This document shows positions 1 to 64,000 of a stretch of DNA of 64,000 bases, in pieces. Positions within the stretch are counted from its first letter, which is position 1. Every line of letters begins with the position of its first letter. Made by a program: the position numbers and the translations under genes. Origin of the DNA: Selenomonas sp. oral taxon 920 (lineage in GTDB: Bacteria > Bacillota > Negativicutes > Selenomonadales > Selenomonadaceae). A model generated the notes under the pieces. That model saw nothing but the letters and a program-made list of their open reading frames with translations. It had not been told where the DNA came from and did no database searches. The stretch lies in assembly GCF_001717585.1 (NCBI RefSeq), contig NZ_CP017042.1, positions 595,501-659,500 on the forward strand. The letters run 5' to 3'.

Positions 1-791
1 CAACGCTTGGCGCGATTATCCTCGGCCTTGGGACAAAGGAGGAGGACTCTGCGCTGCGCGAGAATAAGACGGAGACCTCGTTCAAGGACGTGTTCTCGAT
101 CCTCATCAAGAATGATCAGCTGCTCTGGGTGGCGATTGCGTATCTTGTTTTTGGTCTTGGGCAGAATGTCATCAATAATTTCAACCTCTATTACTTTATC
201 TATGTGCTCGGCGACGCGAAGCAGTTCTCGTTCCTCGGCATCATCAACGTCATCATCGGCTTGCTCGCCGTGGCGCTCTTCCCGACGCTGACGATGAAGT
301 TCAGCCGTCGAAAGCTCTTCTTTGCCTCGGTTGCTGTGATGCTCCTCGGGATCGTGCTTTATTCCATGGCGGGTACGAGCGTTCTTATGACGCTCTTTGC
401 CGCAGGACTCTTTGCCCTGCCGCAGCCGCTGATCTTTCTCGTCGTGCTCATGACGATCACGGATACGGTCGAGTATGGGCAGCTGAAGCTCGGCCATCGT
501 GATGAGGCGCTTGTCCTCTGCGTGCGTCCGCTGGTGGACAAGCTCGCGGGTGCGATCACAAGCGGCATGATCGGCATTACGGCGATCTGGGTCGGCATGA
601 CGACGGGCGCAACGGCGGCGACGATTACGCCGGAGAACCTCTTCAACTTCAAGCTCGTCATGTTTGCGCTTCCGTTCGTTCTCATTCTGCTCGGTGCGAT
701 TATCTACCGTGCGAAGGTGACACTGACGGAAGCAGAGCACGCGCGCATCGTGGAGGAACTCGAGGAGAAATGGGATGAAATGAATAAGTAA
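1..791 (+). CDS. GPH-family sugar:cation symporter, C-terminal part
   Basis: The 5' end is cut by the window edge; the reading frame is open from base 3. The visible part is hydrophobic, with several membrane segments and the GPH-family motif TDTVEYGQLKLGHRDEA followed by RPLVDK, typical of LacS/MelB-type permeases that bring in galactosides with a cation. The protein ends soon after the last membrane helix, so it has no C-terminal EIIA-like domain of the kind found in streptococcal LacS. It lies directly ahead of beta-galactosidase, which points to lactose or another galactoside as substrate. Substrate and coupling ion are inferred. Confidence 0.85.
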   Translation, partial: TLGAIILGLGTKEEDSALRENKTETSFKDVFSILIKNDQLLWVAIAYLVFGLGQNVINNFNLYYFIYVLGDAKQFSFLGIINVIIGLLAVALFPTLTMKFSRRKLFFASVAVMLLGIVLYSMAGTSVLMTLFAAGLFALPQPLIFLVVLMTITDTVEYGQLKLGHRDEALVLCVRPLVDKLAGAITSGMIGITAIWVGMTTGATAATITPENLFNFKLVMFALPFVLILLGAIIYRAKVTLTEAEHARIVEELEEKWDEMNK

Positions 792-811
792 TCCTGTGGT
801 AACATTTGTGG

Positions 812-833
812 AAGCGGTCGCTAGCGACCGCTT
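812..833. promoter_or_regulatory. 22-bp perfect palindrome between permease and lacZ
   Basis: An 11-bp arm (aagcggtcgct) is followed at once by its exact reverse complement, with no loop. It lies 20 bases after the permease stop and 25 bases before the lacZ start. The trailing sequence is only moderately T-rich (ctttcttt). It could be a weak or partial terminator that reduces lacZ expression relative to the permease, or an operator for a dimeric regulator. The sequence alone does not decide. Confidence 0.5.
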
Positions 834-858
834 TCTTTGCAGAAACGGAGGTCTTGAC

Positions 859-3800
859 ATGAGCGGCTTCGATTTTGAGAAACTGAAAGACCCGCAGTAC
901 TTTGCGGAGAACCGCCTGCCTGCGCACAGCGATCATATCTTCTACCGCGACGAGGCGGAACTGGCACGCGGCATATCCTCGTTCTACCGCACGCTCGGCG
1001 GTATTTGGCATTTTGCTTATGCGCGGAATACGGCACGCATCCCGCAGGGCTTCGAGGCGGCGGACTACGACTGTCACGACTGGGAGACGATCCGTGTGCC
1101 GGCGCACATCCAGATAGAGGGGCACGGCGTACCGCATTATACGAATACGACGTATCCGTGGGACGGGCACGAGAGCATCGCGCCGGGGGAGATTCCAACG
1201 CGCAGCAATCCCGTCGGCTGTTATGTGAAGTATTTCAACGTGCCGGAGGACTGGGAAAATGTTTTCATCTCCTTTGGCGGTGTGGATGAGGCACTCGCGC
1301 TCTTTCTCAACGGACATTTCGTCGGCTACAGTGAGGACAGCTGCACACCTGCGGATTTCGATCTGACGCCGTATCTCACAGCGGGCGAGAACAAGTTGGC
1401 GGCGATGGTATTCCGCTATGCGAGTGCGAGCTGGCTTGAGGATCAGGATTTCTGGCGGTTCTCGGGGATATATCGGGATGTTCTGCTCTACACAAAGCCG
1501 CAGCACCACATCGAGGATATCGCTGTTCGTGCCGTGCCGCTTGAACGGGATGGATATACGGATGGGCAGCTTGATGTGCACCTTACGTTCGGCGATGCGT
1601 CTGAGAAGCATGTCGAGATCCTGCTCTGCGATGAGGACGGAGATTGTATATGGGAGGATGAGGCGAGCATACTCGCAAAGACACATACGTTTTCGGGGGA
1701 GGCTGCCTGTGTGCTCCTGTGGAGCGCTGAATGTCCGTGGCTCTATCATCTTCTGATTCGTGTGCGCGATGCGGCGGATGTTTTGCAGGAGGTCGTGCGC
1801 GTACGCGTTGGCTTCCGTGAGTTCTGTCTCAGGGATGGACTGATGCAGATCAACGGCAAGCGCATTGTGTTCAAGGGAGTGAACCGTCACGAGTTCGACT
1901 GCGATCACGGGCGGGCGATGGATCCCGCGCTCTTTGAGCAGGATCTCATTGCACTCAAACGTGCGAATGTCAACGCGATCCGTACATCGCACTATCCGAA
2001 CAGCAGCCGGCTCTACGAGCTGTGCGATATCTACGGACTCTATGTGATCGATGAGACGAATCTCGAGACGCACGGCTCGTGGATGAAGAACGGCGCGTAT
2101 GCGAAGGATGCGCATACCGTGCCCGGCGATCACGAGGCGTGGCTGCCCGCCGTGCTCGACCGCGCACAGTCGATGTACGAGCGCGACAAGAACCATCCGA
2201 GCATTCTCATCTGGTCGTGCGGCAACGAGTCCTGTGGCGGGCGTGACATCTACGAAATGAGCGAATACTTCCGCCGCGTCGATCCGACGCGCCTCGTGCA
2301 CTACGAGGGAATTTTCTGGGATCGCAGCTATCCCGCGACGAGCGATATGGAAAGTCAGATGTATACGAAGGCGGCGGACATCGAGGCGTTCCTCAAGGAG
2401 CACAGGGACAAGCCCTTTATCTGCTGTGAGTATACGCATGCGATGGGCAATAGCTGCGGCGGCATGCACAAGTACACGGAGCTGACGGAGCGCGAGCCGC
2501 TCTATCAGGGCGGCTTTATCTGGGATTTCGGCGATCAGGCAATTCGTCGGCGAGGGCGGTATGGTGAGGACGTATTTCTCTATGGCGGCGACTTCGGCGA
2601 CCGCCCGTCGGACTACAACTTCAGCGGCAACGGCATTTTCTTTGCCGATCGTCGTCCGACGGCAAAGCTGCAGGACGTGAAGTACAACTATCAGAACTTC
2701 ACCCTGCGCCCCGCGTGGAATGGGGTGGAGATCGAGAACAAGAGTCTTTTCTCCGATGCGGATGACTATGAATTGCGGCTGACGCTCCTCCTTGACGGGC
2801 GAAAAATCTGGGAGACTTGGCAGCAGGGACATCATGTGGAGCCGGGGGAAACTAAATTCATTGATGCGGTGATCTACAAAATGCCGTATCTTGGCGAGGG
2901 TGAGTACGTGCTGACGGCATCGCTCTGCCTGAAGAATGAGGAGCCATGGGCACCTGCCGGCTACGAGATCGCCTTCGGACAGGCAGTTGTTACTCCCTCC
3001 AAGGAGGAAGGGATACGTCTCTTTGATATTCTCGGACGCGGCGTTGCTGCTCCCGCCTATGCACCGATTGAAGCGGCGGGCAACCTGCGCGTGGTGCAGG
3101 GGGACATCAATCTCGGCGTACAGGGGGCGGGCTTCTCCCTTATGTTCTCGAGTGCGCAGGGCAATCTCGTTTCCTATCGCTATGGCGGGCGGGAGCTGAT
3201 CGAGGAACTGCCGCAGCCGAGCTTCTGGCGCGCGCCGATCGACAACGACTACGGCAGCGGCCGCATGGCGGATTGTGCGCAGTGGAAGCTCGCGAGCCTC
3301 TATCACCGCTGCACGCGCATCGAGTACAGCGTGGACGGCGCAGCGTTTACGGTGGTGGATGGCTTCTTTGGCAGACAGGAGGAACGCCGTGCACAGAGCG
3401 TTACGGTACGCTTTACCTATGCGCTCACAGCGTCGCCCGCAGCAACCTGCAGCGTCACCTATACAGTGGATGCAACGGGGGTACTCCGCGTTGCACTCGA
3501 CTATGAAGCGGCAGAGGGGTTGCCGGAGATGCCGGACTTTGCGATGCTCTTTACGCTCTCTGCGGACTATGACCGCATTCGCTTCTACGGGTACGGGCCA
3601 AAGGAGAACTACATTGACCGCTGCGAGGGTGCTCGGCTCGGTATCTATGAGAGTACGGCGGCAGACGAGGTTGAGCCGTATCTGCGTCCGCAGGAGACGG
3701 GCAATCATCGTGGTGTGCGCTGGGTTGAGGTCACGGATCGCAGCGGGCACGGTATTCGCCTTGCAGGCGATGTGCCGTTCGAGGCGTCGGCACTTCCGTA

Positions 3801-3987
3801 CAGCCTGCATGAGCTTGAGAATGCGCGTCATGCATACGATCTGCCGCGTCCGCAGCACACGTATCTGCGTGCGTCGGCAGGGATGTGCGGCGTGGGCGGA
3901 GACGACAGCTGGGGCGCACCCGTGCTTGCGGAGTATGTGCAGAAAAACGAAACGCGGCATCTGGCGTTTACGCTGAAGGGGATTTGA
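859..3987 (+). CDS. lacZ: Beta-galactosidase, GH2 family
   Basis: A 1042-residue LacZ-type enzyme that hydrolyses lactose and other beta-galactosides in the cytoplasm. It has the GH2 layout: N-terminal sugar-binding domain, immunoglobulin-like domain, TIM barrel and a C-terminal small-chain domain. The acid/base glutamate is at about residue 457 in CGNESCGG, and the nucleophile glutamate at about 524 in CCEYTHAMGNS. The ATG at 859 is chosen because cggagg lies eight bases upstream; an in-frame GTG at 796 would begin before the palindrome and has no ribosome site. It follows the sugar permease and precedes the galactose genes, so its galactose product feeds the Leloir enzymes. Confidence 0.96.
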   Translation: MSGFDFEKLKDPQYFAENRLPAHSDHIFYRDEAELARGISSFYRTLGGIWHFAYARNTARIPQGFEAADYDCHDWETIRVPAHIQIEGHGVPHYTNTTYPWDGHESIAPGEIPTRSNPVGCYVKYFNVPEDWENVFISFGGVDEALALFLNGHFVGYSEDSCTPADFDLTPYLTAGENKLAAMVFRYASASWLEDQDFWRFSGIYRDVLLYTKPQHHIEDIAVRAVPLERDGYTDGQLDVHLTFGDASEKHVEILLCDEDGDCIWEDEASILAKTHTFSGEAACVLLWSAECPWLYHLLIRVRDAADVLQEVVRVRVGFREFCLRDGLMQINGKRIVFKGVNRHEFDCDHGRAMDPALFEQDLIALKRANVNAIRTSHYPNSSRLYELCDIYGLYVIDETNLETHGSWMKNGAYAKDAHTVPGDHEAWLPAVLDRAQSMYERDKNHPSILIWSCGNESCGGRDIYEMSEYFRRVDPTRLVHYEGIFWDRSYPATSDMESQMYTKAADIEAFLKEHRDKPFICCEYTHAMGNSCGGMHKYTELTEREPLYQGGFIWDFGDQAIRRRGRYGEDVFLYGGDFGDRPSDYNFSGNGIFFADRRPTAKLQDVKYNYQNFTLRPAWNGVEIENKSLFSDADDYELRLTLLLDGRKIWETWQQGHHVEPGETKFIDAVIYKMPYLGEGEYVLTASLCLKNEEPWAPAGYEIAFGQAVVTPSKEEGIRLFDILGRGVAAPAYAPIEAAGNLRVVQGDINLGVQGAGFSLMFSSAQGNLVSYRYGGRELIEELPQPSFWRAPIDNDYGSGRMADCAQWKLASLYHRCTRIEYSVDGAAFTVVDGFFGRQEERRAQSVTVRFTYALTASPAATCSVTYTVDATGVLRVALDYEAAEGLPEMPDFAMLFTLSADYDRIRFYGYGPKENYIDRCEGARLGIYESTAADEVEPYLRPQETGNHRGVRWVEVTDRSGHGIRLAGDVPFEASALPYSLHELENARHAYDLPRPQHTYLRASAGMCGVGGDDSWGAPVLAEYVQKNETRHLAFTLKGI

Positions 3988-3997
3988 GGAAAAACAA

Positions 3998-4036
3998 AAA
4001 AACGCAGGAGTTTTCAAAAAGCTCTTGCGTTTTTTT
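3998..4036 (+). terminator. Rho-independent terminator after lacZ
   Basis: acgcaggag pairs with ctcttgcgt (one G-U pair) across a loop of about 11 bases and is followed by a run of T. A-rich sequence on the left makes it possibly bidirectional. It separates the permease-lacZ unit from the galKET unit. Confidence 0.85.
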
Positions 4037-4053
4037 GCAAAAAGAGATAGAAT
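4025..4053 (+). promoter_or_regulatory. Candidate galKET promoter
   Basis: TTGCGT at 4025-4030 and TAGAAT at 4048-4053 are 17 bases apart. The -35 hexamer overlaps the right arm of the lacZ terminator. A start near 4060 would put the LacI-type operator at 4067 just inside the transcript, a usual position for repression. Confidence 0.45.
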
Positions 4054-4066
4054 GGAAAACGGAAAA

Positions 4067-4078
4067 GAAAACGTTTAC
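4067..4078. promoter_or_regulatory. LacI/GalR-family operator upstream of galK
   Basis: GAAAACGTTTAC differs by one base from the GalR-type palindrome GTAAACGTTTAC. On the opposite strand it also fits a CcpA-type cre site with one mismatch. The LacI-family regulator at 8023 is the likely local ligand, but CcpA cannot be excluded. Confidence 0.6.
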
Positions 4079-4133
4079 TTTCGATTAACTACAATTTTGA
4101 TGCTTATCCAAAGATGAACGGAGGATGCAGACG

Positions 4134-5300
4134 ATGGCGATATTGGACGAGATGAACGAAGTGTTTCGCGAGAAGTTCGGCGCGGCGGACACACATGCAT
4201 ATTTCTCACCGGGGCGCGTGAATCTCATCGGCGAACACACGGACTACAACGGCGGACACGTTTTTCCGTGCGCGATTTCGCTCGGGACGTATGCGCTCGT
4301 CGCGCCGCGCACGGACAATGTATCGCGCCTCTACTCGATGAATCTGCCGGAACAGGGCATTGTGGAGTTCCCGATGCACGGCGCGGTCAAGAGCGAGGCT
4401 TACGGTTGGGCGAACTATCCGATCGGCGTCGTGCGCATGATGGAGGATGCGGGACACGCGGCGGCACACGGCTTTGACATCCTTTTCTACGGCAATCTGC
4501 CGAACGGTGCGGGACTCTCCTCCTCGGCATCCATCGAGGTGCTGATGGCAGTTATCCTGAACGACGAACTTGGGCTTGGCATCGACCGCGTGGAGCTCGT
4601 GAAGCTCGCGCAGAAGGCGGAGAATCAGTTCGTCGGAATGAACTGCGGCATCATGGATCAGTTCGCGGTCGGGATGGGGAAGAAGGACTGTGCAATCCTG
4701 CTCGACTGCAATACGCTTGCGTACCGCTACAGCAAGCTCGACCTCAAGGGGTGCAGCATTGTCATCACGAACACGAACAAGGCGCACAGCCTCGTCACGT
4801 CCGCGTATAACGAGCGTCGGATGCAGAGCGAGGCGGCACTCAAGGCTCTGCAAAAGGTCAAGGCGATCAAGTCCCTCGGCGAACTGACAAACGCGGAGTT
4901 TGATGAGAACGCCGCCGTAATCGAGGATGAGGTTGAGCGCAGACGCGCACGCCACGCGGTCTATGAGAACCGCCGCACGCTTGAGGCAGTGGAGGCGCTT
5001 GAGAAAAATGATGTGAAGCGCTTCGGTGAGCTGATGAACGATTCCCACGTCTCCCTGCGCGACGACTACGAGGTGACGGGGCCGGAGCTGGACACGCTCG
5101 CGGAACTTGCGTGGCAGCAGGAGGGCGTGCTCGGCTCGCGCATGACGGGCGGCGGTTTTGCGGGCTGCACGGTCAGCATTGTGCGCGATGAGGCAATCCC
5201 CGCATTCGAGAAGAATGTGGCGGAGGCGTATACGGCGAAGATCGGCTATGCACCGAGCTTCTACGTGGCAAATATTGCGGACGGCGCACGCCGCCTGTAA
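4134..5300 (+). CDS. galK: Galactokinase
   Basis: GHMP-family kinase of 388 residues that phosphorylates alpha-D-galactose at C1 with ATP, the first committed Leloir step. The galactokinase signature GRVNLIGEHTDYNGG is near the N terminus, the glycine/serine-rich ATP loop GLSSSAS is in the middle, and MTGGGFAGC is near the C terminus. The ATG at 4134 is nine bases after cggagg; the ATG at 4125 abuts that site and is unlikely. It is first in the galKET operon, 18 bases ahead of galE. Confidence 0.96.
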   Translation: MAILDEMNEVFREKFGAADTHAYFSPGRVNLIGEHTDYNGGHVFPCAISLGTYALVAPRTDNVSRLYSMNLPEQGIVEFPMHGAVKSEAYGWANYPIGVVRMMEDAGHAAAHGFDILFYGNLPNGAGLSSSASIEVLMAVILNDELGLGIDRVELVKLAQKAENQFVGMNCGIMDQFAVGMGKKDCAILLDCNTLAYRYSKLDLKGCSIVITNTNKAHSLVTSAYNERRMQSEAALKALQKVKAIKSLGELTNAEFDENAAVIEDEVERRRARHAVYENRRTLEAVEALEKNDVKRFGELMNDSHVSLRDDYEVTGPELDTLAELAWQQEGVLGSRMTGGGFAGCTVSIVRDEAIPAFEKNVAEAYTAKIGYAPSFYVANIADGARRL

Positions 5301-5318
5301 GGTGAAAGGAGCATACTC

Positions 5319-6308
5319 ATGGCTATCTTGGTTTGCGGCGGTGCGGGCTACATCGGCTCTCATGCCGTGCATGCGCTCGTCGAAAAGGGCGAAGAGGTCG
5401 TCATTGTCGACAACCTGCAGACGGGGCATCGCGGCGCGCTGAACCCTGCGGCGAAATTTTACGAGGGCGATATTCGCGATGCCTCCGTGCTCGATAGTAT
5501 TTTTACGGAGAATAAGGTCGAGGCGGTCATCCACTTCGCGGCAAATTCGCTTGTCGGCGAGAGCATGGAAAAGCCGCTGCTCTACTTCAACAACAATGTC
5601 TACGGGATGCAGGTGCTCCTTGAAGGGATGGTGCGGCACGGCGTGGACAAGATTGTCTTCTCCTCGACGGCGGCGACCTACGGCGAGCCAAAGCGCGTGC
5701 CGATTCATGAGGACGACGAGACGTGCCCGACGAATACCTACGGCGAGACGAAGCTCACGATGGAGAAGATGATGAAGTGGGTGAGCCGCGCGAACGGCGT
5801 GCGCTATGTCTCCCTGCGCTATTTCAACGCGGCGGGGGCATTGCCCGATGGCTCGATCGGCGAGGATCACAAGACGGAGACGCATCTGATCCCGCTTATC
5901 CTGCAAGTACCGACGGGGAGGCGCGACCATATCACGGTGTTCGGCGACGACTATCCGACGCCGGACGGGACGTGTCTGCGCGACTACATCCATGTGGTCG
6001 ATCTCGCGGATGCTCATGTGCTTGCGCTCGAATATCTCAGAAAGGGCGGTGCGAGCGACATCTTCAACCTCGGCAACGGGCAGGGGTTCTCGGTGAAGGA
6101 GATGATTGCGGCGGCGGAAAAGGCAACGGGACGCTCCATCAAGGTGGAGATCGGCGCACGCCGCGCGGGCGATCCTGCACAGCTCATCGCGTCGAGCGAG
6201 AAAGCGCGTACCGTGCTCGGGTGGAAGCCGCAGTTCACGGATGTGGAGCAGGTGATCGGGACGGCCTGGAAGTGGCACGAGAGCCATCCGCACGGGTATG
6301 AGGACTAG
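5319..6308 (+). CDS. galE: UDP-glucose 4-epimerase
   Basis: Extended short-chain dehydrogenase family, 329 residues. It interconverts UDP-galactose and UDP-glucose with bound NAD. The Rossmann motif GGAGYIGSH starts at residue 7, and the catalytic YGETK tyrosine is at about residue 141. Besides galactose catabolism it can supply UDP-galactose for surface polysaccharide. It starts at an ATG behind aaaggag and lies between galK and galT with short gaps, so the three are probably co-transcribed. Confidence 0.96.
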
Positions 6309-6320
6309 GGAGGATGCGTC

Positions 6321-7826
6321 ATGTGTGACATTCAGCATGAAATCAGCCGCCTCCTGCACTTTGCCCGTCAGAAGGGGCTGATTGCGTCCGAGGACGAGGT
6401 CTATGCGGCGAATCGCCTCCTTGATGTGCTGCACGTCGAGGACTATGTGCCCAAAGAGGTGGATGAAACGCTTGAAACGGCAACACCGATTCTGGAGTGC
6501 ATGCTCGACTACGCTGCAGAGAAGGGGCTGATCGAGGGCACGACGGACGAGCGCGACCTCTTTGATACGCGCATCATGGACTGTGTGATGCCGCGCCCAT
6601 CCGAGGTCGTGCGTGCGTTCCGCGCATACTATGAAGAATCGCCGCGCGAGGCAACGGACTACTACTATGCGCTGAGCATCGCCTCGAACTACATCCGCAA
6701 GGTGCGCATCGACAAGAATATCGCGTGGAAAACGGCGACGGAGTTCGGGGATCTCGACGTGACGATCAACCTCTCGAAGCCGGAGAAGGATCCGCGCGAT
6801 ATTGCCAAGGCGAAACTCGCGAAAGCGGCAGGTTACCCGAAGTGTCTTCTTTGCCGCGAGAACGAGGGCTATGCGGGGCGTGTGAACCACCCCGCACGCG
6901 AGACGCATCGTCTTATTCCTCTGGATCTTGCGGGCCATCCGTGGTTTTTGCAGTATTCCCCCTATACCTACTACAACGAGCACTGCATCGTGCTGAACAA
7001 CGATCATGTGCCGATGGTGATTTCGCGTGAGACGTTCGAGAATCTTACGGCATTTCTTGAGATTTTCCCGCACTATTTCGCGGGGTCAAATGCAGACCTT
7101 CCGATTGTCGGTGGCTCGATCCTCTCGCATGACCACTATCAGGGCGGGCGTTATACATTTGCGATGGAGCGCGCGGCGGTGGAGCAGGAATATCGCTTTG
7201 CGAACTATCCGCAGGTGCGTGCGGGGCGTGTGAAGTGGCCGATGTCGACGCTGCGGCTCACGTCCTCCGACAAGGGGGCACTCATCGATCTCGCGACGGC
7301 GATTCTCGCGGCATGGCGCACATACAGCGATGCCTCCGCAGACATTCTTGCGGAGACAGATGCGCCGCACAATACGATCACGCCGATTGCACGGCGGCGC
7401 GGCGCGGACTATGAGTTCGATCTCGTGTTCCGCAACAACCGCACGACGGCGGAGCATCCACTTGGGCTGTTCCACCCGCACGCGGAGGTGCACCACATCA
7501 AGAAGGAGAACATCGGCCTGATCGAAGTGCTGGGGCTGGCGATCCTGCCCGCGCGTCTCAAATCGGAGATGGAGCAGATCCGTGCGGAGCTGCTGCGGGG
7601 AGCGGCGGACATCGCGGGAATCGCGGACATCGAAAAGCATGCGGACTGGTATCGCTCGGTACGTGCGGCGCATACGACGGTCACGGAGGGAAATGTCGAT
7701 GGGATTCTGCGCGACGAGATTGGAAAGGTGTTCCTGGAGGTGCTCACGCACGCAGGTGTGTTCAAGCGTGACGCGGCAGGAATGGCGGCGTTCGACCGCT
7801 GGATTGAAAGCATAGCGGGCGTGTAG
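6321..7826 (+). CDS. galT: UDP-glucose--hexose-1-phosphate uridylyltransferase, class II
   Basis: 501 residues, longer than the enterobacterial enzyme and typical of the Firmicutes class II GalT. It transfers UMP from UDP-glucose to galactose-1-phosphate. The SHDHYQGG segment at about residue 265 corresponds to the nucleotidyl-transfer histidine region, and HPHAEVHHIKKENIGLIEV lies further on. The ATG at 6321 follows gggagg and is 12 bases after galE. It completes the Leloir operon; the large foldback repeat follows its stop within five bases. Confidence 0.95.
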   Translation: MCDIQHEISRLLHFARQKGLIASEDEVYAANRLLDVLHVEDYVPKEVDETLETATPILECMLDYAAEKGLIEGTTDERDLFDTRIMDCVMPRPSEVVRAFRAYYEESPREATDYYYALSIASNYIRKVRIDKNIAWKTATEFGDLDVTINLSKPEKDPRDIAKAKLAKAAGYPKCLLCRENEGYAGRVNHPARETHRLIPLDLAGHPWFLQYSPYTYYNEHCIVLNNDHVPMVISRETFENLTAFLEIFPHYFAGSNADLPIVGGSILSHDHYQGGRYTFAMERAAVEQEYRFANYPQVRAGRVKWPMSTLRLTSSDKGALIDLATAILAAWRTYSDASADILAETDAPHNTITPIARRRGADYEFDLVFRNNRTTAEHPLGLFHPHAEVHHIKKENIGLIEVLGLAILPARLKSEMEQIRAELLRGAADIAGIADIEKHADWYRSVRAAHTTVTEGNVDGILRDEIGKVFLEVLTHAGVFKRDAAGMAAFDRWIESIAGV

Positions 7827-7830
7827 ATGT

Positions 7831-7998
7831 CTGCGTACTCCTCGCAAACACCTCGTTACGCAAACGGTCGTACACTTATCTGCCTAAATACCTGCGGACT
7901 TCTTAAACGCGCTTCGCTTGAACGAAAGAAATCCGCAGGGGGCAGAACGTGTACTTCCCCCGTTTGCTTCACTAGGGTTTGCTTAGGAGTATCGCATG
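7831..7998. repeat. Foldback intergenic repeat, long copy
   Basis: An approximately 168-bp element whose halves pair along most of their length. Outer arms are tgcgtactcct and aggagtatcgca; caaac/gtttg and gtacac/gtgtac pairs follow; the inner arms cctgcggacttctt (7891-7904) and aagaaatccgcagg (7926-7939) match at 13 of 14 bases. Its ends resemble those of the element at 35365. It fills the gap between galT and the regulator gene and could act as a terminator or RNA-processing structure. No protein signal was found in it; an open frame starting at 7827 has unlikely composition and no ribosome site. Confidence 0.7.
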
Positions 7999-8022
7999 AC
8001 AATGATACAGGGGGAAGAGAGA

Positions 8023-9036
8023 ATGAAGGCGACGATCGTTGATGTGGCGAAGGAGTCGGGCGTGTCTGTCGCGACGGTTTCGCGCGTCGTGAACGGGAAC
8101 TATCCCGTGCGTGAAAAGACGCGGTTCAAGGTGGAGAACGCCATCAAGAAACTGGAGTATGTACCGAATCTGCAGGCACGCGAGCTGAACACGCAGCGTT
8201 CCTCGAGCATCGGGGTCGTCGTACCGAGTTTTGACAATATGTTCTTTGCCCAGGTTCTCGACGGCATCGAGGAGTATCTGCGGCAGAGCTCGTACTCTCT
8301 GCTCCTCGCGTGTGCGCAGAACGATGCGGCACGCGAGGAGGAGTGTGTGCGGGACTTCATCACACGCAATGTTTCGGGCGTTATCGTCGTCAGTCCGAAT
8401 ACGGAGACGGGAGTCTCAGAGTTCTATGAGAATACGGCGGCGCGTCTGCCGCTGGTCTTTGTCAACAGCGAACGCGAACGCGCGGGCATCTCGTATGTGA
8501 CGAGCGATCAGCGCGGCGGGGTGCGTGCGGCGCTCGAGCACCTCTTTCACTACGGGCACGAGCGTATCCTCTTTGTGCAGGGCGAGAACAGTGATTCCTA
8601 CCGCATCAAGGAGAAGGTCTACCGCGAGATCATGCGGGAGCGCGGGGCGTTCCATCCGGAGGACATTGTAAACGTCGGCGAGGGCAACCGCATCGAGACG
8701 GTAGAAAACACCATGTTCATCCTCATGGACATGATGCTCGACCTAGAACCGACGGCGATCTTCTGCTGCAACGATCTCATGGCGATGGGGGCGGTCAACG
8801 CCTGTCAGCGCATGGGGCGGCGCGTGCCGCAGGACATCTCGGTGATCGGCTACGACAACACGGCACTCAGCCAATATACCGCACCGCAGCTCACGACCAT
8901 CGATCAGCATATGGGCGATCTCGGGCGGGAGGCGGCACGCCTCATGCTGAAGCAGATCGAGGAGGACGTGACGGAGAATGTCGTGCTTGCAAATACCGTG
9001 GTTGAACGTGAGACGACGGGCTTTCGCGTGGAGTAA
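8023..9036 (+). CDS. LacI-family transcriptional regulator
   Basis: 337 residues. The N-terminal LacI helix-turn-helix reads TIVDVAKESGVSVATVSRVV (about residues 4-23), followed by a hinge helix and a periplasmic-binding-protein-like sugar sensor with the usual IGVVVPSFDNMFFAQVL and VIGYDNTALSQYTAPQLTTI segments. The ATG at 8023 follows gggggaagag and gives the standard LacI N terminus; the ATG at 7996 would add nine unconserved residues. It probably controls the galactoside genes through the operator at 4067, with a galactoside or galactose as inducer. That regulon is inferred. Confidence 0.92.
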   Translation: MKATIVDVAKESGVSVATVSRVVNGNYPVREKTRFKVENAIKKLEYVPNLQARELNTQRSSSIGVVVPSFDNMFFAQVLDGIEEYLRQSSYSLLLACAQNDAAREEECVRDFITRNVSGVIVVSPNTETGVSEFYENTAARLPLVFVNSERERAGISYVTSDQRGGVRAALEHLFHYGHERILFVQGENSDSYRIKEKVYREIMRERGAFHPEDIVNVGEGNRIETVENTMFILMDMMLDLEPTAIFCCNDLMAMGAVNACQRMGRRVPQDISVIGYDNTALSQYTAPQLTTIDQHMGDLGREAARLMLKQIEEDVTENVVLANTVVERETTGFRVE

Positions 9037-9065
9037 AACGAACAACCAATCGAAGGGGGATATAA

Positions 9066-11291
9066 ATGAATATTATCTATCATGAGCGGGGCAAGGTCTT
9101 TCATCTCTTCAACGATTCCATCAGTTACATCTTCATGGTACTGCCCCACGGCGGGCTCGGTTCGCTCTACTACGGCAAGGCGCTGCGCGACCGCGAGGGA
9201 TTCGAACACATCTTTGAGCGCGTGCATCGCGGGATGTCCGCGTGTGTCTTTGCCGACAGCCGCGACTACTCGCTGGATGCGATTCGGCAGGAGCTGCCAA
9301 CCTACGGCTCGTCGGATTTTCGTCGTCCCGCGCTGAACGTATTGCAGGAAAACGGCAGCCGCATTCTTGATATGCAGTATACAGGCTACCGCATCATGGA
9401 CGGCAAGCCGAAGCTTGCAGGTCTGCCTGCGACCTACGTGGAGTCGGACGATGAGGCAAAGACGCTCATCGTTGAGGTGAAGGACGCACTGACGGGACTG
9501 CGCGCGGAGCTTCTCTATACGATCTTCGTCGAGGGCGGCGCGGTTGCACGCAGCGTGCGCTATATCAACGACGGCAAGGAAGTCCTGCACCTGCAGAAGG
9601 TCATGAGCATGTCGATTGACCTGCCCGATACGGAGTACGACTGGATGGAGCTGACGGGTGCATGGTCGCGCGAGCGTCACATCGAGATCCGTCCGCTTGC
9701 AACGGGCATCACGGCAATCGGCAGCCGCCGCGGGCACTCCTCGGGGCAGTACAATCCGTTCGCGGCACTCCTGCGACGCGGAACGACGGAAACGCAGGGC
9801 GAGGTGCTCGCCATGAGCCTCGTATACAGCGGCAATTTCGAGATGCTTGCAGAGGTCGACAACCACGGTGTGACGCGGCTGCAGGCGGGCATCCACAGTA
9901 CGGATTTCGACTGGAAACTTGCGCCTGGAGCGGAGTTCCAGACACCAGAGGCGGTGCTCGTCTGGTCGGACGAGGGGCTGAACGGCATGAGTCAGACCTA
10001 TCATCGTCTTTATCAAAAGCGTCTTGTGCGCGGGCAGTGGCGTGAGAAGGTTCGTCCCATCCTCATCAACAACTGGGAAGCGACGTATTTCGACTTTACG
10101 GAGGAGAAGCTGCTTACGATCGCAGACAAGGCGGCGGAGTGCGGCATTGAACTATTCGTGCTCGACGACGGTTGGTTCGGTGCACGCACATCCGACTATG
10201 CGGGGCTTGGAGACTGGACAGTCAACCGCGACCGTCTGCCGAACGGCATCGACGGGCTCGCGGAGAAGATCGAGGCGCGCGGCATGAAGTTCGGTATCTG
10301 GGTTGAGCTGGAGATGGTCAACGAGGACTCCGACCTCTACCGCGCACATCCCGACTGGGTGCTCTCCGTGCCGGGGCGGCGCAAGTCGCTCGGACGTTCG
10401 CAGTGCGTGCTTGACTTCTCGCGCAGGGAGGTCGTTGACAATATTTACGGACAGATGGAGGCAATCCTAGCGAGCGGAAAGGTTTCCTACGTGAAATGGG
10501 ATATGAACCGCAGCATCACGGAGTGCTGGTCGCACGCGCTTCCCGCCGACCAGCAGGGCGAGGTGTTCCATCGCTACATCCTCGGACTTTATGATCTGTA
10601 CGAGCGGTTGACATCGAACTTCCCCCATGTGCTCTTTGAGTCCTGCGCCTCGGGCGGCAGCCGCTTCGACCCCGGCATGCTCTACTATGCGCCGCAGACG
10701 TGGACGAGCGACAACTCAGATGCCTCCGAGCGGCAGAAGATCCAGTACGGCACGTCGATGTGCTATCCCGTGAGCAGTATGGGCAGCCATGTCTCCGTCG
10801 TCCCGAATCATCAGATGAACCGTATGACGCCGCTGCACACACGCGCGAACACAGCGTACTTTGGAACATTTGGATATGAACTCGACCTAAACAAGCTGGG
10901 CGAGGCGGAGATTGCCGAGGTCAAGGAACAGGTCGCCTTTATGAAGGAATACCGTGAAATCTTTCAGTACGGGACGTTCTACCGTTTGCAAAGCCCGTTT
11001 GAGAACAATGTTATGGCATGGATGAGCGTGAGCGCCGATAAAAAGACAGCGATTGTCGGCTGGTATCGTACGCTGAACCGCGTGAACTACCGTTTCGAGC
11101 GTGTGCGGCTCGCGGGACTCCTGCCCGATGCTCTTTACGAGAACAGCCGCAGTGCTGTTCGCTGCTACGGCGATGAGCTGATGAACTATGGGCTGATCAC
11201 GACGGACGGCACGACGGGGGAACCGATTGCAGAGAATGGGCTCTCCACGGATTTCGAGTCGCGTATCTATGTGCTGAAGGCTGTCAAATAA
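9066..11291 (+). CDS. Alpha-galactosidase, GH36 family
   Basis: 741 residues, matching bacterial GH36 enzymes that release galactose from raffinose, melibiose and stachyose. The nucleophile aspartate is at 479 in YVKWDMNR and the acid/base aspartate at 549 in TSDNSDASER, nearly the positions known for Geobacillus AgaB. No signal peptide is visible, so it is probably cytoplasmic and needs a permease for its substrate. It starts 29 bases after the regulator gene behind gaaggggg and is probably co-transcribed with it. Its product feeds galK. Confidence 0.95.
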   Translation: MNIIYHERGKVFHLFNDSISYIFMVLPHGGLGSLYYGKALRDREGFEHIFERVHRGMSACVFADSRDYSLDAIRQELPTYGSSDFRRPALNVLQENGSRILDMQYTGYRIMDGKPKLAGLPATYVESDDEAKTLIVEVKDALTGLRAELLYTIFVEGGAVARSVRYINDGKEVLHLQKVMSMSIDLPDTEYDWMELTGAWSRERHIEIRPLATGITAIGSRRGHSSGQYNPFAALLRRGTTETQGEVLAMSLVYSGNFEMLAEVDNHGVTRLQAGIHSTDFDWKLAPGAEFQTPEAVLVWSDEGLNGMSQTYHRLYQKRLVRGQWREKVRPILINNWEATYFDFTEEKLLTIADKAAECGIELFVLDDGWFGARTSDYAGLGDWTVNRDRLPNGIDGLAEKIEARGMKFGIWVELEMVNEDSDLYRAHPDWVLSVPGRRKSLGRSQCVLDFSRREVVDNIYGQMEAILASGKVSYVKWDMNRSITECWSHALPADQQGEVFHRYILGLYDLYERLTSNFPHVLFESCASGGSRFDPGMLYYAPQTWTSDNSDASERQKIQYGTSMCYPVSSMGSHVSVVPNHQMNRMTPLHTRANTAYFGTFGYELDLNKLGEAEIAEVKEQVAFMKEYREIFQYGTFYRLQSPFENNVMAWMSVSADKKTAIVGWYRTLNRVNYRFERVRLAGLLPDALYENSRSAVRCYGDELMNYGLITTDGTTGEPIAENGLSTDFESRIYVLKAVK

Positions 11292-11302
11292 TTTTTCAGC
11301 TG

Positions 11303-11335
11303 GAACGGGTATCTGTGCGGATGCCCGTTTTTTTG
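11303..11335 (+). terminator. Rho-independent terminator after the alpha-galactosidase gene
   Basis: aacgggtatc pairs with gatgcccgtt (one mismatch) and is followed by seven Ts. It closes the galactoside locus. Confidence 0.85.
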
Positions 11336-11358
11336 TGTCATCTGCGAAGAATCAATCG

Positions 11359-11387
11359 TTGCATATTTGATTAAGTTTCGATAAAAT
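11359..11387 (+). promoter_or_regulatory. Probable purL promoter
   Basis: TTGCAT and TAAAAT are separated by exactly 17 bases. The predicted start near 11394 coincides with the left arm of the folded leader. Confidence 0.7.
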
Positions 11388-11393
11388 AGAGCG

Positions 11394-11485
11394 TGGGAAA
11401 ACAAGGAAATCGCTGATGCAATGAAGTCTGTCAGATGGGCGCAGAGTGTATCAGTGCTTCCCAAGGTTTGAGGAGGAGGATTCCT
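11394..11485 (+). promoter_or_regulatory. Structured purL leader
   Basis: The 5' leader can form a two-tier stem. TGGGAA (11394-11399) pairs with TTCCCA (11458-11463), and inside it CTGATGCA (11413-11420) pairs with TGTATCAG (11447-11454, one G-U). The left internal loop has 13 bases and the right one three; the apical loop is 26 bases. No G-box purine riboswitch core was recognised. It may be a control element or a chance fold. Confidence 0.4.
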
Positions 11486-14400
11486 ATGGCTGTCAAACGA
11501 ATCTTTGTGGAGAAGCGTCAGGGTTTTTTTGATATTCCTGCACAGCGGCTTTGCAGCGATCTGGTGGAGACGTTCCGCCTGACGGATCTGCGCGCCGTGC
11601 GCCTCATCACACGTTATGACATAGAGGGGCTCAATGACGAGGAATTTGCGCAGGTGCGCAGCATCGTTTTTGCCGATCCGCCGGTCGATACGGTCTATGA
11701 GGACACATTGCCGCTCTTTTCCGATGCGCGTGTCTTTGCCATCGAGCCGCTGCCGGGGCAGTTCGACCCGACGGCAGCGGCGGCGGCGGAGTGTGTGCAG
11801 CTCGTGACGCAGGGGGAGCGCCCCGATGTGCGCAGTGCGCGTGTTGTTGTTCTCGTCGGCAAGATGGATGATCGCGTCTACGAGCAGATCAAGGCATACC
11901 TCATCAACAAGGTAGAGAGCCGCGAGGCTTCGCTTGCGACACCTGCGACACTGGAGAGCCGCATCGTACTGCCGGCAGACGTGGAAATCCTAAAGGAGTT
12001 CAATCATCTCTCGCATGCTGAGCTGGAGCAGTTCCACAGGGAGCATGGCTTTGCGATGAGCGTGGAGGATCTTGCATTTGTGCAGCAGTATTTCCGTGAC
12101 ACGGAGCGTCGTGTTCCGACGATTACGGAGCTGCGCGTCATCGATACCTACTGGTCGGATCACTGCCGACACACGACCTTTACGACGGCGATCGATGCGG
12201 TGAACATCGAGAACGGCCCCTTTTCTCTGCCGATCTTTGAAACCTATCAGCGCTACATGGATGACCGCAAGATGCTGTATATGGACGGGAAGCAGCGCGA
12301 TGTGACTCTGATGGACATTGCCGTCATTGGGATGAAGGCGCTGCGCGCAGAGGGGAAGCTCGACGACCTCGATGAATCCGAGGAGATCAACGCATGCAGC
12401 ATTCGCATCACAGTCGATGTGGACGGCAAGGATGAGGACTGGCTCCTCATGTTCAAGAATGAGACGCACAATCATCCGACGGAGATTGAGCCATTCGGCG
12501 GTGCCGCGACGTGTCTCGGCGGAGCGATTCGCGATCCGCTCTCGGGGCGTTCTTACGTCTATCAGGCGATGCGTGTGACGGGGGCATTTGATCCGCGCAT
12601 GCCGATTGAGGATACCCTCCCCGGGAAGCTGCCGCAGAAGAAGATCACGCTCGGTGCGGCGGAGGGATACAGCTCCTACGGCAACCAGATCGGACTTGCA
12701 ACGGGTCAGGTGCGTGAGATCTACCACAAGGGCTATCTTGCCAAGCGCATGGAGATCGGCGCGGTCATCGGCGCCGCGCCCGCTGCACAGGTTGTGCGCA
12801 AGCGTCCCGCACCGGGCGATGTCATCGTCCTGCTCGGCGGACGCACCGGGCGTGACGGCATCGGCGGGGCGACGGGTTCCTCCAAGCAGCATACGGAGAG
12901 CTCGCTTACGACCTCGGGTGCGGAGGTGCAGAAGGGAAATCCGCCGACCGAGCGCAAGATTCAGCGACTCTTCCGAAATCCGGAGGTCAGCCGCATGATC
13001 AAGCGCTGCAATGATTTCGGCGCAGGCGGCGTTGCCGTTGCAATCGGAGAACTTGCGGACGGGCTGACGATCAACCTCGATGCCGTGCCAAAGAAGTACG
13101 AGGGACTCGACGGCACGGAGCTTGCGATCTCCGAGTCGCAGGAACGCATGGCAGTTGTGCTCTCTCCAAAGGATGTCCCTGCATTCCTGCGTCATGCGGA
13201 CGTGGAGAATCTCGAGGCGACTGAGGTCGCTCGCGTAACGGCAGAGCCGATTCTCGTCATGAAGTGGCGCGATAAGGAAATCGTGCGGATCGCGCGCAGC
13301 TTCCTTGCAACGAACGGCGTGCGCCAGCGTGTCCGTGTCATTGTCGAGCCGCCGAATGAAAAGACGCCCTACCTCCAGCAGGTTCCTCAGCAGGTGAAGC
13401 AGGTGGGACGAGAGCTGGAGGATATGTGGCTCGCGAATCTCTCCGATCTCAACGTATGCAGTCAGAAGGGACTGGGAGAGCGGTTCGACGCGACCGTCGG
13501 CGCGGCATCCGTTCTCATGCCGTTTGGCGGCAAGTACCAGCTCACGCCGTCGGAGGCAATGGTGGCGAAGCTTCCCGTCCGACATGGGGAGACGAACACG
13601 GCATCCGCGATGGCGTTTGGATTCGATCCCGATCTCTCGACGTGGAGCCCGTTCCACGGAGCGGTCTACGCCGTCGTTGAGGCTGTGGCGAAAATCGTCG
13701 CCACGGGCGGCGAGGCGCGTCGGGTACGTCTCACCCTGCAGGAGTATTTCGAGCGGCTCGGCACGGATCCGAAGAAATGGGGCAAGCCCTTTGCCGCACT
13801 CCTCGGCGCACTGCGCGCGCAGCATGAGCTGGGGATTCCTGCGATTGGCGGCAAGGACTCCATGTCCGGTACGTTTGAGAACCTGAACGTGCCGCCGACG
13901 CTCGTCGCCTTCGCTGTAGCGACCATGCGCGCCAATGAGGCACTCTCGCCCGAGTTCAAATATCCGGGCAATACCGTCGTCATGGTTCCCGTTCCGCATG
14001 ACGCGCAGGATCTGCCCGTCTTTGCACGCCTCAACACGAATTTTGAAAAAGTTCATCAGCTGATCGCGGACAAGAAGGCGTTCTCTGCGATCAGTGTCGG
14101 TCGCGGCGGCATCGCGGCGGCGATCTCGAAGATGTGTCTCGGCAACAATCTGGGCTTTAAGTTCACCTCGTTTATTCAGCAGGACGATCTCTTCAAGCCG
14201 CTCTACGGAACGCTGCTGCTTGAGGTCTCGCCCTCGTTCGATATCGCAGCAAACCTTGCGGGAACGGGCGCGGTTGAGATCGGCAAGACGCGCGACGTGC
14301 CGAGCATCATCACGGAGCTTGACACCATTGTTCTCGCCGATGTCAAGGAGGCGTATACAGCACCGCTTGAGAAGATCTTCCCAACAACGGTGCCGCAGGT

Positions 14401-15277
14401 CGTGCGGCAGATCGACCGCCCGACGTATGCACCCTACAAACAGGGGAAAATTGTGGGCAGTTCCGTGAAGATTGCAAAGCCGCGCGTCTGCATCCCCGTA
14501 TTTCCGGGAACGAACTGCGAGTACGATTCGGCGCGTGCGTGGGAGCGCTCAGGTGCGATCCCCGAGATCTTTGTCGTTCGCAACCTCACGCCGAAGGCGG
14601 TCGAGGAGACCGTTGCCGAGCTTGCAGCGTCCATCCGCCGTGCGCAGATCCTCATGCTGCCGGGCGGCTTCAGCGGCGGCGACGAGCCGGACGGGACAGG
14701 CAAATTCATCGCGGCAATGTTCCGTGCACCCGCACTCACAGAGGCGGTGCAGCGCCTCCTGCGCGATCAGGACGGTCTTATCCTCGGCATTTGCAACGGG
14801 TTCCAGGCACTCCTGAAACTCGGCCTGCTGCCATACGGCAAGATTGTCGACCTAGATGAGAACTCGCCGACGCTGACCTACAACAACATCGGGCGGCATG
14901 TCTCGCAGACCGTACGCGTGCGTGTTGCGTCGAATCTCTCGCCGTGGCTGTCCGGTGTGAACGTCGGGGATACGCATACAATCGCAGTTTCGCACGGCGA
15001 GGGACGCTTCTATACGGATGCCAAGACGGTGGCGAATATGCGCATCCGCGGGCAGATTGCGACACAGTACGTCAATGAAAAGGGAGAGCCGACGCTCGAA
15101 CAGCCGTACAATCCGAACGGCTCGGTGAATGCCATCGAGGGCATCACGAGTCCCGACGGGCGCATTTATGGGCGCATGGCGCACGCGGAGCGCATCGGTG
15201 AGAACATCTCCAAGAACGTGCCCGGTGAAATGAATCAGATGATCTTTGAGTCCGGTGTTTCCTACTTTATTCGATAA
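11486..15277 (+). CDS. purL: Phosphoribosylformylglycinamidine synthase, long single-chain form
   Basis: 1263 residues, the full-length PurL with synthetase and glutaminase on one chain, as opposed to the separate PurS/PurQ/PurL of Bacillus. It converts FGAR, ATP and glutamine to FGAM in de novo purine synthesis. The C-terminal class I amidotransferase domain has its cysteine at about residue 1103 (ILGICNGFQALLKLG) and a later HGEGRF histidine. The ATG at 11486 follows gaggaggagg. No other pur gene is adjacent, and terminators on both sides suggest a single-gene transcript. Confidence 0.95.
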   Translation: MAVKRIFVEKRQGFFDIPAQRLCSDLVETFRLTDLRAVRLITRYDIEGLNDEEFAQVRSIVFADPPVDTVYEDTLPLFSDARVFAIEPLPGQFDPTAAAAAECVQLVTQGERPDVRSARVVVLVGKMDDRVYEQIKAYLINKVESREASLATPATLESRIVLPADVEILKEFNHLSHAELEQFHREHGFAMSVEDLAFVQQYFRDTERRVPTITELRVIDTYWSDHCRHTTFTTAIDAVNIENGPFSLPIFETYQRYMDDRKMLYMDGKQRDVTLMDIAVIGMKALRAEGKLDDLDESEEINACSIRITVDVDGKDEDWLLMFKNETHNHPTEIEPFGGAATCLGGAIRDPLSGRSYVYQAMRVTGAFDPRMPIEDTLPGKLPQKKITLGAAEGYSSYGNQIGLATGQVREIYHKGYLAKRMEIGAVIGAAPAAQVVRKRPAPGDVIVLLGGRTGRDGIGGATGSSKQHTESSLTTSGAEVQKGNPPTERKIQRLFRNPEVSRMIKRCNDFGAGGVAVAIGELADGLTINLDAVPKKYEGLDGTELAISESQERMAVVLSPKDVPAFLRHADVENLEATEVARVTAEPILVMKWRDKEIVRIARSFLATNGVRQRVRVIVEPPNEKTPYLQQVPQQVKQVGRELEDMWLANLSDLNVCSQKGLGERFDATVGAASVLMPFGGKYQLTPSEAMVAKLPVRHGETNTASAMAFGFDPDLSTWSPFHGAVYAVVEAVAKIVATGGEARRVRLTLQEYFERLGTDPKKWGKPFAALLGALRAQHELGIPAIGGKDSMSGTFENLNVPPTLVAFAVATMRANEALSPEFKYPGNTVVMVPVPHDAQDLPVFARLNTNFEKVHQLIADKKAFSAISVGRGGIAAAISKMCLGNNLGFKFTSFIQQDDLFKPLYGTLLLEVSPSFDIAANLAGTGAVEIGKTRDVPSIITELDTIVLADVKEAYTAPLEKIFPTTVPQVVRQIDRPTYAPYKQGKIVGSSVKIAKPRVCIPVFPGTNCEYDSARAWERSGAIPEIFVVRNLTPKAVEETVAELAASIRRAQILMLPGGFSGGDEPDGTGKFIAAMFRAPALTEAVQRLLRDQDGLILGICNGFQALLKLGLLPYGKIVDLDENSPTLTYNNIGRHVSQTVRVRVASNLSPWLSGVNVGDTHTIAVSHGEGRFYTDAKTVANMRIRGQIATQYVNEKGEPTLEQPYNPNGSVNAIEGITSPDGRIYGRMAHAERIGENISKNVPGEMNQMIFESGVSYFIR

Positions 15278-15286
15278 TGTGATCAG

Positions 15287-15331
15287 AAAAATCGTCCGAC
15301 CATCGCTTTTGCGGCGGTCGGACGATTTTTG
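15287..15331. terminator. Bidirectional terminator between purL and the metal ABC operon
   Basis: A 14-bp perfect stem (aaaatcgtccgacc with its complement) is flanked by A and T runs. It serves purL on the plus strand and the converging metal-transport operon on the minus strand. Confidence 0.9.
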
Positions 15332-15334
15332 TAT

Positions 15335-16435
15335 CTATAGGAAGTACCTCTTGCAGAGTGCCGCATATGCTGATGCACCTGCATCCGTGAGCAGGTAGTA
15401 GCTGCCCGCGCGATGGAGGAGGTGACGCTCGATCAGCTCGCGGCTCACGCGCTGTATCTTGCGGTCGTCCCATTTCAGGTGGCCGCCGATCTCATCCCTG
15501 TGATTCTCTGCGCTCTCTGCGTGTTCTGCCGTATGCCTGCCGATGTGGAGGAGAAAGAGGTCGCGCTGCATTTGCCGCATACTTCTTTTGCGGCGGATGT
15601 ATGCCGTGACAGCCCCCTTTGGCCCCATGAGCAGGGCAAGCAGGTAGACAAGCATATTTATGACGGCGCAGAGTCCCGCAATCGAGGCGTTCATATGGAC
15701 GGCGAGCACGTAGCCGAGAGCGGAGTTCACCATGCTGACGAGGAGGGCGAGGAGGAGCGTGTGCGACAGGTGTTTTGTAAAGAGCAGTGCCGTAGCTCCC
15801 GGTGCGATGAAGAATGAGATGACGAGAATCGCACCGACCGCATCGAATGCTGCGACCGTGGTCAGTGAGGTCAGAGACATAAAGGCGTAGAAGAGGATGC
15901 CCGTCGGTACGCCGATGAGCCGTGCGTATTCGCCGTCAAATGTGGAGACCTTGAGCTCCTTGTAGAACACGGTGATAAACACTGCAATCAGGAGGGCGAG
16001 CCCGCCCATCTTGAGCGCCGCTGCAGGAATCTCCACGCCGCCGATCTCGACCGTGTTCAGCCCAGCGTAGATGACTTCGCCCATGAGTACCATATCGGTA
16101 TCGAGGTGGGCATTCCCCGCATATTTACTGATGAGGATGACGGCGAGTGCAAAGAGCAGGGGAAAGATGACACCGATTGCATCGTCGTATTTGACAAGGC
16201 GTGTCTTGCCGAGCAGCTCGACGAGAGACACCGTGACAACGCCCATGAGTGCCGCACCGAAGAGCAGCCACGGCGAGCCGAGGTCATGCGTTACGAAGAA
16301 AGCGAGCACGATGCCGAGCAGAACGGTGTGACTGATTGCGTCCGCCATCATGGAGAGACGGCGCAGGATGAGGAATACGCCGAGCGGTGCGCACGCTGCC
16401 GCCGTCAGCAGGAGTACGAGCAGTGCGTCATCCAT
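15335..16435 (-). CDS. Metal ABC transporter permease with C-terminal winged-helix-like tail
   Basis: 366 residues. The first 280 or so form an ABC-3 family permease (ZnuB/MntB/TroD type) with eight or so membrane helices and the early RRLSMMADAISHTVLLG motif. About 82 further residues after the last helix are charged and soluble, with a pattern like a winged-helix domain of the DtxR/TroR kind (KWDDRKIQRVSRELIERHLL, then SYYLLTDAGASAY). It overlaps the upstream permease gene by eight bases and is last in the four-gene operon. Manganese, zinc or iron are all possible substrates. Confidence 0.88.
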   Translation of the reverse strand: MDDALLVLLLTAAACAPLGVFLILRRLSMMADAISHTVLLGIVLAFFVTHDLGSPWLLFGAALMGVVTVSLVELLGKTRLVKYDDAIGVIFPLLFALAVILISKYAGNAHLDTDMVLMGEVIYAGLNTVEIGGVEIPAAALKMGGLALLIAVFITVFYKELKVSTFDGEYARLIGVPTGILFYAFMSLTSLTTVAAFDAVGAILVISFFIAPGATALLFTKHLSHTLLLALLVSMVNSALGYVLAVHMNASIAGLCAVINMLVYLLALLMGPKGAVTAYIRRKRSMRQMQRDLFLLHIGRHTAEHAESAENHRDEIGGHLKWDDRKIQRVSRELIERHLLHRAGSYYLLTDAGASAYAALCKRYFL

Positions 16436-17303
16436 GTGAGTGCCTCCGTTTCAACACGCTGCCGAGGATGCCCTTTGTCCCGAAAACAATGGAAAAAAAG
16501 GCGATCAGCGAGGCAACGAGGATGATGGAGGGCCCCGTCGACATGCCCTGTTCGAGCGTGCTGATGTACGTTCCGACGAGCGCGGAGACCGCACCGATGA
16601 GACTGCTCAGCAGGAGCACGCGTACAAAGTTGTTCGACCACTGATTTGCCGCAACGCAGGGAATGATGAGGAAGGAACTGATGAGGATTGCGCCGACCGC
16701 CTTGATCCCGATGCCGATGACGGCAATCGTCATGACGAGCAGGAGAAGGTTCAGCAAACGGCAGGGCAGTCCGACCACCTCCGCATACTCCGCGTCAAAG
16801 ACGAAGAGCTTCAGCTCCTTGTAAAAGAGCAGCAGGAGCGTGAGCACGAGGGCAGAAACGACGGCGATCAGCAGGACATCCGCCTCAAGCATGTACGCCG
16901 CCTGTCCGAAGATGTACGTCCCGAGCCCCGCCTGTGACGCGCCCGCGTAGTCGGGATTTCCTTGGATAAAACTCTTGAGCGCCATACCAAGCCCGAAGAA
17001 GCCCGAGAGGAAGATTGCAAGATTTGCATCGAGCCCCAGACGCTTGTCCCTGTGCGCGAGCTGAATGAGCGCGTAGCTTGCCGCACCTGCCAGAATTGCT
17101 CCCGCGAGGAGGATGACGGGGCTGCGCGTCGCGAACGCCATGTAGGCAAGGATGATGCCGGGAAAGGTCGAGTGCCCGATTGCATCGCCGATGAGGCTCT
17201 GCCCCTTGTAGACACTGAGTGCGCCGACGGGAGCGGCGGCGACGGCGAGGATGACGCTGCCGAGCGCGACGATCTGAAAGGTGTAGTTCGTCAGAATGTC
17301 CAT
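16428..17303 (-). CDS. Metal ABC transporter permease
   Basis: 291 residues, ABC-3 family integral membrane permease (TroC/MntC/ZnuB type). The VYKGQSLIGDAIGHSTFPGI segment corresponds to the RRxSLxGDAxxH motif of the family. It probably pairs with the downstream permease as a heterodimer that moves a divalent metal across the inner membrane. It starts three bases after the ATPase gene and overlaps the next permease gene. Confidence 0.92.
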   Translation of the reverse strand: MDILTNYTFQIVALGSVILAVAAAPVGALSVYKGQSLIGDAIGHSTFPGIILAYMAFATRSPVILLAGAILAGAASYALIQLAHRDKRLGLDANLAIFLSGFFGLGMALKSFIQGNPDYAGASQAGLGTYIFGQAAYMLEADVLLIAVVSALVLTLLLLFYKELKLFVFDAEYAEVVGLPCRLLNLLLLVMTIAVIGIGIKAVGAILISSFLIIPCVAANQWSNNFVRVLLLSSLIGAVSALVGTYISTLEQGMSTGPSIILVASLIAFFSIVFGTKGILGSVLKRRHSHG

Positions 17304-17306
17304 CGC

Positions 17307-18029
17307 TCACTCCTTCACGCGATAGGCGCGCGCGAGTGCCGCCTCCTTGTCAATATCTGCGAGATAGTCCGATGCCTTTACCGTGCGGTTCAGTACGACG
17401 AGATAGTCGAAATAGGCATCGAGTGTGCTGAGATCGTGGTGGACGGCGATGACGGTGCGCTTTTCCTTCTGTAAATCCATAAACTTGTCCATGATGATGC
17501 GTTCCGTTGTCTCGTCAACACCCGCAAGCGGCTCGTCCATGATGTAGAGCTGCGCGTCCTGCGCGAGTGCGCGTGCGATGAAGACGCGCTGCTTCTGTCC
17601 GCCAGAGAGTTCAGAAATTTGACGGTCGGCGAAGTCTGCCATCTTCATCTTTTCGAGGGCATTCATCGCAAGTGTGCGATCCTCCTTGCCGGGACGGCGC
17701 ACAAGTCCCAGATGGGTATAGCGCCCCATGAGCACGACATCGAAGACCGTCGTCGGGAAATCCCAGTGTACCGAGCCGCGCTGCGGCACATAGGCGATCT
17801 GCTTGTGCACGGCGGAGAGTGCCTTGCCCCAGAGGAGCACTGCACCTGAGACGGGCTTCAGCAGCCCGAGGATCCCCTTCAGCAGGGTGGATTTGCCCGC
17901 GCCGTTCGGCCCTACGATCGCACAGCGCACGCACTCCGGCACATCGAGGTCGATGTCCCAGAGCACGGGGGTATCGCGGTATGCCATTGTGAGATCTTCG
18001 ATATGTATGACGCTGTTCGTTCCTTCCAT
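17307..18029 (-). CDS. Metal ABC transporter ATPase
   Basis: 240 residues, the cytoplasmic ATPase of the metal importer. Walker A is GPNGAGKST, the signature is ISELSGGQKQRVFIARALAQ, Walker B is LYIMDEPLAGVD, and the switch histidine lies in VIAVHHDLS. The ATG follows ggaaggga. It lies 22 bases after the binding-protein gene and three bases before the first permease gene. Confidence 0.95.
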   Translation of the reverse strand: MEGTNSVIHIEDLTMAYRDTPVLWDIDLDVPECVRCAIVGPNGAGKSTLLKGILGLLKPVSGAVLLWGKALSAVHKQIAYVPQRGSVHWDFPTTVFDVVLMGRYTHLGLVRRPGKEDRTLAMNALEKMKMADFADRQISELSGGQKQRVFIARALAQDAQLYIMDEPLAGVDETTERIIMDKFMDLQKEKRTVIAVHHDLSTLDAYFDYLVVLNRTVKASDYLADIDKEAALARAYRVKE

Positions 18030-18051
18030 TCTGCGTCCCTTCCAGCGATGT

Positions 18052-19002
18052 TTATTTCAGGTGCGAAACAATCAGATCGATGTTGCTGCGGTACATCGTG
18101 ATATAGGTGTCGCCCTTCTGTCCCTCGGGTGCAAGAGAATCCGAGAAGAGCTCATTGCCTTCACCGCCAACAATCTCGACATCGAAGCCCTTCGTCCTGC
18201 AGACCTCCTGCAGCTTCTTCATGCGCTCGGGGTTCGTCGTGCTCTCGGCGAATACCGCCTTGACCTTGTGCTCGACAATGTAGTTTGCCGTCTTCTCGAT
18301 GTCGGCATTCGCAACCTCGGAGTCTGTGCTGACACCCTGCGGTGCAATGACATTAACATGGTAGCGGTGGGAGAAGTAGTTGAATGCATCGTGCGGCGTG
18401 ACGAGATTGCGCTGCCCTTCGGGGATCTGCGCGATCTTCTGCGTGATCTCCGCATCAAGTGCGTCGAGTTCCGCAAGATACGTTTTCAGATTCTCCTGAA
18501 TCTCCTTTTCGTGTTCGGGAATAAGTTTTACAAGCTCGGCTGCCGCCTCCTCGGTCGCCTGTTTGTAGAGTGCGACATCGAACCAGAAATGCGGGTCGAC
18601 GATCTTTTTGCCGTCCTCCTCCATATAGTTGATGTTTGCATCCGCGAAGTTCTTTGTCACGGCGACGCCCTTTTTCTCAAGCACCTCTGCCATCTTGCCC
18701 TCGAAGTGCAGACCGTGGTAGAGGAGGAGATCCGCCTTCTTGATCTTCTCGAGGTCGGCCGGCTGTGCGACGTAGAGATGCGGATCCTCGCCTGCGGGGA
18801 TAATCAGTTCGATGTTCACATAATCGCCCGCGAGCTGCTTTGTCATATCCTGTAAAAATGAGGTCGTGACCGTTACGGTTTTCTTCGTGTCGGCTGCCTT
18901 GTCGCCGCCTGTGCCTCCTCCGCCGCAGCCGACGGCGATCAGTGCCGTAAGGGCAAGAGCGAGGGTGAGTAAGAGATGCAGGGAAAATTTTTTTGCGTGC
19001 AT
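18052..19002 (-). CDS. Metal-binding lipoprotein of ABC transporter, cluster A-I
   Basis: 316 residues. A signal peptide ends in the lipobox-like AVGC at about residue 26, so the protein is probably lipid-anchored on the periplasmic side of the inner membrane. Metal-ligand regions typical of the TroA/ZnuA/MntA family are present: GEDPHLY, HGLHFEGK, DPHFWFD and the later ESTTNPERMKKLQEV. It lacks the long histidine-rich loop of many zinc-specific ZnuA proteins, which favours manganese or a broad range. First gene of the operon, directly behind a promoter with a flanking palindrome. Confidence 0.92.
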   Translation of the reverse strand: MHAKKFSLHLLLTLALALTALIAVGCGGGGTGGDKAADTKKTVTVTTSFLQDMTKQLAGDYVNIELIIPAGEDPHLYVAQPADLEKIKKADLLLYHGLHFEGKMAEVLEKKGVAVTKNFADANINYMEEDGKKIVDPHFWFDVALYKQATEEAAAELVKLIPEHEKEIQENLKTYLAELDALDAEITQKIAQIPEGQRNLVTPHDAFNYFSHRYHVNVIAPQGVSTDSEVANADIEKTANYIVEHKVKAVFAESTTNPERMKKLQEVCRTKGFDVEIVGGEGNELFSDSLAPEGQKGDTYITMYRSNIDLIVSHLK

Positions 19003-19029
19003 GACAGCACCATCCTTTCATTTGTATTG

Positions 19030-19058
19030 AGAATAACACAAAAATTCCATCTTGTAAA
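19030..19058 (-). promoter_or_regulatory. Metal ABC operon promoter
   Basis: Read on the minus strand, TTTACA and TATTCT are separated by 17 bases, with the start predicted near 19023 and a leader of about 20 bases before the lipoprotein ATG. Confidence 0.65.
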
Positions 19059-19059
19059 T

Positions 19060-19072
19060 GAGAAAATTTCTC
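19060..19072. promoter_or_regulatory. Palindrome next to the metal operon -35 box
   Basis: gagaaaatttctc is a perfect 13-bp palindrome with one central base, immediately upstream of the -35 hexamer. A related ttgagaat half lies near the start site (19027-19034). This is a candidate site for a Fur- or DtxR-family regulator, by position; no exact consensus match is claimed. Confidence 0.4.
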
Positions 19073-19094
19073 AATATAGAAATTGATTTATGAA

Positions 19095-19129
19095 AAATGA
19101 AAACGCCCCCGTGAAAATCCACAGGGGCG
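19095..19129 (-). terminator. Rho-independent terminator after nadE
   Basis: On the minus strand cgcccctgtg pairs with cacgggggcg (10 bp, one wobble) around a six-base loop, followed by tttt and a further T run. Confidence 0.8.
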
Positions 19130-19146
19130 ACAAGGTCCATTCTGTT

Positions 19147-20811
19147 TTATTTCTGGAGCAGCTTCTCTTTCAATGCGCGATAGCGGATCGTTTCATAGGA
19201 ACCGATCTGCGATTCGGGATGGTCGCTGCCGTAGGCACGACCGCTGACGGACAGCAGCGGCGGCGACTGGATGCGCTTGGCGACTGCCATGCCCGTATAG
19301 AGCCCCCACCAGCGTTCGAGGTCGGCGATAAAGTCTGCCGCCGTCGGGAAATAGTCTGCGACAAGCCCTTTCTTACAGCCGATATGTGCTTCGAGCGCGT
19401 TTTTGGCATAGTATTCCAGAATTTCCTCAGGCGTTTCATTGTTCTCTGCAAAGGCGCGGAAGAGGTAGTCGTGATAGGGGTAGCGAATGGGGTCGCCCTT
19501 GCCCTCGTCGACGTTTTGCGCATCGGAGAGTTCGGCACTCGGTACGATGTCGATGATACCCTGTGGGACAACCTCGCGCCCATAGACGCTGTCGTTCAGA
19601 TAGCGTGCGAGGTCGTAGACCTGATATTTCCAGAGGTCAGCGAGTGCTGAGAGGAAGCCTGCCTGATCGCCGTAGAGAGTTGCATAGCCGACGGTGGACT
19701 CCGCCTTGTTTGCGTTGCAGGTAAATCCTGCGCCCCATGCGGCGGCGACGGCGGAGAGGACACGTCCGCTGCGGTCACGCGCCTGCATATTCTCGCGCAC
19801 GAACGAGGAGATCGCGAGATGTTCGCCCTCTGCCGCACATTTCCCCATGATGGGAACAGTCGTGAGCTGATCGACCGTGCGCGTGACACTCTCCTCGATG
19901 GGGACGATCATGTGGCGGCAGCCGAGATTGTCCGCGAGCTGTGCCGCAAGCCCTTTCGTTGTTGCAGAGTTGAAACGGCTCGGCATATTGACGAGCAGGA
20001 CGTTTTCCGCGCCGATGGCATCGACGTAGAGGGCGGCGGCGACGGCGGAGTCAATGCCGCCCGAGATACCGATGACAACGCGCTCCATATGGATGCGTGC
20101 GAGAAATTTCTGCACGGCGTAGCGCAGCATGCGATGGATGGGGGCGATGATCGGTTCTGCCACGAAATCCAGCTTTGTGGGCAGATGATCCGTGTCAAGG
20201 ATGGTCACATTCTCCGTGTAGGCGGGAGACATCAGAATGCGCTCGCCCTTTTCGTTGAAGGCGTATGCCCTGCCCGGGAAGGCGTAGACGGTCTTGCCTT
20301 TGTCCTGAAGGCCAAGCGTGTTGATGTAGCAGATTATTTTATGTTGCTGCATTGCCGTGCGGGCGAGGTACTTTGCACCAAAGCAAATGGGGAAGGGACT
20401 CGCATCTGCGGCGAGGATGATGTTCTCGTTCGGCATCTCATAGAGGAGTGGAGCAAACTGATTTCCCGCACCGTGCAGCGGTGAATGTGCGACCTCACGC
20501 AGTACGCCGTCCCGCGCCTCCATGAGTGTGCGGCGCACGCCCGTGCAGATCTCTGCCTCTGCTGCGTTTCCAAAGACGACGGTGATCCCATCTGCCGCAG
20601 CGGCAATCTCCTCGGCGTATGCCGCGCAGTCGCGCAGGAATGCGGGCTGTTTCCACACGCCGCCGAGGAAGAGCCCCGAGAGACTGAGTGCGGGGAAAAG
20701 GGCGAGGTCGGCACCCGCCGCCTTTGCCTCTGCAATCTTTCCGCGTATTGTTGCAGCGTTCCGATCGGGACGACCGGGGACGACTTCCATGGAGATGAGT
20801 GCAATTTTCAT
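19147..20811 (-). CDS. nadE: NAD+ synthetase with a degenerate nitrilase-like domain
   Basis: 554 residues. The C-terminal half is the ATP-pyrophosphatase domain that amidates nicotinate adenine dinucleotide, with P-loop SGGIDS at 250-255. The N-terminal half is a carbon-nitrogen hydrolase fold like the glutaminase of two-domain NadE, but the expected residues are gone. The usual FPELxxxGY reads FPALSLSG (alanine at 41), the cysteine motif ICED corresponds to LAAD near 134, and no matching lysine is evident near 105-112. The start MKIALISME at 20811 follows a gggag site; the open frame extends 38 codons further upstream without family similarity. Confidence 0.9.
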   Translation of the reverse strand: MKIALISMEVVPGRPDRNAATIRGKIAEAKAAGADLALFPALSLSGLFLGGVWKQPAFLRDCAAYAEEIAAAADGITVVFGNAAEAEICTGVRRTLMEARDGVLREVAHSPLHGAGNQFAPLLYEMPNENIILAADASPFPICFGAKYLARTAMQQHKIICYINTLGLQDKGKTVYAFPGRAYAFNEKGERILMSPAYTENVTILDTDHLPTKLDFVAEPIIAPIHRMLRYAVQKFLARIHMERVVIGISGGIDSAVAAALYVDAIGAENVLLVNMPSRFNSATTKGLAAQLADNLGCRHMIVPIEESVTRTVDQLTTVPIMGKCAAEGEHLAISSFVRENMQARDRSGRVLSAVAAAWGAGFTCNANKAESTVGYATLYGDQAGFLSALADLWKYQVYDLARYLNDSVYGREVVPQGIIDIVPSAELSDAQNVDEGKGDPIRYPYHDYLFRAFAENNETPEEILEYYAKNALEAHIGCKKGLVADYFPTAADFIADLERWWGLYTGMAVAKRIQSPPLLSVSGRAYGSDHPESQIGSYETIRYRALKEKLLQK

Positions 20812-20841
20812 AGTGATGCTCCCTTCCAAACGCGATAGCGT

Positions 20842-20871
20842 TTGATTTTTATTCCGGCTCAATGGTATAAT
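20842..20871 (+). promoter_or_regulatory. Promoter of the YbaK-type gene
   Basis: TTGATT and a perfect TATAAT are 18 bases apart. Transcription would begin near 20878, only about ten bases before the ATG, so the message would be almost leaderless. It diverges from nadE. Confidence 0.7.
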
Positions 20872-20888
20872 CCGGAGTGGTGAGTAAT

Positions 20889-21374
20889 ATGGCGAAGAAG
20901 AAAATTCCAAAGACCAATGCGGCACGTATCTTGGATCGCCTTGGCATTTCCTACGAGCTTCTGACCTATCCCGTCGATGAGAGCGATCTTTCGGCGGCGC
21001 ATGTGGCAGAGGTGACCGGCATCCCGTTGGAGCGCATCTACAAGACGCTCGTTGTGCGCGGCGACCGGACGGGTGTGTTCATGGCGGTCATCCCGGGTGC
21101 GTGCGAGCTCGATCTCAAGGCAGCAGCCGCCACAAGCGGCAACAAGCGCGCGGAGATGGTTCATCTCAAGGAGGTCTTTGACCTCACAGGCTATGTGCGC
21201 GGCGGATGTTCGCCGCTGGGGGCAAAGAAGCCGTATCCCGTCTGCTGCGATGAGAGCATCCTGCAGCATGACAGTATCTGCGTGAGTGCCGGACGGCGCG
21301 GTGAGCAGCTTGCCCTCGCTCCGTGTGAGCTCGTTCGTGCTGCGAACGCGACCACGGCAAAACTTGTGCGCTGA
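20889..21374 (+). CDS. ybaK: Cys-tRNA(Pro)/Cys-tRNA(Cys) deacylase, YbaK/EbsC family
   Basis: 161 residues of the YbaK/ProX fold, which hydrolyses mischarged Cys-tRNA(Pro). Conserved parts include the early KTNAARILD and YELLTYPVDE, ERIYKTLVVRGD, and RGGCSPLGAKKPYP near residue 105. ATG 20889 gives the usual MAKKKIPKTNA start; two GTG codons at 20877 and 20880 sit on the weak ggag and are less likely. It is followed 68 bases later by thrC with no clear terminator between. Confidence 0.9.
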   Translation: MAKKKIPKTNAARILDRLGISYELLTYPVDESDLSAAHVAEVTGIPLERIYKTLVVRGDRTGVFMAVIPGACELDLKAAAATSGNKRAEMVHLKEVFDLTGYVRGGCSPLGAKKPYPVCCDESILQHDSICVSAGRRGEQLALAPCELVRAANATTAKLVR

Positions 21375-21442
21375 TCTTTGAGAAACCCATGCCATAGTAT
21401 AGCACAGATGAATCTTCCTGCCCAAGAGAAAGGATGTATACA

Positions 21443-22936
21443 ATGGATTATTTCAGCACGCGCGGTGCGAAGGAACGCGTTTCCTCCGCTGCGGCAATTC
21501 TAAAGGGGCTTGCCTCGGATGGCGGGCTTTTTGTGCCGGATTCGTTCCCGCAGATGACACTCTCCGAGATCGAGGCGTTGGTTCCTCTTTCCTATGAGGA
21601 GCGTGCCGTGCGCATCCTTCGCCTTTTCCTGACGGACTATACGGAGGAGGAACTGCGCGGCTGTGTGGAGCGTGCCTATGGGCGTACGTTTGACGACGTG
21701 CGACGTGCGCCCGTGCGTGCGGTCGGAGATCTTGAGGTGCTTGAACTGTGGCACGGTCCGACGAGCGCGTTCAAGGATATGGCGCTGCAGCTTCTGCCGC
21801 AGCTCATGAGTACGGCACGCGTGAAGGAGGGGGAGCGGGATACAATCCTCATCCTTGTTGCGACATCGGGCGATACGGGCAAGGCGGCGCTCGAGGGCTT
21901 CACCGATGCCGAGGGCATCCGCATCATGGTGTTCTATCCCGACGGCGGTGTCAGTCCCGTGCAGCGTCTCCAGATGGTGACGCAGACGGGGGCGAATGTC
22001 TCCGTCGTGGCGGTGCGCGGCAACTTCGACGATGCACAGCGCGGGGTCAAGGAGATCTTCGGAGATGCGGCGATGGCGGAGGAACTTGCCGCGCTCCGCA
22101 CGAAACTCTCCTCGGCGAACTCGATCAACTGGGGGCGGCTCGTCCCGCAGATCGTCTACTACTTCAGTGCCTATGCCGACCTTCTCCGAGAGCGCAAAAT
22201 TACGGCGGGCGATGCGGTGAACTTCACCGTGCCGACGGGGAATTTCGGCAACATTCTCGCGGGGTACTATGCGAAGCGCATGGGGCTGCCCGTCGGAAAA
22301 CTTGTCTGCGCGTCGAACGCAAACAATGTGCTCACGGACTTTTTGCAGACGGGCATCTATGACCGAAAGCGTGAGTTCTGTCAGACGATTTCGCCGTCGA
22401 TGGACATCCTCGTTTCGAGCAATCTTGAGCGTCTGCTCTATCATCTGACGGAGGACACGGCACAGGTTGCTGCGTGGATGAGGGAACTTGCAGAGAACGG
22501 AACCTATGACGCGAGCGGTCTCCTGCCCGTCCTCCGTGAGAATTTCTGGGCGGCATTCACAAGCGATATGATGACGGAGGAGGAAATCCGTATCGTCTGC
22601 GAGCGGACAAGCTATACCCTCGACACGCATACGGCGGTTGCCTATCGTGTCGCGGAAGACTATCGACGCGAGACGGGGGATATGCGCCCGATGATCGTGC
22701 TTTCGACGGCAAGTCCATACAAATTCGGCGCAAGTGTGCTTCATGCACTGGGCAAGGATACGGACGGGCTGGATGAGTTCACGCTGATGGAACGTCTGCA
22801 CATGCGGAGCGGCATGGAGATCCCCGCGCGTCTTGCCGCCCTGCGTGAGGCAAAGGTGCTCCATGACGGAATCTGCGAATGCGACGGCATGCGTACGGCG
22901 GTCCTGTCTTTTGCCGGGCATAAGAAAAAACAATAA
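21443..22936 (+). CDS. thrC: Threonine synthase
   Basis: 497 residues, the longer class of threonine synthase. It is a PLP enzyme converting O-phosphohomoserine to threonine. The PLP lysine is at about residue 111 in TSAFKDMALQLLP, and the ATSGDTGKAALEGF and VPTGNFGNILAGYYAK segments bind phosphate and PLP. ATG 21443 is ten bases after gaaagg; ATG 21434 abuts it. It shares the aspartate-semialdehyde branch with asd at 28402, though the two are not adjacent. Confidence 0.95.
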   Translation: MDYFSTRGAKERVSSAAAILKGLASDGGLFVPDSFPQMTLSEIEALVPLSYEERAVRILRLFLTDYTEEELRGCVERAYGRTFDDVRRAPVRAVGDLEVLELWHGPTSAFKDMALQLLPQLMSTARVKEGERDTILILVATSGDTGKAALEGFTDAEGIRIMVFYPDGGVSPVQRLQMVTQTGANVSVVAVRGNFDDAQRGVKEIFGDAAMAEELAALRTKLSSANSINWGRLVPQIVYYFSAYADLLRERKITAGDAVNFTVPTGNFGNILAGYYAKRMGLPVGKLVCASNANNVLTDFLQTGIYDRKREFCQTISPSMDILVSSNLERLLYHLTEDTAQVAAWMRELAENGTYDASGLLPVLRENFWAAFTSDMMTEEEIRIVCERTSYTLDTHTAVAYRVAEDYRRETGDMRPMIVLSTASPYKFGASVLHALGKDTDGLDEFTLMERLHMRSGMEIPARLAALREAKVLHDGICECDGMRTAVLSFAGHKKKQ

Positions 22937-22961
22937 AATTTTCGCGATAAAGAAGGATTTC

Positions 22962-23036
22962 CATACTATGTGAAGAATTCTCACAAAGTATGTTAGTTCA
23001 GTAAGATGATACCAAGGCAGTATTTTGCCTCGTATC
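22962..23036 (+). promoter_or_regulatory. Two consecutive dyads upstream of pckA
   Basis: The first (22962-22992) is catact-a-tgtga, a seven-base centre, then tcaca-a-agtatg. The TGTGA/TCACA halves recall a Crp/Fnr-family site but are spaced seven apart, not six. The second (23008-23036) pairs gatac with gtatc and aggca with tgcct. Neither is followed at once by a T run, so they may be operators or a leader structure and not simple thrC terminators. No convincing pckA promoter was found. Confidence 0.45.
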
Positions 23037-23072
23037 AATTTAATCAATCTTTTTGGGGAAAGAGGTCATACC

Positions 23073-24692
23073 ATGGCAACGATTGATCTGACACAGTACG
23101 GTATTACGGGGACAACGGAGATTGTTCACAATCCAAGCTACGATCAGCTGTTCCGCGAGGAGCTGCGCCCCGATCTCGAGGGATATGAGCGCGGACAGGT
23201 GACGGAGATGAAGGATGCCGTCAATGTTATGACGGGCATCTACACGGGACGCTCCCCGAAGGACAAGTACATCGTCGATGATGAGACCTCGCACGATACC
23301 GTCTGGTGGACCTCGGACGAGTACAAGAACGACAACCACCGCGCGACGCAGAAGGCGTGGAACGCCGTGCGTGAGATCGCGATCCGCGAGCTCTGCAACA
23401 AGCGCCTTTTCGTCGTGGATGCATTCTGCGGCGCGAACGTCAATACGCGCATGTCCGTCCGCTTCATCATGGAGGTGCCGTGGCAGGCGCATTTCGTCAC
23501 GAATATGTTCATTCGTCCGACGGAGCAGGAGCTCGAGAATTTTAAGCCTGACTTTGTGGTCTACAATGCGGCAAAGGCACGCGTCATGCACTTCGGCGAT
23601 CTCGGTCTCAACTCCGAGACGGCGGTCATGTTTAACCTCACGAGCCGTGAGCAGATCATCGTCAACACGTGGTACGGCGGCGAGATGAAAAAGGGTATGT
23701 TCTCGATGATGAACTACTACCTCCCGCTGAAGGGCATCTCCTCGATGCACTGCTCTGCGAACACGGACAAGCAGGGGCAGAACACCACGCTCTTCTTCGG
23801 CCTCTCGGGCACGGGCAAGACAACGCTCTCAACGGACAATGAGCGCCTCCTTATCGGCGACGATGAGCACGGTTGGGACGATGAGGGCGTATTCAACTAC
23901 GAGGGCGGCTGCTATGCAAAGGTCATCAATCTCGATCCCGATGCAGAGCCGGACATCTATCAGGCGATCCGCCGCAACGCGCTGCTTGAGAACGTCACGG
24001 TCGACCTTGCGGGCCGTGTGGACTTTGCAGATAAGAGCGTGACGGAGAATACGCGCGTCTCCTATCCGATCAACCACATTCAGAACATCGTGCTCGGTCA
24101 TGTTGCGGACAAGTCCGCAGGACCTCATGCAAAGCACGTTATCTTCCTCTCGGCAGATGCATTCGGCGTTCTGCCGCCGGTATCGATTCTGACGCCGGAG
24201 CAGACGAAGTACTACTTCCTCTCGGGCTTTACCTCGAAACTCGCGGGCACAGAGCGCGGCATCACGGAGCCGACGCCGACGTTCTCGGCGTGCTTCGGTC
24301 AGGCGTTCCTCGAACTGCATCCGACGAAGTATGCAGAGGAACTCGTCCGCAAGATGGAGGAGCACGGCTCGCGTGCCTATCTCGTGAACACGGGATGGAA
24401 CGGCACGGGCAAGCGCATCTCGATTCAGGATACGCGCGGCATCATCCATGCGATTCAGGACGGCTCGATCGACGGCGCACCGACGAAAAAGATCCCGTAT
24501 TTCGACTTCGAGGTTCCGACGGAACTGCCGGGTGTCGATCCGAAGATCCTCGATCCGCGCGACACGTATGCGAGCCGTGCGGAATGGGATGAGAAGGCAA
24601 AGGATCTCGCTGCACGCTTCATCAAGAACTTCAAGAAGTATGAAGGCAACGAGGAGGGCAAGGCGCTCGTTCCTGCGGGTCCGCAGCTCTAA
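23073..24692 (+). CDS. pckA: Phosphoenolpyruvate carboxykinase, ATP type
   Basis: 539 residues, matching the ATP-dependent enzyme. It interconverts oxaloacetate and PEP; in rumen and oral anaerobes it often runs toward oxaloacetate on the way to succinate and propionate. The kinase loop [13 protein letters not shown] is at about residue 247, the PCK-specific STGRSPKDK-like motif is [14 protein letters not shown], and [11 protein letters not shown] and [10 protein letters not shown] are present. The ATG at 23073 follows aaagagg. It is preceded by two dyads and followed by a strong terminator, so probably a single-gene unit. Confidence 0.96.
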
Positions 24693-24711
24693 ACCGTATC
24701 TGTACATGGAG

Positions 24712-24743
24712 GAAGCTGCCGCATTTGCGGCAGCTTCTTTTTT
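24712..24743 (+). terminator. Rho-independent terminator after pckA
   Basis: gaagctgccgc and gcggcagcttc form an 11-bp perfect stem around attt, followed by six Ts. Confidence 0.95.
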
Positions 24744-24762
24744 GGGAAAGGGAAGGGATGCC

Positions 24763-26829
24763 ATGCATCTCACGGACAGCATCAACAAAGTGCGTGGTGT
24801 CGGTGTAAAAAAGGCAGCGGCATGCGCGCGCCTCGGCATCCAGACGGTCTATGATCTCCTGACCTACTATCCGCGCGCATACGAGGATCAGAGCCGGATT
24901 ACGCCCATTGCGGAGCTGCGTGTGGGAGAGCGCGCGACGGTGCTCGGTGTGATTCAGACGGTGACGGAGAAGCAGACGCGGCGGCGCGGTTTTACCGTGC
25001 TTACGGCACTTATCGGCGACGGTACGGGCTATGCACAGGCAGTCTGGTTCAACCAGCGCTTTTTGAAACCCAAACTGCGCGAGGGGCGGCGCATCCTCCT
25101 CACGGGCAAGGCGGAGTACGCCTACAACAGCGGCGGTCAGCTTGCCCTATCTCCGATCACCTCCTTTGAAATACTCGATGCGCAGGAGGCGGCTGCGGAA
25201 CACCTCGGGATTCTGCCCGTGTATGCGGCGACGGAGGGGCTGACGCAGAAGCAGCTGAGGCAGATGGTGGCGTATGCCCTTGCACAGACGGAGGGAGAAC
25301 TCTCTGAGACACTGCCGCAGCGCATACGTGAGGAGTACCATCTTATCGGGCGCACGGAAGCCTTTCGGCGCATTCACTTTCCGAAACGGGAAGAGGAACT
25401 GCGTGCGGCGCGGCGGCGGCTCGCATTTGAGGAACTTTATCTCATTCAATGCGGACTGCTTGCGCTTAAAAAGCGCACGGCAGAGCAGCAGGAGGGCATT
25501 GCGCACAGGACAGACGGCACGCTCGTCGCGCGCGTTCTGGCGGCGCTGCCGTTCGAACTGACGGCGGATCAGGCACGGGTGTGGGCGGAGATCTCGCGTG
25601 ATATGGAGTCTCCGCTGCCCATGCGCCGCCTCGTGCAGGGCGATGTCGGCTCGGGCAAGACGGCAATTGCGTTGCTTGCGCTCGTCAAGACGGTGGAGAA
25701 CGGCTGTCAGGGGGCTCTGATGGCACCGACGGAGATTCTTGCACATCAGCATTATGATACGCTGCGTGAACTGCTTGCACCGCTCGGTGTGCGCGTGGGC
25801 TTCCTCTCGGGACGGCTCACAAAGAAGGAGCGCACGGCAGCTGCGGCGGCACTTGCCGCGCATGAGATTGACATCGCCGTCGGGACACACGCGCTGATTC
25901 AGGACGGTGTATCATTCGATTCGTTGGGACTTGTGGTGACGGACGAGCAACACCGCTTTGGTGTGGCACAGCGTTCGGCACTTGAGAAGAAGAGCGCCGC
26001 AATCCCAGACGTGCTTGTCATGACGGCGACGCCGATCCCGCGTACAATGACGCTGACGGTCTATGGCGACCTCGATGTCTCGCGCATCGAGCATCTGCCG
26101 CCGGGACGGCAGCCCATTCGCACCTTTTTGCGGGATGAGACGGCGCGCGGGAAAATCTATGCGTTCGTACGCAAGGAGATTGAGAGCGGACGGCAGGCAT
26201 ACGTTGTCTGCCCGCTGATCGAGGCGAGTGAGGAGAGTGATCTGCCCTCGGCGGAGGAGGTCTATGAGGAACTGTCCCACGGCATTTTTCGTGGGATTCC
26301 CTGTGGGCTGCTCCACGGGCGCATGAAGTCTGCCGAGAAGGAAGCGGTGATGGAGGGGTTCTATGCCGGCCGCATCAAGCTGCTTGTCTCGACCACGGTC
26401 ATCGAGGTCGGTGTGAACGTGCCGAATGCGAGTATCCTCGTTGTCGAGCACGCGGAGCGGTTCGGACTCTCCCAGCTGCACCAGCTGCGCGGGCGTGTCG
26501 GGCGCGGCTCCTACGCCTCCTACTGCATCCTCATTGCAGGGCGCAGTGCCGCTTCACAGGAGCGGCTTCAGGTCATCGAGCGGACGAGCGACGGCTTTCG
26601 TCTCGCCGAGGAGGATCTGCGCCTCAGAGGTCCCGGGCAGTTCTTCGGCGCAATGCAGCACGGGCTCGGCGACCTCAAGATCGCGGATGTGCTCGCCGAT
26701 ATGGACCTCCTTCTGCTCGCTCGCCGCGCCGCTCTCGCAACGCTTGACGATCCCGCCGCGCTCTCCTTTGTCCTGCCGACGCTCATGCATCAGTACCGCG
26801 AGCAGTTTGAACACATGCGGGAGATTTGA
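24763..26829 (+). CDS. recG: ATP-dependent DNA helicase RecG
   Basis: 688 residues, usual RecG length. The N-terminal wedge domain with an OB fold precedes two superfamily 2 helicase domains: Walker A GDVGSGKTAIAL near residue 290, the DEQH box (TDEQHRFGV), and motif VI LHQLRGRVGRG. It regresses stalled replication forks and processes recombination intermediates. ATG 24763 follows ggaaggga and lies 20 bases after the pckA terminator; the same frame is open upstream through pckA but only by chance. Confidence 0.96.
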   Translation: MHLTDSINKVRGVGVKKAAACARLGIQTVYDLLTYYPRAYEDQSRITPIAELRVGERATVLGVIQTVTEKQTRRRGFTVLTALIGDGTGYAQAVWFNQRFLKPKLREGRRILLTGKAEYAYNSGGQLALSPITSFEILDAQEAAAEHLGILPVYAATEGLTQKQLRQMVAYALAQTEGELSETLPQRIREEYHLIGRTEAFRRIHFPKREEELRAARRRLAFEELYLIQCGLLALKKRTAEQQEGIAHRTDGTLVARVLAALPFELTADQARVWAEISRDMESPLPMRRLVQGDVGSGKTAIALLALVKTVENGCQGALMAPTEILAHQHYDTLRELLAPLGVRVGFLSGRLTKKERTAAAAALAAHEIDIAVGTHALIQDGVSFDSLGLVVTDEQHRFGVAQRSALEKKSAAIPDVLVMTATPIPRTMTLTVYGDLDVSRIEHLPPGRQPIRTFLRDETARGKIYAFVRKEIESGRQAYVVCPLIEASEESDLPSAEEVYEELSHGIFRGIPCGLLHGRMKSAEKEAVMEGFYAGRIKLLVSTTVIEVGVNVPNASILVVEHAERFGLSQLHQLRGRVGRGSYASYCILIAGRSAASQERLQVIERTSDGFRLAEEDLRLRGPGQFFGAMQHGLGDLKIADVLADMDLLLLARRAALATLDDPAALSFVLPTLMHQYREQFEHMREI

Positions 26830-26849
26830 GAAGTTGATAAGAATTTATC

Positions 26850-26878
26850 TTGACACGTAACAAAATACGTGACATTAT
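26850..26878 (+). promoter_or_regulatory. hicAB promoter with embedded operator
   Basis: TTGACA (26850-26855) and CATTAT (26873-26878) are 17 bases apart. Between them the inverted repeat CACGTA-acaaaa-TACGTG (26854-26871) fills nearly the whole spacer, an ideal place for autorepression by HicB. Confidence 0.75.
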
Positions 26879-26895
26879 AAATAGAAAGGTGGGAG

Positions 26896-27090
26896 ATGAA
26901 AAGCTATTCTTCGAGAGATGTACTCCGTATGCTTCTGGCGGATGGTTGGTTTGAGGTGAATTGTGTGGGCGATCATCATCAGTTCAAGCATCCGACGAAG
27001 CCGGGGAGAGTGACCGTCCGTCATCCTGTTAAGGATATGGGGGTTCGTGATCTGAAAAGCATTGAGAAACAATCGGGACTTAAATTTTAG
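26896..27090 (+). CDS. hicA: HicA-family mRNA interferase toxin
   Basis: 64 residues with the HicA double-stranded-RNA-binding-like fold. The conserved segments are SSRDVLRMLLADGW, then GDHHQFKHP with the catalytic histidine, and GRVTVRHPVKDMG. HicA toxins cleave mRNA to arrest growth. The ATG follows gaaaggtgggag. The antitoxin gene starts 11 bases after its stop, and both seem to be transcribed from the promoter at 26850. The pair is less GC-rich than recG and dapB on either side. Confidence 0.93.
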   Translation: MKSYSSRDVLRMLLADGWFEVNCVGDHHQFKHPTKPGRVTVRHPVKDMGVRDLKSIEKQSGLKF

Positions 27091-27100
27091 GGAGGCAAAT

Positions 27101-27517
27101 ATGTTTCCGGACGTTTATCGCTATCCTGCGATTTTTAGCTATGAGGAAGATGGGGTACACATTGTGTTTCCGGATTTGCCGGGATGCATCACATTTGGGA
27201 AAGACGAGGGGGATGCAGTACGTGCAGCACGTGAGGCTCTTACACTTCACCTTTATGGAATGGAACAGGACGAGGAGGCGATTCCCCCACCGTCTTCGAT
27301 GATGACTCTGGCAGAGCGGGAGGCTTTGCAAAAAAATGAGGTTTTTCTGCTGGTGGAGGCATTTATGCCTACATTTCGAGAGAAACAGAGCAAGCGCTTT
27401 GTCAAGAAAACGCTCTCTGTACCCTATTGGATGAATGTCGAGGCGGAGCGTATCGGACTCAACTTTTCACAGACTCTCCAGAACGCAATCTTGCAGAAAC
27501 TGGAATTGGCGAAGTGA
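27101..27517 (+). CDS. hicB: HicB-family antitoxin
   Basis: 138 residues. The N-terminal partial RNase H fold of HicB is recognisable as YPAIFSYEEDGVHIVFPDLPGCITFG followed by DAVRAAREAL. The C-terminal part (VPYWMNVEAERIGLNFSQTLQNAIL) looks like a ribbon-helix-helix DNA-binding domain, consistent with autorepression at the palindrome in its promoter. The ATG at 27101 follows ggaggc. Confidence 0.92.
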   Translation: MFPDVYRYPAIFSYEEDGVHIVFPDLPGCITFGKDEGDAVRAAREALTLHLYGMEQDEEAIPPPSSMMTLAEREALQKNEVFLLVEAFMPTFREKQSKRFVKKTLSVPYWMNVEAERIGLNFSQTLQNAILQKLELAK

Positions 27518-27540
27518 GCAGGATACGGGCGTTGTATTCC

Positions 27541-27570
27541 TTGACATACGGGGATTCCCTGGGCTAGAAT
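27541..27570 (+). promoter_or_regulatory. dapB-asd promoter
   Basis: Consensus TTGACA and TAGAAT are separated by 18 bases, giving a start near 27577 and a leader of about 24 bases. Confidence 0.75.
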
Positions 27571-27600
27571 AGGTCATACTGTATTTGGGAGGAGATTGCC

Positions 27601-28389
27601 TTGACAAAGGTTTTGGTAAATGGCGCGGCGGGTCGCATGGGACGCGCGGTGCTGAAAGCTGTGATCGACGATGCAGAGTTGGAACTCGTCGGTGCGGTGG
27701 ATATCACAGGCGGTGCGGACGCGGGAGAGCTTGCGGGGACGGCGAAGAACGGCGTGCTCGTGGAGACGGATCTCGCGGCGGCACTCGAGCGGCTGCATCC
27801 AGATGTGATGATCGACTTCACGCGTCCCGATGTCGTCTATGGGAATGTCCTCACGGCACTCGCACACAAAGTCTCACCCGTGGTTGGCACGACGGGGCTG
27901 ACCGAGGAGCAGAAGGCGGCGATCAAGGCAGCGGCGGACGAGAACGACACGCCCGCATTTATTGCGCCGAACTTTGCCATCGGTGCGGTGCTCATGATGC
28001 TGATGAGCCGCATGGCAGCAAAATATATGCCTGATGTGGAGATCATCGAGCTGCACCACGACAACAAGCTGGATGCGCCCTCGGGGACGGCGGTGCAGAC
28101 GGCGGCGATGATCGCCGAGGTGCGCGCCGCGCACACGCAGGGACATCCCGATGAGGAAGAAAAGATCGCGGGTGCGCGCGGCGCAGAGTACGAGGGGATG
28201 CGCATCCACAGCGTACGTCTGCCGGGATACGTCGCACATCAGGAGGTTATCTTCGGCGGGCTGGGGCAGACACTCTCGATCCGCCACGACTCACTGAATC
28301 GCGAGTCCTTTATGCCGGGCGTCGTGCTCGCCGCAAAGAAGGTGCGCGGGCTCACATCGCTCACGGTCGGACTGGATAAATTGCTGTAA
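27601..28389 (+). CDS. dapB: 4-hydroxy-tetrahydrodipicolinate reductase
   Basis: 262 residues. It reduces the DapA product with NAD(P)H on the diaminopimelate and lysine route. The nucleotide-binding NGAAGRMGRAV is at the N terminus; the substrate loop ELHHDNKLDAPSGTA with the catalytic histidine pair is central. Initiation is at TTG behind gggagga. It heads a two-gene operon with asd, 12 bases apart. Its product line supplies meso-diaminopimelate for MurE at 31477. Confidence 0.95.
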   Translation: MTKVLVNGAAGRMGRAVLKAVIDDAELELVGAVDITGGADAGELAGTAKNGVLVETDLAAALERLHPDVMIDFTRPDVVYGNVLTALAHKVSPVVGTTGLTEEQKAAIKAAADENDTPAFIAPNFAIGAVLMMLMSRMAAKYMPDVEIIELHHDNKLDAPSGTAVQTAAMIAEVRAAHTQGHPDEEEKIAGARGAEYEGMRIHSVRLPGYVAHQEVIFGGLGQTLSIRHDSLNRESFMPGVVLAAKKVRGLTSLTVGLDKLL

Positions 28390-28401
28390 GGGGAGAATGT
28401 T

Positions 28402-29433
28402 ATGAAGAAGTATCGTGTTGCCATCCTTGGCGCAACGGGCGCCGTTGGTCAGGAGTTCCTAAACCTCATCGAGGAGAGGAAGTTCCCGTTCTCGGAGCTG
28501 CGTCTCCTCGCGTCCAGCCGCTCGGCGGGCAAGAAGATCGCCTTTATGGGCAAGGAGTATACCGTTCAGGAGACGACTCCCGATTCGTTCGAGGGTATTG
28601 ATATCGCTCTCTTTGCGGGCGGCGCAGCGAGCAAGGAGTTTGCTCCCTGCGCGGTCAAGGCGGGCGCTGTTGTCATTGACAACTCGAGCGCATTCCGCAT
28701 GGATCCGGAGGTGCCGCTCGTCGTACCCGAGGTCAACCCAGAGGCGATCAAGAAGCACAAGGGTATCATCGCGAACCCGAACTGCTCGACTATCATCATG
28801 GTCATGGGGCTGAAGCCGCTCTACGATCTCGCAAAGATTCGCCGCATCGTCGTCTCGACCTATCAGGCGGTCTCCGGCGCAGGCAAGGAGGGCATGGCGG
28901 AGCTGGAGGAGCAGGTCGCGGCGCTCTCGTCCGGAAAAGAGCCGACGGCGAACATCCTGCCCGTCGGAAAGCTGCCGAAGCACTACCAGATCGCATTCAA
29001 TCTCATCCCGCAGATTGATGTCTTCATGGACAACCTCTACACGAAAGAGGAGATGAAGATGATCGACGAGACGAAGAAGATCATGGAGGACGAGAGCCTT
29101 CGCATCACTGCGACCACCGTGCGTGTGCCCGTTTACCGCAGCCACGCCGAGTCCGTCAACGTCGAGTTTGAGAGCGAAATCTCACTTGCGGATGCGCGCA
29201 AGGCGATTGCGGCATTCCCCGGTGTCATCCTGCGCGACAATCCGACGGAGCAGGAGTATCCCATGCCGCTCTTCACCTCGGGCAAGACCGATGTTGAGAT
29301 CGGGCGCCTGCGCCGTGATGAGTCGACGGAGAATGCGCTGAACTTCTGGATCTGCGGCGATCAGATCCGCAAGGGTGCGGCCCTCAACGCACTTCAGATC
29401 GCAGAGCACATGATCTCCCACGAACTCATCTGA
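28402..29433 (+). CDS. asd: Aspartate-semialdehyde dehydrogenase
   Basis: 343 residues. It reduces beta-aspartyl phosphate to aspartate semialdehyde, the branch point to lysine/diaminopimelate and threonine/methionine. The NADP-binding GATGAVGQEFL is N-terminal, and the catalytic cysteine is at about residue 128 in NPNCSTI. It follows dapB and ends at a strong terminator. Confidence 0.96.
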   Translation: MKKYRVAILGATGAVGQEFLNLIEERKFPFSELRLLASSRSAGKKIAFMGKEYTVQETTPDSFEGIDIALFAGGAASKEFAPCAVKAGAVVIDNSSAFRMDPEVPLVVPEVNPEAIKKHKGIIANPNCSTIIMVMGLKPLYDLAKIRRIVVSTYQAVSGAGKEGMAELEEQVAALSSGKEPTANILPVGKLPKHYQIAFNLIPQIDVFMDNLYTKEEMKMIDETKKIMEDESLRITATTVRVPVYRSHAESVNVEFESEISLADARKAIAAFPGVILRDNPTEQEYPMPLFTSGKTDVEIGRLRRDESTENALNFWICGDQIRKGAALNALQIAEHMISHELI

Positions 29434-29447
29434 ACAGAACATCTTAG

Positions 29448-29482
29448 GGACTTATTTCCACATGGGAGATAAGTCCTTTTTT
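29448..29482 (+). terminator. Rho-independent terminator after asd
   Basis: ggacttat pairs with ataagtcc across a 13-base interior and is followed by six Ts. Confidence 0.85.
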
Positions 29483-29504
29483 ATATAATCAGACATATTG
29501 GGTG

Positions 29505-29550
29505 AAATCCCTCTGCTCCTTTTATTTCAAGGAGTGAGAGGGATTTTTGA
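29505..29550 (+). terminator. Second hairpin between asd and mraZ
   Basis: aaatccctct pairs with agaggga-ttt, and inside it ctcctt pairs with aaggag, followed by five Ts. It stands alone between the asd terminator and the mraZ promoter, so it may block read-through into the division cluster. Confidence 0.7.
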
Positions 29551-29570
29551 CAGGCATGGCAACAAAAAAA

Positions 29571-29605
29571 GAACACCTATTTTCTTGAAAAAAATAGGTG
29601 TTTTT
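29571..29605. terminator. Third hairpin overlapping the mraZ promoter
   Basis: aacacctattt pairs with aaataggtgtt and is flanked by A and T runs. The probable -35 hexamer of mraZ lies within its loop and right arm, so insulation and initiation signals overlap. Confidence 0.65.
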
Positions 29606-29613
29606 GTTATAAC
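29585..29613 (+). promoter_or_regulatory. Division cluster (mraZ) promoter
   Basis: TTGAAA and TATAAC are separated by 17 bases, with the start predicted near 29620. The MraZ-type repeats follow directly inside the transcribed leader. Confidence 0.6.
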
Positions 29614-29624
29614 TGTTAGTAAAA

Positions 29625-29660
29625 GTGGTGAATTGTGGTGATATGTGCCACAAAGTGGTG
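29625..29660 (+). promoter_or_regulatory. MraZ operator: GTGGTG repeats phased at 10 bp
   Basis: GTGGTG occurs at 29625, 29635 and 29655, with the degenerate GTGCCA at 29645, that is four sites at an exact 10-bp period. MraZ is known to bind short direct repeats with a GTGG core in the leader of its own operon in several bacteria. A further GTGGTG at 29676 overlaps the mraZ ribosome site. Confidence 0.75.
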
Positions 29661-29688
29661 AATAAATCCAGAAGGGTGGTGCGGTCGA

Positions 29689-30132
29689 ATGTTCATGGGG
29701 GAATACGCCCACAGCATAGATGCCAAGGGCCGCATCATCCTGCCCGCCGACTTTCGTCAGGAACTCGGCGTCTCCTTCATCATCACGAAGGGGCTCGACG
29801 GCAGTCTTTTTCTCTTTCCACAGACAGCATGGGACGAGTTTGCGGCAAAGCTGCGCACACTCTCAATTGCGGATCCGAATGCACGCGCCTTTGCACGCTT
29901 TTTTATTGCGGGCGCGCGCACGCTCGAATGCGACAAACAGGGGCGCTTCCTTGTCCCCGCAAATCTGCGTGCCTATGCGAACATCGGACTGAAGCAGGAT
30001 GTCATCCTCACGGGTGCGGATGCGCGCATTGAGGTCTGGGACAAGGAGAAGTGGCTGCGCTATGCGGGTGAGGTCGATCCGAACATCACGGAGATCTCGA
30101 CGCAGCTCGCGGGCTATGGGATTACGATATGA
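29689..30132 (+). CDS. mraZ: Transcriptional regulator MraZ
   Basis: 147 residues with two AbrB-like MraZ domains; the first opens with MGEYAHSIDAKGRIILPADFR, and the second has CDKQGRFLVPANLRAYA. It is a ring-forming DNA-binding protein that controls the division and cell-wall cluster, with its likely operator repeats 29 bases upstream. Translation starts at ATG 29689; the alternative ATG at 29695 would remove only two residues. Its stop overlaps the rsmH start by four bases (ATGA). Confidence 0.95.
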   Translation: MFMGEYAHSIDAKGRIILPADFRQELGVSFIITKGLDGSLFLFPQTAWDEFAAKLRTLSIADPNARAFARFFIAGARTLECDKQGRFLVPANLRAYANIGLKQDVILTGADARIEVWDKEKWLRYAGEVDPNITEISTQLAGYGITI

Positions 30133-31064
30133 GCGCATTTCATCATGTGAGTGTCCTGCCCGAGGAGACGATCGAAGCACTTGCGATTCGCTCGGACGGC
30201 ATCTATGTGGACTGCACCCTCGGCGGTGCGGGGCATGCGGGACGCATTGCGGAGAGACTGGGTGCTGCGGGGCGGCTGATCGGCATTGATCAGGACGAGC
30301 TGGCAATTGCAGCGGCGCGTGAACGCCTTGCAGATGCGAAATGCAGGGTGACGCTTGTACGCGATAATTTTCGTCATTTGCGGGACATTCTTGCGGCGGA
30401 GGGGATTTTGTCTGTGGACGGTATCCTTTTCGACCTCGGCATCTCATCGCCACAGATTGATACGGCTGAGCGCGGCTTTTCCTATATGCAGGATGCACCG
30501 CTCGATATGCGCATGGATCAGCGCAGCCCACGGAGCGCACGCACAGTCGTCAACGAGTACACAGCGGATGAGCTGACAGAGATCTTCTACCGTTACGGCG
30601 AGGAGCGTTGGGCAAAGCGCATTGCCGCATTCATCGAAGAGGCCCGAAAGACCCATCCCATCGAGACGACGGGGCAGCTCGTTGCCGTCATTGACCGCGC
30701 CGTACCGAAGCAGGTGCGCGCGAAGGGAGGGCACCCCGCCAAGCGTGTCTTTCAGGCAATTCGCATCGAGGTCAATGAAGAACTGACGATTCTTGCGGAC
30801 GCAGTGTCGGGTGCTGTGCATGCCCTCAGAGAGGGCGGGCGGCTCGCAGTCATTACGTTCCACTCACTTGAAGATCGGATTGTAAAGAAAACGCTGAAAG
30901 ATCTCGCGCGGGGGTGCACCTGCCCGCCAAGGACGCCTGTCTGCGTCTGCGGACACGTGCCGGAGGTGCGGCTCATTGGCAAAGCGCGTGCGGCAAGTGC
31001 ACGTGAATGCGCGTCGAATGCGCGGGCGAAGAGCGCAAAGCTGCGTGTTGCAGAGAAGTTATAA
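30129..31064 (+). CDS. rsmH: 16S rRNA (cytosine(1402)-N(4))-methyltransferase
   Basis: 311 residues. It methylates N4 of C1402 in the ribosomal P site using S-adenosylmethionine. The SAM site DCTLGGAGHAGRI lies near residue 30, FDLGISSPQID in the middle, and AVITFHSLEDRIVK near the C terminus. It is translationally coupled to mraZ. Confidence 0.96.
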   Translation: MSAFHHVSVLPEETIEALAIRSDGIYVDCTLGGAGHAGRIAERLGAAGRLIGIDQDELAIAAARERLADAKCRVTLVRDNFRHLRDILAAEGILSVDGILFDLGISSPQIDTAERGFSYMQDAPLDMRMDQRSPRSARTVVNEYTADELTEIFYRYGEERWAKRIAAFIEEARKTHPIETTGQLVAVIDRAVPKQVRAKGGHPAKRVFQAIRIEVNEELTILADAVSGAVHALREGGRLAVITFHSLEDRIVKKTLKDLARGCTCPPRTPVCVCGHVPEVRLIGKARAASARECASNARAKSAKLRVAEKL

Positions 31065-31100
31065 AGAGGAATCATCTACAGATAAAGGAGGTGAGGGCAC

Positions 31101-31469
31101 ATGCCGGCACGCAAAATATATACGTACGAATACGAGGAAGAGGCACTGCCCGCACCACAGGCGGAGCCGCCGAAGGAACCGCTGATCCGGCGGGAAGTGA
31201 ATACGAATCTCAGGAACTGCCTGCGTGCGATCTTCTTCCTCATTGCGTTCGGTGCAATGGTCGTGACGCTGCTCGGCGGCATCGGGGCAAAGAATGGATA
31301 TACCCTGCTCGACACGCAGCAGACTGCAGACCAACTTGAGCAGGAGAATGAGCGGCTCAAGATCGAGATCGCGCAGCTGAAATCGCCGGCACGCATCGAG
31401 TCGATTGCCGTGGAGCAGCTGCATATGCAGGTGCCGCAGAACATGTATTTTTCACATGAAGGGGAATGA
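31101..31469 (+). CDS. ftsL: Cell division protein FtsL-like
   Basis: 122 residues: a cytoplasmic tail rich in proline and glutamate, one membrane helix at about 41-61, then a periplasmic coiled coil (DQLEQENERLKIEIAQLKSP) and IESIAVEQLHMQVP, typical of FtsL/DivIC proteins. FtsL links the early divisome to the septal synthase FtsWI. Position between rsmH and murE supports the call; sequence conservation in this family is low. ftsI, which normally follows, is missing here. Confidence 0.85.
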   Translation: MPARKIYTYEYEEEALPAPQAEPPKEPLIRREVNTNLRNCLRAIFFLIAFGAMVVTLLGGIGAKNGYTLLDTQQTADQLEQENERLKIEIAQLKSPARIESIAVEQLHMQVPQNMYFSHEGE

Positions 31470-31476
31470 TGGGCAG

Positions 31477-32961
31477 ATGATAAAGAGATTGACAGAACTG
31501 GCTGCCCTTCTGCCGGATGCACGGCTCTTGGGAGACGATGCCGAAATCACAAGCATCGAACGGGACTCGCGCTGCGTTCGGAAGGGAGCGCTGTTTGCCT
31601 GCATTACAGGCGCTCATGTGGATGCACACAGCTTTATACCAAATGTGGCGCGGGCGGGAGCTCGCGCTATTTTGACGGAACGGGAAAATGTCAATGTGCC
31701 CGCAGGTCTCTCCGTCCTCCACGTGCCGAACATCCAAGAGGCACTGGATGTGATCGCACCCTATTTCTATGACTATCCCGCGCACAGCATGCGCGTGATC
31801 GGCATTACGGGGACGAACGGCAAGACGACGACAAGCTATCTCCTGCGCGCGATTCTGCGCCATGCGGGAAAACGCGTCGGGCTTGTCGGCACGATTCAGG
31901 TGATGATGGAAGACGAGGTATTCCCCACGGCGAACACGACCCCCGATGTTATCGTCATGCAGCAGCTGCTCGCTGAGATGCGTACGCGCGGAATGGATGT
32001 CGTGGTCATGGAGGTCTCCTCCCACGCTCTCGACCAGGGACGTGTGGCTGGCATTGAGTTCGATACGGCGGTATTCACGAATTTGACGCAGGATCACCTC
32101 GACTACCACAAGACGATGGAGAACTACGCACGGGCAAAGGCACGTCTCTTTGATCTCGTGTCGGAGCAGGGGTCGAAGTCGGGCAAGACAGCAGTGCTCA
32201 ATGCGGATGACGGAGCATCTGCAACAATGCGTGCGCATACACGCTGCCCCGTCATTTCCTACGGGGTGGAGCAGCCTGCAGACCTGGCGGCACAGGATGT
32301 GCGTCTCGCACAGGACGGGATGGAACTGACCCTTGTGCACAGGGGTGCACGGCCTGTACGCATTCATATTGGCATCACGGGGCTGTTCAACGTGTCCAAT
32401 GTGCTCGCTGCGACGGGCGCAGCACTTGCAGAAAAGATACCCGCAGAGGATATCGTGGCAGCGCTCAGTGCGTTTACGGGCGTACCGGGGCGTTTCGAGC
32501 TTGTGCGTGCGGGGCAGGACTTCTCCGTCATTGTGGACTATGCGCACACGCCGGACGGCATGGAGAATGTCCTGCGTACGGCGCGTGCCGTGACGGCGGG
32601 GCGGATCATCGCCGTGTTCGGCTGCGGCGGGGACCGCGATCGGACGAAACGTCCCATCATGGGGCGCATGGCGGCAGAGCTTGCGGATATTGTCGTGCTG
32701 ACCTCGGACAATCCGCGGACAGAGAATCCTGCAGCAATCTTGGACGAGGTGGAGACGGGCGTTCTGCCGGTGATTGGTACAAAGCCGTATGAAAAGCTCG
32801 TCGATCGCCGCACGGCGATCTTTCATGCCGTTCAGACGGCACGGAAGGGCGACACGGTCGTCATCCTCGGCAAGGGGCATGAGAACTACCAGATATTGAA
32901 CGATCAAACCATTCATTTCGACGACCGCGAGACGGCACGTGAAGCAATCGGGGGGCTGTGA
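31477..32961 (+). CDS. murE: UDP-MurNAc-tripeptide synthetase, meso-diaminopimelate adding
   Basis: 494 residues of the Mur ligase family. It adds the third amino acid to UDP-MurNAc-L-Ala-D-Glu. The ATP loop ITGTNGKTTTSY is near residue 108. The DNPR motif (LTSDNPRTENP) marks selection of meso-diaminopimelate over lysine, fitting dapB and asd upstream. ATG 31477 lies seven bases after the ftsL stop; the ribosome site is weak (aagggga, 12 bases away), so coupling to ftsL is likely. Confidence 0.95.
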   Translation: MIKRLTELAALLPDARLLGDDAEITSIERDSRCVRKGALFACITGAHVDAHSFIPNVARAGARAILTERENVNVPAGLSVLHVPNIQEALDVIAPYFYDYPAHSMRVIGITGTNGKTTTSYLLRAILRHAGKRVGLVGTIQVMMEDEVFPTANTTPDVIVMQQLLAEMRTRGMDVVVMEVSSHALDQGRVAGIEFDTAVFTNLTQDHLDYHKTMENYARAKARLFDLVSEQGSKSGKTAVLNADDGASATMRAHTRCPVISYGVEQPADLAAQDVRLAQDGMELTLVHRGARPVRIHIGITGLFNVSNVLAATGAALAEKIPAEDIVAALSAFTGVPGRFELVRAGQDFSVIVDYAHTPDGMENVLRTARAVTAGRIIAVFGCGGDRDRTKRPIMGRMAAELADIVVLTSDNPRTENPAAILDEVETGVLPVIGTKPYEKLVDRRTAIFHAVQTARKGDTVVILGKGHENYQILNDQTIHFDDRETAREAIGGL

Positions 32962-32962
32962 T

Positions 32963-34369
32963 ATGGTGATGACATGGGACGAAGTGACTGCGGTGACGGG
33001 TGCTGTTCTGCACAGCGGACAACTTCGCGGGAGTGATGCAGTCCCCCGGATCACGACAGACACGCGCAAAATCGCGGCAGGAGATCTCTTCGTTGCGCTG
33101 CGCGGAGAAAATTTCGACGGTGCGGATTTTGCAGCGGATGCACTCCACAAGAGCGCCGCGGCTGTTCTTGTCAGTGAACCGCTGTCTGCCGCCGTGCGGA
33201 AGGAGCTGAAGAAGGCGCAGGGGGCTGTGCTCACGGTGAAGGATACGCTTGCGGCATATCAGGCAATCGCACATGCGTGGCGGATGAAGTTCGATATCCC
33301 CGTCGTCGCGATCACAGGCTCGAACGGCAAGACGACGACGAAAGATCTGACGGCAGCCGTCCTCTCGGGACGTGGTACGGTCTGCCGCACGGCGGCAAAC
33401 TACAACAACGAGGTCGGTCTGCCGCTGACCCTGCTCGGCATCAAGGCGGAGGATACCGCCGCAGTCGTGGAGATCGGCATGCGCGGGCGAGGGCAGATCG
33501 CGGCACTCGCGCCTGTCGCCGCGCCGACAATCGGCATCGTGACGAATGTCTGCGCGGTGCATATGGAGCTGCTCGGCTCTATCGAGAACATCGCAAAGGC
33601 GAAGGCAGAGCTTGTGCAGGCGATCCCTGCGGGCGGTACGGTGATCCTCAACGCAGACGATGCACGCGTTGCGTCAATGCGTGCGCTGGCCGCAGACGGC
33701 GTACGCGTTCTCACCTATGGCATCAAGGAGAATGCGGATGTCCGTGCCGAGGCACTGCGCTTTGCGGCGGATGGAGCGCAGTTCATGGTGACGTGGGCAA
33801 ATGAGCGCCATGACTACAGCATTCCGCTCGCGGGACGGCACAATGTCAGCAATGCTCTCGCAGCGCTTGCGGCGGGATTTGCCCTCGGGCTCACGCCGCA
33901 GGAGATGCAGGCGGGGCTGCGCACGCTCACGCCGACCAAGATGCGCTACGAGGTGCACGAGGTCGGCACGCAGTGCTTCATCAACGATGCCTACAATGCA
34001 AGCCCCTCATCCATGCGTGCTGCGCTCGAAACGACGGCAGCACTCTATCATGGACGCAAGATCGCTGTGCTTGGCGACATGCTCGAACTCGGTGCAGCGG
34101 CCGAGGAGGCGCACAGGGAGATTGGAATGTGTGTCGCGGAACTGGGCTTTGCGGCGCTCGTGACCTATGGCGCGCAGGCACGCTGGATGCACGAAGTGGC
34201 GGAGGCGGCGGGCTGTCCGGTCTGTCACCATGCGGAGAGTCATGCGGCAGCGGCAGCGTTTCTCCGCACCCTGAGTGCAGACGGGGATACCGTGCTCTTC
34301 AAGGGATCGCGCGGGATGAAGATGGAGCAGATCATCACGCTCCTGACGGGAGAGGAAGCGGGGCACTGA
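32963..34369 (+). CDS. murF: UDP-MurNAc-tripeptide--D-Ala-D-Ala ligase
   Basis: 468 residues. It adds the D-Ala-D-Ala dipeptide, the product of the Ddl domain encoded further down the cluster. The ATP motif AITGSNGKTTTKDL is at about residue 115, and the later INDAYNASPSSMRAAL is typical of MurF. ATG 32963 follows gggggct and starts one base after the murE stop; its own stop overlaps the mraY start. Confidence 0.95.
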   Translation: MVMTWDEVTAVTGAVLHSGQLRGSDAVPRITTDTRKIAAGDLFVALRGENFDGADFAADALHKSAAAVLVSEPLSAAVRKELKKAQGAVLTVKDTLAAYQAIAHAWRMKFDIPVVAITGSNGKTTTKDLTAAVLSGRGTVCRTAANYNNEVGLPLTLLGIKAEDTAAVVEIGMRGRGQIAALAPVAAPTIGIVTNVCAVHMELLGSIENIAKAKAELVQAIPAGGTVILNADDARVASMRALAADGVRVLTYGIKENADVRAEALRFAADGAQFMVTWANERHDYSIPLAGRHNVSNALAALAAGFALGLTPQEMQAGLRTLTPTKMRYEVHEVGTQCFINDAYNASPSSMRAALETTAALYHGRKIAVLGDMLELGAAAEEAHREIGMCVAELGFAALVTYGAQARWMHEVAEAAGCPVCHHAESHAAAAAFLRTLSADGDTVLFKGSRGMKMEQIITLLTGEEAGH

Positions 34370-35355
34370 TGGGACATATCACGGATCTCCTCGCACCGTG
34401 GCTGAGTATTCTCCTGAGCGTCGTGACATCGCTCGCCATTGTGCTCTTCAGCGGCGTCTGCTTCCTCCCGCTTCTGCACCGTTTGAAATATGGGCAGAGC
34501 ATCCGTGAGGAGGGACCCGCAAGCCATCAGCAGAAGAGCGGAACGCCCACGATGGGCGGCGTGATGATTGTGCTCGCCGTAACGGCGGCGACACTGCTCT
34601 TTGCGCCGCTTACGGTGACGACGCTGCTCGCACTCTTCATCTTTCTCGGACATTTCCTGCTCGGCTTTGCGGATGACTATATCAAGGTGGTCAAGAAGCG
34701 CAATCTCGGACTGCGCGCCTATCAGAAGCTGCTCGGTCAGCTCTTCATCTCCCTTGTCACGATTCTGATCGGACGTGCGCTGCTCGGACATGACACAAGC
34801 GTATGGGTCCCTGTTCTGGGTGAAATGTGGGATATTGGCGCGCTCTACTATGTGCTCGTCGTATTCGTCCTCGTCGGCACGTCGAATGCCGTTAATCTGA
34901 CGGACGGGCTCGACGGGCTTGCCTCCGGGACGGTCGCCGTGGCGGCGCTCTTTTATGCAGCACTCCTGTATCATGCAGACAGCGGGCTGATGGTATTCTC
35001 TGCGGCAATAATTGGTGCATGCGCAGGTTTTTTGTGGTATAATCATCATCCAGCGAGAGTCTTCATGGGGGACACGGGCTCACTTGCACTCGGCGGGGCT
35101 CTTGCAGGCATCGCGATCCTCTCGCATACGGAGGCACTCCTGCCCATTGTGGGCTTTGTCTTTGTCTGTGAGGCACTGTCTGTGATCCTGCAGGTCGTCT
35201 CGTTTCAGACACGCGGCAAGCGCATTTTCCGCATGAGTCCGATTCATCATCACTTCGAGCTTGGCGGGTGGAGCGAGACGCGCGTGGTCTATACATTCTG
35301 GGCAGTTGGCGCGGCGGGCGCACTCCTTGCGGGGATCATTGTGCTGCTTTCGTGA
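34369..35355 (+). CDS. mraY: Phospho-N-acetylmuramoyl-pentapeptide-transferase
   Basis: 328 residues and about ten membrane helices. It transfers phospho-MurNAc-pentapeptide to undecaprenyl phosphate to make lipid I. The catalytic motifs are ADDYIKVVKKRNLGL and NLTDGLDGLASG, with HHHFE near residue 290. The ATG shares a base with the murF stop (TGATG). The upstream extension of this frame lies inside murF and is not real. Confidence 0.96.
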   Translation: MGHITDLLAPWLSILLSVVTSLAIVLFSGVCFLPLLHRLKYGQSIREEGPASHQQKSGTPTMGGVMIVLAVTAATLLFAPLTVTTLLALFIFLGHFLLGFADDYIKVVKKRNLGLRAYQKLLGQLFISLVTILIGRALLGHDTSVWVPVLGEMWDIGALYYVLVVFVLVGTSNAVNLTDGLDGLASGTVAVAALFYAALLYHADSGLMVFSAAIIGACAGFLWYNHHPARVFMGDTGSLALGGALAGIAILSHTEALLPIVGFVFVCEALSVILQVVSFQTRGKRIFRMSPIHHHFELGGWSETRVVYTFWAVGAAGALLAGIIVLLS

Positions 35356-35364
35356 GAGAGCTGC

Positions 35365-35438
35365 CTGCGTACTTCATGCAAACGCCTCACTGCGCGAGCG
35401 GGCGTGTGCTTCACTGGAGCCTGTTGGGAGAGCGCATG
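35365..35438. repeat. Foldback intergenic repeat, short copy
   Basis: The first 25 bases match the left end of the element at 7831 at 20 positions (ctgcgtact, gcaaac and cctc are identical), and the right end shares gcttcact and cgcatg. The long paired middle of the other copy is absent, which suggests an internal deletion or a shorter family member. It sits between mraY and murD. Confidence 0.55.
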
Positions 35439-35481
35439 GAGCTTCTTTCCTACATCAACAATATAAGGGGGACACGGGGAA

Positions 35482-36864
35482 TTGTCCTATCAGAATCAGT
35501 CTGCACTCGTCATCGGGGCGGGCATCAGCGGCTTTGCGGCGGCGAAGTATCTCGCGGCGGCGGGCGCACGCGTGACGCTCTCGGATGCAAAGGAAGAGGC
35601 GGACGCAGAAAAAGATGCGGTAACGCAGAAACATATTGAGGCTTTACGGACGCAGGGAATCTCCTGCGTCTTTGGTGCACAAAGGGAAGAACTGATCGAG
35701 GGAACGGATCTCATCGTCTTGTCTCCGGCAGTGCCGGAGCGCATTCCGCTCGTTCAGGCGGCGCGTGCGCGCGGCATCCGCGTGACGACAGAGGTGGAGC
35801 TTGCAGGGGAAATTGCGCATGCACCTATCTATGCCGTTACGGGAACGAATGGAAAGACGACGACGACAACCCTGCTCGGAGAGCTCTTGTGCGCACATTT
35901 CCCTGCAGTCGGCATCGGGGGCAACATCGGTGTTCCGCTCATCGACGTGGCACAGGAGATTCCCGCAGACGGTGCGATCGCTGCGGAGATCTCCAGCTAT
36001 CAGATGGAGGCGACCACGCATTTTCACCCTGCGGTCGCGGCTGAGCTGAACGTGACCCCCGACCACATTGTCCGCCACGGCTCGATGGAGGTCTATCAGG
36101 CGATGAAGGAGAAGCTCTTCGCCGCGCAGACGGCGGAGGACTTTCTCGTGCTGAACTGCGATGATCCGCATACGCGCGGCATGGCAGAGCGTGCGAGGGG
36201 AAAGGTATGCTTCTTCAGCCGCCGCGAGGAGCTGGCGGAGGGAGCAGCCGTGCGTGCGGACGGCATGATCGTCATTCGTTGGGACGGGGAGGAGCATGTA
36301 CTGATTTCTGCACGGGAACTCGGCATTCCGGGCGGGCACAACGTTGAGAACGCGCTTGCCGCAGCGGCAGTGGCATTCTTCGCGGGGGTGACGCCCGCCG
36401 AAATGCGCCCCGTCCTGCGTGCGTTCAAGGGGGTGGAGCACCGCATTGAGTTCGTGCGGACCTTGGACGGCGTCAGCTACTACAACGATTCGAAGGCGAC
36501 GAATACGGATTCGGCGATCAAGGCGCTCGAGGCATTCGACGGACACATGATCCTGATTGCGGGCGGCGATGACAAGCTGACCGACCTTACGGAATTTATG
36601 GAGCTCGTACATGCGCGCGTCGATGAGTTGATTCTCGTCGGCGATGCTGCGGAGCGCTTTGGTGCAGCGGCACTGGATGCGGGAATTGCGCCGGAGCACA
36701 TCCATCGCGCGGGGTATCTTATGGAGAAGGCTGTGCAGACTGCGCGGGAGCTTGCCGCTCCTCCTCAGACAGTGCTGCTCTCACCCGCTTGTGCCAGCTT
36801 TGATATGTACGGCGGCTATGAGGAGCGCGGGCGTGACTTTAAGAGGATCGTGAACGAGTTATGA
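35482..36864 (+). CDS. murD: UDP-MurNAc-L-alanine--D-glutamate ligase
   Basis: 460 residues. It adds D-glutamate to UDP-MurNAc-L-Ala. The ATP loop AVTGTNGKTTTTTLLGE is at about residue 115; the N terminus ALVIGAGISGFAAAKYL is the MurD nucleotide-binding fold. Translation probably starts at TTG 35482, eight bases after aaggggg; an in-frame stop lies just upstream, so no longer form is possible. It is separated from mraY by 126 bases holding a repeat, and overlaps murG by four bases. Confidence 0.95.
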   Translation: MSYQNQSALVIGAGISGFAAAKYLAAAGARVTLSDAKEEADAEKDAVTQKHIEALRTQGISCVFGAQREELIEGTDLIVLSPAVPERIPLVQAARARGIRVTTEVELAGEIAHAPIYAVTGTNGKTTTTTLLGELLCAHFPAVGIGGNIGVPLIDVAQEIPADGAIAAEISSYQMEATTHFHPAVAAELNVTPDHIVRHGSMEVYQAMKEKLFAAQTAEDFLVLNCDDPHTRGMAERARGKVCFFSRREELAEGAAVRADGMIVIRWDGEEHVLISARELGIPGGHNVENALAAAAVAFFAGVTPAEMRPVLRAFKGVEHRIEFVRTLDGVSYYNDSKATNTDSAIKALEAFDGHMILIAGGDDKLTDLTEFMELVHARVDELILVGDAAERFGAAALDAGIAPEHIHRAGYLMEKAVQTARELAAPPQTVLLSPACASFDMYGGYEERGRDFKRIVNEL

Positions 36865-37976
36865 ACATCATCGTATCCGGCGGCGGGACGGGCGGACACA
36901 TCTATCCTGCACTCACGATCATTCACGCAATTCAGCGGCGTGAGCCGTCCGCACGCATTCTCTATGTCGGCGGACGCAACGGGCTTGAGGCGGACATCGT
37001 CCCACGCGAGGGCATTGACTTCATCGCAATGGATCTCGCGGGCTTTCAACGCAGCATTTCCATTGAGAACATCAGCCGTGCATGGCGTGCTTTGCGTGCG
37101 GTTGCGCGTGCACGCGGCATTGTGCATGGATTTCGTCCCGATGTTGCCATCGGGACGGGCGGCTATGTTGCGGGACCGATCTTGCTTGCGGCGAGTCTGG
37201 CGGGCGTGCCGACACTCGTGCAGGAGCAGAATGTCTTTGCGGGTGTGACGAATCGCATTCTCGCGAGGTTTGCGACGGCAATCGCTGTTGGCATGGAGGA
37301 CGCACGACGCGTCTTCCCGCAGGAAAAGACCTATGTGACGGGCAACCCGATCCGCCCTGAGGTGCTCACGGCGACGCGTGCTGATGGTGCGCGGGCATTC
37401 GGCTTTGACCCCGCGAAGAAGACTGTGCTCGTCTCGGGCGGCAGCCGTGGGGCGCGCTCGATCAACCGTGCGATGGTTGAGGTGATCGCGCACGCGGCGG
37501 AGCAGACAGAGGTGCAGTATCTCCATGTGACGGGTGCGGATGAGCATGGGGACACGCTCGCACGCATTCGGAATGCGGGTATCCGTCTCGAGGAGCATCC
37601 GCATCTGCGCGTCCTGCCGTATCTCTACAATATGCCGGAGGCGATGGCGATGGCAGATGTTGCCGTCTTTCGCGCGGGCGCAACGGGGCTTGCGGAGCTC
37701 GCGGCACGGGGGGTGCCCGCGATCCTCATTCCGTATCCGTACGCAGCGGAAAACCATCAGGAGAAGAATGCGCGTGCGATGGAGGCGGCGGGGGCGGCAG
37801 AGGTCATCCTCAACCGAGATGTCAGCTCCGCTGCACTGGAGAGAGCGCTCCATGCACTGCTCACAGACGATGTACGCCGCGCGGCAATGGCGGCAGCGAT
37901 GAAACAACTTGGAAAACCGGAGGCGGCGGAGGAGATTGCGGCACTCGCGCTGCGGATTTGTCATAGAGAAGGGTGA
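36861..37976 (+). CDS. murG: Lipid II synthase, UDP-GlcNAc transferase
   Basis: 371 residues, glycosyltransferase family 28. It adds GlcNAc to lipid I on the inner face of the cytoplasmic membrane. The glycine-rich GGGTGGHIYPAL is at the N terminus, LVSGGSRGARSINRA is the second glycine loop, and FRAGATGLAELAARG is the UDP-GlcNAc contact region. It overlaps murD by ATGA. ftsW, which commonly precedes murG, is absent. Confidence 0.96.
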   Translation: MNIIVSGGGTGGHIYPALTIIHAIQRREPSARILYVGGRNGLEADIVPREGIDFIAMDLAGFQRSISIENISRAWRALRAVARARGIVHGFRPDVAIGTGGYVAGPILLAASLAGVPTLVQEQNVFAGVTNRILARFATAIAVGMEDARRVFPQEKTYVTGNPIRPEVLTATRADGARAFGFDPAKKTVLVSGGSRGARSINRAMVEVIAHAAEQTEVQYLHVTGADEHGDTLARIRNAGIRLEEHPHLRVLPYLYNMPEAMAMADVAVFRAGATGLAELAARGVPAILIPYPYAAENHQEKNARAMEAAGAAEVILNRDVSSAALERALHALLTDDVRRAAMAAAMKQLGKPEAAEEIAALALRICHREG

Positions 37977-37981
37977 GAATC

Positions 37982-40312
37982 GTGCTTAAGGATTTGAAGG
38001 GGATTCAAAACATACATTTTGTCGGTATCGGCGGTGCAGGGATGAGCCCGCTCGCGAAGATTCTCCTACTGCTCGGCTACAAGGTGTCCGGCTCCGATCA
38101 GGGTTCATCGCCCATCATCGAGGAGCTCGTACGTCTCGGCGCTCGTATATGGACGGATGGTCAGCGTGCGGAGAATGTGCGCGGTGCGGATGCCATCGTG
38201 GTCTCCACGGCGATTCCCTACGACAACCCTGAGGTGATTGCAGCGTGGGATCTGCGCATCCCAAAGCTGCACCGCTCGGATATCAACGCGGCACTGGTCA
38301 ACGAGTACGACGGCATCGCCGTCGCGGGCTCGCACGGCAAGACGACGACCACCTCTATGATCGGCGTGACACTTGACCGTGTGGGCATATCGCCGACCAT
38401 CATCGTCGGCGGCGAGGTGCCGGATCTTGGTACGAATGCAAAGCTCGGTACGAGCCGCTACCTCGTCTCCGAGGCGGACGAGAGTGACGGGTCCTTCCTG
38501 AAGCTGCGCCCGCACATTGCCGTTGTGACGAACGTCGAGGACGACCACATGGATCACTACGGCACGATGGAGAAGATCATCGAGGCGTTCCGCACATTTG
38601 TCGATCAGGCGGACGAGGACGGCACGGCTGTCCTTTGCTTTGAAAATGATATTTTGCGTGAGATTGCGGCGGAGACAAAACGGCGCGTCATCTCCTATGC
38701 CATTGATCGGGAGGCGGACTACCGTGCGGCGGACATCGAGACGCACGGCTCCGTCATCTCCTTTACGGTGTACGAGCGCGGGGAAAAACTTGGGCGCATT
38801 TCGCTCAACATCCCCGGGCGGCACAACGTGCTCAACGCGCTCGCCTGTATTGCCGTCGCACGGCTCGCGGATGTTGGATTTGCACAGATTCAGGACGCAC
38901 TTGCGGGCTTCCACGGGGCAAAGCGCCGCTTCCAGACGAAGGGCAAGGAGTGCGGTGTCTGGGTGGTGGACGACTACGCGCACCATCCGACGGAGATCGC
39001 CGTGACGCTGACGGCAGCGCGTGCGACGAACCCCGCACGCCTCATCTGCGTTTTTCAGCCGCATCGCTACACGCGGACGCAGCTCCTGCGCGAGGAGTTC
39101 GGTGCGTGCTTTGCATCTGCCGATCTGCTGCTCCTCACCGATGTCTACGCGGCAGGGGAGACGCCGATTCCGGGCATCAGCGGAGAGACGCTGATGGAGG
39201 AGGTCGCGCGGCAGACGGGGCAGGATGCCGTCTACCTGCCGGAGCATGCTGACCTCGAACGCTATCTTGCCCAGCATGTGCGCGCGGGCGACCTTGTTAT
39301 CACAATGGGGGCAGGAAACATTCTCGAGGTTGGGGAGGCACTGGTCGAGCAGCTGAAGAATGGTACGGCAGGCCAGGGGGAGGCACCCATCGTCGTCGTC
39401 ATGGGCGGCCCATCGAGTGAGGCTGAGGTATCGCGCCGCTCGGGCGGGGCAATCCTTGCGGCGCTGCGTGAGAAAGGCTATCCCGCCGTCGGTATGGAAC
39501 TGGATCCGCCTGCATTTGCCGAGGAGATTCGAAAACTCCGTCCCGCAATCGTCTTTAACGCCCTGCATGGCAAGTACGGCGAGGACGGCATCCTGCAGGG
39601 AACGCTCGATATGCTCGGCATTCCTTACACAGGCTCGGGCGTTCGCGCCGCAGCGCTTACAATGGACAAGCTGACGGCAAAGCGCATCTTCCGCGCGGAG
39701 GGGATTGCAACGCCGCGCTTCCTATGCCTCCATGCGGGAGAGCGGGACGAACACACGGCAGAACGTGTGCGGGCAGCATTTGACCTGCCCGTCGTTGTCA
39801 AGGCACCCGAGCAGGGATCGAGCATCGGCGTTTACATCGTGACGCGCGCAGATGAACTCCGGAAGGCGATCGACGAGGCGTTCACCTATGGAGATGAGGT
39901 GCTCGTCGAGGAGTTCATCCATGGGCGCGAGCTCACCGTTGTCGTCTGGGGCACACCCACGCATGCGGAGGCGCTGCCCGTCATTGAGATTACGACCACC
40001 TCGGGACGCTACGACTACGAGAGCAAGTACACGCCGGGCGCATCGGCACATATCGTTCCTGCAGAAATATCCGAAGACTGTACGGCGGCGGTACAGGATC
40101 TCGCCGTGCGTGCCTTCACCGCATGCGGCTGTGCGGGAGTTGCGCGCCTCGATGTCATGCTGAGTGATGCGGGCGAGCCCTACGCGATCGAAGTCAACGC
40201 AGTACCGGGCATGACGGAGACCTCACTCGTCCCCGATGCCGCACGTGCCGTCGGCATTGAGTTCCCTGAGCTCTGCGAGAAAATCCTCGCGATGGCAGGG
40301 TATCATCGATGA
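37982..40312 (+). CDS. murC-ddl: Fused UDP-MurNAc--L-alanine ligase and D-alanine--D-alanine ligase
   Basis: 776 residues in one uninterrupted frame. Residues 1 to about 458 are MurC, with IHFVGIGGAGMSPLA at the N terminus and the ATP loop AGSHGKTTTTSM near 115. A short linker follows, and from about 470 a complete ATP-grasp D-Ala-D-Ala ligase, with VVMGGPSSEAEVSRRSGGA, KAPEQGSSIGV and IEVNAVPGMTETSLVP. The protein would catalyse the first and a late amino-acid step of UDP-MurNAc-pentapeptide synthesis. GTG 37982 has the better ribosome-site spacing; GTG 37973 is an alternative. Its stop overlaps ftsQ. Confidence 0.93.
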   Translation: MLKDLKGIQNIHFVGIGGAGMSPLAKILLLLGYKVSGSDQGSSPIIEELVRLGARIWTDGQRAENVRGADAIVVSTAIPYDNPEVIAAWDLRIPKLHRSDINAALVNEYDGIAVAGSHGKTTTTSMIGVTLDRVGISPTIIVGGEVPDLGTNAKLGTSRYLVSEADESDGSFLKLRPHIAVVTNVEDDHMDHYGTMEKIIEAFRTFVDQADEDGTAVLCFENDILREIAAETKRRVISYAIDREADYRAADIETHGSVISFTVYERGEKLGRISLNIPGRHNVLNALACIAVARLADVGFAQIQDALAGFHGAKRRFQTKGKECGVWVVDDYAHHPTEIAVTLTAARATNPARLICVFQPHRYTRTQLLREEFGACFASADLLLLTDVYAAGETPIPGISGETLMEEVARQTGQDAVYLPEHADLERYLAQHVRAGDLVITMGAGNILEVGEALVEQLKNGTAGQGEAPIVVVMGGPSSEAEVSRRSGGAILAALREKGYPAVGMELDPPAFAEEIRKLRPAIVFNALHGKYGEDGILQGTLDMLGIPYTGSGVRAAALTMDKLTAKRIFRAEGIATPRFLCLHAGERDEHTAERVRAAFDLPVVVKAPEQGSSIGVYIVTRADELRKAIDEAFTYGDEVLVEEFIHGRELTVVVWGTPTHAEALPVIEITTTSGRYDYESKYTPGASAHIVPAEISEDCTAAVQDLAVRAFTACGCAGVARLDVMLSDAGEPYAIEVNAVPGMTETSLVPDAARAVGIEFPELCEKILAMAGYHR

Positions 40313-41037
40313 GCTCACGACGCGTACTCAAGGGGGCGTTCTACCTCCTCGGGATTGCCGCCGTCATCGCCGGGCTCATCTACTCACCGCTCTTCACCTT
40401 TCAGCAGCTCGTTGTGCACGGCAACATCCATCTGGACGAGGCAGAGCTCTGCGAGATTGCCCGCATCCAATACGGTGCGCGCCTGTTCGAGCTCAAGACG
40501 GACGCCATGACGGCGAACCTGCTCCGCGACCTGCGCATCGAGTCCGCCGTTGTGCGGCGGCAGCTGCCAAATAAGATCGAGATGGACATTGTTGAGCGCA
40601 TCCCCGTTGCAACGGTTGCGTGTGATTACGGCTATCTGGACTTTGACCGGCAGGGCAAGGTCATCGCCAGCTACCGTTCGCTCAAAGGGGCGGATATTCC
40701 CATTGTCACGGGGGTGAAGCTGCGCGATCTCTACATTGGGGACGACAACAACAACGCGCAGGTTGCGAAAGTGCTCCTGTTCCTCGGCAAAATCGACCCG
40801 GCGGACATCGGGCAGATCTCCGAGGTCAATATCACCGTGCCGTCTGCGGTCGTCGCCTATACCAAGACCGCACTGCCCATCCGGCTCGGAGAGCTGGAAC
40901 GTATTCCGGAAAAGGCGGGGCTGACGCAGGATTTTCTGCAGGATCAGAAAACCACGCGGCACACGGTGGAGTATGTTGATTTCAGCTATGATGCACCATT
41001 CATCAAACTCGCAGATAAAACCACAGAGGGGAAGTAA
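40309..41037 (+). CDS. ftsQ: Cell division protein FtsQ/DivIB
   Basis: 242 residues: a short cytoplasmic start, a membrane helix at about 9-27, then a POTRA domain (FTFQQLVVHGNIHLDEAEL) and a beta domain. It acts at the divisome with FtsL. It overlaps the murC-ddl stop by four bases and abuts the DUF881 gene directly. Confidence 0.9.
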   Translation: MSSRRVLKGAFYLLGIAAVIAGLIYSPLFTFQQLVVHGNIHLDEAELCEIARIQYGARLFELKTDAMTANLLRDLRIESAVVRRQLPNKIEMDIVERIPVATVACDYGYLDFDRQGKVIASYRSLKGADIPIVTGVKLRDLYIGDDNNNAQVAKVLLFLGKIDPADIGQISEVNITVPSAVVAYTKTALPIRLGELERIPEKAGLTQDFLQDQKTTRHTVEYVDFSYDAPFIKLADKTTEGK

Positions 41038-41739
41038 ATGAAACAATTTTGGAAAGGCGGGTGGCTGATCGCACTCGTCTGCGTCTTGATCGGCTTCATG
41101 ATCGCCGTGCAGTTCCGCACGGCACAGGACGGGAAAGGGAGCCTGTCCCAGCAGCGCATTGAGGAAATCTCAGATCGTCTGCTCCAGACTGAACATGAAC
41201 GCGACGAACTCGGCGAGGAACTGCGTAAGATGCAGGCGGCAGCAGCCAATGCGGAGAATAAAGAAGACCAAGAGATGCTGCGCTACCGCGCTGCGCTCGT
41301 CCCCCTTGTGGGTGAGGGGGTTATCGTGCGCATGGATGACAGTGCAAAGCCCGTCAAGGCGGGTGAGAATCCAAACCTCTACGTCATCCACGACGACGAT
41401 CTCCTGCGCGTCATCAATGAACTGCGCGCGGCGGGTGCGGAGGCAATCTCCGTCAACGGACAGCGCCTGACGGGCATCTCCGAGATTCGCTGCGCGGGAC
41501 CGACACTCTCCGTAAACAATGTGCGTTCGTCTGCACCCTTCGAAGTGCGCGCCATCGGCGACAAGAAATCCCTCGAGAACTCGCTGCGTATGCGCGGCGG
41601 TGTTGTCGAGACGCTGAGTGTCTGGGGCATCCAGCTCGACATTAAGGTCAGCGATGACGTCTACATCCCGCCCTATCGCGGGAGTATCCGCCAGAGCTAT
41701 GCGCATGAGACCGAGGAGCGCGAGGAGGGAAGCAAATGA
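41038..41739 (+). CDS. DUF881 family protein
   Basis: 233 residues: an N-terminal membrane helix (about 9-25), a coiled coil (about 38-80), then the DUF881 domain with LVPLVGEGVIVRMDD, LLRVINELRAAGAEAISVNGQRL and the PYRGS end. Relatives (YlxW/YlxX) lie between divIB and ftsZ in many Firmicutes and Actinobacteria; the role is not established. It starts directly after the ftsQ stop and overlaps the next gene by four bases. Confidence 0.9.
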   Translation: MKQFWKGGWLIALVCVLIGFMIAVQFRTAQDGKGSLSQQRIEEISDRLLQTEHERDELGEELRKMQAAAANAENKEDQEMLRYRAALVPLVGEGVIVRMDDSAKPVKAGENPNLYVIHDDDLLRVINELRAAGAEAISVNGQRLTGISEIRCAGPTLSVNNVRSSAPFEVRAIGDKKSLENSLRMRGGVVETLSVWGIQLDIKVSDDVYIPPYRGSIRQSYAHETEEREEGSK

Positions 41740-42086
41740 TCTACATCGTCATCGTCAGCCTCGCCATCGGACTCCTGATTGGCTACAACAGTCCGATCGT
41801 CATACCGCTCGCCTACTCGAAACTCTTCTCCGTCGCACTTGTCGCTGCACTCGATGCTGCCTTCGGCGGACTCAGGGCGGCTGTTGCGGAGCGCTTTGAC
41901 AAGCATGTCTTTGTCACGGGCTTTTTCTCGAACACACTGCTTGCTGCGGCGCTCGTCTTTATCGGCGACCGCCTCGGCATTGACCTCTACTACGTCGCCC
42001 TGCTCGCATTCGGCTTCCGTATCTTCAAGAATCTTGCCATCCTGCGCCGCTACCTGCTCAAAGACTATCGGGACGGCGCACAATAA
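41736..42086 (+). CDS. sbp: Small basic protein, DUF1290
   Basis: 116 residues with three or four membrane helices and the family pattern GLLIGYNSPIVIPLAYSK and ALDAAFGGLRA. Homologues lie between the DUF881 genes and ftsZ/ftsA in Firmicutes and are presumed to act in division. It overlaps the DUF881 gene by ATGA and is followed by 119 bases of low-GC sequence before ftsZ. Confidence 0.9.
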   Translation: MIYIVIVSLAIGLLIGYNSPIVIPLAYSKLFSVALVAALDAAFGGLRAAVAERFDKHVFVTGFFSNTLLAAALVFIGDRLGIDLYYVALLAFGFRIFKNLAILRRYLLKDYRDGAQ

Positions 42087-42205
42087 AATCATCTAAAAAA
42101 TTCCTCATGCTATGGAAATATATTGATTTTCATGGTAAAATGGGCGAGGAAATTCTTATTTATTGATCGAAGAAATGATTCACATACGATATGGAGGCTG
42201 AAGCT

Positions 42206-43444
42206 GTGTTCGAAATGGATGATAACTTTGAAGAACTTGCAAAGATCATCGTTGTCGGTGTAGGCGGCGGCGGCGGCAATGCGGTAAATAACATGATCGA
42301 CTCCGGTCTGCAGGGCGTTGAGTTCGTTGCGATCAATACGGATGCACAGGCTCTCCTGCAGTCGAAGGCAGCTGTACGCATTCAGATCGGTGAGAAGCGC
42401 ACGCGCGGACTCGGTGCCGGTGCGCGTCCCGAGATCGGCGAGGCAGCTGCGACGGAGAGCCGTGAGAAGATCGTCGAAGCTCTGCGCGGTGCGGACATGG
42501 TGTTCATCACGGCCGGTATGGGCGGCGGCACGGGCACGGGTGCAGCACCCGTGGTCGCTGAGTGTGCACGCGAGCTTGGCGCACTGACCGTTGCCGTCGT
42601 GACGCGTCCCTTCTCCTATGAGGGCATGACGCGTGCGCGCAACGCAGACTCCGGCATCACAAACCTGCAGCAGCACGTCGATACCATCATTACGATTCCG
42701 AACGACCGCCTCATGAAGATCATCGACAAGAGCACGCCTGTCACCGAGGCATTCAGCAAGGTGGATAATGTACTCTGGCAGGGCGTTAAGGGCATCACCG
42801 ATCTCATCACGAATCAGGGCGTTGTCAACCTCGATTTTGCAGATGTGCAGACGACGATGGCAAACGGCGGCGCGGCGATCATGGGCATTGGCGAGGCGCG
42901 CGGCGAGGGCGCATCCGTAGCGGCGGCAAAGGCGGCAATCGAGTCGCCGCTGCTCGAGACGAGCATCGAGGGCGCGACCTCCGTCATCATGAACTTCACA
43001 GGTTCCAAGACACTCAGCATGTTCGAGGTCAACGAGGCATCCGAGTGGCTGAACAGCGTGATTATGAACGCGACAAACGGCCGTCAGGCAAATATCATCT
43101 GGGGCATCGGCGTCGATGAGACACTCGAGGACAGTGTGCGCGTCACCGTCGTTGCGACGGGCTTCGGAATGACCGAGAGCGGCGTCGCCGCTCCTGCGGA
43201 ATCGGACACCGGGCTCAGTGCAGACTGGATCTCCATGCCGGGCATTGGAGGCGCTTCTGTCCAGAAAACGCCGGCATCCGCGCCCTCTGCGCAGCCGCAG
43301 GCACAGGCGCGCCCTGCTGCAGCCATCGTGCCTCCGAATACGGGTACCGCGGCGAACAACCGCCGCATGAATGTCGTTGAGCCGAACACGGGCTCCGGCG
43401 GCACGGATATCATCGACATCCCCGCGTGGATGCGTCAGCGCTGA
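42206..43444 (+). CDS. ftsZ: Cell division protein FtsZ
   Basis: 412 residues, the tubulin-like GTPase that forms the division ring. [16 protein letters not shown] starts the GTP site, [14 protein letters not shown] is the tubulin signature, and a disordered proline/alanine linker leads to the C-terminal peptide [12 protein letters not shown], which docks membrane anchors. GTG 42206 is preferred because ggagg lies eight bases upstream; ATG 42191 contains that ribosome site within its own codons. The 119-base upstream gap is low in GC and holds weak promoter-like hexamers (tggaaa, taaaat). No ftsA is present; SepF elsewhere may serve as anchor. Confidence 0.96.
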
Positions 43445-43474
43445 AAAGAGAAACTGCGCGAGGAGGGACTGCGG

Positions 43475-43927
43475 TTGAAGCCGATTATTGTCATGGGAGC
43501 AGATCATGCCGGTTGGCGTATGAAAGAGTTCCTCAAAGAAAAGCTTCAAGAAGAAGGGTATACGGTTGCAGACAAGGGAACGGACAGTGAGGTTTCTGCA
43601 GACTCTCATGACTATGCGGTTGCAGTGGGGGAGGAAGTCGCTGCGGCACAGGATAAGCTGGGCATCCTGATCTGCGGTACCGGCATTGGAATGTCGATGT
43701 CGGCCAATAAGGTCAACGGCATTCGTGCTTCCTTGGTTTCTGATCTCTTCTCTGCGCAAATGACGCGGGAGCATAATGCGGCAAATGTCCTTTGTATGGG
43801 CGCGCGTGTCATTGCAAACCAGATGGCATGGGAAATTACAAAGGTTTGGCTGGCATCAGAGCCGCTTGGCGGGAAGTATGCGAAGCGTGTGACGAAGATG
43901 ATGGACTACGAGAAAACACGGATCTAA
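43475..43927 (+). CDS. rpiB: Ribose-5-phosphate isomerase B
   Basis: 150 residues of the RpiB/LacAB family. It interconverts ribose-5-phosphate and ribulose-5-phosphate. The N terminus IIVMGADHAGWRMKE and the catalytic cysteine region ILICGTGIGMSMSANK are diagnostic. It starts at TTG behind gaggaggga, 30 bases after ftsZ, so it may share the ftsZ transcript. Confidence 0.93.
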   Translation: MKPIIVMGADHAGWRMKEFLKEKLQEEGYTVADKGTDSEVSADSHDYAVAVGEEVAAAQDKLGILICGTGIGMSMSANKVNGIRASLVSDLFSAQMTREHNAANVLCMGARVIANQMAWEITKVWLASEPLGGKYAKRVTKMMDYEKTRI

Positions 43928-44018
43928 AATCTTAATGGACTCATAATACCTTTCCAAACCCGGCTGCTCTACGCGATTTCTTCTGACCGTGGGCGGCGTT
44001 CCTCCTGCTTCAAGGCAC

Positions 44019-44061
44019 AAAAAAGATGTTATTGCATATACTGTGCAATAACATCTTTTTT
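44019..44061. terminator. Bidirectional terminator between rpiB and aroH
   Basis: aaaaaagatgttattgca pairs perfectly with its complement around a short loop (about 44019-44061), with A and T runs on both sides. It ends both converging transcripts. The 90 bases between rpiB and this hairpin show no other feature. Confidence 0.95.
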
Positions 44062-44078
44062 GTGTCATATTATATTAT

Positions 44079-44438
44079 CTATCCCTCCAAATCGGGACGC
44101 AGATGTGCTGCTTCGCGCAGGTAGACGTGATGGATGTCAGACTGTGCAGCATCCGTATTGACGAGGAGGAGAACGCGGATACAGCGCGGGAGGCTGTCGT
44201 CGATGGCACATTGACGTGCGTCAAAGAGTGGAACGAGGTCAAAGCCTGCAATGCGGCGCACACCCGCCGTTGGAAATGCCGCTGTCAGATCCTCGGTCAC
44301 GCTGAAGATTGCCGCCCCGATGTCAACAGGAGCAACGTTATTGGTGTGCAGAATCTCCGTCATTAGTTCCTGTGCCGCCTGCCAGATCGCGTCTTTGTCA
44401 TTGCGCCCGACGGTGATGGCGCCGCGTATACCGCGCAT
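44079..44438 (-). CDS. aroH: Chorismate mutase, AroH type
   Basis: 119 residues of the AroH-class trimeric chorismate mutase, which makes prephenate for phenylalanine and tyrosine. Conserved segments are MRGIRGAITV, FSVTEDLTAAFP, AGFDLVPLFDARQ, RCIRVLLLVNT and HHVYLREAAHLRPDL. It is the last gene of the minus-strand cluster, three bases after the UbiB-type gene; the functional link between the two is unclear. Confidence 0.93.
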   Translation of the reverse strand: MRGIRGAITVGRNDKDAIWQAAQELMTEILHTNNVAPVDIGAAIFSVTEDLTAAFPTAGVRRIAGFDLVPLFDARQCAIDDSLPRCIRVLLLVNTDAAQSDIHHVYLREAAHLRPDLEG

Positions 44439-44441
44439 ACT

Positions 44442-46037
44442 CTACACTCCCTTGTGGATGTTCCAGATCAGCCGAATACTCAGGATGAATGCAATGAGAT
44501 AGCCGAGAATGCCGAGCACGGGGATGCCGCCGAGCTGCGGCTTCATATCCGTCGTACAGATGGTGCTCGAGGCGATGAGAAGCGCCGCGCACAGGAGGGC
44601 AATGATGAGTTTGTTGATCATCTTGTCAAAGCGCTGTACGGGTTCCTCCGAGCCGGTGAGGTCAATGTTGAGCTTCGCCTGTCCGCTCATGGTCATCTTC
44701 AGGAGGTCGGCAAGCTGCTCGGGGATCTGGACGGACTTGCGCAGGAGCATGATGCCCTCCTGCCGTGCCTTGGTGAGTCCCTCGCGCCATGTCATGCCCT
44801 GCACGATGCCGAGTGAGAGGCTGCGCGCAAAGATCTCGAGGAAGCTGACCTCGGGGGCACAGCGCCGCATGACGATCTCCACAGTCATAACGCCGCGCGC
44901 AAACATCGCAAGCCCGCTTGGGCAGCCGATGTGGTGCATACGCAGGATACCCAGGATCTGATTCGTCAGCACACCCATGTGGACGTCGGTGAAATCGAGG
45001 GAGCCGTACTGCTCCATCATCACGTCAATATCTTGGTAGAGTTGGGCGTGATTGATGCGTCCCCTGACAATGCCGAGCGCGAGGACGGCGGCCTTCATCT
45101 CAAAGGTGTCGTGGGTCGCAAGCGCGAGGATCGCGCGGCGCAGTGCCGTACGGTCACGGTTGCTGAGGCGTCCCATCATGCCGAGATCGAGCCAGACGAT
45201 GGTGCCGTTTCGCACGCGAATGTTGCCGGGGTGCGGGTCACCATGGAAGAAGCCGTCCTCGATGATCTGCTTTGCGTAGTTCTCTCCGAGGCGCCGTCCG
45301 ATCTGGGTGACATTGATGCCTGCTGCGTGCAGGGCATCGGTCTGGTCAAGCGGGATGCCGTCGATGTACTCCATGACGAGGATGTACTGGGTGGAGAGAT
45401 CGCGCAGGACGCGCGGACAGGAGATGAAAGGATTGTCGCGGTTGAGATGGGAGAACTCCTCGATATGTCCCGCCTCAATCAGAAAATCCATCTCCTGCTT
45501 GGCGATGTTCCACATCTCGTCCATGAGGGTGCGAAAATCGACGACATCATCACGACTGACGAGACGGATGATGGTGGCGGCGCGCTTCATGAGCGTGAGA
45601 TCCATGCGCATGATCTCATGGATACCGGGACGCTGCACCTTGATGACGACCTGTTCGCCGTTTGTCAGCTGCGCGCGGTGCGCCTGCGCGATGCTCGCAG
45701 AACCGAGCGGCGTACTGTCGATCGTGCGAAAGACCTTGTTCCACTCGCGGTTGTACTCCTGCTCCACGATGGAGAGGATGACGGGGAAGGGAAGGGGGCG
45801 CGCGCCTGTCTGCAGTTTCATGAGCTCGTCGCAGTACTCCGTCGGGAGGAAGTCTGGGCGCATACTCATGATCTGCCCGAACTTGACAAAGGTGGGACCG
45901 AGATCCTCGAAGATGGCGCGCAGCTTTGCAGGGGTCAGACCGTGCACGATGTCATGACGGCGCAGAACGGTGACCATCTCGCGCAGACGCAGAGCGGCGT
46001 TCTTGTTCTCCGTGCTCTGCAGCAATGTACCCAGCAT
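44442..46037 (-). CDS. UbiB/ABC1 (AarF) family atypical kinase-like protein
   Basis: 531 residues. The family signature KxGQ is in FVKFGQIMSMRPDFLP, the alanine-rich nucleotide loop is STPLGSASIAQAH, and DGFFHGDPHPGNIRV and VWLDLGMMGRL hold the catalytic-loop and metal residues. Two hydrophobic segments close the C terminus and should anchor it in the inner membrane. In other bacteria UbiB supports ubiquinone synthesis; in an anaerobe a menaquinone or lipid-related role is more likely. The ATG follows gggaggtga. Confidence 0.92.
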   Translation of the reverse strand: MLGTLLQSTENKNAALRLREMVTVLRRHDIVHGLTPAKLRAIFEDLGPTFVKFGQIMSMRPDFLPTEYCDELMKLQTGARPLPFPVILSIVEQEYNREWNKVFRTIDSTPLGSASIAQAHRAQLTNGEQVVIKVQRPGIHEIMRMDLTLMKRAATIIRLVSRDDVVDFRTLMDEMWNIAKQEMDFLIEAGHIEEFSHLNRDNPFISCPRVLRDLSTQYILVMEYIDGIPLDQTDALHAAGINVTQIGRRLGENYAKQIIEDGFFHGDPHPGNIRVRNGTIVWLDLGMMGRLSNRDRTALRRAILALATHDTFEMKAAVLALGIVRGRINHAQLYQDIDVMMEQYGSLDFTDVHMGVLTNQILGILRMHHIGCPSGLAMFARGVMTVEIVMRRCAPEVSFLEIFARSLSLGIVQGMTWREGLTKARQEGIMLLRKSVQIPEQLADLLKMTMSGQAKLNIDLTGSEEPVQRFDKMINKLIIALLCAALLIASSTICTTDMKPQLGGIPVLGILGYLIAFILSIRLIWNIHKGV

Positions 46038-46094
46038 GATCTCACCTCCCGGCTCAGCATCTATCCGATGTGCTCCGCTTACTGCCTCCAGAAG

Positions 46095-47720
46095 TTATTC
46101 CGCGGCTTTATACTTCTCTGCAAGCTGCTGCTTTACGGTCTCGTTGCTGAGGAATTCATCGTAGGTCGAGATGCGGTCAACAACGCCGACGGGCGTGATC
46201 TCGATAATGCGGTTCGCAACCGTTTGCGTGAACTCGTGGTCGCGCGAGGCGAAGAGAATCGTGCCGCTGAATGACATCAGCCCGTTGTTGAGTGCCGTAA
46301 TGGATTCGAGGTCGAGGTGGTCGGTCGGCTCGTCGAAGATCAGCACGTTCGCGCCGGAGAGCATCATGCGTGAGAGCATACAGCGCACGCGCTCACCGCC
46401 TGAGAGCACCTCGGCGCGCTTCTGGCTCTCTTCGCCCGAGAAGAGCATACGTCCGAGGAAGCCGCGCACGAACGTCTCGTCCGGATCCTTCGAGTACTGG
46501 CGCAGCCAGTCGACAAGGTTCAGCTTGACATCGTCGAAGTAGGCACTGTTGTCCGAGGGAAGGTAGGTCTGCGTGGTCGTCACGCCCCATTTGAACGTAC
46601 CCTCGTCCGCCTCCTCCTCGCCCATGAGGATCTTGAAGAGCATCGTCTTTGCCGCGCCGTTCGGGCCGACAAAGGCGACCTTGTCGCCCTTTTTGAGCGT
46701 GAAGCTGACATTTTTGAGGAGCTGACGGCCGTCCACTTCCTTTGAAAGCCCTTCGACGGTCAGCAGCTGATCGCCCGCTTCGCGGTCGGGGGTAAAGGCG
46801 ATGTAGGGGTAGCGGCGTGTGGAGGGCTTGATGTCGTCGAGTGTGATGCGGTCGAGAAGCTTCTTGCGCGAGGTCGCCTGACGGGACTTCGAGGCATTTG
46901 CCGAGAACCGTTGAATGAACGTCTGGAGCTCCTTGATCTTCTCCTCTTTCTTCTTGTTTGCGTCCTTTGCCATCTGCAGGGCAAGCTGACTCGACTGATA
47001 CCAGAAGTCGTAGTTGCCGGCAAAGAGCGAAATCTTGCCGAAGTCTACGTCGCAGATATAGGTGCAGACCTGATTGAGGAAGTGGCGGTCATGTGAGACG
47101 ACAATAACCGTGTTTGGGAAGTCTACAAGGAAGTTCTCGAGCCAGTTGATTGAGGTCACGTCGAGGTGGTTCGTCGGCTCGTCGAGGAGCAGGATGTCGG
47201 GCGAGCCGAAGAGCGCCTGCGCGAGCAGAACGCGCACCTTCTCTGCAGGGGAGAGCTCGTTCATCTTGAGCGTATGCTTCGCATCGGGCACGCCAAGTCC
47301 ATTGAGCAGCTGTGCCGCCTCCGTCTCTGCGTTCCAGCCGTCGAGCTCGGCGAACTCTGCTTCGAGCTCCGAGGCGCGCATGCCGTCCTCATCGGAGAAG
47401 TCGGGCTTCTCGTAGAGCGCGTCCTTCTCGTCCATGATCTCTACGAGACGTGCGTGCCCCATGATGACCGTGCGCAGCACCTCGACCTCATCGTAGGCAT
47501 AGTGATCCTGCTTCAGAACAGCGAGGCGTTCGCCCGGCGTGATATCCACGATGCCGCCCGTCGGCTCGATGTCGCCCGAGAGGAGCTTTAGAAAGGTGGA
47601 CTTGCCCGCGCCGTTTGCGCCGATGATGCCGTAGCAGTTGCCGGGGGTGAATTTCAGATTGACATCCTTGTAGAGGACGCGCTTGCCGAACTGCAGGCTC
47701 AGATTGTTGACGGTGATCAT
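46095..47720 (-). CDS. ABC-F family ATPase, YbiT type
   Basis: 541 residues with two ABC domains and no membrane segments. First Walker A is GANGAGKST with DEPTNHLD; second is GPNGAAKTM with DEPTDHLDLES. The linker carries the lysine-rich interdomain arm of ABC-F proteins, which act at the ribosome E site. The first-domain signature reads LSPAEKV in place of LSGGE, as seen in YbiT relatives; in the second Walker A the usual GKS/T is changed to AKT. It lies 17 bases after the glucosaminidase gene. Confidence 0.93.
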   Translation of the reverse strand: MITVNNLSLQFGKRVLYKDVNLKFTPGNCYGIIGANGAGKSTFLKLLSGDIEPTGGIVDITPGERLAVLKQDHYAYDEVEVLRTVIMGHARLVEIMDEKDALYEKPDFSDEDGMRASELEAEFAELDGWNAETEAAQLLNGLGVPDAKHTLKMNELSPAEKVRVLLAQALFGSPDILLLDEPTNHLDVTSINWLENFLVDFPNTVIVVSHDRHFLNQVCTYICDVDFGKISLFAGNYDFWYQSSQLALQMAKDANKKKEEKIKELQTFIQRFSANASKSRQATSRKKLLDRITLDDIKPSTRRYPYIAFTPDREAGDQLLTVEGLSKEVDGRQLLKNVSFTLKKGDKVAFVGPNGAAKTMLFKILMGEEEADEGTFKWGVTTTQTYLPSDNSAYFDDVKLNLVDWLRQYSKDPDETFVRGFLGRMLFSGEESQKRAEVLSGGERVRCMLSRMMLSGANVLIFDEPTDHLDLESITALNNGLMSFSGTILFASRDHEFTQTVANRIIEITPVGVVDRISTYDEFLSNETVKQQLAEKYKAAE

Positions 47721-47737
47721 CTTTCCGTTCTCCTTTC

Positions 47738-48502
47738 CTACTTGTGCAGGATCGCGCGGAACATCGACAGAATGCTCTGCCCGTAGGAGTCACCGGGAAC
47801 CGCCCAGCGTCCGTTGAGATCCTGCCAATGACCGAGTGTGTTTGTGCCGTAGACGTTGCGTACAAGACTATATCTTGGATCAACAACGGGCTGCATGGGC
47901 TCACGTGTCGATGCATAGGCGAGCAGGTGCTGAATGTGTGCGCGCACCCCGATCTGCGAGGTGGCGAAATAGGCGCCCTTCACAGTTGCACTCGTCGTGC
48001 CGAGCCCACAGTAGTTGTTCTGATCCGGGGTCACCGTGCCGCCGTAGCGGAAGAAGCCGGTCTCCTTCAGCGCTTGGGCAAAGGCAACATCGGGGCGGAT
48101 GCCCTCGCGGGCACCCTCCTCGTAGTAGTAGGCGACAAGTTCGCGCGGCGTGACGGAGATGGCAGGATATGGATTCACACTCAGGAGATAGTCCACGCAC
48201 TGCTCCTGACTTGCGAGCGGCGTGCCGATGATGGCGGTATCGTATTCCGAGAGTGTTTGAGGAACACTGAAGAGCGGCTTTTCCGCAGCAACGGCATTTG
48301 CCTTCTCTGCTTCCTTGATGAGTGCGTCAATGCGCATGCGAAAATCGGGCTTTTCCTCGACCTCTGCGCCGCGCTCTGTGCGGACCTTCGTTGTCGTATC
48401 CGGATCGTGTACGCGGCGTGCCTCACCGCTCGTCACAGTCAGAATGCAGAACCCCATGAGGGCGGCGGCAAGAGAGCCGCGCAGAACAGTATCCTTTCGC
48501 AA
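47738..48502 (-). CDS. Exported glucosaminidase (GH73-like)
   Basis: 254 residues. A signal peptide (RKDTVLRGSLAAALMGFCIL) directs export. The C-terminal half is a beta-N-acetylglucosaminidase domain, with AFAQALKETGFFRYGGTV (catalytic glutamate) and NNYCGLGTT, as in FlgJ and autolysins that cut peptidoglycan. The chosen start is TTG 48502, eight bases after gggagg, because it gives a clean signal peptide; the frame is open further upstream but would overlap the neighbouring permease gene. Confidence 0.88.
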   Translation of the reverse strand: MRKDTVLRGSLAAALMGFCILTVTSGEARRVHDPDTTTKVRTERGAEVEEKPDFRMRIDALIKEAEKANAVAAEKPLFSVPQTLSEYDTAIIGTPLASQEQCVDYLLSVNPYPAISVTPRELVAYYYEEGAREGIRPDVAFAQALKETGFFRYGGTVTPDQNNYCGLGTTSATVKGAYFATSQIGVRAHIQHLLAYASTREPMQPVVDPRYSLVRNVYGTNTLGHWQDLNGRWAVPGDSYGQSILSMFRAILHK

Positions 48503-48542
48503 GTGATGAACCTCCCAAATTATATTTTGAGGAACCATGCCT

Positions 48543-49805
48543 CTATCGAATCCATTGAACCAGAAAAAACAAGCTGAAAAGCACCGTGAGCCCCCATGTC
48601 GCGTGCGTGGCTCTTTCCCCGCGCGCCGCCGTGAGCAGCGTAAACAGAAAGAGCGCAAGCGTCAGCCCTGTCCGCACATCGTACGCCGCGAGGATGAACG
48701 CAGCGATGACAGCGCCCTCGCGCAGCGTGAAATGTGCGGCACGGGGCAGCATCTGCAAGGCGCGCACGAGGAGCATCAGCCCCAGCACAGCAAGTGCGAT
48801 TGCAGGTACGGCGGGAAAGTCTGCGAGTGCCTGCATGAGTACTGCACAGGGCAGGAGGAGCAGCAGCAGGAGTGCCGTGAGACACGCCGTCAGCGGAATG
48901 CCTGCAATACGGCGATCCTCCGACGCCTCCGGCAGCGCGGCTGAGATCGGCGCGATCGTCAGAGGGAACGCGCCGAGAAGACTCATGCAGCCGCTCACAC
49001 CAAAGAGGGGGGCAAGAGGCTGCTGCCGCGTTATGGGCTCCGCCTCCGCAGCAAGTACTGCCATACTCTCAATTAGGAGAGCGAGCAGCAGTGTCAGCCC
49101 GAGCCCTGCAGCCGCAAATGGATCGGACTGTGCGAGCGTCAGGGCACCTGCCGCCCCTCCAAGGTCGGGCATGAGAAACGGTGCGGGGGGAATCTCCCAG
49201 AAGCCCTCTGCCCAAGTGAGCGCGCCGATGAGAACCATCCCGAGCGGCAGGGCTGTGCGTACGTTTCGCGCATGGAGCACGAGAACGAGCAGAATGCCCG
49301 TGAGCGTAAAGTAGGTGAGGGGATCACTGAGTGTACCGCCCATCGAGAGCGCCCACGGCGACGGCAGGAGTATGCGTGCATAGAGTGCCGCTGCTGTCAG
49401 CATACCGCACCCCAGGCCTAAGACCAGACCCGTGCGGACAATCGGAGGAAGCGCGCGCGTCCATGCGTCGGCATACTTCGTGCGTGTGAGCAGCATACCA
49501 ACGCAGGATGTGACAGCCGCAATGCCGAGCATCTCCTGCCACGAAAGTCCGCGTGCGATGATCTCCTCATAGACGAGCCATGCAGTGACGGCAGGGGAGG
49601 GGAGTGCGAGCAGCGTCCTTCCGCCGCGCGAGACGGCAAGCGTCCCGACGACCGCTGCGAGAATGCTGACCGTATACGCCGCTGTGAACGGCATGCCTGT
49701 GCGTGCAAGCAGTGCCGCCGTCAGCACGAGCGTCAGGGCAGCGACGGCAGCGAGGACGAACGCCGTGCTGAGAGCCGTGCGCAGCCCTCTCTCTTTGCCG
49801 TACAT
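48543..49805 (-). CDS. NCS2-like permease
   Basis: 420 residues with about 12 to 14 membrane helices, resembling the nucleobase-ascorbate transporter (NCS2) family. A helix-break segment SPAVTAW and LIESMAVLAAEAEP, with a family-type acidic residue in a membrane segment, support this. A purine or pyrimidine base is the likely substrate but the motifs are weak. The ATG at 49805 follows gggaggga. It is the last host gene before the prophage; the prophage end lies about 100 bases upstream and leaves the gene intact. Confidence 0.75.
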   Translation of the reverse strand: MYGKERGLRTALSTAFVLAAVAALTLVLTAALLARTGMPFTAAYTVSILAAVVGTLAVSRGGRTLLALPSPAVTAWLVYEEIIARGLSWQEMLGIAAVTSCVGMLLTRTKYADAWTRALPPIVRTGLVLGLGCGMLTAAALYARILLPSPWALSMGGTLSDPLTYFTLTGILLVLVLHARNVRTALPLGMVLIGALTWAEGFWEIPPAPFLMPDLGGAAGALTLAQSDPFAAAGLGLTLLLALLIESMAVLAAEAEPITRQQPLAPLFGVSGCMSLLGAFPLTIAPISAALPEASEDRRIAGIPLTACLTALLLLLLLPCAVLMQALADFPAVPAIALAVLGLMLLVRALQMLPRAAHFTLREGAVIAAFILAAYDVRTGLTLALFLFTLLTAARGERATHATWGLTVLFSLFFLVQWIR

Positions 49806-49837
49806 AGTTCCCTCCCGCAACATCCCAAAACATTTTT

Positions 49838-49865
49838 ATTTTATCACAAAACAAGTAATTGATAA
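49838..49865 (-). promoter_or_regulatory. Candidate promoter of the NCS2-like permease
   Basis: On the minus strand TTATCA and TAAAAT are separated by 16 bases, about 30 bases ahead of the ATG. Confidence 0.35.
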
Positions 49866-49909
49866 AGAGGTCCTTTTATTTCAAGGCTTTAGAGAAAGAT
49901 AAAGTGTAT

Positions 49910-49946
49910 TTGTCTACAACTTGTCTACAAAATTACTTGCCTACAA
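49910..49946. promoter_or_regulatory. Candidate integrase arm-type sites / attL region
   Basis: TTGTCTACAA occurs at 49910 and 49921, and TTGCCTACAA at 49937, the last overlapping the final codons of the integrase gene. Short repeats in this position are typical of arm sites bound by the N-terminal domain of tyrosine integrases. The core crossover site cannot be set without the right end. Confidence 0.45.
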
Positions 49947-51096
49947 TATCCCCAAAGATGCGAGCAGTCTCCTGCATCATATCCTCTGTGTCGTGTGCAT
50001 AGAGGTTTTGCGTGATGTTCGCATTGGCATGTCCAAGGCGAGCTGCGACATCAACCGGCTTTGCCCCCGCCTCAATCAGCTTCGTTGCGTGGGTATGACG
50101 AAAACTGTGCGGATTGAGCCCTGACTTTCGCAAAACAAGCGTGACGGACGTGTGATGGAGTGGGACACCATTCGGACGGATACAGACGAGCGAACGGCGC
50201 AGGAGGTAATCCGGCGCAGGAAGTTTCTTCGGGAGAAGAACCAGAGCCCGATCATCGCGTGAATCCTCGTAGGCCAGTTGATAGGCTTGCCCGAAACGCA
50301 TCTGATGCTCTGCTTGCTCAGCGCGAAGCGCGCGGAGGTAGGAAATAAAAGATGCGTCTACATAGAATACACGCGCGCTGCTCTCTGTTTTCGGCGTATC
50401 AAAATAGCCCGCCTCGAATCGCTGACGTGAGACACAAATCTTACCTGTGTTCAGGTCGATATCCTCCCATGTCAGTCCTAGTGTTTCGCTGATGCGCATT
50501 CCCGTGTGATACATGATCTTGATGGCGGGGTAGCAGGTTGTAGCTTTGGGGATGGCGGCAAACTGCTCCGGTGTTATGATCACGCGTTTTATCACCTTGC
50601 GCGGCGCACAGCGGGGAATAGGGATATTCGTCGCCGGATTGACAGCAATGAGCTCTGCCGGATAAACGGCATACTTCAGTGCAGCAGACAACACAGACTT
50701 CGCCTGCATGATCGTTCCGGCAGCAAAACCTTTACTTGCAAGTTCCTGCACCCACGCAGCAACATCGCGCGGGCGAAGGTCTTGTAAAAAGATACCTCCC
50801 AAACGGGGAAGAACACGGAGTTTTATTGCGCAGGAATAGTTTTGATATGTCGTCCGCTTCACGTTCGGGCGCACGACATTCTCAAGCCATGAGGCGAGGT
50901 AGTCCCGCAGCTTCACCTTCTCAGATGTGATACCGATGTTGCCGGACTTCCAGTCGGCGTATGCCTTTACGCCCGCGTCAAATGCTTCATCCTCGGTGGC
51001 AAATCCTCCTTTCTCTTTCATGCGGCGCGGATTCTTCGAAATGTCGAAGCTGTACGAGTACGTTTTTCCACGCTTTCGTATGCGTATCTTGGACAT
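49933..51096 (-). CDS. int: Phage tyrosine integrase
   Basis: 387 residues. An arm-binding AP2-like N terminus (RIRKRGKTYSYSFDISKN), a core-binding SAM-like domain and the catalytic domain follow in order. Catalytic residues are seen as YHTGMRISETLGL (first arginine), HSFRHTHATKL (His-x-x-Arg), RLGHANANIT and the tyrosine in NLYAHDT. It integrates and excises the phage. The ATG at 51096 is preceded by an aaggagg site that lies within a small hairpin. Confidence 0.95.
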   Translation of the reverse strand: MSKIRIRKRGKTYSYSFDISKNPRRMKEKGGFATEDEAFDAGVKAYADWKSGNIGITSEKVKLRDYLASWLENVVRPNVKRTTYQNYSCAIKLRVLPRLGGIFLQDLRPRDVAAWVQELASKGFAAGTIMQAKSVLSAALKYAVYPAELIAVNPATNIPIPRCAPRKVIKRVIITPEQFAAIPKATTCYPAIKIMYHTGMRISETLGLTWEDIDLNTGKICVSRQRFEAGYFDTPKTESSARVFYVDASFISYLRALRAEQAEHQMRFGQAYQLAYEDSRDDRALVLLPKKLPAPDYLLRRSLVCIRPNGVPLHHTSVTLVLRKSGLNPHSFRHTHATKLIEAGAKPVDVAARLGHANANITQNLYAHDTEDMMQETARIFGDIVGK

Positions 51097-51109
51097 AAAT
51101 AAAACCTCC

Positions 51110-51208
51110 TTGAAATAGGAGGCGAATCATGGTAGAATTTATTTGCAACTTGGCATGATTCGCGTCATGTCTGCCGCTCTCTCTGTTGGCGCAGGGAGGG
51201 CGGTTTTT
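51110..51208 (+). ncRNA. Candidate small RNA divergent from the integrase
   Basis: TTGAAA (51110) and TAGAAT (51133) are 17 bases apart on the plus strand. A strong hairpin at 51174-51203 (ccgctctctctg against cagggagggcgg, two wobbles) followed by five Ts would end a transcript of about 64 bases. A ten-base inverted repeat, GCGAATCATG (51122-51131) and CATGATTCGC (51154-51163), spans the -10 box and the start region. An aggagg-led nine-codon frame (MVEFICNLA) also begins at 51129. No plus-strand gene follows. Confidence 0.45.
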
Positions 51209-51252
51209 ATGTGGGAAGAAAACGTGATATTTTCCTACTTGGGTGTCCAAAT

Positions 51253-51274
51253 GGGAAAAAAGAGCCGATTTTTC
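51253..51274 (-). terminator. Weak terminator after the cysteine-rich protein gene
   Basis: On the minus strand ggaaaaa and ttttttcc pair around an eight-base loop, just after the stop of the gene at 51279. Confidence 0.4.
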
Positions 51275-51278
51275 CTAG

Positions 51279-51554
51279 TTAACATCCGCAAGTGGGGCTG
51301 AAAGACCCGTCGCAGCATTTTGTCCGCCCGTTCACACATCCGCATACACCTTTGTGATGACTACAACAACCACGTCTAAGGTATATCATGTGATGGTTAT
51401 AGGTGCCGACAATGGAGCCAAGCTCCGGTGGTGCCGCTTCAGAGGCAAGGACAAAGTTCGCAATAGAACCTTCTTCCGCTTGCGGTGTTGCAGCAAATAC
51501 TGTGGGGGACAACAGCGCCACAAGCAATGTTGTGAGAATAGAGATGCGTTTCAT
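51279..51554 (-). CDS. Small exported cysteine-rich protein, prophage cargo
   Basis: 91 residues. A clear signal peptide (MKRISILTTLLVALLSPTVFA) precedes a variable middle and a 30-residue C-terminal module with eight cysteines: RRGCCSHHKGVCGC, NGRTKCCDGS and SPTCGC. CSHHxGV followed by DGxxSPxC recurs at the C termini of many small exported bacterial proteins of unknown role; disulfide bonds or metal binding are likely. Its ATG shares a base with the stop of the rhodanese gene, so the two are translationally coupled. It lies in the lysogeny region and is probably expressed from the prophage. Confidence 0.75.
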   Translation of the reverse strand: MKRISILTTLLVALLSPTVFAATPQAEEGSIANFVLASEAAPPELGSIVGTYNHHMIYLRRGCCSHHKGVCGCVNGRTKCCDGSFSPTCGC

Positions 51555-51991
51555 TATGCTTTCTCTCCCTTCATATCTACCATCGGCAGGCGACCTTTCT
51601 CAATATGTTTTGCGGCGTCTTTTAAGACTTTGACGTTTGTAAATCCATTTTGAAATAGAATCTGCGCTGCACGAATAGAATAACCGTCGTCAGGACATGA
51701 GCAAAAGATCATGTAAGCTTTTGATTTATCTTGCTGGGCAATAAAATCATCAAGAGGTTTCTTCTTATATGGGTTAATCCATATTTCACCGGCGACCTCC
51801 TTCTTGTTCCGCTCTCTGCTTTGCTCGGAACGAACATCAATTACCTGCACGGCATCCGGGGCGTTTAAGTATTCTTTGAGAGTTATGAAGGAATACTCAA
51901 CTTGCTCTTTTTGTTGTGACTGCTCAGCTGATGTGGCATTGAAATTCAGCAGGATGAGCAACAATAGAATAGGGATACGTAATAGGTTCAT
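51554..51991 (-). CDS. Exported rhodanese-domain protein, prophage cargo
   Basis: 145 residues. A signal peptide (about residues 1-22) is followed by one rhodanese domain: VQVIDVRSEQSRERN, then the active-site region MIFCSCPDDGYSIRAAQIL. The CxCPDxxxS loop resembles the rhodanese domains attached to DedA proteins more than classic sulfurtransferases. It would act in the periplasm on sulfur or thiol chemistry. It is coupled to the cysteine-rich gene after it. The sequence is less GC-rich than the host genes. Confidence 0.85.
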   Translation of the reverse strand: MNLLRIPILLLLILLNFNATSAEQSQQKEQVEYSFITLKEYLNAPDAVQVIDVRSEQSRERNKKEVAGEIWINPYKKKPLDDFIAQQDKSKAYMIFCSCPDDGYSIRAAQILFQNGFTNVKVLKDAAKHIEKGRLPMVDMKGEKA

Positions 51992-52033
51992 TTTGTCTTC
52001 CTTCCTGTGATCTTCTGTATGTTAGTCATTAAA

Positions 52034-52540
52034 TTAAAAAGAATAATCGTAGGCATTTTTTTCTAATTCATCATGATGCTCAGATGCGTAATTGCAAATT
52101 GTTTTGAACATCATATCACCCCATGTATTGGGTTGAATTTTATATACGAAATCGTTATGGTATTCCTGTATTTTGTTTCCGTCCTTGTCATAGAAGGATA
52201 TTATATGAGTCGTTTCGCTTCGATCTGGAATAGAATAAGTCTTATAGGAAATGCTGTGATGTAGAGTAAAAAAATGAAAATCTTTAAAGTCTTCTGCAGC
52301 TATCTTTGCTCCTCTTTCCGTATAAAATGTTTTTTCCCAAAAGGAAATTTTTGTAGTGTCAATTGTAGTTTTTGAATAGTCTAGCGGGTCGTGCTTTATG
52401 TTATAGTGAATAAATAATTTATCAAAGAAATATGCACACTCATTATTTGAGCTAATCCATTGCCAGTTTTCAGCATACCCTACACTCGTCGATAGAACAA
52501 CAAACGCAGTGATCAACAGTGAGAGCACTTGCTTTTTCAT
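52034..52540 (-). CDS. Exported protein, adhesin-E-like, prophage cargo
   Basis: 168 residues with a signal peptide (KKQVLSLLITAFVVLSTSVGYA). The mature part begins NWQWISSNNECAYFFDKLFI and continues with charged, aromatic-rich sequence, a pattern seen in small exported proteins related to surface-adhesin E of Haemophilus that are common in Negativicutes. This relation is tentative. ATG 52540 follows aaaggagg. It has markedly AT-rich codons and reads in the same direction as the repressor, so it may be expressed in the lysogen. Confidence 0.7.
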   Translation of the reverse strand: MKKQVLSLLITAFVVLSTSVGYAENWQWISSNNECAYFFDKLFIHYNIKHDPLDYSKTTIDTTKISFWEKTFYTERGAKIAAEDFKDFHFFTLHHSISYKTYSIPDRSETTHIISFYDKDGNKIQEYHNDFVYKIQPNTWGDMMFKTICNYASEHHDELEKNAYDYSF

Positions 52541-52554
52541 GGCGATTACCTCCT

Positions 52555-52770
52555 TTAATGTGACCATGCTTCAATCTCGTCCGCTGATTCGGTGCGGTAG
52601 AGATCGTTCCCTAAAATATGTGCAAGCTCGTGTTGATACGTCTCTATGTTTGTTTCCCTGTTGTGGCGTGCGTTCAGCACAATGGTTGGATCGCCGTTCT
52701 CATCCGTTACAACGAATCCTTTGACCGCAACGGGCAAGTCTTGTAAGACTGTTCTCACATCAGTAATCAT
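52555..52770 (-). CDS. Short ImmA/IrrE-like zinc peptidase domain
   Basis: 71 residues carrying QHELAHIL, the HExxH metallopeptidase motif of ImmA/IrrE proteins that cleave phage repressors. It is much shorter than full ImmA proteins (over 120 residues), so it may be a minimal domain or remnant. It starts within the last codons of the repressor gene (11-base overlap), as ImmA genes commonly do with their cognate repressors. Confidence 0.8.
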   Translation of the reverse strand: MITDVRTVLQDLPVAVKGFVVTDENGDPTIVLNARHNRETNIETYQHELAHILGNDLYRTESADEIEAWSH

Positions 52771-53167
52771 AGTCTCCGCGCTCCTTCGCTTTCTGATATT
52801 CAACAAAGCGTCGCACTTCCTCGATCGATTCCTTGCTGAGACCGCGCGACGCATCAAAAAGAACTCTGATGTTGGGGTTCTCTTTCATTTCGTTTGCGAT
52901 GGCTGCTACCTCTGGGTCGTCGTAGTAGGATGGGGAATCATCAACATCCTCTTCTGGTTGCTCCCATCCCATGATGTAGGCAGGTGTGACATGATATACC
53001 TCGGCAAGTAGTTCTATCTTGTCCACAGGGATATTTGTGACAATATCGTTCTCGTACTTATATAGCGTCTGCTTTGATACGAGTACACGCTTGCCTACTT
53101 CGTCTTGGGTCAACCCTCGGTCTAAGCGAAGGGCTTTTAGACGCGCCCCGATAGAACCATTGGGCAT
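52760..53167 (-). CDS. CI-type phage repressor, XRE family
   Basis: 135 residues. The N-terminal helix-turn-helix (IGARLKALRLDRGLTQDEVG, then VSKQTLYKYEN) is followed by an acidic linker and a helical C terminus, without an S24 protease domain. Inactivation by the adjacent ImmA-like protein is therefore likelier than self-cleavage. ATG 53167 is nine bases after aggagg; a TTG at 53173 is nearer. It probably binds the AAAGTTACTTT sites in the divergent region upstream. Confidence 0.9.
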   Translation of the reverse strand: MPNGSIGARLKALRLDRGLTQDEVGKRVLVSKQTLYKYENDIVTNIPVDKIELLAEVYHVTPAYIMGWEQPEEDVDDSPSYYDDPEVAAIANEMKENPNIRVLFDASRGLSKESIEEVRRFVEYQKAKERGDYDY

Positions 53168-53205
53168 ATACAAGCCCCTCCTTTCTCAAATAATATGCTA
53201 TTTAT

Positions 53206-53233
53206 ATATTAACATAAATGACATAAAAAGCAA
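53206..53233 (-). promoter_or_regulatory. Leftward promoter of the repressor operon
   Basis: On the minus strand TTGCTT (53228-53233) and TAATAT (53206-53211) are separated by 16 bases. Operator O1 lies just upstream of the -35 box. Confidence 0.6.
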
Positions 53234-53237
53234 CAAA

Positions 53238-53317
53238 AAAGTTACTTTCGCAGAATAAAATGTCTTGACAGGTTACTTTTTGAGGTGTATACTCGTGGTA
53301 TCTTGAAAAGTTACTTT
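53238..53317. promoter_or_regulatory. Lysogeny switch: three operators and the rightward promoter
   Basis: AAAGTTACTTT, an 11-bp palindrome around one base, occurs exactly at 53238-53248 (O1) and 53307-53317 (O3), and as cagGTTACTTT at 53269-53279 (O2). The rightward promoter is TTGACA (53265-53270), 17 bases, TATACT (53288-53293). O2 overlaps the -35 end and spacer, and O3 lies just after the predicted start. Bound repressor would shut off the early operon. Confidence 0.85.
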
Positions 53318-53335
53318 TGAAAGGGGGATGTATAG

Positions 53336-53545
53336 ATGATAAAAACGGATGATCTTATTGGTCTGATGGCAAAACATCGAATCTCACAGAGAGAAATGGC
53401 AAAAAGGCTTGGTATAACGGCGAAAACATTCGCACTCAAGTTAAAAAAGGGGCGCTTTGGTTCTGATGAAATCGAAATCATGATTGAGGAACTTGAGATT
53501 GAAGATCCTATGTCCATTTTTTTTGCCAAAGAAGTAGCTTTATAA
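53336..53545 (+). CDS. Cro-like regulator
   Basis: 69 residues with one helix-turn-helix (RISQREMAKRLGITAKTFALKLKKG), the first rightward gene after the switch promoter. By position it is the Cro analogue that opposes the repressor at the shared operators. ATG 53336 follows gaaaggggg. Confidence 0.85.
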   Translation: MIKTDDLIGLMAKHRISQREMAKRLGITAKTFALKLKKGRFGSDEIEIMIEELEIEDPMSIFFAKEVAL

Positions 53546-53596
53546 GTTACCGTTCAAATAAAACACCTCTCAACGAGAGGCAAAGGAGGTGAGGGG

Positions 53597-53818
53597 ATGA
53601 AAACAATTTTCCAGTCGGATAGCCACGGGGGGAACGAGCTGAAAGGCTCGGCTGCAATCCTTGTGGATGGTGCAATCGAGGAGGTCTTTACGCTCGGTGT
53701 AGGTCTCAATATGAGACGCACACTGGATGCGGAAAAGAATATGAGCATCCTGATTGAGGTTCAGGATGCTCAGACGGGCAAGACAGCCCACACATTTGTT
53801 GTTACCTGTAAGGCTTAG
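53597..53818 (+). CDS. Phage protein of unknown function
   Basis: 73 residues, not recognised. It has a short beta-rich composition with acidic and hydrophobic alternation (VDGAIEEVFTLGVGLNM, MSILIEVQDAQTG). The ATG follows caaaggaggtgagggg, a very strong ribosome site. Its last three bases overlap the end of the oppositely oriented small gene at 53816. Confidence 0.75.
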   Translation: MKTIFQSDSHGGNELKGSAAILVDGAIEEVFTLGVGLNMRRTLDAEKNMSILIEVQDAQTGKTAHTFVVTCKA

Positions 53819-53992
53819 GGATTGATGCTTTGCATGCAGGTGTTGACGCGCAAGGCAATCCGCTCGTTATTCGCCAAAATGACGTCTGCGATTGCCTCTG
53901 GGGTAATGGTGTCATAGGATGCGAGGATTTTCAATATCTCGTCTTTTGACAGTCCGGGGTTTGGTGTCAATGTGATTCGGACATTGCTCATG
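53816..53992 (-). CDS. Small antisense-oriented phage protein, 58 residues
   Basis: The frame starts at ATG 53992 behind aaaggagg and reads MSNVRITLTPNPGLSKDEI, continuing to CMQSINP and a stop. It is the only leftward gene inside the rightward early operon. It has its own strong promoter at 54015-54044. The product is helical with a short polar start and has no recognised domain. Its transcript, if not terminated, would run antisense through the Cro gene toward the repressor. Confidence 0.75.
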
Positions 53993-54014
53993 GTAACACC
54001 TCCTTTCTGTCCTG

Positions 54015-54044
54015 ATTATACCACGGTGGTGAGGCGAGCAACAA
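54015..54044 (-). promoter_or_regulatory. Leftward promoter of the 58-residue gene
   Basis: On the minus strand TTGTTG (54039-54044) and a perfect TATAAT (54015-54020) are 18 bases apart, about 22 bases before the start codon. Confidence 0.7.
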
Positions 54045-54054
54045 CACAGCCGAA

Positions 54055-54111
54055 ACGGGCGCAAGCCCGTCCGCAGGGAGTGACCGCCCTGCGCTGATGA
54101 TGGCAGGTCAC
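54055..54111 (+). ncRNA. Candidate structured RNA, C4-antisense-like
   Basis: Two perfect hairpins are adjacent. ACGGGC-GCAA-GCCCGT (54055-54070) has a GNRA tetraloop. CGCAGGG (54072-54078) pairs with CCCTGCG (54087-54093) around an eight-base loop. That loop holds GTGACC (54080-54085), the exact complement of GGTCAC at 54106-54111. A short leader ORF follows. This resembles the layout of phage C4 antisense RNAs, whose loops pair with sequences near the start of a downstream leader gene; family membership is inference. Confidence 0.5.
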
Positions 54112-54134
54112 GTTCCGCCGATACGAGGCGAATC

Positions 54135-54176
54135 ATGGTAGATAGCAAGAATGGCGGGACGTTTCCTCATAGATAG
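54135..54176 (+). CDS. Possible 13-residue leader peptide
   Basis: ATG 54135 lies six bases after gagg and encodes MVDSKNGGTFPHR before a stop 11 bases ahead of the next gene. Its ribosome site and first codons lie in an 18-bp sequence (54125-54142) repeated exactly at 51119-51136. It may couple translation of the downstream HTH gene to the RNA structure before it. Evidence is positional only. Confidence 0.35.
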   Translation: MVDSKNGGTFPHR

Positions 54177-54187
54177 GAGGCGAGGTT

Positions 54188-54583
54188 ATGGGAAAGACGG
54201 CGACGGATGCGGCGGCAGATGCTTTCGTCGCGGGGCTCATGGTGGGTTTTGACAGGATCGCGGACGAGAAGCTGACGGAGAAGGTTGATGCGTTGGAGCA
54301 GCGGATTATCGAGCGTCTGCCGCAGGTGGTCGCTCTGCCGCCGAAACCTGCGGAGTATCCGCCCGATCGGCTGCTCAGTGTCGGCGAGATCGCCGATCTG
54401 CTCGGCTGTTCGCCGCGTACAGTACAGACGCGGATGGATAAGGGCGAACTGGTCTATGTGCTTCTTGACCCGAGCAGTAATCAGCGAAAAGTACCATATT
54501 CGTGGGTGATGGAGTACATTCACAGCCTTCCACGTTATGTGGGCAAAGTGAGGGAGAAAAAGGAGGTCAAGGGTCATGCGTGA
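54188..54583 (+). CDS. Phage DNA-binding protein, HTH_17/excisionase-like
   Basis: 131 residues. The N-terminal half is helical and acidic; the C-terminal half has LLSVGEIADLLGCSPRTVQTRMDKGEL, a MerR/excisionase-type helix-turn-helix, then NQRKVPYSWVMEYI, as in phage DNA-binding proteins that recognise specific sites. The ATG follows ataggaggcgaggtt. It overlaps the LysM gene by eight bases. It may act as excisionase or as a regulator of early genes. Confidence 0.85.
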   Translation: MGKTATDAAADAFVAGLMVGFDRIADEKLTEKVDALEQRIIERLPQVVALPPKPAEYPPDRLLSVGEIADLLGCSPRTVQTRMDKGELVYVLLDPSSNQRKVPYSWVMEYIHSLPRYVGKVREKKEVKGHA

Positions 54584-54893
54584 GTTCTTAAAGGCGGCTC
54601 TCGTTGGCGGGGCGTTCATCGCGGCAGCATCGCTCTTCTCGGGGGCGGTGAATCCGTGGGACGACGGCAAGAATGCGATTCTCGTTGAGGAAACATATGT
54701 CGTCAAGCCCGGTGATACCCTCTGGGATATCGCGGAGGAGTACCTTGCCAAGAACACCGGCACCCGCCGGTACATCTTGGAATATAAAGAGGGCATCTAC
54801 GAGAACAACCCGTGGCTCGTAGATCGCAAAGGGCTGATTCGTCCGGGCGACGAGTTGCAGATGACATACTGGGTGAAGGGGGAAGAGGAATGA
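54576..54893 (+). CDS. LysM-domain protein with N-terminal membrane segment
   Basis: 105 residues. The first 25 form a signal or membrane anchor (LKAALVGGAFIAAASLFSGA), then one LysM domain (TYVVKPGDTLWDIAEEYLAKN through LIRPGDELQMTYW). LysM binds peptidoglycan glycan chains. Its place in the early, non-lysis part of the phage operon is unusual. It overlaps both neighbours by a few bases, so it belongs to the same operon. Confidence 0.85.
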   Translation: MREFLKAALVGGAFIAAASLFSGAVNPWDDGKNAILVEETYVVKPGDTLWDIAEEYLAKNTGTRRYILEYKEGIYENNPWLVDRKGLIRPGDELQMTYWVKGEEE

Positions 54894-55174
54894 CAAGGGA
54901 ACAGGCGAATGAGCTTGCGGACAGACTTGCGATGAGCGACTTGTTCATCTGCGTAGCACTCAAAGGAAATCGCTCGTGGGAAGCGTCCTACGGTGATTCA
55001 TACAAGTTGGTTGACGTTGCATATAACACACTGTTGTCAATGATTGATGAACTTGAAACAGTCGAAGAACAGATCACGCAGATCAGAACCCGTATGATGT
55101 TCTTGAATGCGGCACGAATCGCAAAAGAAAAAGCGCCCAAAGCGGCGGCAACCGCTCAAGGCGCAGAAGGATAA
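54890..55174 (+). CDS. Phage protein of unknown function
   Basis: 94 residues, not recognised. It is mostly helical, with a possible coiled coil in the middle (NTLLSMIDELETVEEQITQI) and an alanine/lysine-rich tail. ATG 54890 overlaps the LysM gene stop (ATGA). Confidence 0.75.
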   Translation: MTREQANELADRLAMSDLFICVALKGNRSWEASYGDSYKLVDVAYNTLLSMIDELETVEEQITQIRTRMMFLNAARIAKEKAPKAAATAQGAEG

Positions 55175-55217
55175 CAATCTAGCGTGATTATATCACGAAG
55201 TAGGAGGAATAGCAAAC

Positions 55218-55391
55218 ATGAGATACAGGGTAAATTTCCGTATTGAGGGGGCTGTCGAGGTAACAGCCTCATCTGAGGAGGAGGCTGAGGAGATCGTCGA
55301 GGATATGGAGCGTGGCGATCTGTTCAAGGCGTTTGATTTCGACGAACAGGAATTTTCGGCGGCAGCGTATGAGATAGATGAGGGGGAGTAG
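55218..55391 (+). CDS. Small acidic phage protein, 57 residues
   Basis: ATG 55218 follows taggaggaat at good spacing. The product begins MRYRVNFRIEGAVEVTASSE and is then strongly acidic (EEEAEEIVEDME). The start pattern resembles short phage beta-strand/helix proteins in early operons. Function unknown. It ends two bases before the next ATG. Confidence 0.75.
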   Translation: MRYRVNFRIEGAVEVTASSEEEAEEIVEDMERGDLFKAFDFDEQEFSAAAYEIDEGE

Positions 55392-55393
55392 AG

Positions 55394-55672
55394 ATGAGGA
55401 TTCCGAAGCGGCTTCCCGAGGGACTGAAAGCCCTCGTGGAACTTGAGGAAGCGTTTGGGAGGCTGACACTCCTCTCGGCGGAAATGCGTCGCTATCAGGG
55501 GACGGCGCACATCGAGCTGACCTACATTGACAAGGATAGTTTTTCCGGCGATGCGCTTGTGACAATTGATTCTGCACTCAGTTACAACAAGTACGAGCGC
55601 AAGGTCAATGAGCACGCACAGGCACACCGACGCAATATCAACGTATTTAGGAAGGCGGTGCTGGCATCATGA
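55394..55672 (+). CDS. Phage protein of unknown function
   Basis: 92 residues, not recognised. It has a helical N-terminal part, a beta segment (GTAHIELTYIDKDSFSG) and a basic C terminus. It starts two bases after the 57-residue gene and overlaps the Gp157 gene by four bases. Confidence 0.75.
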   Translation: MRIPKRLPEGLKALVELEEAFGRLTLLSAEMRRYQGTAHIELTYIDKDSFSGDALVTIDSALSYNKYERKVNEHAQAHRRNINVFRKAVLAS

Positions 55673-56130
55673 ACCTCTATGACATCGACAATGCAATCCT
55701 CTCCTGCGTGGACATGGAGACGGGGGAGATCATCGACGCGGAAAAACTCGACGAGCTGAAGATGGAGAAGGAACAGAAAATCCGCAACATTGCGTGCTGG
55801 GTGAAGGAACTGAACGCAGAGGCGGAAGCCCTGAAGAAGCAGAAAGATGCGTTCGCTGCTCGTGAGAAGGCGGCAAAGAACAAGGCGGAGGGACTGAAAG
55901 CATATCTCTCCTCCTATCTCGGCGGGAAAGAAGCCAAGGGGACGGAATATCAAATCTCCTTCCGTGCGTCACAGGCGACGGAGATCACGGATGAGGAAGC
56001 AATCCCTCCGGAGTACCTCGTTTCGCAGCCGGACAAGATCGACAAGGATGGACTGCTCAAGGCGCTCAAGGGCGGTGCTGTCATTCCGGGGGCGCAGCTG
56101 ATCGAGCGGAAGAACATCCAGATCAAGTGA
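55669..56130 (+). CDS. Siphovirus Gp157 family protein
   Basis: 153 residues. The Gp157 pattern is clear: an N-terminal helix pair (MNLYDIDNAILSCVDMETGE), a long lysine/glutamate coiled coil, then GLKAYLSSYL and the beta end IPPEYLVSQPDKIDKDGLLKALKGG. The family occurs with recombination genes in early phage operons and has been linked to phage resistance in Streptococcus thermophilus. The ERF gene starts ten bases downstream. Confidence 0.92.
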   Translation: MNLYDIDNAILSCVDMETGEIIDAEKLDELKMEKEQKIRNIACWVKELNAEAEALKKQKDAFAAREKAAKNKAEGLKAYLSSYLGGKEAKGTEYQISFRASQATEITDEEAIPPEYLVSQPDKIDKDGLLKALKGGAVIPGAQLIERKNIQIK

Positions 56131-56140
56131 GGTGATACCG

Positions 56141-56809
56141 ATGGCAGGAAAGGCAATCTACGCCGCACTCATGGCAGTGCAGAGCGAACTGAAAGCACCG
56201 AAGGGGCAGGAGAACACCTTCGGCAAGTACCGTTATCGCAGCGCGGAGGACATTCTGGAGGCGGTAAAGCCACTGCTCAAGGAAAACGGTTTGTACCTGC
56301 GTATCTCAGACACAGTGGAGCTGATCGGCGACCGTTACTACGTCAAGGCAACGGTCACGGCCGTGGACATTGCAACAGGGGACGCGGAAAGTGCGACGGC
56401 ATATGCGCGTGAGCAGACAGAAAAAAAGGGGATGGACGCAGCGCAGGTGACGGGGGCAACGTCCTCCTACGCCCGCAAATATGCCCTGAACGCGCTTTTC
56501 GGAATTGATGACACCAAGGATGCGGACACGGACGAATACACGCGTACAGGGCGTTCTGGGGCGAATCAAGAGCAAGCGAAGAAACAGACACAGCCGCCTA
56601 CACAGGCGCAGGCAACTGCGGTCAATGACGCACACGCAGCGATGAAGGAACTCGCGGCTGAAATGCAGCGTATCAATGCCACGAAGGAAGAAGTCGCGGG
56701 GATTTGCAGGAAGCTGTTCGGCAAAGCCTCCTCGCGCGAACTCACGGCGGAGCAGCTGCGCAAGCTCACGGCGAATCTTGCGGCAGAGATCATGGCAGGT
56801 GTGGCGTGA
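56141..56809 (+). CDS. erf: ERF-family single-strand annealing protein
   Basis: 222 residues. The ERF domain covers about residues 1-130 (YAALMAVQSELKAPKGQ, KYRYRSAEDILEAVKPLL, GATSSYARKYALNALFGIDD). Such proteins anneal single strands for phage recombination and circularisation. A glutamine/alanine/threonine-rich linker leads to a helical C-terminal tail, likely the contact to a single-strand-binding protein. ATG 56141 follows gaggtga; it overlaps the HNH gene through GTGA. Confidence 0.92.
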   Translation: MAGKAIYAALMAVQSELKAPKGQENTFGKYRYRSAEDILEAVKPLLKENGLYLRISDTVELIGDRYYVKATVTAVDIATGDAESATAYAREQTEKKGMDAAQVTGATSSYARKYALNALFGIDDTKDADTDEYTRTGRSGANQEQAKKQTQPPTQAQATAVNDAHAAMKELAAEMQRINATKEEVAGICRKLFGKASSRELTAEQLRKLTANLAAEIMAGVA

Positions 56810-57510
56810 TACAGGAGCGCGTGACTGGCACGGTGAGGGATATCACGGAGGATGGGACAGCGGTCATACACGCAGCCCTGCCCGACCCTCTCCGTGCTAT
56901 GCTGCGGGACTACAAGGATGTTGAGATCATTCTGCCCGATGGACGGCGCATCTCTCCTGAACAGCGGCGCAAGGTGTACGCTCTCATCGGTGAGGTTGCA
57001 GAGTACGTCGACGGCATCCGAAACGCGGGGACGGTCGAGAGTGCGAAGCGGACGCTCAAGATGGAGTTCATGCTCTCCCGCATGGAGGGGATGGAGCGCA
57101 GACTGTTCTCTCTTGCAACCTGCGATGTGACCACAGCGCGGGAGTTCATCAACTTCCTCGTGGAGTTCATCATCGAGAACGACATCCCGACGCGTGCACC
57201 GCTGATCGAGAACTGCGAGGATATCGCCGCGTATGTGTACGCCTGTCTCATGAGCAAGAAGTGCGCGGTATGCGGGCGACACGCAGACCTGCATCATGTC
57301 GATGTCGTGGGGATGGGGCGTGACCGTACGGAGATTTGTCACATCGGGATGCGTGCGCTCCCCCTGTGTAGGGAGCACCACACGGAGATTCACGCGGTAG
57401 GGCAGGAGGGTTTTCTAAAGAGGTATATCCTCGAACCGGTCAAGATTGATGAGCGGATCGCGGATGTGTACGGCCTGCGGGGGAAGAGCAGGAAGGAGGT
57501 GTCGTTATGA
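56806..57510 (+). CDS. Putative HNHc-type phage nuclease
   Basis: 234 residues. The C-terminal part has the zinc-finger and HNH-like pattern KKCAVCGRHADLHHVDVVG, then CHIGMRALPLCREHHTEIH, matching the putative HNHc nucleases found beside recombinases in Firmicutes phages. GTG 56806 overlaps the ERF stop and is the likely start. Its neighbours suggest a role in recombination or end-processing. The next gene overlaps by four bases. Confidence 0.85.
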   Translation: MIQERVTGTVRDITEDGTAVIHAALPDPLRAMLRDYKDVEIILPDGRRISPEQRRKVYALIGEVAEYVDGIRNAGTVESAKRTLKMEFMLSRMEGMERRLFSLATCDVTTAREFINFLVEFIIENDIPTRAPLIENCEDIAAYVYACLMSKKCAVCGRHADLHHVDVVGMGRDRTEICHIGMRALPLCREHHTEIHAVGQEGFLKRYILEPVKIDERIADVYGLRGKSRKEVSL

Positions 57511-57743
57511 AAGAGATTTGTCGATATGCCTGTGAATTTTGCGGCGTAGATTTTGATAGTAAAGAGAAAGCACACCTTTGTGAAAGTTCACATATGATTC
57601 CGAAGGAGATTAAGTCAGCAAAATACGTTTCTTCAAACGCGATTGGGGATCCTGAATGTAATTACGCAAACAACTATCCGGAAAACATCACTATCCAGAT
57701 GAGCAATGGGGAAGAGGTTGATTATGTAAGAGATAGGAGGTGA
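57507..57743 (+). CDS. Small zinc-finger-like phage protein
   Basis: 78 residues. The N-terminal YACEFCGVDFDSKEKAHLCESSH has a C-x2-C followed by C and H in zinc-finger spacing. No family recognised. It overlaps the HNH gene by ATGA. Confidence 0.7.
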   Translation: MKEICRYACEFCGVDFDSKEKAHLCESSHMIPKEIKSAKYVSSNAIGDPECNYANNYPENITIQMSNGEEVDYVRDRR

Positions 57744-57748
57744 GAGAT

Positions 57749-58054
57749 TTGTTTGTTGTTAAAGATCTGGAACGGCTGAAGGAGTATGGCTTTACCGAAA
57801 CAGGGAGCAAAAACAGCAGAGGAAGAAAAGTTTACTGGAAGGAGGTTGGCGTATCGACAATTGGTTGCGCCACGGCGTATCTCACACTACTCGTGAATAC
57901 AGAAGGGACACGAGAAAATGAAATCATCGCGTGTTGTGAGCCTGAGTTTAGTGATACCGATGATGGCGTGCAGACCGTGATGTGGGCATTCGACGAGCTT
58001 TCTGAGATGTTGCATGATGATGTGATTGTGTGGAGCAAGCTCCCGAGACCATAG
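57749..58054 (+). CDS. Phage protein of unknown function
   Basis: 101 residues from TTG 57749, which is preferred because aggaggtga ends at good spacing before it; GTG 57740 would overlap the previous stop. The sequence LERLKEYGFTETGSKNSRGR then a beta-rich middle is not recognised. Confidence 0.65.
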   Translation: MFVVKDLERLKEYGFTETGSKNSRGRKVYWKEVGVSTIGCATAYLTLLVNTEGTRENEIIACCEPEFSDTDDGVQTVMWAFDELSEMLHDDVIVWSKLPRP

Positions 58055-58069
58055 AGAGAGGTGAGTATT

Positions 58070-58537
58070 GTGAATAACATTGAAACCATGTTCTATAACG
58101 CATGGATTGAACGCGGTGAAGAAGAAAAAAAGCGGGGGATTCGTCCTACGCGAATACGCCCGCAAGTTCCATGCGGTGGATACATCATCGACTTTGTGGT
58201 CGACTACCGTTTCCAGATAGATACGATTAAGGTCGCCATAGAAATCGACGGTCACGAATCGCATAAGACGAAGGCGCAACGCTTTAATGACTACGCTAGG
58301 GAACGCTTCCTTATGGCGAAAAGAATGCTGGTTATTCGCTTCGCAGCGAGTGAGGTGTTCGTTGATGCAGCGGCTTGCGTTAATGAAGTGTGGCAGATTC
58401 TCTACGGATTGGATTATTCGTTCTATGCCTATGGCGGCAAAAAGTTCGATGAAGGCATTCAATTCGAGCAGGACTGGTCATCTGGGCGTATCAGACGCAG
58501 CCCGTATGAACCATCTGCTGTAGAGCTGACGGAGTAG
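58070..58537 (+). CDS. DUF559-like PD-(D/E)XK nuclease-fold protein
   Basis: 155 residues from GTG 58070. The core resembles Vsr/DUF559 nucleases: YIIDFVVDYRF (acidic residue about 41), then IKVAIEIDGHESH (E58, D60), followed by a basic helix (KAQRFNDYARERFLMAK) and VIRFAASEVF. This is the strand order of a PD-(D/E)XK endonuclease. It lies between the recombination and replication genes. Substrate unknown. Confidence 0.7.
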   Translation: MNNIETMFYNAWIERGEEEKKRGIRPTRIRPQVPCGGYIIDFVVDYRFQIDTIKVAIEIDGHESHKTKAQRFNDYARERFLMAKRMLVIRFAASEVFVDAAACVNEVWQILYGLDYSFYAYGGKKFDEGIQFEQDWSSGRIRRSPYEPSAVELTE

Positions 58538-58573
58538 CACCTCCATTCATATAAAAATTAAGGAGGTGAATGT

Positions 58574-59386
58574 ATGCGGCAGTATATGACACTTCTAAAA
58601 TCTTACTATGATTCTAGCGTGGGATTAGTCCCGCCCGTAGCCCAAGCGCTTTATTTCAGGCTGTTTCTCATAAACAACCGCGCCGGCTGGACGGAATGGT
58701 TCGGGGCGACAAATCAGAGACTAATGTTAGAAGTCGGACTAAGTAGTGCCCATACTCTCATCGAGAACAGAAACCTCCTGAAAAGACTAGGGTTCATCGA
58801 CTTCAAACAGGGGAAAAAAGGTCAACCGACGCTCTATCGTCTGAATGATATGTGTGAAGAAAAGGGTGCATTAAATGCACTGAATACTGCACCGCAAACT
58901 GCACTAGAAAGTGCATCAAATACTGCACTGAATACTGCACCGCAAACTGCACACATATATAGACAAGAGACAATGACTAAGACTAAGACAAAAAGAAATC
59001 CAAAAGAAAAAGCTGTCGCTCTTCTTTTGGAGAGCTATACAGAGAACCCCAAAGTTCTTGAAGCACTCAAGGGGTATGTTGAGATGCGCAAGGCGAAGTG
59101 GAGTATACCGACGGAGCGGTCAGTCCAACTTAGTCTTTCAAAGCTCGACAAGCTGGCGCGTACCGATGAGGAGAAGATTGCCATTATCGAGGAGGCTGTG
59201 ATCGGGGAGTGGAAGACATTCTACCCGCTGAAAAAACAGGAGGTGAGACAGGGTGGAGCACATATCAGTCATAGCAAAGGTGCTCTCGACGAGAGGTATC
59301 CAGATTTCGCAGAGGCAAACCGAAACTACGTCCCTCCGTGGGAAGTACGACCTGCTGGCGGAGGAGATCGAGCGGCATCGGGATGA
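58574..59386 (+). CDS. Phage replication initiator with embedded iterons
   Basis: 270 residues. The N-terminal part (YYDSSVGLVPPVAQALYFRL through LLKRLGFIDFKQGKKGQ) is a winged-helix module like those of phage replisome organisers. A four-residue repeat (ALNT-APQT-ALES-ASNT and so on, about 98-125) is encoded by the 12-bp iterons. The C-terminal part resembles DnaD-like helper domains. ATG 58574 follows aaggaggtgaatgt. Its 3' end overlaps the helicase-loader gene by 134 bases in another frame. Confidence 0.85.
   Translation: MRQYMTLLKSYYDSSVGLVPPVAQALYFRLFLINNRAGWTEWFGATNQRLMLEVGLSSAHTLIENRNLLKRLGFIDFKQGKKGQPTLYRLNDMCEEKGALNALNTAPQTALESASNTALNTAPQTAHIYRQETMTKTKTKRNPKEKAVALLLESYTENPKVLEALKGYVEMRKAKWSIPTERSVQLSLSKLDKLARTDEEKIAIIEEAVIGEWKTFYPLKKQEVRQGGAHISHSKGALDERYPDFAEANRNYVPPWEVRPAGGGDRAASG
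58875..58958 (+). repeat. 12-bp iteron array, candidate phage replication origin
   Basis: TGCA recurs at 58875, 58887, 58899, 58911, 58923, 58935 and 58947, an exact 12-bp period, with an extra one at 58866. Units 1 and 5 are identical (tgcactgaatac), and so are units 2 and 6 (tgcaccgcaaac). A/T-rich, purine-rich sequence follows from 58955. The array lies inside the initiator gene, as in lambda. Confidence 0.75.
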
Positions 59387-60146
59387 GATTGCGCATATTG
59401 AGCGCCTGCAAGACCTCTGTCGCGGATGCACGGGGGAGAGCTGCAAGCAGACATCACGGGGGATGATTCCTGTGGTGGATACGTCCTGTGGTCGGTTCTA
59501 CCACGTTCTCAGCCCTTGCAAGCACGAGCGCAACAGGCGGGAGCGCCTGCGGATTGCACGTCTCTTTGCCTCGGCGCATATTCCCCGCGCCTATGAGGCG
59601 GACACGTTCGCAGATTACGAGGTGACGGGCGGAAACAAAGGAGCGGTAGATGCAGCGCGCATGATGGTCGACGGTGAGATCGGCGGGCTGTTTGTCTATG
59701 GCGTGCGTGGGACCGGCAAGACTAAGCTCGCGGCAATCATCGCCAATGAGCGGGCGAGAGCCGGAAAGCCTGTGCTCTTTGCGTCCGTGCCTGACCTGAT
59801 GGCAGACATCCGCGCGTCGTTCGCGGACGGCAAGACGGCGGAGACAGTGCGGGCGGTGAAGGAAACACCGTTTCTGGTGCTCGATGACCTCGGTGCAGAG
59901 AAAATGAGTGAGTGGGTCGGGGAGCAGCTCTTTTGCATCGTCAACCACCGCTATAACGAGCGCTTGCAGACGGTTGTGACGAGCAACTACAGCCCGACGG
60001 AGATCATCGGTCACATGGCGACCGTAGACAGGCGTGGCAACGTGATTGACGATATGCAGGGGCAGCGGATTATGTCGCGCATCTACGAGATGTGTGAGCG
60101 GGTAGAGATACGGGGCGCAGACTGGCGCATGAAAGGAGCGTGCTGA
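59253..60146 (+). CDS. DnaC/IstB-type helicase loader
   Basis: 297 residues. An N-terminal cysteine cluster (C56, C59, C64, C79, C89) suggests a zinc site. The AAA+ part has Walker A GVRGTGKTKLA (about 150-160) and Walker B FLVLDDLGAEK (about 207), then VVTSNYSPTEI (sensor). It loads the replicative helicase at the phage origin. GTG 59253 is nine bases after aggagg and lies well within the initiator gene. Confidence 0.9.
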   Translation: MEHISVIAKVLSTRGIQISQRQTETTSLRGKYDLLAEEIERHRDEIAHIERLQDLCRGCTGESCKQTSRGMIPVVDTSCGRFYHVLSPCKHERNRRERLRIARLFASAHIPRAYEADTFADYEVTGGNKGAVDAARMMVDGEIGGLFVYGVRGTGKTKLAAIIANERARAGKPVLFASVPDLMADIRASFADGKTAETVRAVKETPFLVLDDLGAEKMSEWVGEQLFCIVNHRYNERLQTVVTSNYSPTEIIGHMATVDRRGNVIDDMQGQRIMSRIYEMCERVEIRGADWRMKGAC

Positions 60147-60147
60147 G

Positions 60148-60636
60148 ATGGAAAGGCCAAAGATAGGAGATATTGTGCGCCTTAAGCAGATTTTGTCTGA
60201 TTTTGGATGTAACACTGAAAATTACAGGTTTCACGATATGAGCAAAGAGGAAGTTTTGGCTCTGTATGACGGCTTGCGTGAGAGTTGGGGAAAAGAACGC
60301 CATACGGAGATAGAACGGGAGATTGACACAACAAAGCCGCAGCCGTGCACAAGATTTTGGAATGCGGGTACAGTGGAGTGGATTGCCAAACTCATGGAGG
60401 AGACGAACGAGGCAATACAGGAGGCGAAAAAAGTTTATGCGCTTGAAAAAGCGGATGAGGATGGCGTTGAATATGCGGGATGCATTGGAGATGAGGAAGT
60501 CCTCCTCGCCGAAGAACTCACGGACGTTATCACGGTTTGTGTCTCATGGCTTCATGCGCTCGGCTACGACGAGTATTTGCGCGGCGAGGTGCAGAAGCGC
60601 GTGAACGAGAAAAACAAGGCACGCGGGTATTTCTGA
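60148..60636 (+). CDS. MazG-like nucleotide pyrophosphohydrolase
   Basis: 162 residues. The helical core has the EExxE and ExxD metal motifs (KLMEETNEAIQEAKK, then EELTDVITVCVSWLHALG), followed by VNEKNKARGYF, as in phage MazG-family nucleotide hydrolases. The first 60 residues are an extra helical region. It starts one base after the helicase loader. Confidence 0.85.
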   Translation: MERPKIGDIVRLKQILSDFGCNTENYRFHDMSKEEVLALYDGLRESWGKERHTEIEREIDTTKPQPCTRFWNAGTVEWIAKLMEETNEAIQEAKKVYALEKADEDGVEYAGCIGDEEVLLAEELTDVITVCVSWLHALGYDEYLRGEVQKRVNEKNKARGYF

Positions 60637-60645
60637 GGAGCGGTC

Positions 60646-61452
60646 ATGCTAAAAGAATCAACACTCTTTGGCGAGGTGGACAAGGTCAAGATCGCGATGA
60701 GGCGGTTACGGCTTAACGAGCCGGAGGAAGGGTACTATGTCGCATTCTCGGGCGGGAAGGATTCATGCGTCGTGCTTGACCTGTGCAAGCGGGCGTGCGT
60801 CGATTACGACGTACACTACAACGTCACGACGGTTGACCCGCCGGAATTGGTACAGTTCATTCGCCGATGCTATCCAGAAGCGTGGGAAGGCCGCAACGTG
60901 CCGCAAAAGACGATGTGGGACTTGATCGTCGAGAAGCGTATGCCGCCGACACGCAGAGTGCGTTACTGTTGCCAATACCTCAAGGAGGGCGGAGGAAAAG
61001 GGCGGTTTCTCGTGACGGGCGTGCGTCACGCCGAATCGTCTAAACGCGCAAATCGGCAGATGGTTGAGGTGTGCAGTCGCAACAGTGCAAAGCAATACAT
61101 ACACCCCATCATTGATTGGACAGACGAAGACGTATGGGAATATATCAAGACCTACAACATCCCATACTGTTCCCTCTACGATGAGGGGAAGAAACGTCTT
61201 GGGTGCATCATGTGCCCATATCAGGGAGCCGAAGGGATGAAGCAGGAAGCTGCCCGCTGGCCGCAGTATGCGAAAGCCTACGAGGCGGCATTTCAGCGCA
61301 TGGTTGACAAGCGTCGCGCGGACGGCTTACCGACGCAATGGGAGACGGGCGCAGAGGTCATGCGTTGGTGGATTGGCGAGGACAACCGCATCCAAGAGAA
61401 TGATGATCAGATTACGCTATTCGGTCTACGGATGGATGAGAGCAGCGTTTGA
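60646..61452 (+). CDS. Phage PAPS-reductase-like PP-loop protein
   Basis: 268 residues. The PP-loop SGGKDS is at 35-40, and the later RRVRYCCQYLKEGGGKGRF, then LGCIMCPYQGAEGM, give paired cysteines. These are features of the PAPS reductase/DndC superfamily, which activates a substrate with ATP. Phage members are common but their reaction is not established: sulfate reduction, DNA phosphorothioation and base modification have all been suggested. No dnd partner genes are nearby. Confidence 0.85.
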   Translation: MLKESTLFGEVDKVKIAMRRLRLNEPEEGYYVAFSGGKDSCVVLDLCKRACVDYDVHYNVTTVDPPELVQFIRRCYPEAWEGRNVPQKTMWDLIVEKRMPPTRRVRYCCQYLKEGGGKGRFLVTGVRHAESSKRANRQMVEVCSRNSAKQYIHPIIDWTDEDVWEYIKTYNIPYCSLYDEGKKRLGCIMCPYQGAEGMKQEAARWPQYAKAYEAAFQRMVDKRRADGLPTQWETGAEVMRWWIGEDNRIQENDDQITLFGLRMDESSV

Positions 61453-61466
61453 GAGGCGGTTACGAC

Positions 61467-61901
61467 ATGGACGAGTATCATCCCTGCAAGAAGCCCGACC
61501 CGACGGCGCGGGAGGCAATCGGGAATGTGATGCGTATCCTGCGCACGCAGCGGAAAAAGCCGAACAAGTACAATGCGCGGAAAACAACGGTGTGCGGGCA
61601 TACGTTTGACAGCAAGCGAGAAGCGGAGGTGTATCTGGAACTGCTTGCACAGAAACAGGCGGGCGAGATCGTGCGCATCGGCTTCCAGCCGTCCTACACG
61701 CTTCTTGAGGGGTTCAAGGACAACATGGGGAAGAATCAGAAGCCGATCACCTACACGGCGGATTTCTTCGTGACGTTTGCGGACGGACATTCTGAGGTGA
61801 TCGAGGTGAAAGGCGTGCGTACGCGGGACTACCTGCTGCGCAAGAAGCTGTTTCTCCACATGATGAGGGACACGGATATTGTGTTTCGGGAGGTGCGGTA
61901 A
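61467..61901 (+). CDS. DUF1064 family phage nuclease-like protein
   Basis: 144 residues. The DUF1064 pattern is KYNARKTTVCGHTFDSKREAEVYLELLAQKQ, then FQPSYTL and YTADFFVTFADGHSEVIEVKG, an endonuclease-like alpha/beta fold with acidic residues and a lysine in EVIEVKG. ATG 61467 is eight bases after gagaggcgg. The family is found in early phage operons near replication genes. Its stop overlaps the next ATG. Confidence 0.87.
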   Translation: MDEYHPCKKPDPTAREAIGNVMRILRTQRKKPNKYNARKTTVCGHTFDSKREAEVYLELLAQKQAGEIVRIGFQPSYTLLEGFKDNMGKNQKPITYTADFFVTFADGHSEVIEVKGVRTRDYLLRKKLFLHMMRDTDIVFREVR

Positions 61902-62116
61902 TGAAATATTGCAGATACTGCTCCAACTGTATCACCTGCGAAGACTGTTATTACTGCGAGGCACGGGAAATAACACTTTCATCCGAGCAGATACGCCGTC
62001 CAACGACTTGCCATGAATTTCACTTGTCCTTCACGGGTGATGTGGACACGGGGCGTAGATATCGACCAAAGAAGGAAAAGCCTGTTGTGAGCGATGTCGG
62101 GATATCGTTATTTTAG
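61901..62116 (+). CDS. Cysteine-rich zinc-finger-like phage protein
   Basis: 71 residues. The first 20 hold six cysteines (YCRYCSNCITCEDCYYC), then a C-x-H pair, so one or two metal sites are likely. Function unknown. It overlaps the DUF1064 gene stop by one base. Confidence 0.75.
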   Translation: MKYCRYCSNCITCEDCYYCEAREITLSSEQIRRPTTCHEFHLSFTGDVDTGRRYRPKKEKPVVSDVGISLF

Positions 62117-62128
62117 GGAGGTACGGTA

Positions 62129-62365
62129 GTGGAGTACAAGATAGAGCGGCTGGGCGTCGCAGGGACGCTTGCCTGCCAATTCGAGCACAAGGGGCACAGG
62201 TATTCCGCGCAGGTGGACAAGATTCCGCTGGGCGGTGGAACGGGATGCACGATATGTCCCGAGAACGGGTTTGATGAGCTCTACACGAAAGACCATGTTC
62301 CCTTGACGGAGGTGGGGCTGATCGCGTGCATCGAGGAGTTTGTCTCGGAGTTAGAGGAGGAGTGA
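62129..62365 (+). CDS. Phage protein of unknown function
   Basis: 78 residues from GTG 62129 behind gggaggta. A beta-rich N terminus, a short CTIC pair and an acidic end (FVSELEEE) are seen; no family recognised. Confidence 0.7.
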   Translation: MEYKIERLGVAGTLACQFEHKGHRYSAQVDKIPLGGGTGCTICPENGFDELYTKDHVPLTEVGLIACIEEFVSELEEE

Positions 62366-62370
62366 ACGCA

Positions 62371-62718
62371 ATGGAACCGATAGTTAGCCCCTGGATATTT
62401 TATTGGGTGGATGTAGTTTCTGGATTGAGGTGGGTTCTGCTCGGCACTATGACGGCTTTTATCTGTTTTTGCATCATCGTTGCGGTGCATGTTTTGGTTG
62501 AATTTGACGACGGTTATGAGGCGTTTGTAGGAAAATACTACAAGAAAATAAAAACATTTGTTGTGCTGATAATGGTAAACATCCTGTTGCTTATCGCTAT
62601 TCCGGGGAAAGATACGATGATTACCATGATCGTTGCACAATACACAACTGAAAATAACTTGAACTATATTCTAGACGTGTCAAAGCAAATCATTGAAGCG
62701 ACAAAAAAAGATAAATAG
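62371..62718 (+). CDS. Phage membrane protein
   Basis: 115 residues from ATG 62371, behind gaggagg. Two membrane helices are evident (about 20-43 and 64-82) separated by an acidic and lysine-rich loop. AT-rich codons set it apart from its neighbours. It could be a superinfection-exclusion or membrane-associated early protein; nothing decides. Confidence 0.75.
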   Translation: MEPIVSPWIFYWVDVVSGLRWVLLGTMTAFICFCIIVAVHVLVEFDDGYEAFVGKYYKKIKTFVVLIMVNILLLIAIPGKDTMITMIVAQYTTENNLNYILDVSKQIIEATKKDK

Positions 62719-62729
62719 GAGGCGGTTGC

Positions 62730-63203
62730 ATGAAACACATACTTGACGCATGTTGCGGATCTCGGATGTTCTGGTTCGACAAGGCGCATTCGGCGACCGT
62801 GTTCATGGATAACCGCAGCTTTGCTAAAACGTTGTGCGATGGCCGACGATTCGAGGTCAAGCCCGATCTGATCGCTGACTTCAGAGAGATACCATTTCCT
62901 GACGAGAGTTTCAGGCTTGTCGTATTTGACCCGCCGCACCTGTGCAGTGCAGGAAAGACTTCGTGGCTCGGCATCAAGTACGGCGTGCTCGAAAGCACAT
63001 GGCAGAATGATCTGCGCCGAGGATTCGAGGAGTGTATGCGTGTTCTGCATCCCTACGGCGTGTTGATTTTCAAATGGTCAGAAGATCAGATTTCTACGGC
63101 GGACATTCTGAAACTTCTCCCCGTGCGACCGTTGTTCGGGAACCGGAGGGGTAAGACAATCTGGATGGTGTTCATGAAATTTCCAGAGGAGGAGAGAATA
63201 TGA
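62730..63203 (+). CDS. Phage SAM-dependent methyltransferase-like protein
   Basis: 157 residues. ILDACCGSRMFWF matches the SAM-binding loop, and VVFDPPHL (67-70 for the DPPH) is an N6-adenine/N4-cytosine-type catalytic motif. It lacks a large target-recognition domain, as do many small phage methyltransferases. It overlaps the next gene by four bases. Confidence 0.85.
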   Translation: MKHILDACCGSRMFWFDKAHSATVFMDNRSFAKTLCDGRRFEVKPDLIADFREIPFPDESFRLVVFDPPHLCSAGKTSWLGIKYGVLESTWQNDLRRGFEECMRVLHPYGVLIFKWSEDQISTADILKLLPVRPLFGNRRGKTIWMVFMKFPEEERI

Positions 63204-63583
63204 ATCTCCAGTGGAAGATGAACAATGTTGTTTGTCCACGCGGCAACATGTGCACCTGCATTGCAAAGTTTGACAACAGCCGCTTTTGGCTTCAGAGCGA
63301 TGCGCTTGTGGATGTGCAGGAGTTCCTGCGGCAAGTACAGGAAATCGCACAAATGGCAGGGGCAAAGGTGGTTGAGTCCAAGTACCTTCTGGAGCAACAT
63401 GGGAATTGGTATGACCTCACCGAGCGAAGCGAGAACATTGTCCTTTTCGACGAGGTGTATGACCCTGAGACGGAAACAGCAGATTACAGATATTTTGTTG
63501 ATGATGGTGTTGTCCCCGCAACAGGACGGCGTCGCGTCCGTTATCTTGCGCCGGAGGAGGTTTTTTTCTTGGGAGAAGCGTAA
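63200..63583 (+). CDS. Phage protein of unknown function
   Basis: 127 residues, not recognised. Features are an early PRGNMCTC pair of cysteines, a helical middle and an acidic end (VYDPETETADYRYFVDDG). It overlaps the methyltransferase gene by ATGA. Confidence 0.75.
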   Translation: MNLQWKMNNVVCPRGNMCTCIAKFDNSRFWLQSDALVDVQEFLRQVQEIAQMAGAKVVESKYLLEQHGNWYDLTERSENIVLFDEVYDPETETADYRYFVDDGVVPATGRRRVRYLAPEEVFFLGEA

Positions 63584-63693
63584 GGAATAGCGACTACAAC
63601 CGCAAAAATCGGCTTGAAGTTGCTGAATATCAACCAAAAAGCGGAAAATATGACAACTATCTACGCGAAAAACGCAATGAAGGAGGAGAGCAT

Positions 63694-64000
63694 ATGGGTA
63701 AGAAATACGCATACATCTATCATCCCCTGCACACGGGATATTGGACGGGCTTTGAAACTGTTGAGGCGGCGCTTGCGGCAGCGAGAGAGCGAGACCTTGA
63801 TGCTGAGACCGTCTATATCACCGAGACGGAGGAGTTTGTGCCGCACGTTTGGTACGACAGCGTGATCGACAATCTGCAAGAGGCAGTCGATGATGAGTGC
63901 GCCGGGTGTTATGAGGGCTATCTTGACGATGTGCCGGAGGCAGATAAAGAGGTTCTGGGTGAGATGCTCACTGCGACATTTATACGTTGGGCACAGGAGC
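63694..64000 (+). CDS. Phage protein, 3' end beyond the window
   Basis: The ATG at 63694 follows aaggaggagag and opens MGKKYAYIYHPLHTGYWTGF, then an acidic, helical sequence that runs off the window (102 codons seen). No family recognised. A shorter open frame (63614-63865) in another register has unlikely composition. The 110 bases before it contain no other convincing gene. Confidence 0.7.
   Translation, partial: MGKKYAYIYHPLHTGYWTGFETVEAALAAARERDLDAETVYITETEEFVPHVWYDSVIDNLQEAVDDECAGCYEGYLDDVPEADKEVLGEMLTATFIRWAQE

Follow-up and report, generated by a model that had tools for sequence, protein, structure and literature searches.

The window, i.e., the whole 64-kb stretch of DNA analysed here (G000:C1:595501-659500), is part of a 2.44-Mb genome and contains at 58574..59386 (+) an ORF of 270 residues that was assigned to a phage replication initiator on the basis of PHROG matches to phrog_678 ("replication initiation O-like", 1.6e-11), phrog_19658 (1.2e-9), and phrog_186 (5.4e-8). 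A DnaC/DnaI-type helicase loader gene follows at 59253..60146 (+) (phrog_50 6.1e-54, IstB_IS21 1.8e-17), and both ORFs overlap by 134 bp (59253-59386), in agreement with the overlap described in the first-pass annotation of this DNA. Further genes of the early region encode an Erf-type annealing protein (56132-56809), a putative HNHc nuclease (56704-57510), and, next after the loader, a PAPS-reductase-domain protein. The ORF situated directly 5' of the initiator gene (58061-58537) codes for a small protein with a MTES_1575/DUF559-type nuclease fold (7.6e-13). A contig of the viral collection contains an initiator gene with 100% identity and probably represents the same prophage. In a crude scan of 75 viral homologues, a Walker-A ORF was located just 3' of the initiator gene in only 24 cases; the loader is thus not a fixed neighbour of these initiators.

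Within the initiator gene, seven 12-bp units, each starting with TGCA, were identified at 58876..58959 (+) by TRF, a position list, and run and pattern tests. TGCA is located at 58876, 58888, 58900, 58912, 58924, 58936, and 58948, i.e., at exact 12-bp steps. Count and spacing had been given correctly before, with coordinates (58875-58947) that are one base too low, and the sequences bear out the reported identity of units 1 and 5 (TGCACTGAATAC) and of units 2 and 6 (TGCACCGCAAAC). TRF delimits the repeat to 58876-58952 with periods of 12 and 24. An eighth TGCA at 58867 pairs with unit 1 as the inverted repeat GTGCATTAAATGCAC (58866..58880, +), which also occurs in the relatives L003 and L004, and represents a reversed half-site facing unit 1.

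Considering all 4-mers and periods of 5-40, the TGCA array is the sole run of at least five copies across the 64 kb. The TGCA run did not exceed 2 in 1000 codon-shuffled copies of the gene, nor when the same protein was recoded 2000 times on the basis of the codon usage of its neighbourhood. The pattern TGCACN7TGCAC has five matches in the window, four of them within the array, compared to an expectation of 0.16, and none of 100 shuffles reached five. All eight Ala codons of residues 99-126 are GCA, compared to 58 out of 196 in neighbouring genes. A second array was found neither in the 64-kb window (one isolated pair, at 29880) nor across the genome (one isolated pair). Searching 58000-60000 for DnaA boxes gave a single word with one mismatch at 58069. 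Chance or an assembly artefact, for which one can only argue that short repeats are generally frequent in genes, is contradicted by the shuffle controls and by the related, reshuffled arrays in two other genomes described below, and its probability is negligible.

Behind the array, an A-rich stretch is located at 58953..59016 (+) with 30% G+C, 56% A, and a TRF period of 6, which matches the A/T- and purine-rich DNA annotated there earlier and is proposed as an opening region. It contains GACTAAGACTAAGAC (58975-58989), and its 6-bp repeat exceeds codon shuffling. The most A-rich 60-mer of the 64-kb window starts at 58951.

An AlphaFold2 model of the initiator, built with 42 sequences, assigns an N-terminal domain to residues 1-91 (codons 58574..58846, +), which shows the order helix-helix-strand-helix-helix-strand-strand with a pLDDT of approximately 95 for residues 21-90. 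The recognition helix starts at residue 59, and the wing is situated between strands 75-78 and 86-90. Structural comparison (VIA) gave 4pql (Z 10.4, rmsd 5.1, 95 aligned) and 4pt7 (Z 10.1, rmsd 2.8, 85 aligned), tied with TFIIE (Z 10.0); 4pt7, 4pta, and 5kbj are among the top matches. 4PT7 and 4PTA are described as S. aureus plasmid RepA proteins (PMC7145576). Plasmid initiator domains are included in the first structural matches and, together with the predicted fold, support the winged-helix initiator domain assumed at the outset. Foldseek returned no match of the winged helix at E ≤0.001, the best being 0.0043.

At the level of sequence families, the Pfam scan of the window protein gave no family at E 0.01, including DnaB_2, which was matched by 15 of the 42 members of alignment A4. 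PF13730 (HTH_36) is matched by 11 of these 42 members and not by the window protein. The window protein lacks a match to RepA_N (PF06970) even with the threshold relaxed to E 1, and RepA_N is absent from the families matched by the A4 members. In the PDB, DnaD chains were detected with the A4 family profile (8ojj_A at 3.4e-7, 2i5u, and 2zc2). The C-terminal helical domain (residues 143-211, codons 59000..59206, +; pLDDT mostly >90) is related to the C-terminal parts of L003, L004, L005, L262, L252, L010, L047, and others. Between both domains, residues of about 97-141 are predicted to form a disordered linker, which is the part encoded by the array, so that the array DNA would be tunable with little harm to the protein.

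Initiators with 78 and 79% identity to that of the window occur in two genomes of the same taxonomic family, G025 and G177. The first-pass annotation had named the loss of the repeats in close relatives that keep the gene as evidence against its reading; the array is kept in both, with 7 units in G025 and 8 units in G177. The G025 array shows the unit order of the window, and differences were observed at 0 of 35 TGCAC positions versus 7 of 49 other positions (Fisher 0.038). In case of G177, the unit order differs and one unit reads TGCAT where the window has TGCAC. Across the three relatives, TGCA is invariant in 22 out of 22 units and the fifth base is C in 18 out of 22, with the other positions variable. 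DNA identity to the close relatives amounts to 92-99% for winged helix and array compared to 69-70% for the C-terminal part, which indicates joint inheritance of DNA-reading domain and array as one block. G177 (L004) contains two initiator copies of equal score with the same array (C1:937443-938243, +, and 2277459-2278259, −). Two prophages that are related, or copies of a single one, may thus compete for one and the same replication address.

Searches for homologues in 189 same-family genomes and in 398 genomes across the phylum gave matches in 30 and 24 of them, respectively, the own genome being counted in both, and further homologues were taken from viral contigs (best 80 of 223 relatives). 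A uniform profile scan yielded 140 hits, of which 11 with less than 70 residues behind the winged helix were dropped, including cut genes that show repeats (L198, L017). The resulting 129 genes were reduced to 76 non-redundant homologues at 80% winged-helix identity. Of these 76, 73 contain a tandem array that is significant versus codon shuffling, and the median distance from the winged helix to the array start is 12 nt; L193, with a best period of 6, and perhaps L296, with one of 10, are counted among the 73 on account of A-rich repeats and not of an iteron array. Among controls, the test was positive for three of the 76 stretches that code for the winged helix, for one of 60 gene ends, and for one of 67 stretches located downstream, with 100 shuffles in the main test and 50 in the gene-end and downstream controls (smallest possible P approximately 0.01 and 0.02, respectively). 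The test is conservative, as lambda O, a true positive, gives a weak 20-bp signal that scores 15 compared to a shuffle maximum of 16.

The array motif varies from phage to phage, and most periods correspond to one or two turns of DNA. Among the 73 arrays, 53 have a fundamental period of 12 bp, 61 one of 10-13 bp, and 7 one of 21-24 bp. Of eight named phage or plasmid homologues, taken from 5 of 6 plasmid records and 3 of 15 phage records, seven carry an array, among them those from phages of Riemerella, Aeribacillus, and Flavonifractor. Exceptions are given by L201, L216, and L025 among the 76 homologues and by the B. pumilus plasmid homologue L305, for which no significant in-gene array was found. 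For L201 and L305, an array was not found elsewhere in or near the gene either, and their origins must look different. In the linker region of L009, L024, L031, and L008, palindromic units at 21-33 bp, e.g., AAGGGTTCGAAAAACGAACCC, replace the one-turn direct repeats and are dimer-type sites within the same family. L027 contains approximately 21 further 24-bp units (VPLTTKAD-type repeat) behind its TGCA array, at ORF positions 780-1280 towards the C-terminus.

The A-rich element is a common property of these genes as well. In the 73 homologues, the 60 nt behind the array contain on average 45% A and 35% G+C compared to 32% and 43% in the winged-helix part, the A content exceeding that of the winged-helix part in 69 of these genes and the G+C content falling below it in 57. 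Repeats of 5 to 8 bp such as TAAACTAAACGAAAC go beyond codon shuffling in 44 of 73 cases (5-bp period in 26, 6-bp in 16), of which at least L220 and L022 are not A-rich. DnaD of B. subtilis is described to read TnnT pairs on single strands at its origin (PMC10201434). The complement of the A-rich repeats offers TnnT, and the A-rich repeats may represent a comparable single-strand landing site for a DnaD-like C-terminal domain. An enrichment of TnnT was observed for either strand (z 5.3 and 4.7), so that the link to DnaD is a suggestion only.

As a family finder, the DNA pattern alone performed poorly and was rejected. Most matches of the TGCAC pattern in viral contigs are situated in genes other than initiators. 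Only 3 of 35 pattern loci were confirmed by the profile, i.e., L036 (the same prophage), L045, and L047, and none of 79 further loci (L076-L154) among the matches listed. L037, L043/L056, and L054 have the look of replication genes, as judged by eye only. A single-protein search of genome contigs confirmed none of 20 pattern matches. A fourfold TGCAC pattern matched three of the 189 genomes, in initiator genes of G177 and G056 and elsewhere in G002; the reversed control pattern also matched three, and the genome count alone is thus uninformative.

Alternatively, the repeat could have been selected for the protein, i.e., as a flexible (N/Q)TA(L/P) linker grown by slippage that plays no role as a DNA site. 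This explanation is favoured by the predicted disorder of the linker, by the copy number of 7, 7, and 8 among relatives, and by many viral-contig TGCAC arrays that encode Pro/Thr/Ala repeats in other proteins. It is opposed by the same-protein recodings, which never exceed a TGCA run of 2, and by the constancy of TGCA and, to a lesser degree, of the fifth base among otherwise variable units. Furthermore, 11 of the 73 arrays have a best period that does not correspond to a whole number of codons (10, 11, 13, 22, 23, or 35 bp), and the 11-bp units of L013, L022, and L023 pass through all three reading frames. TGCA arrays differ in frame as well: the window, L045, and L047 use frame 2, and L027 and L240 use frame 1. 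The earlier statement that the 12-bp period forces a four-residue protein repeat does not hold as a design rule, because these 11 periods show that such a repeat is not required.

A similar argument is provided by relatives consisting of the winged helix only (L210-L215 and L217, n = 7), none of which has an array inside the gene. In case of L212, L213, L214, and L215, a 12-bp array that scores above 100 out of 100 shuffles occurs outside the gene (L212:2646-2726, L213:402-455, L214:2943-2986, L215:403-449); the signal of L217 is weak. The arrays of L212 and L213 are located roughly 0.9-1.1 kb upstream of the winged-helix gene, the former without any ORF of at least 50 residues across it and the latter with short overlapping frames only. 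In L212-L215, the 400-430 bp that hold the array also contain four words resembling the DnaA box. By eye, these elements look integrative and carry small cI-like and Xis-like HTH genes. Presumably the out-of-gene arrays belong to the winged-helix protein, and this layout looks like an origin with array and reader apart. Linker selection at the protein level or slippage alone was rejected on frame, period, and recoding evidence, and a repeat selected for the protein is very unlikely, also with regard to the dependence of the motif on the recognition helix that follows.

The similarity of arrays in 6-mer content climbs with winged-helix identity only above approximately 50% (Mantel 0.155, largest of 500 permutations 0.117). 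Covariation was scanned in 85 windows of six residues with overall identity removed, and the peak (partial r 0.263) was observed for residues 58-63, where the recognition helix begins. The largest permutation maximum was 0.098 (300 permutations, every second window) and none of the 300 reached the peak, in a test that removes shared ancestry only in part. The top seven windows overlap the 58-63 region, and the eighth (0.115) represents the wing, residues 77-82. The peak position is robust to two alignments and to word lengths of 5-7. When permutations were restricted to clusters at identities of 0.55, 0.60, and 0.65, 0 of 300 reached the peak in each case, the permuted mean being already 0.212 for the 0.65 clusters. 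Upon removal of the two largest helix groups, the peak remained at the same position with r 0.173, which was reached by 1 of 300 permutations.

Specific pairs of helix and motif are SKQGL with TTGACC, SRQGL with GGCACA, and SRKEF mostly with GGGACAAC-like units. Based on the profile alignment, TGCA arrays were found for all three initiators with H60 (window, L008, and L045) compared to 3 of 70 without H60 (Fisher 3e-4), a post hoc lead. Residues in contact with bases would be expected to covary with the motif if the winged helix reads the array, and the covariation observed here is indirect evidence for binding of the initiator to the array in its own gene. In the open-access PMC literature, no report of recognition-helix-to-iteron covariation or of one-turn arrays in this initiator family was found.

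The covariation also bears on a role of the array as an operator, or as the site of another protein such as a repressor or host factor, that controls the initiator and is no origin. TGCA is short, self-complementary, and readable by many regulators, and autoregulation via in-gene sites would be compatible with the sequence. Nevertheless, the recognition helix with which the array covaries belongs to the product of the very same gene, the next independent peak is the wing, an A-rich stretch follows the array as at known origins, and neither prophage window nor genome has a second array. We consider an operator improbable in view of these observations.

Origins inside initiator genes have been described for several systems. 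ORF13 of TP901-1 and Rep2009 of Tuc2009 bind direct repeats in their own genes, which constitute the phage origin (PMC8965321). As in the window, these repeats are located inside the initiator gene, and they score 29 and 28 in our repeat test compared to shuffle maxima of 18 and 17, respectively; the period is 15 bp instead of 12 bp, and the winged-helix profile finds neither protein at a useful E-value. For O of lambda and Stx phages, iterons in the middle of the initiator gene, an A/T-rich tract behind them, and an adjoining loader gene are reported (PMC7466680), all of which are shared with the window; the iterons vary in number (4 or 6). The 18-bp iterons of lambda O, 20-24 bp apart, are unlike those of the window, and the winged-helix family profiles relate to lambda O only weakly (E 0.017 and 0.038). 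The term "lambda-type" used in the first-pass annotation is thus appropriate for the arrangement and not clearly so for the protein. In case of ORF20/ORF21 of the Staphylococcus phage 80alpha, an origin inside ORF20 was inferred from failed trans complementation (PMC5499656). It resembles the window in its initiator and DnaC-like loader; its repeats of 15/30 bp give a clear signal in the repeat test, and the window-family profile does not find it.

Among plasmids, the winged-helix N-terminal domain of pSK41 Rep binds boxes in the middle of the rep gene, and the linker encoded by the boxes is dispensable for the protein (PMC5703833, PMC7145576). pSK41 and the RepA_N group are similar to the window in the winged-helix N-terminal domain, which is predicted in case of the window, the separate C-terminal domain, and the mid-gene repeats. 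They differ in being plasmid-borne and in the iteron form, no loader gene is described for them, and the window protein lacks a RepA_N Pfam match. In pPR9, the N-terminal domain and origin of pSK41 have jointly given way to a phage-like N-terminal domain (pfam13730) and a new origin, and this rep region is able to replicate (PMC5703833). In this hybrid type of Rep, N-terminal domain and origin were swapped as one block, and the PF13730 matches mentioned above are found in A4 members and not in the window protein itself. Replication of pPR9 after the joint swap is an independent sign that domain and origin form one exchangeable block. On sequence grounds, the window gene is placed with phage initiators of the lambda O and TP901-1 kind that carry an in-gene iteron origin, in a family whose period is usually one turn. 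In-gene origins are already known; new are the family of one-turn arrays and the covariation of helix and motif.

Supported by arrangement, conservation, and covariation, the TGCA array most likely represents the initiator-binding part of a prophage replication origin inside the initiator gene, to which we assign a probability of roughly 0.87. Each winged-helix domain would read one half-site of approximately 7 bp (ACTGCAC) via its recognition helix, and seven direct sites and a reversed one at one-turn spacing would assemble several initiators into a cluster. Opening would follow in the A-rich stretch next to the array, and the C-terminal helical domain together with the adjoining DnaC-type loader would bring the host helicase. 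For the window prophage, we infer binding, opening, helicase recruitment, and origin activity from these features.

It is tempting to speculate, with arguments for and against evenly poised, that a large family of "self-addressed" initiators exists with the window gene as one member, in which the initial turns of the recognition helix dictate the sequence of a one-turn array situated few codons further downstream, helix and array undergo evolution and recombination as a unit, and a private replication address results from each pair. If true, a readable helix-to-motif code would be at hand, with SKQGL for TTGACC, SRKEF mostly for GGGACAAC, and perhaps S-x-H-T for TGCA. So far, in-initiator origins have been described phage by phage, and a single search here yields 73 naturally occurring pairs, each consisting of a DNA-reading domain and the site that it probably binds, which are correctly matched since domain and site are joined in one gene. 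These pairs would make the specificity of phage initiators, and the way in which protein and site change together without loss of replication, directly testable. In practice, a one-turn array just behind the winged helix would serve as a rule to locate origins of phages and phage-plasmids from sequence.
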